IMG/VR virus record: IMGVR_UViG_3300048925_000637
Span: 1-21,203 of that record
Origin: a virus
DNA: 21,203 nt
Direction: 5' to 3' (one strand)
Position numbers and translations under genes: made by a program. The notes beneath the pieces are model-generated. The model did not search any database and was not told where the DNA came from. It was given only the letters and a program-made list of their open reading frames with translations. Shown here in pieces: positions 1 to 21,203 of the stretch. Each line of letters starts with the position of its first letter. The stretch's first letter is position 1.

Positions 1-40
1 ATGGCTGACGGCGGTGCGCGACAAGGCGCTCGCCAAGTGA
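1..40 (+). CDS. 3' end of an upstream gene (partial)
   Basis: Reading from base 2, twelve sense codons (W-L-T-A-V-R-D-K-A-L-A-K) run into a TGA at 38-40. The amphipathic, Lys/Arg-rich ending looks like a normal protein C-terminus, and a new gene with a good ribosome binding site starts 30 bases later. Nothing more can be said about function because the body of the gene lies outside the window. The ATG at base 1 is in another frame and is unlikely to be a real start. Confidence 0.4.
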   Translation, partial: WLTAVRDKALAK

Positions 41-69
41 TCGAGAAGCGAATCTGGAAGGAAGATAAT

Positions 70-207
70 ATGATCGGAATGACCCTTCGTTGCCCAGCCA
101 CGGGTATCATCGGTACCGTCGGCGCCCAGGTCGTACAGCCTGACGGCAAGGCACTGGCCCGCATCAACGACCACTGGCTTGAAGTCGAGAACTTGCGTGG
201 CGCCTAA
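70..207 (+). CDS. small hypothetical phage protein (45 aa)
   Basis: The frame is open from base 1, but the ATG at 70 is preferred: GGAAGGA lies at about 57-63 with suitable spacing, and residues upstream of it look non-native. The 45-aa product starts M-I-G-M-T-L-R-C-P and reads like a small beta-rich fold (ATGIIGTVGAQVVQPDGKALARI). It ends inside the start region of the HNH gene, so the two are probably translationally coupled. No family is recognised. It belongs to the run of small genes that commonly precedes the packaging genes in siphophages. Confidence 0.6.
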   Translation: MIGMTLRCPATGIIGTVGAQVVQPDGKALARINDHWLEVENLRGA

Positions 208-547
208 GCGCTTTAGGCCGGAGCACCAGGCGCTCTACAAGCATCCGGCCTGGCAACCGCTCCGCATGACGATCTTCCTCCGCGACAACTACACCTGCCA
301 ATGGCACGGCTGCGGCAAGCTGCTGATAGGGAAGGGCAAGCAATCCAACGCTCCAGTTGCTCACCACAAGCGGGATCACAAAGGCGATATCGATCTCTTC
401 CTCGATCCAGAGAACATCATGGCAGTTTGCAATGAATGCCATGATGGCCCTATCCAGCGGCACACGAACCGAGGCTACGTGCAGGGGCACGATGAGAACG
501 GCCGTCCGGTCGATCCCGACCATCCCTGGAACTGGAGAGCCTCATGA
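197..547 (+). CDS. HNH endonuclease, packaging-associated
   Basis: The product (about 116 aa) has the HNH layout: a Cys pair in CQWHGC, then AHHKRDHKGDIDLFLDPENI with the first His, the Asn of PEN in the middle, and VCNECHDG giving the second Cys pair and the last His. The Cys pairs should bind a structural zinc; the His-Asn-His residues bind the catalytic metal. HNH proteins encoded beside the terminase are known partners of HK97-type terminases and are needed for cos cleavage in several phages; the position here fits that role. The start is uncertain: GTG at 197 is favoured (GAG about 8 bases upstream, overlap with the 45-aa gene), with TTG at 179 as an alternative. It could instead be a homing-type HNH, but nothing suggests an intron. 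Confidence 0.85.
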   Translation: MAPKRFRPEHQALYKHPAWQPLRMTIFLRDNYTCQWHGCGKLLIGKGKQSNAPVAHHKRDHKGDIDLFLDPENIMAVCNECHDGPIQRHTNRGYVQGHDENGRPVDPDHPWNWRAS

Positions 548-837
548 ACGAAGATCTTGAACTTGCGCTGGCCTGCTGGCGCACCATGGCACCGCAGCCC
601 AAGGCGCTCGTGTACGCCCATGCGATTGAGGCTAAGTTGGCGGGGCTGGAGACGAAAGAGATCGTCGTCGACCATGAGTTCGCCAACGCCATCACCCGCG
701 GCGCGTCTATCGCGCGAGCAAAGGGCATCAAAGTAGTAGAGGGAGCGGAGGCCAGCGAACAACCGGAGGCCGAAGCCGAGCCCGTCGAAAAGCCGAGAGC
801 AAAGACGCGGTGGAAGGCAAAGACGGTCGAAGCGTGA
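544..837 (+). CDS. hypothetical protein between HNH and terminase genes (97 aa)
   Basis: The ATG overlaps the TGA of the HNH gene (ATGA), a coupling arrangement that supports the start. The N-terminal 60 residues look helical and folded (LELALACWRTMAPQPKALVY); the last 35 or so are a charged, low-complexity tail rich in Glu, then Lys/Arg (EASEQPEAEAEPVEKPRAK). No family is recognised. A role in packaging is possible from position only. The gene ends just before a 114-base gap, so it is the last gene of this small upstream group. Confidence 0.6.
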   Translation: MNEDLELALACWRTMAPQPKALVYAHAIEAKLAGLETKEIVVDHEFANAITRGASIARAKGIKVVEGAEASEQPEAEAEPVEKPRAKTRWKAKTVEA

Positions 838-861
838 AACAGGGCCCGTGAAACACCAGGT

Positions 862-947
862 ACCCCCCTCAACTTTTAAAGAGGGGTCGATTTCTCCGCA
901 TCCGCGTCCCCCCTTCATTTGCACTGAAAGCAATCCGGAAAGGGGGG
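862..947 (+). promoter_or_regulatory. paired G/C-run hairpins before terS (possible translational control or cos region)
   Basis: Four complementary runs lie in the gap before the small terminase gene: CCCCCCTC (863-870), GAGGGG (881-886), CCCCCCTT (908-915) and AAGGGGGG (940-947). Runs 1 and 2 can form a 6-bp stem; runs 3 and 4 can form an 8-bp stem whose loop holds a smaller TTGC/GCAA stem (919-922 with 930-933). Run 4 is the G-rich ribosome binding site of the GTG start at 952, so the 3-4 stem would hide it. Run 2 can also pair with run 3, which would free it. No T-tract follows, so these are not ordinary intrinsic terminators. The location between an HNH gene and terS also fits a cos region. 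Both roles are inference. Confidence 0.4.
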
Positions 948-951
948 TAGG

Positions 952-1356
952 GTGGTCAAGGTAGTTCAACCCGCCTACGGGCGCGTCTTTCGCGATGACG
1001 AGGGCGCTGCCGAACTGGCGAAGGCGCTCTGGAAAGAGACCGTCGCAGCGCTGAAGGAAGCCGAGGCCGTGACGCTCGCCAACCTGGCGCGCGCTGACCG
1101 TTATGTCCGGGCCAAAGTTGAGTTCGAAAATCTCTATCCGACCGCTTTTGAGCAAGGCCCGGTCCTGACGGGCGAAGAGGGCGGCGAGTACTTCAATTAC
1201 CGCTGGAGCGCCTGCGAGAAGCTGAACGAGCGGATGCTGAAATTGGAAAAGGCGATGTTCGGTGAAGCAGCAGTCAAAGCGAGCACGAAAAAGCCCGCCG
1301 CCGGCTCCACTGCCGCCGACGAGTTCCTTGGATCCGACAACGGCCTACGCCAGTAA
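952..1356 (+). CDS. terS: terminase small subunit, P27-like
   Basis: The small terminase recognises viral DNA and hands it to the large subunit. The 134-aa product fits the P27-type small subunit: a helical body (LWKETVAALKEAEAVTLANLARADRYVRAKVEFE) and the late signature LNERMLKLEKAMFGEA, equivalent to the LxKLExEFGLTP region of the family, followed by a flexible Lys/Ala-rich end. The start is GTG at 952 with a G-rich ribosome binding site at 942-947. The gene overlaps the large subunit by 95 bases, the usual TerS-TerL order. Family assignment is moderately strong; the 3' end past residue 105 is low complexity and its boundary with TerL depends on the TerL start. Confidence 0.75.
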   Translation: MVKVVQPAYGRVFRDDEGAAELAKALWKETVAALKEAEAVTLANLARADRYVRAKVEFENLYPTAFEQGPVLTGEEGGEYFNYRWSACEKLNERMLKLEKAMFGEAAVKASTKKPAAGSTAADEFLGSDNGLRQ

Positions 1357-3100
1357 GGTCGTCCAGGGTGAGATCATCGCCGGCCGGTTCGTCCGGGCCG
1401 CATGCAAGCGCCACCTCGACGACCTGGAGAATGGTCACAAGCGGGGCCTCCGCTTCGACGTCGACCAGGCCGGCAGGGCGCTCCGATTCTTCCCGGCGAT
1501 GTTCACGGTCACGGCCGGGGAGAAGGTAGGCCAGCCGTTCCATTTGCTGGACTGGATGACGTTCGTCGTCGGCTCGCTCTTCGGGTGGCGCGATGCGTCC
1601 GGCACGCGCCGCTTCCGGCATGCGTGGATCGAGACAGGAAAGGGGCAAGCCAAATCTCCGCTCATGGGTGCGATAGGCCTCTACATGATCGGCTTTTGCG
1701 GTGTGAAGCGCGCCGAGGCTTACGCCATCGCCAACGACTTGGATCAGGCGAAGGTACTGTTTTCCGATGCAGTCGCGCTCTGCCGCGCCGAGATACCGGG
1801 CAAGGATGGGGAAACCCTTGAGAGCCGGCGCACGGTGATTATTCGCGGCGTCGGCGACAATGCCTGGAAGATCGAAGTGCCAGCGATGGAGGCGAAGTTT
1901 CTGCCGATGGCCTCCGGCGACACGATTTCAGGTCCGAAGCCGATCGCGGTTTTCGGCGACGAAATCCACGAGATGAAGACGGACAAGGCCATCCAGCTGT
2001 GGAAGGCGGCGACCGACAAGATGCCAGGCGATCCGCTCATGGTGCTCGGCACCAACACGCCGGCAGCTGACCAGGCCGTCGCAACGAACCTATCGCAGTT
2101 CTACCAGCGGGTGGCGGAGGGCTTGATCAACGATGACAGCGCGTTTTCGTATATCGCGCGCGTCGATGAGACAGACGACCCATTCAATGACGAATCCTGC
2201 TGGGTGAAGGCGCTCCCGGCGCTCGGGATCACCTATCCGATCGACAACGTCCGGCGCCGTGTGGAGACGGCGAAGCATATTGCCTCCGAAAGGCTGGCGA
2301 CGGAGCGGCTGTATTTCGGGAAGCCGGTAGGCTCGTCGGGTTTCTGGCTGCCGGATGAACAGGCCTGGAGGGCGTGTTTAGGGCCGGTTTTGACCGAGGA
2401 AGTGAAGGCTTTTCCATGCTTTCTATCGCTCGATCTGTCACGAAAGAACGATTTGACCGCGCTTTCGGCCTGCTGGCGAGCGCCTGACGACAAGCTGACG
2501 CTCAAGACCTGGTATTGGACGACAAGCGGGGGCCTTGCTCGGCGCGAGGCGCAGGACGGCATACCATACATCGCATTCGCGGCCGACAAGTATGTGACGA
2601 TCCTTCAAAGCGAGACGATCGACTACACGTTCGTCGCCCAACAGGTCGCCACGCTGCGTGCTGAGTTCAACGTCGACAGCCTGACTGTGGACCCGGCCTA
2701 TATCTCGGAGTTTATCAAGGCAGCCGCCGAAGTTGGCCTTCCGGTGTGGCGGTACATGGGGCCGAAGGAGCCCGCCGGCTCCGGCCTGAAGATCGTCACC
2801 CACGCGCAGGGCACCAAGATCGCTTTTGAGGATCGGCAGCTCTGCATGCCGCACTCCATCAGCCGCATGACGGACAAGATCCTGAAGGGTGAAGTCCTGA
2901 TCGAGGAAAACAAGCTGACCGACGTTTGTGCATCGAACGTGGTCCTGATCTCTGACGGAATTGGAAACCAGATGTTCGACAAGAACAAGAGCCGTGGCCG
3001 CATTGACGGCATGGTCTCGAAGGCTATGGCCGTCGGGGCGTCCAAATCGGACAAGAAGGCCAAGGGCAGCTACATGGCGCGCGGGGTGCGCGTGGCATGA
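1262..3100 (+). CDS. terL: terminase large subunit (packaging ATPase/nuclease)
   Basis: This is the DNA-packaging motor, 612 aa, a normal length. The ATPase domain shows a Walker A-like loop (E-T-G-K-G-Q-A-K-S, residues 124-132), a Walker B (IAVFGDEIHEM with D233 and E234) and a coupling motif VLGTNTP (261-267). The C-terminal RNase H-like nuclease carries D391 (LSLDLS), D477 (TVDPAY) and D582 (IDGMVSKAM), the three-acid pattern of the HK97/P27 type. The Walker A has Ala where related proteins normally have Gly before Lys-Ser. The start is GTG at 1262 with GGAAAAGG upstream; a later start would remove only the Pro/Lys-rich N-terminus. The stop overlaps the portal ATG (ATGA). Confidence 0.95.
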   Translation: MKQQSKRARKSPPPAPLPPTSSLDPTTAYASKVVQGEIIAGRFVRAACKRHLDDLENGHKRGLRFDVDQAGRALRFFPAMFTVTAGEKVGQPFHLLDWMTFVVGSLFGWRDASGTRRFRHAWIETGKGQAKSPLMGAIGLYMIGFCGVKRAEAYAIANDLDQAKVLFSDAVALCRAEIPGKDGETLESRRTVIIRGVGDNAWKIEVPAMEAKFLPMASGDTISGPKPIAVFGDEIHEMKTDKAIQLWKAATDKMPGDPLMVLGTNTPAADQAVATNLSQFYQRVAEGLINDDSAFSYIARVDETDDPFNDESCWVKALPALGITYPIDNVRRRVETAKHIASERLATERLYFGKPVGSSGFWLPDEQAWRACLGPVLTEEVKAFPCFLSLDLSRKNDLTALSACWRAPDDKLTLKTWYWTTSGGLARREAQDGIPYIAFAADKYVTILQSETIDYTFVAQQVATLRAEFNVDSLTVDPAYISEFIKAAAEVGLPVWRYMGPKEPAGSGLKIVTHAQGTKIAFEDRQLCMPHSISRMTDKILKGEVLIEENKLTDVCASNVVLISDGIGNQMFDKNKSRGRIDGMVSKAMAVGASKSDKKAKGSYMARGVRVA

Positions 3101-4278
3101 AGTGGCCGTCACTCTTTCAGCGGAAAGGCCGGGACCTCAACGGCAACCGTTTCTACCAGGAATACGTCATCGAGCGCGACATCATCGCGACCGAGAAGCA
3201 CCTGAAGGTCACGGCGTCGCTTGCCGCCGGCCTTCGGATCGCCGAGGGCGTCGCCGCGATGCCGATCATCACCGGTCTGAAGTCCTACGACGACATGGGC
3301 CGCATGATCCGGCGTCCCGTCGTCGAAGGCGAGCTGGCCGAGCGGCTGGGGCACAAGCCGAACGACTACATGACGCCGCTTGAATTCGTCGAATGCCTGA
3401 CGCTGCATGCCGTATTTGAAGGCGTCGGCCGGGCTTACATCGACCGCGGCTATCGCGGCAAGCTGAAGCGCCTGATCCCGATCGTTGATGGGCAGGTCCG
3501 CACAGTTCGCGACCCCGAAACGGCGAAGGTCACCTATACGGGCACTATTCCTGGCATCGGCGGGGTCGAGGGCCTGACGCGCAGCGACTTCATCGAGATA
3601 TCGAATCCGCGCTGGGATGATATCGAAGGCCTCGACATCACCAATGAGATCAAGAAGGTTCTAGGTCTCTCGATGACGCTGGAAGAGCGCCAGGTCGACG
3701 ATGGCAAGCAGAAGGCGGTTCGCGGTTACATCACGACGGAACAGGTTCTCGGCGACGACGCAGCGGCTGCGGTTGAATCCGCGCTAAAGGACAAGCTGCC
3801 GGGAACGCCAATTTTCGACAGTGGGGCCAACTACAAGAGCATCGTCCCGACGCAAGCCGAAATGGAGCTGCTGGCGACACGCAAATTCCTCATCGAAGAG
3901 GTGGCGCGGGCCTACGGCATTCACCCGATCTTCCTTGCCCACGACGCTGCCGGCCAGTCCCTTACGCGTATTGCCGATGCAATGGACTATCACGTCACCG
4001 TCACACTTCAGCCGTGGGCGCGTCGCTGGGAGCAAGGCATCGCGTTCTCGATGCTGGAGCCCAACCAGTTCGTGAACCTCGACGAGACGCAATACTACCG
4101 CGGTGATCTCAAGACGATCGGCGAGTACGCGTCGAAGGCCCTCGGCAACAACACCGCATGGGAAACGCAAAACGATATCCGTGCCCGAATGGGGATGAAC
4201 CCGATGGCCGGCGCGGACGAACTTCCGAAACGAAGCGAGGCAGGAAATGGACCTGGAAACCAAGTTCGCCAAGATTGA
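3097..4278 (+). CDS. portal protein, HK97 family
   Basis: The portal is the dodecameric ring through which DNA enters and leaves the head. The 393-aa product has the HK97-type pattern: an N-terminal segment YQEYVIERDIIATEKHLKVTASLAAGLRIAEGVAAMP, a central region with conserved PLEFVECLTLHAVFEGVGRAYI, and the strong signature LIEEVARAYGIHPIFLAHD followed by SLTRIADAMDYHVTVTLQPW (clip and stem region). The C-terminus NDIRARMGMNPMAGADELP is typical. It starts at an ATGA overlap with terL and its last 32 bases overlap the protease start, so head genes are tightly coupled. Confidence 0.95.
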   Translation: MKWPSLFQRKGRDLNGNRFYQEYVIERDIIATEKHLKVTASLAAGLRIAEGVAAMPIITGLKSYDDMGRMIRRPVVEGELAERLGHKPNDYMTPLEFVECLTLHAVFEGVGRAYIDRGYRGKLKRLIPIVDGQVRTVRDPETAKVTYTGTIPGIGGVEGLTRSDFIEISNPRWDDIEGLDITNEIKKVLGLSMTLEERQVDDGKQKAVRGYITTEQVLGDDAAAAVESALKDKLPGTPIFDSGANYKSIVPTQAEMELLATRKFLIEEVARAYGIHPIFLAHDAAGQSLTRIADAMDYHVTVTLQPWARRWEQGIAFSMLEPNQFVNLDETQYYRGDLKTIGEYASKALGNNTAWETQNDIRARMGMNPMAGADELPKRSEAGNGPGNQVRQD

Positions 4279-4900
4279 GGCGGATGCCGTTGCCGACGAT
4301 GGGACGATCTCGGGATACGCATCTCGTTTCGGTGAAAAGGATCTCGACAATGATATCGTCGTCGCGGGGGCCTTCGCGAAGAGCATTTCCGAACGCCGAC
4401 CGTTGATGCTCTGGAGCCATGATATCCAGCAGCCTATCGGCATGTGGACGAAGATTGCGGAAGACGGCGTCGGGCTGCGGGTAGACGGCAAGCTCGCGCT
4501 GACCACGGCGAAGGGGAGGGAGGTCTACGACCTTCTGAAGATGGGCGCCATCAACGGCATGTCCATCGGCTACAAGGCCATCAAAACAGGCCGCGAAGGT
4601 GCGGCCCGGCTGCTGAAAGAGGTGGCACTGTTCGAAGTGTCCATCACGCCGCTGCCAATGTTGGAGTCGGCGACGATCGATGCTGTCAAAAGCGTCAATG
4701 AAATCATTCTGGCGACGAAGTCCGGCGACTTCTCGCCTCTCAAACGTGCGGTGGAAGGTGCCTTGCGCGACGCAGGCTTCCCGGCGTGGCTGGCCAAGGC
4801 CCAGGCGGCTCTTGCGCCACAAGCTCTAGGCGATGGATCGCGCGACGCGTCCGCCTCGGAGATCGCGAAGCTGATCAGAGAGAAGTTCAGCTTCACCTAA
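4247..4900 (+). CDS. prohead maturation protease, HK97 family (U35)
   Basis: This serine protease sits inside the prohead and removes the scaffold-like N-terminus of the capsid protein. In the 217-aa product the catalytic His is H58 in LMLWSHD with the downstream QPIG, and the catalytic Ser is S106 in INGMSIGYK; an acidic residue in LFEVSITPLPM (E130) fits the third position. The N-terminal GTISGYASRFGEKDLDNDIVVAGAF matches the family. The C-terminal 60 residues are less conserved and may contact the scaffold. The start overlaps the portal gene; an AGG-containing site (GAGGCAGGAAATG) supports ATG 4247. Confidence 0.93.
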   Translation: MDLETKFAKIEADAVADDGTISGYASRFGEKDLDNDIVVAGAFAKSISERRPLMLWSHDIQQPIGMWTKIAEDGVGLRVDGKLALTTAKGREVYDLLKMGAINGMSIGYKAIKTGREGAARLLKEVALFEVSITPLPMLESATIDAVKSVNEIILATKSGDFSPLKRAVEGALRDAGFPAWLAKAQAALAPQALGDGSRDASASEIAKLIREKFSFT

Positions 4901-4925
4901 CCTTCCATCACCACAGGAGTTTAAG

Positions 4926-6104
4926 ATGGACCTTGAAATCAAGGAAGCGCTCGACGCTGCGACGAAGGAAATCGGCGCCAAGCTGAAGGAAGTCACCAGC
5001 GAGCAGAAAGCTTTGTCGGAAAAGCTCGCCGAGCTCCAGACGAAGCAGGCGTCGGGTGAAGACATCACCGACATCAAGGGCCGGGTGGAGGACAGCCGCA
5101 AGGAACTGACCGAGCTCGGCGAGACGGTCACCGACCTGACCAAGAAGCTCAACGCCCGCCGTGACGAAACCAAGTCGATCGGACGCATCATCGCAGAGAC
5201 GAAGGATTTCGGCGCCAAGATCCGCAGCCGCGAAACGGTCGAGATCAAGGATATCACGTCCGCTTCGTTCGGCACCGTGACCCTGCCGGCCGGCGTTCGT
5301 CGCCAGAACCGCGGCCTAATCGAGCCGGTCAACCAGGCGCTGTTCCTGCGCGACGTTATCCCGACGCTCGCAACGACCGCGGCCGTCCTCGAATACCTCC
5401 AGGAGACCGGCTACACCAACAATGCGGCAACTGTCGCCGCCGGTGCCCTCAAGCCGCAGTCCGACATCACCTTCGCTGCCAAGACTGCGCCGATGGTCAA
5501 GATGGCGCACTGGTTCCGCGTCAACGAGGAAATCCTCGACGACGTCGATGGCATGGAAGGATATATCAACCAGCGTGGCATCTACGGCCTCCAGCTCAAG
5601 GAGGAAGGCGAAGTCATCAACGGTGACGGTACGGCGAACCATGTCGATGGCCTGATCGCCAACTCCACCGTCTACGATCCCGATATCGTTCCCGGCATCA
5701 CGCCGGCAAACGCCATGGACGACATCCGCGTGGCAATCGCGCAGGTGTCGGAGGCCGACCTTGTGGCCACCGCCGTCGTCATGAACCATCTCGACGCCGC
5801 GGCGCTCGATCTGGCAAAGGATGCCGACGGCCGCTATCTGCACCCGGCTTTCGCCGGCAACACGGCCTGGGGCCTGCCCGTCGTCCGCACCAAAGGCCTC
5901 GCGCAGGGCAAGTTCCTCGTCGGCGGTTTCGTCGGAAACACGATCCTCTGGCAGCGCAAGGGCATCGAGATCCGTCGCTCCACCGAGGACCGCGACAACT
6001 TCATCGCAAACAAGGTGACGATCCTCATCGAGGAGCGCATCCAGCTCGAAACACTCCGCCCGGAAGGTATCGTCTACGGCGATCTGACCGAGCCGACCCC
6101 GTAA
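4926..6104 (+). CDS. major capsid protein, HK97 fold
   Basis: This is the shell protein, 392 aa. Residues 1 to about 80 form a Lys/Glu-rich coiled coil (EIKEALDAATKEIGAKLKEV), the delta domain that acts as internal scaffold and is cut away by the adjacent protease. The body has the family features: an N-arm/E-loop region (about 85-135), VNEEILDDVDGMEGYI (spine helix), GEVINGDGT, and a P-domain with VMNHLDAAALDLAKDADGRY and LPVVRTKGLAQGKFLVG. The ribosome binding site AGGAG lies about 8 bases before the ATG, the strongest site in the head operon, as expected for the most abundant product. The cleavage site cannot be placed from sequence alone. Confidence 0.95.
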   Translation: MDLEIKEALDAATKEIGAKLKEVTSEQKALSEKLAELQTKQASGEDITDIKGRVEDSRKELTELGETVTDLTKKLNARRDETKSIGRIIAETKDFGAKIRSRETVEIKDITSASFGTVTLPAGVRRQNRGLIEPVNQALFLRDVIPTLATTAAVLEYLQETGYTNNAATVAAGALKPQSDITFAAKTAPMVKMAHWFRVNEEILDDVDGMEGYINQRGIYGLQLKEEGEVINGDGTANHVDGLIANSTVYDPDIVPGITPANAMDDIRVAIAQVSEADLVATAVVMNHLDAAALDLAKDADGRYLHPAFAGNTAWGLPVVRTKGLAQGKFLVGGFVGNTILWQRKGIEIRRSTEDRDNFIANKVTILIEERIQLETLRPEGIVYGDLTEPTP

Positions 6105-6122
6105 GCACCCAGCGAGGGCAAG

Positions 6123-6644
6123 ATGAAGATTGAGCAATCCGGCGAGCCGGTGGGCGAAGTCCTATCGCTTGCCCTCGCCAAACAGCATTGCCGCGTCCGT
6201 CATTCCGATGACGACGCGATACTGCAGCACTACGTCGGCGCCGCGGTGGATTGGGTCGAGCGTTCTTGTCAGCTAGTGTTTCTGGAAACTGAGTTCACCG
6301 CGAAGGGCACGAAATTCTTCTTGAACTTCAAGGGGTATCCGAATGCCGATATCCAGTCTGTCACCTATCTGGACCCGCTTGGCGTGCCCGGAACGGTGAC
6401 GGACTATGAGATCCGCGACGGCGCGCTTTTCATCGAGAACGCACCGGCAATCTCGGAGGCGACGGTCGTGTTCAAGGCCGGCCTCGGTGCCGGAAACATC
6501 CCGCCCAAGCTGGTTCAGGCGTGCTTGATGCTTGTCGCAAGCTTCTACCTGCACCGCGCGGACGTCACCGCCGACATGACCGGAAGTGTCCCGATGGGCG
6601 TCAAGGCCATGGTTGCCATGCACAGGAGCTTCGCGTTCGCATGA
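6123..6644 (+). CDS. head-tail connector, HK97 gp6-like
   Basis: The 173-aa product matches the gp6-like connector family that docks under the portal. The opening EVLSLALAKQHCRVRHSDDDAILQHYVGAAVDWVERSCQ is the typical helical pair (LxxAKxHLRVDxxDDDxxLxxYxxAAxxxVE), and the C-terminal half has PPKLVQACLMLVASFYLHR, the usual last helix. The start ATG at 6123 is preceded by GCGAGGGCAAG, giving a good ribosome binding site. The stop overlaps the start of the next gene. Confidence 0.85.
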   Translation: MKIEQSGEPVGEVLSLALAKQHCRVRHSDDDAILQHYVGAAVDWVERSCQLVFLETEFTAKGTKFFLNFKGYPNADIQSVTYLDPLGVPGTVTDYEIRDGALFIENAPAISEATVVFKAGLGAGNIPPKLVQACLMLVASFYLHRADVTADMTGSVPMGVKAMVAMHRSFAFA

Positions 6645-6982
6645 TGGATGCCGGCAGGAAAAACTATCTCGTCGTGTTCGAGAAGCCGATGAAGGTTCCG
6701 GACGGCCACGGTGGCAGGATTGACGGCTGGGGCGACCCGGTGACGGCCGATGCGTCGTTCCGTTTCCTGCGTGGTGGCGAAACGGTGCAGGCCGCGCGTC
6801 TCGCTGGCCGGCAACCCGTCGTCGTAACGGTCTATGATAATTCGCAGACGAGGGCGATTACCACCTCCTGGCGTATGCGCGATCTGCGCTCGGGCGAGGT
6901 TTACAACGTTCGATCTGGACCGGTCCCGTCGGATGATCGGCAGGATCTAGAGTTCACCGTCGAGAGTGGGGTCGCGGTATGA
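6641..6982 (+). CDS. head-tail adaptor / head closure protein
   Basis: The frame is open further upstream, but the true start is the ATG at 6641 (ATGATG overlapping the connector stop, AGGAG at 6624-6628), giving 113 aa. The sequence MDAGRKNYLVVFEKPMKVPDGHGGRIDGWGD is the classic opening of the phage head-tail joining family (SPP1 gp16-like): short N-terminus, a beta strand with V-x-F-E-x-P, then a glycine-rich turn and W. The central RFLRGGETVQAARLAGRQPVVVTVY and the ending AVYNVRSGPVPSDDRQDLEFTVESGVAV-like strands also fit. It closes the head after packaging. Confidence 0.83.
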   Translation: MMDAGRKNYLVVFEKPMKVPDGHGGRIDGWGDPVTADASFRFLRGGETVQAARLAGRQPVVVTVYDNSQTRAITTSWRMRDLRSGEVYNVRSGPVPSDDRQDLEFTVESGVAV

Positions 6983-7392
6983 GCGTGTCGGTCTCGTTTC
7001 AAGACCTCGTGCTCGCGAAGCTTCTCGCATCAGCCGAGGTGGCGGCCATCGTCGGCGACCGGATCGTCGACGGAAACGATGATGATCTGGCCTTTCCGAA
7101 CATCACCTTCGGGGCATCGGATTCCACGCCTGATGACGTCGATTGCATCCGTGGTCGGGAAGAAACCCTACAGATTGATTGCTGGACCCGCGATGGCGGC
7201 AAGAAATGGCCGTGTCGTAAGCTCGTGGATGCTGTGAAAGGCGCACTTCACGATGCGCAGGGCGAGCTAACTGTCGGCGTCCTCATACTGATGCGCGTTG
7301 ATCTTGTTCGCGTGTTCGCTGACCCAGACGGCGTGACCACTCATGGCGTAGTCCAAATTACCGCGCTCATAGACGAGTACGCGGATGGTTGA
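6979..7392 (+). CDS. DUF3168 tail terminator/completion protein
   Basis: The 137-aa product starts at an ATGA overlap with the adaptor gene. It has the DUF3168 layout: FQDLVLAKLLASAEVAAIVGDRIVDGNDDDLAFPNITFG (helix then the P-x-I-x-x-G strand), a central LQIDCWTRDGGKKWPCRKLVDAVKGALHD and a closing VFADPDGVTTHGVVQITALIDE. In SPP1 and lambda the related protein caps the tail tube at the head-proximal end. The gene sits before the gp10-like gene, while the reverse order is more common in HK97-type operons. Confidence 0.82.
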   Translation: MSVSVSFQDLVLAKLLASAEVAAIVGDRIVDGNDDDLAFPNITFGASDSTPDDVDCIRGREETLQIDCWTRDGGKKWPCRKLVDAVKGALHDAQGELTVGVLILMRVDLVRVFADPDGVTTHGVVQITALIDEYADG

Positions 7393-7795
7393 TGGCATCG
7401 CAGCACTCAAGAAGAAGCTGACGGTTACGATTCCTGCGCGGGTCGAGTCCGCCACGCGAGCCGCCATGGAGAAGAGTGCAGAAGAGCTCGTCGCCATGAT
7501 GAAGCGGCTTGCGCCGGTGGATACCGGAGACCTTCAGATGTCGATCTCCTGGACATGGGGCAAAGCACCGGAAGGGGCGGCTGTCATCGCCGAAAGCAGC
7601 GAAGACGGTCGCGGCCTCAAGATCACGGTCTATGCCGGCAGCAAGCAGGCGTTCTATGCGCGCTGGCAGGAATTCGGCACGTCCGAGATGCCGGCCAACC
7701 CGTTCTTCTTTCCGTCGTGGCGCGCGCTTCGGAAGCGCATCAAGAGCAGGATCACCCGAGAAATGAAGAAGGCGATCAAGGCGGAGGGTACCTAA
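7385..7795 (+). CDS. HK97 gp10-like tail-completion protein
   Basis: The 136-aa product matches the gp10/minor tail family: SATRAAMEKSAEELVAMMKRLAPVDTGDLQMSISW carries the hallmark helix followed by AP-V-D-T-G-D-L, and the C-terminal part has YARWQEFGTSEMPANPFFFPSWRALRKRI, the E-F-G-T-x-x-x-P-A-x-P-F signature. It overlaps the DUF3168 gene by 8 bases. Its likely site of action is the head-tail interface, assembled after head closure. Confidence 0.88.
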   Translation: MVDGIAALKKKLTVTIPARVESATRAAMEKSAEELVAMMKRLAPVDTGDLQMSISWTWGKAPEGAAVIAESSEDGRGLKITVYAGSKQAFYARWQEFGTSEMPANPFFFPSWRALRKRIKSRITREMKKAIKAEGT

Positions 7796-8007
7796 TGGCT
7801 TGGGCAATCTTTTCGCGCACGATTCATATGAATGGTGCGCAGCGGACCCCGAAATCCCGGTTTGGCTTCATGGCGTCTCCCTCCGCGAAGCCGCAAGAAT
7901 TTCCGCAGGACTTCATCGATTACGCCGTCTCCAAGGGGGCGGCGACAAAGGTTCCCTCGCCAAATCGCGAGGCGAAGCGCGCGCTGAAACGCAGCGTGCA
8001 GGCGTAA
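7795..8007 (+). CDS. small hypothetical protein (70 aa) between gp10 and tail tube
   Basis: The ATG at 7795 overlaps the preceding stop (TAATG), and GGAGGG lies about 7 bases upstream, so translation is well supported despite the small size. The longer open frame upstream is a shadow of the gp10 gene. The product is basic and rich in Ser, Pro and Lys (FGFMASPSAKPQEFPQDFID), with no membrane segment or cysteine. No family is recognised. Position suggests an accessory tail protein, but that is inference only. Confidence 0.6.
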   Translation: MAWAIFSRTIHMNGAQRTPKSRFGFMASPSAKPQEFPQDFIDYAVSKGAATKVPSPNREAKRALKRSVQA

Positions 8008-8017
8008 GACAATCAAC

Positions 8018-8061
8018 CGAAACCGGGCGAAAGCCCTTCGCACGGCTGGGCGCTCCCGGCC
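8018..8061 (+). repeat. two adjacent hairpins before the tail tube gene
   Basis: The 75-base gap before the tail tube start holds two stems. The first is GGGC-GAAA-GCCC (8025-8036), a GNRA-type tetraloop, with flanking CGAA (8018-8021) and TTCG (8037-8040) able to extend it past a 3-base bulge. The second is GGCTGGG-CGCT-CCCGGCC (8044-8061, one G-U pair). Only TGCTTT follows, so termination would be weak. A role in message stability or processing ahead of a highly expressed gene is inference. Confidence 0.45.
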
Positions 8062-8082
8062 TGCTTTCACATGGAGATGGAA

Positions 8083-8541
8083 ATGGTCAAGCCGACGACC
8101 GAGAACTTTCACGAAATGGTCGTGGAAGTGGAATGGGAGGCCGGAAGCGGCACCTTCGCGAAATTCTGCGGCCTCACGTCGAACAATGTGAGCCGCCAGT
8201 CAAACATGAGCACGTCTGAGGTGCCCGCCGATTGCGATGACGAATCCAAGCCGTCGAACCTTGAGCGGGCGGTCCAATCGCAGGAGCAGACCGTCTCCGG
8301 AACCGGAGTATGGGCCGCCCAGAGCAATGGCAAAGCACTGCTCTGGTGGAGGTCCGGAACGACGAAGCTTGTGCGTATCGGGCATATGAACGCGGCCGTC
8401 GGTGACCCCGAATACGAGACCGGACCCGCCTATCTTACGCAGCTCAACAACTCGCGTGAGAAGGGTCAGAAGGTCACGGCCGAAATCCAGATCGAATTCG
8501 ACGGCCTGCCTGACATCACGGTCAAGGACGCCGGCCCCTGA
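8083..8541 (+). CDS. major tail (tube) protein
   Basis: Three ATGs occur in ATGGAGATGGAAATG; the third (8083) is chosen because GGAG at 8073-8076 is correctly spaced before it, while the first has no site. The 152-aa product is beta-rich with the opening NFHEMVVEVEWEAGSGTFAKFCGLT, a loop TSEVPADCDDESKPS and a C-terminal QKVTAEIQIEFDGLPDI strand, which fit a tail tube protein of the lambda/GTA kind. The place directly before the chaperone and tape measure genes supports this. The product should be one of the most abundant tail proteins. Confidence 0.75.
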   Translation: MVKPTTENFHEMVVEVEWEAGSGTFAKFCGLTSNNVSRQSNMSTSEVPADCDDESKPSNLERAVQSQEQTVSGTGVWAAQSNGKALLWWRSGTTKLVRIGHMNAAVGDPEYETGPAYLTQLNNSREKGQKVTAEIQIEFDGLPDITVKDAGP

Positions 8542-8945
8542 TGCGCGCCGCCGAAACCATTATCTGGGCCGGGGGCGAGCATCGCTTCCGGCTCGGCATC
8601 GGCGAGCTTCGGGCAATCGAGCAGGCTTGTGACGCCGGCGTGTCCGTCGTTCTTCTGCGTCTTCTCGGATCCCAATGGAAGCTGGACGACGTCCTCGCAC
8701 CCATACGGCTTGGCCTGCTCGGCGGCGGCATGCCGGATGCCGAGGTGCGCGCCACCATGGAGCGTGTCACGGGCACCAGCAGCCCTTTCGAACTCGCCGT
8801 GAATGCGGCCGGGATCCTGAAGCGTTTCATCATGTGGGAAACGGATGATGCGCCGGGGGAGCAAGAGGCGGGGGCGGATCAGAACCAAACCCGCTCCCCA
8901 ACGGACGGACCCGGTGGTCCGGATACTACCGCGGCGGAGCCGTGA
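8541..8945 (+). CDS. tail assembly chaperone, GTA-gp10-like
   Basis: The ATG overlaps the tail tube stop (TGATG), with AAGGA upstream. The 134-aa product has the pattern of the GTA-gp10/TAC_11 family: ETIIWAGGEHRFRLGIGELRAIEQACDAGV, then IRLGLLGGGM with the helix PDAEVRATMERV and PFELAVNAAGILKRFIM. Residues after about 100 (DAPGEQEAGADQNQTRSPTDGPGG) are low complexity, while the -1 frame in the same stretch is much more protein-like. Such chaperones wrap the tape measure during tail assembly and often exist as a short form and a frameshifted long form. Confidence 0.78.
   Translation: MRAAETIIWAGGEHRFRLGIGELRAIEQACDAGVSVVLLRLLGSQWKLDDVLAPIRLGLLGGGMPDAEVRATMERVTGTSSPFELAVNAAGILKRFIMWETDDAPGEQEAGADQNQTRSPTDGPGGPDTTAAEP
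8849..8944 (+). other. candidate programmed -1 frameshift region of the tail chaperone
   Basis: The -1 frame is open from 8849 (after a stop at 8846-8848) straight into the next gene at 8945, although it has no start codon except a GTG at 8942. Its translation includes RWSGYYRGGAVMGFSP, which runs smoothly into the downstream protein and resembles the second chaperone domain of GTA-like phages. Two G5 runs in the right phase (8855-8859 and 8870-8874, each G-GGG-G relative to the upstream reading frame) are possible slip sites. Slippage at the first would give a fusion of about 187 aa. Translational restart at TGATG remains the alternative. Confidence 0.5.
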
Positions 8946-9103
8946 TGGGCTTTTCGCCCCACCAGGTCGACGACATGACGACGTGGGAGTTCCACCACTG
9001 CCTTCAGGGTTTTGAGGACTTCCATTCGACCGAAGAAAAGCCGGCGCCCGGGATGGATGACGACCGGCTGGCCGAACTGGGCATCGAGGGGTTCGAAGGC
9101 TAG
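8945..9103 (+). CDS. tail chaperone second domain (52 aa, or C-terminus of frameshift product)
   Basis: The ATG overlaps the stop of the previous gene (TGATG), and 52 codons lead to TAG at 9101-9103. The protein MGFSPHQVDDMTTWEF plus HHCLQGFEDF is a close pattern match to the short rcc01693-type tail chaperones (GLSPxxFWxLTPxEL), which normally also have a W-x-x-L/Y-x-R-x-G segment in front; that segment is present here only in the upstream -1 frame. The tail is acidic (MDDDRLAELGIEGFEG). The stop overlaps the stop of the opposite-strand gene within CTAG. Confidence 0.7.
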   Translation: MGFSPHQVDDMTTWEFHHCLQGFEDFHSTEEKPAPGMDDDRLAELGIEGFEG

Positions 9104-9390
9104 TCGTCCGTTGAACGTGACGCCTTTCTGGCTTCGACACGATCAAGAAAGTCTTTGCGTTTTTGCGCTCGCACTTCTTTGCGGCGCGCCCGTTCCACCT
9201 CCGCCTCTTTCGCAAGTGAGGCGGCCAGCTGCTTCGCCTTTTCGAGGGCTAATTCAGAGTCTCGTTGTTGTTTTGCGAGCGAGAGGCTGGCCGCGACAGA
9301 TGATTGGTAGGCGGTGTAGCCGTAATGCGCACTGACAGCGATTACGCAGATGCATGCCGCCGCGACGAGAGCTTTAAGTATCGAGTTCAT
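9100..9390 (-). CDS. membrane-anchored coiled-coil protein, antisense within the tail operon
   Basis: On the minus strand, GGAGG (complement of 9395-9399) lies 4 bases before the ATG at 9388-9390. The 96-aa product has a hydrophobic N-terminus (ILKALVAAACICVIAVSAHYGY, residues 4-25; a signal anchor or signal peptide) followed by a long charged helix rich in Ala, Lys, Glu and Arg from about residue 35 on (LAKQQRDSELALEKAKQLAA). It occupies the whole space between the tail chaperone and the tape measure, where no plus-strand gene is evident, and meets the chaperone tail to tail at CTAG. Being opposite to late transcription, it probably has its own promoter in 9391-9470 and could be a lysogenic-conversion gene. 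No family is recognised. Confidence 0.7.
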   Translation of the reverse strand: MNSILKALVAAACICVIAVSAHYGYTAYQSSVAASLSLAKQQRDSELALEKAKQLAASLAKEAEVERARRKEVRAQKRKDFLDRVEARKASRSTDD

Positions 9391-9450
9391 GACGCCTCCA
9401 TTGGCATCGTCGCACGCCTACCACGTATTTCAAGATGAGAAATCTTCAAT

Positions 9451-12027
9451 ATGGCAGCGAATGACGACACCGCACGCCTGCTCGTCTCTATCGAGGCAAC
9501 CCAGCGTCGCTTCGAAAAGCAGATGGCCGCCATTGCCAAGTCGGGTGCGGACACGGCCGGCGGTATCGAAAAGCGCTTCCAGCGATCGAATGACAATGTC
9601 GCGCGCGGGTTTCAGACGGCGGGCAAAAAGGTCGAGCAGTCGCTCGGCGCGCAGCGTGCTGCGGTTTCCAACCTTTCCTTCCAGTTGAACGATATCGCGA
9701 TGGGGCTGGCGTCGGGCACCTCGCCCTTCACGATCATGGTTCAGCAGGGCAGCCAGGTTGCGCAGGTGTTCAACGGATCGGGTGGCGGCCTCATCGGCGC
9801 CGTCAAGACGCTCGGCGGCGCACTGGCGCAGGTCGTCAACCCGGTTTCGCTGGCCTCGTATGCCCTCATCGGCCTGACCGGCGTTGCCGTGCAGTACATC
9901 ACGACGCTCAGCACCGGTGTGCCTGACGTCGACGAATTTCTGAAAGAGCACGGCGAGGTCATCAAGTCGTTCGAGGCCGCATGGGGCGTGGCCGAGAAAG
10001 GCGCCAAGCAATACACGGAGGCGGCGCGGCAGATCGAGTTGCAGAAGCTGCGCGACGAGTTTGGCAGCACGCAGCAGGCGATCGACGCTCTTGCCGGCTC
10101 GCTGCGCGATGAGATCCTGAGCGGCGAGACAGCGAAGATCCTCGGCGGGTCGACAAAGAGCGTTTCCGATTTTAGCCGTGCGCTCACGCTCCTTGAGCAG
10201 GACATCCCCGACTTCCGCCAATTCTCGATCGAGATGGCGGCCATCGCCGGTATGACCGGCCTGCCTGAGCCCATCCGACAGCTCGCGACTGAACTTCGGC
10301 TGACGGCGCAGGAATCGATCCCGCTGCAGGAGCATCTTGAAAAGGTCGCAGGCCATCTCAAGGTGGTTCGGCTCACCGGGGAGCAGGCGCGCGAAGCGTT
10401 CGCCGCGCTGACGGCCCAGGCGCTCGGCCTCGGGACGGATGGTGGTGGCGCCGTAACCTCTGTCGCCGGCAAGATAAAGTCGGACTTGATCCCCGCGACC
10501 ATCGACGCGATCCAGAAGCTGGCCGAATACGCGAAGAACTATCGCTCGCTTCAGGACCAGGTTAACCAGTCACCGCTCGGGCAGCTTTCGCCGGTATTCT
10601 CGGGGGGCGGCCAGTTCCTGAACCCGGATCAGCTCCAGACATTCCGCGCAAGCGAAGAGCGGTACAAGGTCGCCGGCGAGAGTGCAGCAGCCTCGATGGT
10701 GAAGGGGTTCGAAAGCTTCATTTCGAAGGCGAAGTGGGATGTGAACGCCTATCGCGTCGGCTTCGGCTCCGACACGGTCACGCGCGCCAATGGCGTCATC
10801 GAGAAGGTGACGAAGGACACCGTCGTCACGCTGGAGGATGCGCAGCGCGATCTTTCGCGCCGTCTCGTTGAGTTCCAGGACGGCATCCAGACGGCGATTG
10901 GCGCTGATACGTGGCGTTCGCTGAATGATGCGCAGCAAGCCGCATTGACGTCGATCGCCTACAATTACGGCTCGTTGCCGAAGCGGATCGTTGAAGCCAT
11001 CCAGAATGGCGGCGGGCCGGAGGCGGTTGCCAAAGCGATTTCCTCCCTGGGCGCGGACAATGGCGGCATCAATCGCAACCGGCGTCAGCGGGAGGCGCAG
11101 TCCTACCTTTCGGGCAGCGGCCTTTCCCTCAAGGATGCTGGCATCGGCGGCCGTTCGCCGTCGGATATTTTTGCTGGCGACGTCCAGCAGGTGCAGGCCC
11201 GCATCGAGGCTCTGAAGGCTGAATATGCCGCACAGGCCACCCTGAACCCTCTGGTCAACGATTACGGCTATGCGGTTGCCAAAGCGCGGATCGAGCAGCA
11301 GCTCCTGAGCGAGGCTCAGAAGGCCGGGCTGGAAATCACGCCCGCGTTGCGCGAGCAGATCGCTGGGCTTGCCGAAAACTATGCTCGCGCAACGGTTGCC
11401 AGTGAGCAGCAGAAAGAGGCTCAGCAGCGTCTGAATGAACAAATGAAGCAGCTTCAGGGGCTTGGCAAGGAAGTCATGTCCGGCTTCCTTTCGGATCTGC
11501 GCAACGGCGCATCCGCCTCCGAGGCCCTGTCCAACGCCCTGAACAAGGTGCTCGACAAGCTGATCGATATCGGCCTCGAAAGCCTGTTCTCGGGTGGCTT
11601 GTTCGGCGGTGGCAAAGGTGGGCTGCTCGGCGGTTTCCTGATCCCCGGCATTCTGCACAAGGGTGGTGTGGCGGGCAGCGATGGCTATGGCCACGGCCGC
11701 GCGGTGTCGCCTTCGGCCTTTACGGGCGCCAAGCGCTACCACAAGGGCGGTATCGCCGGCCTCCAGCCCGGCGAGGTCCCGGCGATCCTTCAGCGTGGCG
11801 AGGTCGTGTTGCCGCGCGGCACCAAGGCCGGTGGTTCGCAGGCCGTGCATGTCACCGTGGGCGTTTCGACCGACAACAATGGAAACCTGATGCCCTTCGT
11901 CGAGTCTGTCAGCGACAGCCAGGTGAAGAAGGCCGCGCCTGGAATCGTGAACGCTGCGAGCCAGCGTGTAGTGCCCACAATGGCGGCATTTCAGAGCAAT
12001 AAGGCAGGTGCGGAATGGCGATCATAG
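9451..12027 (+). CDS. tape measure protein with internal GH24-like lysozyme domain
   Basis: The 858-aa product sets tail length and is ejected during infection. Residues 1-110 are coiled and carry the VSNLSFQLNDIAMGLASGTSPFTIMVQQG signature of lambda-type tape measures; 114-150 are hydrophobic; the C-terminus has the usual GG-rich motif HKGGIAGLQPGEVPAILQRG plus EVVLPRG (about 765-790). Between them, about 417-555 reads as a GH24-type lysozyme: E421 in KGFESF, D430 with E-x8-D spacing, AYRVGFGSDT, and SLNDAQQAALTSIAYNYG. The third catalytic Thr of T4 lysozyme aligns with Arg435 in my alignment, so activity is not certain. The ribosome binding site before 9451 is weak (GATGAGAA) and overlaps a small AAGAT/ATCTT hairpin. 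Confidence 0.9.
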   Translation: MAANDDTARLLVSIEATQRRFEKQMAAIAKSGADTAGGIEKRFQRSNDNVARGFQTAGKKVEQSLGAQRAAVSNLSFQLNDIAMGLASGTSPFTIMVQQGSQVAQVFNGSGGGLIGAVKTLGGALAQVVNPVSLASYALIGLTGVAVQYITTLSTGVPDVDEFLKEHGEVIKSFEAAWGVAEKGAKQYTEAARQIELQKLRDEFGSTQQAIDALAGSLRDEILSGETAKILGGSTKSVSDFSRALTLLEQDIPDFRQFSIEMAAIAGMTGLPEPIRQLATELRLTAQESIPLQEHLEKVAGHLKVVRLTGEQAREAFAALTAQALGLGTDGGGAVTSVAGKIKSDLIPATIDAIQKLAEYAKNYRSLQDQVNQSPLGQLSPVFSGGGQFLNPDQLQTFRASEERYKVAGESAAASMVKGFESFISKAKWDVNAYRVGFGSDTVTRANGVIEKVTKDTVVTLEDAQRDLSRRLVEFQDGIQTAIGADTWRSLNDAQQAALTSIAYNYGSLPKRIVEAIQNGGGPEAVAKAISSLGADNGGINRNRRQREAQSYLSGSGLSLKDAGIGGRSPSDIFAGDVQQVQARIEALKAEYAAQATLNPLVNDYGYAVAKARIEQQLLSEAQKAGLEITPALREQIAGLAENYARATVASEQQKEAQQRLNEQMKQLQGLGKEVMSGFLSDLRNGASASEALSNALNKVLDKLIDIGLESLFSGGLFGGGKGGLLGGFLIPGILHKGGVAGSDGYGHGRAVSPSAFTGAKRYHKGGIAGLQPGEVPAILQRGEVVLPRGTKAGGSQAVHVTVGVSTDNNGNLMPFVESVSDSQVKKAAPGIVNAASQRVVPTMAAFQSNKAGAEWRS

Positions 12028-12734
12028 TCTGGCCGCACTGCCAGCTTCGGCCGCAGCAGATGGCGGTGAACCTCGTTCCGTTCACGCGCTCCGGTGGCAC
12101 CACGCTTGGCGGTATCAGCACGGCGGTGCGGACGGATCTCGGCTTCTGGAAGATCGATTACGCCGGGATCGTCATGCAAAACCGGAAACGGGAGCAGTGG
12201 CAGACGTGGCAGGCCATCCGCCAGATGCTCGCCGGCCGCTCCGGCCTCATCGCCGTGCCGGTGCGCGCCTCGCTGTCGGCGCCCTATGCGTCCGGCGCGT
12301 TCGAGGACGCGCCGGAGGTGCCGCATTCTGACGGCTCCACCTTCAGCGATGGCACGAAGTACGTGCAGGGCGCGATCTCCATCGTGACGGTGGGCGTGAC
12401 CCCGATTGGTGCGACGACCATTCGACTGCGTATCATCAAGGGTGCGACAAACCTCGTCGGCGTGCGCTTCAGCTACAAGCATGCGCTTTACGAGACGGGC
12501 CCGGTGATCAGTATCGACGGCGATATCTGGGAGGTTCCTATCTCGCCGACTGTTCGCGAGTTGATCCCCGCCGGCGCTGATCTGGAATTCGATCGGCCCA
12601 CGTGCCTCTGCCGTCTGTCGGATGATCGCGGCATGGACGTCGTGCAGGATGCGATCTCCAAGAACGCCAGCCCGAATGTCAGTTTTGTTGAGGCGACGGA
12701 TTACTGGAACCGTCTCGCGTTGGGGCTCATCTGA
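12015..12734 (+). CDS. putative distal tail / tail-tip protein (239 aa)
   Basis: It starts inside the last 13 bases of the tape measure gene and ends at a TGATG overlap with the next gene. The product is beta-rich with W residues typical of tail-tip ring proteins (WPHCQLRPQQMAVNLVPFTR, FWKIDYAGIVMQNRKREQW) and no membrane segment. By position it corresponds to the distal tail protein (Dit, or lambda gpM) that links the tube to the tip hub. I recognise the sequence as of a type found in rhizobial prophages but cannot name a family, so the function rests mainly on synteny. Confidence 0.6.
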   Translation: MAIIVWPHCQLRPQQMAVNLVPFTRSGGTTLGGISTAVRTDLGFWKIDYAGIVMQNRKREQWQTWQAIRQMLAGRSGLIAVPVRASLSAPYASGAFEDAPEVPHSDGSTFSDGTKYVQGAISIVTVGVTPIGATTIRLRIIKGATNLVGVRFSYKHALYETGPVISIDGDIWEVPISPTVRELIPAGADLEFDRPTCLCRLSDDRGMDVVQDAISKNASPNVSFVEATDYWNRLALGLI

Positions 12735-13300
12735 TGGCATCTCTTCGTATTCTCGTTGACATCACCTTGCCGGATACGGTGCTGCGCCTGTGGGATGGCT
12801 CCGGCGGATCGTTCATTGACGATGACGGCAATATCTACCGCGCGGCCCAATTCACGGAGGACGCGCTGCAGAACATCGAGGCCGCCATCAACGGCGAGGC
12901 CTTCACGCTCTCGCTGTCCCTGATCAACATCGACACCTCCACTGGCGATGCCATCTGGAACTATGACGAGACGATCAGCGTCGTCGGCTCCGCCGTTGTC
13001 ATCAAGATACAGGAGCTCGACGACCGTGAGCAGATCGTCGGCCAGCCCGACGTGAAGTTCACCGGCACGATCGACAATATGAAAGTGGCGGACCAGTCGA
13101 GTGAGGAAAGTTCGACGTCCGTCGTGACGATCGATGTCGTGAACGCCTTCACGCTGCGGGTGCTGACAAGCGGAGCCGTCCTTTCCGATGTGGACCAGAA
13201 GGAACGGTCGCGGCTTCTCAACCCGTCCGCTCCGCCGGATCGATTCTGCGAGCGTATTCCCGGCCTGCGCGACAAGAAAATCCGATGGCCGAACTGGTAG
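12734..13300 (+). CDS. putative tail-tip hub protein (188 aa)
   Basis: The ATG overlaps the previous stop. The protein has an N-terminal SLRILVDITLPDTVLRLWDG, a beta-rich centre with FTLSLSLINIDTS and VKFTGTIDNMKV, and a conserved-looking C-terminus with Cys (FCERIPGLRDKKIRWPNW). In GTA-like and lambda-like tails the gene in this place (DUF2163 or gpL type) encodes the hub bound to the distal ring. The fold assignment is by position and strand pattern only. It overlaps the following gene by 16 bases. Confidence 0.55.
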   Translation: MASLRILVDITLPDTVLRLWDGSGGSFIDDDGNIYRAAQFTEDALQNIEAAINGEAFTLSLSLINIDTSTGDAIWNYDETISVVGSAVVIKIQELDDREQIVGQPDVKFTGTIDNMKVADQSSEESSTSVVTIDVVNAFTLRVLTSGAVLSDVDQKERSRLLNPSAPPDRFCERIPGLRDKKIRWPNW

Positions 13301-13695
13301 AGCGGAAGCTGGCAGCCTTCCTGGACGCCTACGCGCACGAGCCGTGGACACCGGGCGGCAAGGTCGACTGCTGCCTGATCATCGCAGAATGGGCGATGTG
13401 GCTCGGTTATCCAGACGCCGCGGCGCACCTGCGCGGTGCTTACGAACCCGGCCAGGGGCAGATCGATATCCTCGCCGCGAACGGCGGGGCTGTCACCATC
13501 ATCGCGAGTTGCGCCCTTTCCATAGGCGCAAAGCCAGCCGCCGAACCGCGTTGCGGAGATTTCGGCGTCGTTGGCAGTCTCAAAAACATCACCCGCCAAT
13601 TCGGCGTGATCCACGATGGCGACGGGTGGCTGACCCGTGCGCCGGATGGGTTCAAGCGCATCACGGCTCGCCCGCTGGCGGCCTGGAGACTGTAA
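13285..13695 (+). CDS. DUF6950-like / NlpC-P60-related tail protein
   Basis: The 136-aa product begins AELVERKLAAFLDAYAHEPWTPGGKVDCCLIIAEW, the W-x-x-G-x-x-D-C-x-x-x-A-x-W pattern of NlpC/P60-like phage proteins, with C29 or C30 in the nucleophile position; RCGDFGVV (90-96) and FGVIHDGDGW (106-115) follow the DUF6950 order. The position between the hub and central tail genes matches lambda gpK and GTA gp14, which are peptidoglycan peptidases used during DNA entry. A clear catalytic His is not obvious (H110 is the only late candidate), so enzyme activity is uncertain. The stop overlaps the next start (TAATG). Confidence 0.75.
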   Translation: MAELVERKLAAFLDAYAHEPWTPGGKVDCCLIIAEWAMWLGYPDAAAHLRGAYEPGQGQIDILAANGGAVTIIASCALSIGAKPAAEPRCGDFGVVGSLKNITRQFGVIHDGDGWLTRAPDGFKRITARPLAAWRL

Positions 13696-15782
13696 TGGGC
13701 ATTCTTGAATCGCTAGCGCTGATTGTCTCGTCGTTGGCTACCACGACCCTCGCAGCTAACGTTCTCTATCTAGGAACGTATGCGCTGGCGATCGGCGGCG
13801 CATACCTCGCCTCGACGTTGCTCGTGCAAAACCCCTCGATCCCCAAGCCGGAGGATGGGAGCTACAACCTAAAACAAAACGTGCCTGCCCTTCCGATTGT
13901 CTATGGACGAGTGAAAAAAGGCGGGGACTATGTCTTCCTTGAGGAGCGCCGTGGGCGGGCATATCACGTCATGGTCTGGTGCGGCCGGCGAATTGGCGGG
14001 TTTGTAACCCACTATCTGCATGACGAGATCGCGACATTCAACTCCGACGGGCGCCTTACGTCACCACCGCACTTCATCAAGGACGGCTATGCCTACGTGA
14101 ACCTTCGCACGCGGCTGGGCCTGGACGCTGAAGCCGCCTACCCGGAGGTCGTCGACCCGTTTTCGCCAGCGTGGACGAGCAATCATCGCGGCGACGGCCT
14201 CGCGTCCGTGCATTTTTCCGCGTTCACGCCGGAAGACAAGTACTTCATGAAAATCTTCCCCAACCAGATGCCGGAGCACTCGGCAGTTGGTGATGGGGCG
14301 CTTCTCTACGATCCTCGCAAGGATTCCACGCAGGCGGGCGGTTCCGGCTCGCACAGGTGGTCGGACCACAACACGTGGGAATTCTCGCGCAATCTCGCCC
14401 TGATGCGGCTCGATCATCTTGCGCAGCCATTTGGCGGCAAGCTCGGCTACGCGCGCATGCATATGCCGGACTGGATGAATGCCGCCAACGTCTGCGACCA
14501 GCTTGTGACCAACCGTACCGGCGGGAGTGAGCGGCGGTACCACGGCGGCATGTGGTTCCGGACCAACAATGATCCGGTCGAGGTCGGGCGCACGCTCGAC
14601 GAAGCTGCGGAGATGATCGTCTACGAGCGGAACGATGGCAAGATCGGCGTCCATGCCGGGGAATTCGTGGCACCGGACATTCGCCTGACAGAGGACCATA
14701 TCTTCGCGATCGAGGTCGACAAGAACAAGCGGAAATCCTCGACGGTTCTGGCTGTCCGTGGTCGCTATGTGAACACGGCGAACCACTACAACACCGAGGA
14801 CGCCGCGCTTTACGGCGATCCCTATGGTGAACTCGACGAGACCGAGAGGACGCGGACGTTCGAGAACGTCGCGATCCAGTCCCACAACCATTGCCAGCGC
14901 AAGCAGAAGCTCACCTTCATCCGCGCGAATGCTCGGCGGGTGGTTATTTCCGCCGATTACAGCGCCGCGAAGAATTGCGCTTATCGCCGGTTCATCCGCG
15001 TCCATTACCCATCGCGCGGGCTGGTGGAGGCCACGGTGGAAATCACGTCGACGGTGTCGATCGACCTGCGCAACATGCGGGTGAGTTTCAGCGGCATTAT
15101 CGTTCCCGAAAACCTCTACGCCTTCAACGCGGCGACGGAAGAGGGGACGCCTGGAAACGCTATCCCGGCTGTTGGAGCGGATACTGTCCCCGTCCCGGTA
15201 GGTTTCACCGTGGAGGTCAGGAACGAGGTGATCAGTGGCGGGTCCACGGCGGCCTACATCTTCGGGCAGTGGACGGCATCTGGCGAGAACCTTCGTTACG
15301 AGATGGAATATGAGCGCACAAGCGGGTCAACGGGCGTCCAGTCCGTCTACGAGTCGAACGGGGCGAACTTCCTGCGTTCTGGCTATCTGGTCGATGGCCA
15401 GCAATACCGCGTGCGCCTGCGGGCATGGGGAGGCGGAACGCCGTCAGACTGGACCTCGTATCTGCTGGTGACTGCGACGGCCGATCCCGTCGCTCCAGGT
15501 GTCGTGACAAGCCCGAGCCTCGTTGGCGGCGTCGGGCAGGTGACGTTCAATTGGACGGCGCCCAACAGCGCAAACTACTTCGCATCGAGGCTCTTCCTGA
15601 ACACCGTCAATTCCATGACGGGCGCAACGCTCGTTGGAACTGAGTATGGCTCGCCGGCCGCGCCGGACAGCCGTCTGATCAACGGACTTACCGCCGGCAG
15701 TTACTTCGGCTTTATCGTGGCCATCAATACATCCGGCGTTGCCGCTGCAGCGGTGGCTACCGGCAGCGCCACCGTCACCTGA
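13695..15782 (+). CDS. central tail-tip protein, lambda J-like with fibronectin-III-like repeats
   Basis: The open frame extends upstream, but ATG 13695 (TAATG overlap) is the start: it gives a 695-aa protein with two short hydrophobic stretches at its N-terminus (LALIVSSLATTTLAANVLYL), then KQNVPALPIVYGRVKKGGDYVFLE, the P-x-P-x-x-Y-G-R/x-x-x-G signature of J-like/phage tail tip proteins. The middle carries DMRTLDEAAEMIVYERNDGKIGVHAG-like hub sequence. The C-terminal 200 or so residues form two fibronectin III-like modules (YRVRLRAWGGGTPSDWTSY and TFNWTAPNSANYFASRLF). It forms the tip that binds the fibre and the receptor. Confidence 0.82.
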   Translation: MGILESLALIVSSLATTTLAANVLYLGTYALAIGGAYLASTLLVQNPSIPKPEDGSYNLKQNVPALPIVYGRVKKGGDYVFLEERRGRAYHVMVWCGRRIGGFVTHYLHDEIATFNSDGRLTSPPHFIKDGYAYVNLRTRLGLDAEAAYPEVVDPFSPAWTSNHRGDGLASVHFSAFTPEDKYFMKIFPNQMPEHSAVGDGALLYDPRKDSTQAGGSGSHRWSDHNTWEFSRNLALMRLDHLAQPFGGKLGYARMHMPDWMNAANVCDQLVTNRTGGSERRYHGGMWFRTNNDPVEVGRTLDEAAEMIVYERNDGKIGVHAGEFVAPDIRLTEDHIFAIEVDKNKRKSSTVLAVRGRYVNTANHYNTEDAALYGDPYGELDETERTRTFENVAIQSHNHCQRKQKLTFIRANARRVVISADYSAAKNCAYRRFIRVHYPSRGLVEATVEITSTVSIDLRNMRVSFSGIIVPENLYAFNAATEEGTPGNAIPAVGADTVPVPVGFTVEVRNEVISGGSTAAYIFGQWTASGENLRYEMEYERTSGSTGVQSVYESNGANFLRSGYLVDGQQYRVRLRAWGGGTPSDWTSYLLVTATADPVAPGVVTSPSLVGGVGQVTFNWTAPNSANYFASRLFLNTVNSMTGATLVGTEYGSPAAPDSRLINGLTAGSYFGFIVAINTSGVAAAAVATGSATVT

Positions 15783-15846
15783 AATTATCCCGACATCCGA
15801 TCCGAACCCGCCATCGACAGCGGTCGGCACATCTATGGAGACCAGC

Positions 15847-17811
15847 ATGGCAATTTCAGGCCGTGACGTTTGGCGCGATTACGTAACCGACGGTGTTCCG
15901 TCGTCGGGCAATAACGATCCCAGGAAAGCGGAGATCCGCCAGTGGGCGGACTGGATCGAACAGATCATCACGGCGTTCACCTCGACCGGCGGCCTGATCT
16001 ATGACACGCGCGCGCTCCTTTTTGCCGACCTCGCCAAGCCGGCCAATTCCATGGCATGGGTCATCGGCGACAGCACGGCTGCCTATAACGGAATCTACAA
16101 GAAGGTTGGCGCTTCCGGCTCCGGTTCCTGGACCCGCGTTGCCGACCTGCCGTACAGCTTCATCGTTGCGTCGGATGCTGGCGCCGGCACGGCAAACGCC
16201 ATTCAGGCGACGTCGTCCCTTCCGATCTCCGGCTCCGCGCTCGTCTTGCTCAATATTTTTCGAGACAACGGCGCCGGGCCGACGACGGTGCAGTTCAACG
16301 GCGGGCCCGTCTACACGATCAAGACGAACAGCGGCAACGACCCGGCCGTCGGTGGATTGACAGCCGGCATGCTTGTGCTGGGGCGGGTATCCGGATCCAC
16401 GTTCCGCTTGGTCAGCGATCAGGTGTCCTCTTCCATTATCGCTCAGGCTGAGGCTTGGGCCCAGCTTGCCAGTGAAGCGGCAGATGAGGCCAGGTCCTAC
16501 GCCGAGGGCCTGAACATGCCGCCCGTGACGTCCTCAGACGTCGGCAAGCAGCTCGTTGTCGCTCCGGGACCTGTTCTTCAGTATCAGTTTCCGCCTCCTC
16601 CGCCGAGTAGCAGTGTGAGCTCTATCGTCGCCCTTAAGGCCGTTGCAGCGCCGAGCGCAGGGATGAGCCGGTTTTTGTCGCAATCCGGCCGTGCGGGGAA
16701 CTTCATATTCAGGGCGGGGGATTACTCGGCCCAAGTAGCAGCCGACACACTCAACGGAATGTACATCAAGGCCGACGACGTGGCGGCGTCGTCAGGGGCG
16801 TGGGTGCGTGACTTTGACGGCGAAAATTGGGATCCGCGTTGGTTCGGGGCGGTCTGTGATCAAGCCACCATCGATTCCGCGGTCTACCCTGTCATGATTT
16901 CGCTTATGTCAAACGGGCACAAAATCCGGATGCCAATCGGCCTGAGTGCCGTCAACGCGTCGATCGTGATCACTAAGGAAATATCAATAATCGGTGCTTC
17001 GAAAGGGCGAAGCGGCTTCTATGCGACCGGACTGGCGCAGGATGTCGCGATACTTGACTACCAGGGCAGCACAGGCGCACGCATTCAGAACATCAAATTG
17101 AAGAACTTCATGCTGCGCTCTGACAACAATCTCGCGCGTGGCTTCGGTCTTACGTGGGTAAACACATCGCAAATCGCTGACATCTATTTCTACAATCTGT
17201 ATCGCGGATTGACCGGGAACTATGCCTGGTCAAACAATTTCTCCGGCATTCGGTGCTACAACATCACTCGCGACGCTGTCCTGTTCGCTATGGAATGCAA
17301 CCAAGCAACTTTCGTGGGCTGCGCTTTCTCAGGTGAGAACGGCGTCCGCGTTACAGGCAACACAGCCGGCCTCTGCTTTACAAACTGCGATTTCGAGAAC
17401 ATCACGTCGACCAGTGGCGCGGGCATCCATCTGGCGCCTACCACGGGGAACTTCATTGACAGCGTTACGGTGAATGGGGGGTATTGGGAGGCCATCAAGG
17501 GGTATGCAATCGCCTGCTTCGGTGTAGATGCCTTCAGCGTGCGCGGCCTTGATGTGCGCGCGGCATATTTTTATGGAGGATATGCTGGCAAGTTCTCTAG
17601 CGCGTCCGGGAATGCACAGTACGGGATGGTCTTGAACAATTTGAGCGGTTATGAGATCGCAGCCTGCGTTTTCAGGGACTGGCAGACATCGGCGTTCTAC
17701 ACGAACAATAGTTCGAAGAACGGCCGGCTGACCCTAAACCCTCTGGTTTCCACACCCGGCCTGACGACGGGATCATTCCCGGCCAGCGTCACTATTACTG
17801 CAGCGGTTTAA
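15847..17811 (+). CDS. tail fibre / tailspike with beta-helix domain
   Basis: ATG 15847 is chosen over earlier in-frame codons because GGAG (15836-15839) lies upstream and the protein begins with the typical MAISGRDVWRDYVTDGVPSS. The product has 654 aa. Residues 1 to about 210 are a particle-binding part; a short Pro-rich linker (FPPPPPSSS) follows; then a tailspike entry motif ENWDPRWFGAVCDQATID leads into a right-handed beta-helix with repeated turn-strand units (FVGCAFSGENGVRVTGNTAG, LCFTNCDFENITSTSG). Such spikes bind and often cut surface polysaccharide; no lyase or hydrolase residues can be assigned. The beta-helix coding part is more A+T-rich than the genes around it. Confidence 0.82.
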   Translation: MAISGRDVWRDYVTDGVPSSGNNDPRKAEIRQWADWIEQIITAFTSTGGLIYDTRALLFADLAKPANSMAWVIGDSTAAYNGIYKKVGASGSGSWTRVADLPYSFIVASDAGAGTANAIQATSSLPISGSALVLLNIFRDNGAGPTTVQFNGGPVYTIKTNSGNDPAVGGLTAGMLVLGRVSGSTFRLVSDQVSSSIIAQAEAWAQLASEAADEARSYAEGLNMPPVTSSDVGKQLVVAPGPVLQYQFPPPPPSSSVSSIVALKAVAAPSAGMSRFLSQSGRAGNFIFRAGDYSAQVAADTLNGMYIKADDVAASSGAWVRDFDGENWDPRWFGAVCDQATIDSAVYPVMISLMSNGHKIRMPIGLSAVNASIVITKEISIIGASKGRSGFYATGLAQDVAILDYQGSTGARIQNIKLKNFMLRSDNNLARGFGLTWVNTSQIADIYFYNLYRGLTGNYAWSNNFSGIRCYNITRDAVLFAMECNQATFVGCAFSGENGVRVTGNTAGLCFTNCDFENITSTSGAGIHLAPTTGNFIDSVTVNGGYWEAIKGYAIACFGVDAFSVRGLDVRAAYFYGGYAGKFSSASGNAQYGMVLNNLSGYEIAACVFRDWQTSAFYTNNSSKNGRLTLNPLVSTPGLTTGSFPASVTITAAV

Positions 17812-17854
17812 GAAATCTCGGCGAGGTGCGCGCGATCAAGCCGGACAGGGGATA

Positions 17855-18187
17855 TCACGAAGGGCTTGCTCGAGTGCTTCGACAGAGGCCACGATTTTTG
17901 GCCCCCATCCAGACCACGAAGTAGAAGCTAAGGAAGAACGCCAGTACGGTCGCGACAGACCCTCGGTAAGCGGCGAGGGTGTCATCGACTACCACCGGCC
18001 GCACATTCGCAAGGTCGATGATCCAACGCGATAATGCCTGTTCTTCCGCCTTGGCAGCGGATAGGGCCGCGACGACTTCCTTAACTTGGTCGGCAGATTC
18101 AGAGGGGTTCGCAGCGATCCTTTCAAGAGCGGCACGCGAACCGCCGTGGCTGCCTTTCGTTCCGAGAAAATCGAGTGGAACGAACAT
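17855..18187 (-). CDS. putative tail-anchored membrane protein (110 aa)
   Basis: On the minus strand the product has a soluble, helical N-terminal part (SRAALERIAANPSESADQVK, EVVAALSAAKAEEQALSRWI) and one hydrophobic segment near residues 77-95 (SVATVLAFFLSFYFVVWMG), followed by a short basic end. No good ribosome binding site is visible before ATG 18187, so the start is uncertain. Competing frames on either strand look like shadows (Arg/Pro/Ser-rich, no pattern). The gene points away from the winged-helix gene across a 64-base gap. No family is recognised; placement after the tail fibre is typical of accessory genes such as exclusion or lysogenic-conversion factors, but that is a guess. Confidence 0.5.
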   Translation of the reverse strand: MFVPLDFLGTKGSHGGSRAALERIAANPSESADQVKEVVAALSAAKAEEQALSRWIIDLANVRPVVVDDTLAAYRGSVATVLAFFLSFYFVVWMGAKNRGLCRSTRASPS

Positions 18188-18251
18188 GCAGGGGGCTGGT
18201 TAGGCGACGATTTTGCGTCATGCTCCGGCGCTACAGAGGAGTGATTGCGAG

Positions 18252-18488
18252 ATGGCCATGCAGTTATCAAACGACGCACGGATACTTCTGTTTCTGGAGC
18301 ATCTAAGCGAGCATGAGTTTACAGGTTTGCCGCTCAACGTGGGTCTGAAGACCGCGATCATTACACGCAATCGTGGTTTGGTTGAGTGGAAGGACGTCGG
18401 CCAGGGCAAATGGGCCTTCCGCTTGACCCCAGATGGCAGGCAAGCACGGGACAACATGCGTCTCGACACCGGCCTCCGCCGACGCTGA
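18252..18488 (+). CDS. small winged-helix-like protein (78 aa)
   Basis: ATG 18252 follows AGAGGAG at 18234-18240; an upstream in-frame ATG at 18213 has no such site. The product SNDARILLFLEHLSEHEFTG, LPLNVGLKTAIITRNRGLVE, WKDVGQGKWAFRLTPDGRQA has the shape of a winged helix: three helices, then a recognition region ending in Gly-Leu and a two-strand wing closing with the W-x-x-x-LT-x-x-G-R-x-A motif common to MarR/PadR-like and phage wHTH proteins. DNA binding is therefore likely, but the target is unknown. A weak terminator-like hairpin follows the stop. Confidence 0.68.
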   Translation: MAMQLSNDARILLFLEHLSEHEFTGLPLNVGLKTAIITRNRGLVEWKDVGQGKWAFRLTPDGRQARDNMRLDTGLRRR

Positions 18489-18495
18489 CCGTCTT

Positions 18496-18517
18496 CCATC
18501 TCACTGATGGTTTGTTT
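18496..18517 (+). terminator. weak intrinsic terminator after the winged-helix gene
   Basis: CCATC-TCACT-GATGG (18496-18510) forms a 5-bp stem with a 5-base loop and is followed by TTTGTTT. It lies 8 bases after the winged-helix stop, between that gene and the convergent DUF6894 gene. The stem is short, so efficiency is doubtful. Confidence 0.4.
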
Positions 18518-18535
18518 CCTCTCTGAGCAGACCGC

Positions 18536-18772
18536 TCATGGAAGCCGAATCGCCTCGTTAAACGAGACAACCTCGACAATCGTACCTGCCTCATCGGCTA
18601 TTTCGAACCATCGACCGTCAACGGTTTGGCCACGCGACATGGCCTGGGACAGAGCATCCCTTATGGCCGCGATTGCCCCCGAACGTGCGAGCGCGCTCGA
18701 TCCGAATTCCAGCCCCTCCTCGTCAGGTTGGAAGTTAAACGCAGTCCTGATGTGGAAAAAGAACTTCGGCAC
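18536..18772 (-). CDS. DUF6894 family protein (78 aa)
   Basis: The start is a GTG on the minus strand at 18772, with AGAGG about 7 bases upstream; the longer frame to 18856 adds an Arg-rich stretch that does not look native. The product matches the DUF6894 pattern common in Rhizobiales: VPKFFFHIRT, an acidic D-E-E-G-L-E-F turn, an Ala-rich helix (SGAIAAIRDALSQAMSRG) and a closing WFEIADEAGTIVEVVSFNEAI. The biochemical role of the family is not known to me; members are small and usually occur in many copies per genome, so this one may have been captured from a host. It is convergent with the winged-helix gene and divergent from the endolysin gene. Confidence 0.75.
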   Translation of the reverse strand: MPKFFFHIRTAFNFQPDEEGLEFGSSALARSGAIAAIRDALSQAMSRGQTVDGRWFEIADEAGTIVEVVSFNEAIRLP

Positions 18773-18991
18773 AGTGCCACCTCTTCTCAAACAGCCAGGA
18801 GAAAAGGGGCTGCGTCGGCGCAAGCGGCTGCTGCGGACCCCGACGCGTTCATGCACCTACAAACACCGAGCCTACCAGTTTGTTCCTCGACGTTACATCG
18901 CTCATTGGAGCCAAAGGGCGACTACCCGAGCGAAGCGACGCCCGTGTCATGCCGGTCTCACGGCAACATCACCCCAACGAAGGAATCCTCC
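18773..18991. other. divergent intergenic region before the lysis cassette
   Basis: This 219-base gap separates the minus-strand DUF6894 gene from the endolysin gene and should hold promoters for both, but I find no convincing -35/-10 pair. It contains two weak stems (CAGCC/GGCTG around 18790-18813 and GGGCG/CGCCC around 18917-18944, the second enclosing GAGCGAAGCGA). The endolysin ribosome binding site AAGGA is at 18980-18984. No further coding sequence is supported. Confidence 0.4.
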
Positions 18992-19819
18992 ATGAACCGC
19001 TCCGCATTTTACGCGTCGGTGCGCGAGCGCGCGCCCGGCGTTTTCGGCACGTCCATCAGCCAGAGCCAGGTGCAGGGCACCGAGGCCATCCTTGACGAGG
19101 CAGAGCGGCGAGGAACGCCACTTCGGCAACTGGCCTATATCCTCGCCACCGCCTACCACGAATCCGCCCACACCATGCAGGCGGTGCGCGAGACGCTAGC
19201 CAAGACCGATGCAGGCGCGATTGCCGCGCTGGAAAAGGCTTGGAAGACCGGCCAGCTGACTTGGGTGAAGACGCCCTACTGGCGCAAGGACGCGGACGGC
19301 AAGTCGTGGTTCGGCCGCGGGCTCGTGCAGATCACCCACAAGGCCAATTACCAGAAGCTCGGCCTGCTGATCGGCGTCGATCTCGTGAAAGATCCGTCGA
19401 AGGCGCTGGAGCTTTCCACGGCAGTCCAGATCCTGTTCGTTGGCGTGGAGCTCGGCAGCTTCACCGGCAAATCGCTCTCCGACTACATCAGCGACGGCCG
19501 GGCCGAGTACGAGGGCGCGCGCCGAATCGTGAACGGCACGGATAAGGCCGCGCTGATCGCCGGCTATGCGAAGGCCTTCGAGCGCGCGCTTGTGGCGGCA
19601 GGCTACAGCCCGAAAAAGCCTTCTCCGGGCACTACCCCGAAACCCTCGGAACCCAGCACCTCCAGCGCGAAAGAGCTCGGTTTGGGCACCGCCCCCGAAT
19701 GGGGGCCAGTCTCGCCCGGTACGGCCGCTGCCGGCGCCGGAATCGTCGCCCTCATCGCCGCTGCCGGCGCCTATCTCTCCAACCTGCCGTGCTCTTGGTT
19801 CGGCTTCCTGTGTGGGTGA
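18992..19819 (+). CDS. endolysin, GH19/chitinase-like, with C-terminal hydrophobic segment
   Basis: ATG 18992 has AAGGA 7 bases upstream; the open frame before it is not protein-like. The 275-aa product has a GH19-type lysozyme-like domain over about 1-205: E57 in ILATAYHESAHTM is the expected catalytic Glu, GRGLVQITHKANYQKLG (108-124) is the family substrate-binding signature, and RRIVNG (178-183) completes it. A Pro/Ser/Thr-rich linker (206-225) leads to a hydrophobic stretch AAAGAGIVALIAAAGAYL (about 245-262) and a final Cys-containing tail. The enzyme should cut the glycan strands of peptidoglycan. No N-terminal signal is seen, so export through the holin is likely, though the C-terminal segment may tether it to the membrane. 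Confidence 0.85.
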   Translation: MNRSAFYASVRERAPGVFGTSISQSQVQGTEAILDEAERRGTPLRQLAYILATAYHESAHTMQAVRETLAKTDAGAIAALEKAWKTGQLTWVKTPYWRKDADGKSWFGRGLVQITHKANYQKLGLLIGVDLVKDPSKALELSTAVQILFVGVELGSFTGKSLSDYISDGRAEYEGARRIVNGTDKAALIAGYAKAFERALVAAGYSPKKPSPGTTPKPSEPSTSSAKELGLGTAPEWGPVSPGTAAAGAGIVALIAAAGAYLSNLPCSWFGFLCG

Positions 19820-19824
19820 TCATC

Positions 19825-20076
19825 ATGAAAGCGCTTGTTTCGAAGCTCGCCGTGGCGCTCGCCCGCTGGCGCACCTGGGTCGTTAACGGCCTTCTCGCTC
19901 TTGCCGTTGTCGCGCCGGAGCTCGCCAACTCCCCCGAAATCCTCGCCATCGTTCCGCGCGAGTGGCAACGCTGGTTCCTGGCCGGGGTCTTCCTGCTCAA
20001 TATCTGGATGCGTCCGCGCCCTGCGGTGCTTCCGGGAGATCCAGAGGTACAGATGAAGAGGGCCGAGCCGAAATGA
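19825..20076 (+). CDS. small membrane protein of the lysis cassette (83 aa)
   Basis: ATG 19825 is preceded by GGTGAT (19815-19820), complementary to the 16S rRNA tail; an in-frame GTG at 19816 would add three residues. The protein has two hydrophobic segments, WVVNGLLALAVVAPELA (about 18-34) and WFLAGVFLLNIWM (about 52-64), joined by a short loop, with a basic N-terminus. It lies between endolysin and the three-TM holin and overlaps the latter by 4 bases. It may be a second holin, an antiholin or a holin helper; no family is recognised with confidence. Confidence 0.6.
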   Translation: MKALVSKLAVALARWRTWVVNGLLALAVVAPELANSPEILAIVPREWQRWFLAGVFLLNIWMRPRPAVLPGDPEVQMKRAEPK

Positions 20077-20459
20077 TCAACCTCTTCGGCAAGGTGCTCG
20101 GCTGGCTGACCGGCGGCACGCTCGACCGTATCCTTGATACCGTCGACCATAAGCTCGACAACGAGACGTCGCGCGAGCGGATCAAGGCGGAGGCCGTCCA
20201 GACCTATGTCACGGCGCAGGCTTCCGTCCTCGCCGGCCGGGGCTGGTGGTTCCCGCTTTTCTTCATCGCGCCGCTCGGCCTGTGGTTCGGTTCCGTCTGC
20301 CTCTATTCCGTCCTGTGGTGCGCGCGGTGCGCCTATCCGCAGGATTGGACCATCGCCGCGCTGCCAGCCCCCTTGAACGATTGGGCCGGCGCAATCATCG
20401 GGTCTCTTTTCCTCGCGAAGACCGGCGAGCAGATCATCGCGAAATGGAAATCGAAATGA
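20073..20459 (+). CDS. holin, GTA-type three-TM family
   Basis: ATG 20073 overlaps the previous stop (ATGA), with GAGGG 9 bases upstream. The 128-aa product matches the holin family of three TMs known from gene transfer agents: an amphipathic N-terminal part (GKVLGWLTGGTLDRILDTVD), a short charged helix, then SVLAGRGWWFPLFFIAPLGL with continuing hydrophobic residues to about 82, and a last hydrophobic segment DWAGAIIGSLFLAKTGEQII. The R-G-W-W-P motif before the membrane segment is characteristic. It would open the inner membrane to release the endolysin. Confidence 0.82.
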   Translation: MINLFGKVLGWLTGGTLDRILDTVDHKLDNETSRERIKAEAVQTYVTAQASVLAGRGWWFPLFFIAPLGLWFGSVCLYSVLWCARCAYPQDWTIAALPAPLNDWAGAIIGSLFLAKTGEQIIAKWKSK

Positions 20460-20920
20460 CCTCACTCAAGCCCGTCGAAGCAGCCTGGCAGCGATTCGGA
20501 TCCATGATCAACACAGTGCTCATCGTGGCCGCCTTGATCGGCCTGATCTGGAAGGGCGGGGCCTACACCCAGCAAGTGGAGGCGGATATTACCAAGAACG
20601 CCGCCGGCATCGACCGAGTGGAGCGTGAGCAGGGAGCAAGGTGGACCGCCCACGATGCGCTTCACAAGGACCGCCTGGCCGACGTGAAGGCCAACGAGGC
20701 GCGTACTGACGAGCGGTTCAAGGCGATTGAGGGCGAGGTTCGCAAGATCGAGCGGCTTGATTATCGCCTGACGGTCACCGAGCAGACCAGCAACACGACG
20801 GCGAACGCCATTAAGGAACTGCAATCGACCTTGAGCGAGACGTCCGGGGATTTGAAGGTGGTTCGAGAGATATTGCAGCGGCTGGAGGCGGCGCAGCGCC
20901 GTGGTGTCGATCGGCAGTAG
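20456..20920 (+). CDS. membrane-anchored coiled-coil protein, possible spanin-like lysis factor
   Basis: ATG 20456 overlaps the holin stop. The 154-aa product has one hydrophobic segment near residues 18-38 (INTVLIVAALIGLIWKGGAY) followed by a long coiled coil with heptad spacing (about 40-150; VEADITKNAAGIDRVEREQG, IKELQSTLSETSGDLKVVRE). The topology, an N-terminal anchor with a long periplasmic helix, is that of an inner-membrane spanin (Rz type), and the place after the holin fits. No nested or neighbouring lipoprotein partner with a lipobox was seen, so the spanin role is unproven; a membrane-bound phage protein of another kind is equally possible. Confidence 0.6.
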   Translation: MTSLKPVEAAWQRFGSMINTVLIVAALIGLIWKGGAYTQQVEADITKNAAGIDRVEREQGARWTAHDALHKDRLADVKANEARTDERFKAIEGEVRKIERLDYRLTVTEQTSNTTANAIKELQSTLSETSGDLKVVREILQRLEAAQRRGVDRQ

Positions 20921-20936
20921 ATGTGAGTATTTCGGT

Positions 20937-20954
20937 CTCCTCAGTACTGAGGAG
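20937..20954. repeat. perfect 18-bp palindrome at convergent gene ends
   Basis: CTCCTCAGTACTGAGGAG is perfectly self-complementary. As RNA it can form a 7-bp stem with a GTAC loop on either strand. It lies 16 bases after the last lysis gene and includes the stop codon of the minus-strand gene, as expected for a bidirectional terminator, but no T-tract follows on either strand. A protein-binding site is the alternative. Confidence 0.45.
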
Positions 20955-21080
20955 GCTCTTCCTCTTCCTCTTCCTCGCCCTCGTCGGCGGGGAGATATCC
21001 ACGCTCGATCAACCAGTCTCGGGCTATGACCGCAAGCGCTTCCTCGCGCGTGATGTCTTGCTCCAGGGCAAAGCGGTCTA
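20941..21080 (-). pseudogene. 3' fragment of a small gene cut by an IS5-type element
   Basis: On the minus strand, 45 codons from about 21078 to the TGA at 20941-20943 read DRFALEQDITREEALAVIAR followed by DWLIERGYLPADEGE, a Glu run and PPQY. The helix-turn pattern and the acidic end look like the C-terminal half of a small ribbon-helix-helix-type or similar regulator common in Rhizobiales. There is no start codon before the frame closes at 21091-21093, and the transposase C-terminus overlaps at 21078-21080, so the 5' part should lie on the far side of the insertion. The Glu run is coded by a repeated CTTCCT unit (plus strand 20958-20975). Confidence 0.6.
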
Positions 21081-21203
21081 GGTCACCGACTCATAAGTGC
21101 GCAGCCATATTCGTAATGCGGCGAGTTGGATGGATGCCAGGAAGTTGTCGTCGCGTTTGTCATACCGGGTTGCAACGGCTCGGAAGTGTTTGATCTTGCT
21201 GAA
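21078..21203 (-). mobile_element. IS5-family transposase, C-terminal 41 residues (partial)
   Basis: The minus strand from the window edge reads FSKIKHFRAVATRYDKRDDN then FLASIQLAALRIWLR and TYESVT before TAG at 21078-21080. The K-x-F-R-x-x-A-T-R-Y-D-K motif followed by F-L-A-x-I-x-L-A-A-x-R-I-W-L is diagnostic of IS5-group DDE transposases; the catalytic Glu should lie a few residues upstream, outside the window. The element end is probably near 21075-21085, because the neighbouring interrupted gene becomes readable there, but the inverted repeat cannot be confirmed from one end. Confidence 0.85.

Follow-up and report, generated by a model that had tools for sequence, protein, structure and literature searches.

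Frameshifted tail chaperones are a textbook feature of tailed phages, and the slip heptamer of lambda gpG/gpGT is GGGAAAG. The chaperone roles of gpG and gpGT are treated in the available text of a review (PMC5009743). In the accessible text of the PRFect study, GGGGGAA is the sole form of a 'fivetwo' motif found in about a thousand actinophage chaperone genes; the authors put forward an idea of G:U re-pairing for this string and report that XXXYYY is missing from most annotated frameshift overlaps (PMC10885494). GGGGGAA was also proposed as the slip site in corynephage phi16, according to the text available for that phage (PMC5506516). The R. capsulatus phage RcZahn is described in the accessible part of its paper as one that, unlike most of the phages there, lacks clear evidence of frameshifting (PMC8601537). 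The nearest named relatives of the locus studied here are Sinorhizobium phages of the 16-3 type. In the accessible text of the AP-16-3 paper, p016 goes under the label of hypothetical orphan, and the word 'frameshift' was not found there (PMC10460002). No description in 16-3-type phages of the slip site studied here was found in the accessible open-licence literature, and among the matches listed for GGGGGAG together with frameshift, the sole phage paper by title has the string in a ribosome binding site in its available text (PMC3483164).

The window, which is the whole stretch of DNA analysed, is a 21,203-base virus sequence in which terminase, portal, capsid and tail genes were found. As shown in Table 1, two overlapping reading frames for tail assembly chaperones (TAC1 and TAC2) follow the gene for the major tail protein and precede that for the tape measure, the position of tail chaperones. 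In a profile search, TAC1 matched PF11836 with an E value of 2.6e-21 (75.9 bits, cut-off 27.8), which places it in Phage_TAC_11, and it also matched phrog_8985 (E 5.3e-33). It ends at the TGA at 8943-8945. The -1 frame is preceded by a TGA at 8846-8848, is open over 8849-9100, and is closed by a TAG at 9101-9103. The initial annotation had stated that this frame is open for 32 codons before an internal ATG and that the zero frame is of low complexity there. Both statements were read directly in the sequence from 8849 onward: the -1 frame upstream of the ATG and onward reads CAGGARGGGGSEPNPLPNGRTRWSGYYRGGAV-MGFSP, and the zero frame over the same stretch is the tail DDAPGEQEAGADQNQTRSPTDGPGGPDTTAAEP*. 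The ATG itself (8945-8947) overlaps the TAC1 stop as TGATG, and an SD-like GGAG lies 5 bases upstream of it. Judged by the comparison of sequences described below, the locus is very probably a programmed -1 ribosomal frameshift by which a single start codon would serve two overlapping tail chaperones, as the initial annotation had proposed.

Table 1. Features of the tail chaperone locus and its neighbours (window coordinates).
Feature	Position	Strand	Description
Major tail protein gene	8071-8541		Upstream neighbour of TAC1
TAC1 gene (gene 1)	8541-8945	+	Phage_TAC_11 family ('GTA-gp10'), N-terminal tail assembly chaperone; 134 aa when read in the zero frame
TAC1-TAC2 fusion (predicted)	8541-9103	+	187 aa: 106 zero-frame codons, 1 junction residue and 80 codons from 8861
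-1 frame	8849-9103	+	From 8861 encodes TAC2, the predicted second chaperone domain of the fusion, a remote Phage_TAC_6 relative
Slippery heptamer G_GGG_GAG (candidate)	8855-8861	+	Zero-frame codons CCG GGG GAG
Spacer, 8 nt	8862-8869	+	Heptamer to hairpin, from RNA folding
Likely stimulatory hairpin	8870-8898	+	8870-8877 pairs with 8891-8898; alternative register GGCGGG/CCCGCT
Internal-ATG ORF	8945-9103	+	Formal 52 aa; phrog_18467 begins at the same Met
Tape measure gene	9451-12027		Downstream neighbour of the TAC1/TAC2 pair

Relatives were collected with the TAC1 protein, an alignment of the -1 peptide, a broad TAC1 alignment, of which 80 loci were kept out of at least 531 confirmed matches, and named phages. 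Of the 165 sequences gathered, L001 is a second copy of the window, and one (L060) was without TAC1, leaving 164 with TAC1. TAC2 was present downstream in 160 of these 164, and they were reduced to 111 distinct, non-contained loci, the window included. The sequences without TAC2 were L085 and L008, which are one record whose contig changes gene inside TAC1; L113, whose contig ends, yet with GGGGGAA and the -1 peptide visible; and L147, which has TAC1 and neither the heptamer nor TAC2. In 110 of the 111 distinct loci, TAC2 overlaps TAC1 and is read in the -1 frame. The exception was Rhizobium phage RHph_X2_26 (L022, 1965-2537), in which both domains are in a single frame. Among the 80 loci found by TAC1 alone, TAC2 was in the -1 frame in 77 and in the +1 or 0 frame in none, and three were without it (L085, L113, and L147). 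A single-base change would join the two frames, as they are naturally joined in L022, and a sequencing or assembly indel might thus have split one gene. However, the same -1 arrangement recurs at 110 distinct loci of diverse origin, complete phage genomes among them; these relatives refute such an artefact, the chance of which we regard as practically negligible. The initial annotation had named as the contrary case homologues whose -1 frame is interrupted by stops before the ATG, and none were seen; the frame was open into TAC1 in 110/110 non-fused loci.

An in-phase slippery heptamer was present within the overlap in all 110 non-fused loci. GGGGGAR was in phase in 99 of the 110 and in the other phases in none, and the 11 loci without it carried a canonical G_GGA_AAR or A_AAA_AAR in phase. 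Counted over all of these loci, canonical GGGAAAR/AAAAAAR was in phase in 14, against 2 and 2 in the other phases. In 19,168 control codons from other ORFs of at least 150 codons in the same loci, GGGGGAR occurred twice in phase and twice out of phase. The canonical X_XXY_YYZ pattern, which is usual and not necessary, was found in L018, L025, L061, L069, and others; the site of the window is G_GGG_GAG, and the initial annotation had rightly seen no textbook heptamer there. The position of the site was narrowed by short overlaps. In L016 (same contig as L032), the -1 frame opens 12 bases before the end of the TAC1 stop codon, so that the frames overlap by four codons, in GAG CCG GGG GAG TAG, and equally short overlaps were found in L030, L032, and L079. 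Because the overlap is so short, the slip in L016 must lie in this string, and the slip site of the window is therefore placed at 8855-8861.

When the loci were grouped into 34 clusters at 70% TAC1 identity, 26 clusters had GGGGGAR, 6 had GGGAAAR, and 2 had AAAAAAR. In a FastTree tree, of which 40 of 104 inner branches were weak and in which L163, having both motifs, was scored as GGGAAAR, the site type changed at least 8 times over four groups, with the fusion counted as one. The starred branches of this tree alone force at least 3 changes for GGGGGAR. L026 and L135 (Labrenzia phage vB_LagS-V1 type) have two in-phase candidates, GGGGGAG plus a GGGAAAG directly before the TAC1 stop; the placing of the latter is also found in some gene transfer agents (GTAs). 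Two further signals were set aside. The bias towards GGG at the slip (98/108 Gly codons vs 19% in the TAC1 domain) is partly circular because the sites were picked by motif, and an upstream SD-like stimulator (GGAG, GAGG, or AGGA 4-20 nt upstream in 60/110 loci) was a count without a control.

The initial annotation had listed two G5 runs, at 8855-8859 (CCG GGG GAG) and 8870-8874 (GCG GGG GCG), as being in the correct phase for a -1 slip. Both are in that phase, but they differ in role: the conserved slip site is the first run, whereas the second makes up the 5' arm of a hairpin further on, because 8870-8877 pairs with 8891-8898. We examined RNA folding in 48-nt segments compared with codon shuffles. 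When the segment began at the base following the heptamer, folding gave a mean z of -2.09 over 110 loci, with 63% below -1.5. The mean was -1.87 and -0.85 at offsets +5 and +8, and twelve further offsets, spanning -240 to -60 and +11 to +180, gave means between -0.65 and +0.17. Pairing was counted in 53 relatives picked from the 69 with a CCGC arm. In one register of the stem, 91.8% of cells paired vs 33-65% when the arms were slid, with 3/318 cells doubly changed; in the other register, 73.3% paired vs 27-67% when slid. As the GC pairs of the stem hardly vary, covariation is weak. These results point to a likely stimulatory structure downstream of the heptamer, which is backed by position and stability and not by strong covariation.

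Slippage at the second G5 run, or at both runs, would draw on its GCG GGG GCG context, which also contains an in-phase G_GGG, and on an in-phase GGGG run lying 9-24 nt downstream of the heptamer and inside TAC1 in 60/110 loci. However, roughly half the loci do not have such a run, and it falls after the TAC1 stop in L030, L032, and L079. Its A-site codon is also variable (GCG, ATA, ATG, or AAG), and the run forms the hairpin arm. We rejected the second run as the slip site on its position past the stop, its patchy presence, and its role in the hairpin, and consider this reading extremely unlikely. Slippage of RNA polymerase on the G run would give the same product, and a G5 run could in principle permit it. 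However, the run has just five Gs, and RNA polymerase slips inefficiently on short runs. GGGAAAA is used in relatives, and the hairpin that follows closely downstream is typical of ribosomal slippage. Transcriptional slippage is thus exceedingly improbable as the source of the second frame.

We examined the conservation of TAC2. The length from slip to stop was 67-103 codons overall and 73-84 codons in 104/110 loci; the TAC1 stop lay anywhere from 4 to 142 nt past the slip in the 110 loci, and the length of TAC2 was nonetheless steady. The initial annotation had suggested comparing substitutions in both frames. Where both frames are coding, 4794, 3932, and 6649 substitutions fell at the first, second, and third codon positions of the -1 frame, and amino-acid differences were 0.379 in the -1 frame vs 0.478 in the zero frame, all counted over sequence pairs that are mutually non-independent. 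Past the TAC1 stop, the differences were 0.361 in the -1 frame vs 0.602 in the zero frame, on the same type of pairs. Third positions of the -1 frame are thus favoured, and its product is better conserved than that of the zero frame.

A profile comparison of TAC2 with the Phage_TAC_6 alignment of GTAs gave an hhalign probability of 90 (E 1.6e-6), and the match begins at a conserved W upstream of the ATG of the window. No Pfam match to Phage_TAC_6 (PF09550) above the cut-off was found for the window; 1 of 61 members matched, at E 0.0041. An AlphaFold model of TAC2 built with 56 sequences had a mean pLDDT of 78.9 and a pTM of 0.55, with helices at residues 20-30, 34-39, 42-56, and 68-73. The first predicted helix, W20-M30, corresponds to window 8915-8947 and has a mean pLDDT of 94 over residues 21-30. 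A Foldseek search with this model returned nothing at E 0.001 or better, with 79 viral matches (best 0.48) and 2 PDB matches (best 4.6).

These data bear on whether TAC2 could be a separate protein made by termination and re-initiation at the ATG at 8945, with no fusion. The window would suit such a route, as its ATG overlaps the TAC1 stop and has an SD-like GGAG, unlike most relatives, and both phrog_18467 and p016 of phage 16-3 are annotated as separate short proteins. However, the residue in the column of this ATG is Met in only 36 of 110 rows and Ile, Leu, or Val in 72 (33, 26, and 13, respectively). In 99/110 loci, no ATG, GTG, or TTG occurs from the slip to the tenth codon of the domain; 7/110 have an ATG shortly ahead of the TRW motif, and 4/110 have a GTG or TTG. 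The conserved W..Y..GA upstream of the ATG also belongs to the domain by profile comparison and forms the first predicted helix, which a start at the internal ATG would lose according to the model, because the last residue of the helix is the Met of this ATG. The initial annotation had taken the -1 peptide upstream of the ATG for part of the domain, and its conservation in relatives, the hhalign match, and the predicted helix agree with this. Re-initiation as the main route was rejected on conservation, and we consider a wholly separate TAC2 very unlikely. The 52-aa ORF is probably not the main product, and some re-initiation at 8945 is possible as a source of a side product.

We propose the following mechanism for frameshifting at this locus. 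Most ribosomes would read through CCG GGG GAG and stop at 8943-8945, giving the 134-aa TAC1. A minority would pause at the hairpin while the P site holds GGG and GAG occupies, or is moving into, the A site. The tRNA-Gly would then shift from GGG to GGG with perfect re-pairing, and the tRNA-Glu, or the empty A site, would move to GGA; the anticodon UUC of tRNA-Glu facing GGA would form G-C, central G.U, and A-U pairs. After the slip, the -1 frame would be translated to 9100, giving the TAC1-TAC2 fusion, whose length of 187 aa by codon arithmetic agrees with the estimate of about 187 aa in the initial annotation. By analogy with lambda gpG/gpGT, TAC1 may form a coat on the tape measure protein, and the less abundant fusion may recruit tail tube protein through its TAC2 part. 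The residue at the junction, Glu or Gly, would distinguish tandem slippage from slippage in the P site only. Tandem slippage at 8855-8861 predicts the tryptic junction peptide FIMWETDDAPGEAR, and P-site slippage before acceptance of Glu predicts FIMWETDDAPGGAR.

The initial annotation had called the pair GTA-like. This holds for the domain family. Marker genes of GTAs were not found, as GTA_TIM, DUF2460, and Rcc01698_C, by which GTA membership was judged, had no match in the 17 window ORFs scanned. We also examined Phage_TAC_6 loci from alphaproteobacterial genomes, a sample partly biased to relatives of one locus, which gave 62 distinct TAC1/TAC_6 pairs and one further locus without the TAC_6 motif. 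Three of the contexts were verified as true GTA clusters by the same three markers. The frame relation was -1 in 52 of the 62 pairs, 0 in 5, and +1 in 5. In the 50 of 52 -1 pairs that could be placed, start codons were sought in the interval that begins where the TAC1 domain ends, or where the frame opens, and that runs to the conserved W: 30 pairs had no ATG, GTG, or TTG, 12 had an ATG, and 8 had a GTG or TTG. GGGAAAG was in phase in 11 of the -1 pairs and out of phase in none (5977 nt), and in 8 pairs it stood directly before the stop of gene 1. Ten of the 11 pairs with GGGAAAG were without a start codon, and L192 has an ATG. CCCTTTC occurred 12 times in phase and never out of phase, a bias that is partly expected because the string partly follows from a conserved Pro-Phe. 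No hairpin signal was seen after GGGAAAG or CCCTTTC in the GTA-type pairs (mean z -0.06 and +0.57, respectively), and 21/52 of the -1 pairs had none of the heptamers searched for. In a distant group (L204, L205, and L206), TAC1- and TAC_6-like domains are fused in one frame.

GTA g10/g10.1 (Phage_TAC_11 and Phage_TAC_6) is thus like the window in being a homologous pair that is mostly -1 related. It is unlike the window in its heptamers, which are GGGAAAG, CCCTTTC, or none of those listed, in having no hairpin signal, and in that some pairs have a start codon of their own. Frameshifting of g10/g10.1 via GGGAAAG is a lead and not a result; if it is true, analyses that go gene by gene overlook a frameshift gene in some GTA clusters. 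On balance we lean, without great confidence, towards a combined reading in which GGGGGAR would be a true tandem slip site, with tRNA-Glu on GGA via a middle G.U, that was swapped several times with GGGAAAR at one homologous position, and in which g10/g10.1 of real GTAs would be -1 frameshifted in some lineages, where GGGAAAG lies directly before the g10 stop and g10.1 is without a start codon and hence not a gene of its own.

Several other features were observed in and around the locus. The tape measure protein has an embedded Phage_lysozyme domain at residues 419-538 (E 1.9e-7). The ORF at 18626-19819 has a weak Glyco_hydro_19 (chitinase-type) match, barely above the cut-off (E 2.9e-6), and its product is possibly an endolysin. 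Between TAC2 and the tape measure gene lies a small minus-strand ORF (9100-9390) with a hydrophobic N-terminus, whose stop overlaps the TAC2 stop. Similar single-helix ORFs are found at the same place in L019-L021, L043, L045, and L050 (e.g. MDTWLKMLIASACVVIIGGGGYL...). Spanin-like PHROG matches were weak (E 0.013 and higher), and the ORF could be a moron or a membrane exclusion gene.

The kind of event described here is ordinary, and the heptamer is unusual. What is new is that these phages of alphaproteobacteria carry GGGGGAG and that it is exchanged with GGGAAAR. A natural exchange of GGGGGAR and GGGAAAR at one position is an evolutionary test of the function of a non-canonical heptamer, and it matters for frameshift predictors restricted to XXXYYYZ. 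The frameshift reading also assigns a function to a short gene that has been skipped or called an orphan.

Like lambda gpG/gpGT, the locus would use one start for two chaperones, with the -1 slip falling close to where gene 1 ends; it likewise stands ahead of the tape measure gene, and the short form is expected in excess. Unlike lambda, the window has GGGGGAG and not GGGAAAG, and its families are Phage_TAC_11 and a TAC_6-like domain. As far as the available texts describe them, the GGGGGAA sites of actinophages and phi16 share with it a five-G heptamer, the same type of gene, and the same proposed G:U re-pairing. The loci studied here differ in that GAG dominates, whereas PRFect reports GGGGGAA alone for this motif, and in that relatives swap the site for GGGAAAR; the phages are also different ones, as the named relatives infect Rhizobiales. 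PF11836-type proteins are labelled 'tail tube protein' in NC_011103 (p015; L019, 2001-2354), MW960032, MW960037, and PP058680. However, a separate major tail protein is encoded just upstream, and the frameshift argues that these proteins are tail chaperones. In phage 16-3, the annotation reads 'tail tube protein' and 'p016', and the second domain is unannotated in AP-16-3 and NV1.1.1. Rhizobium phage 16-3 (p015/p016) and Sinorhizobium phages AP-16-3 and NV1.1.1 have the same gene pair as the window, the same CCG GGG GAG, and the same -1 relation.
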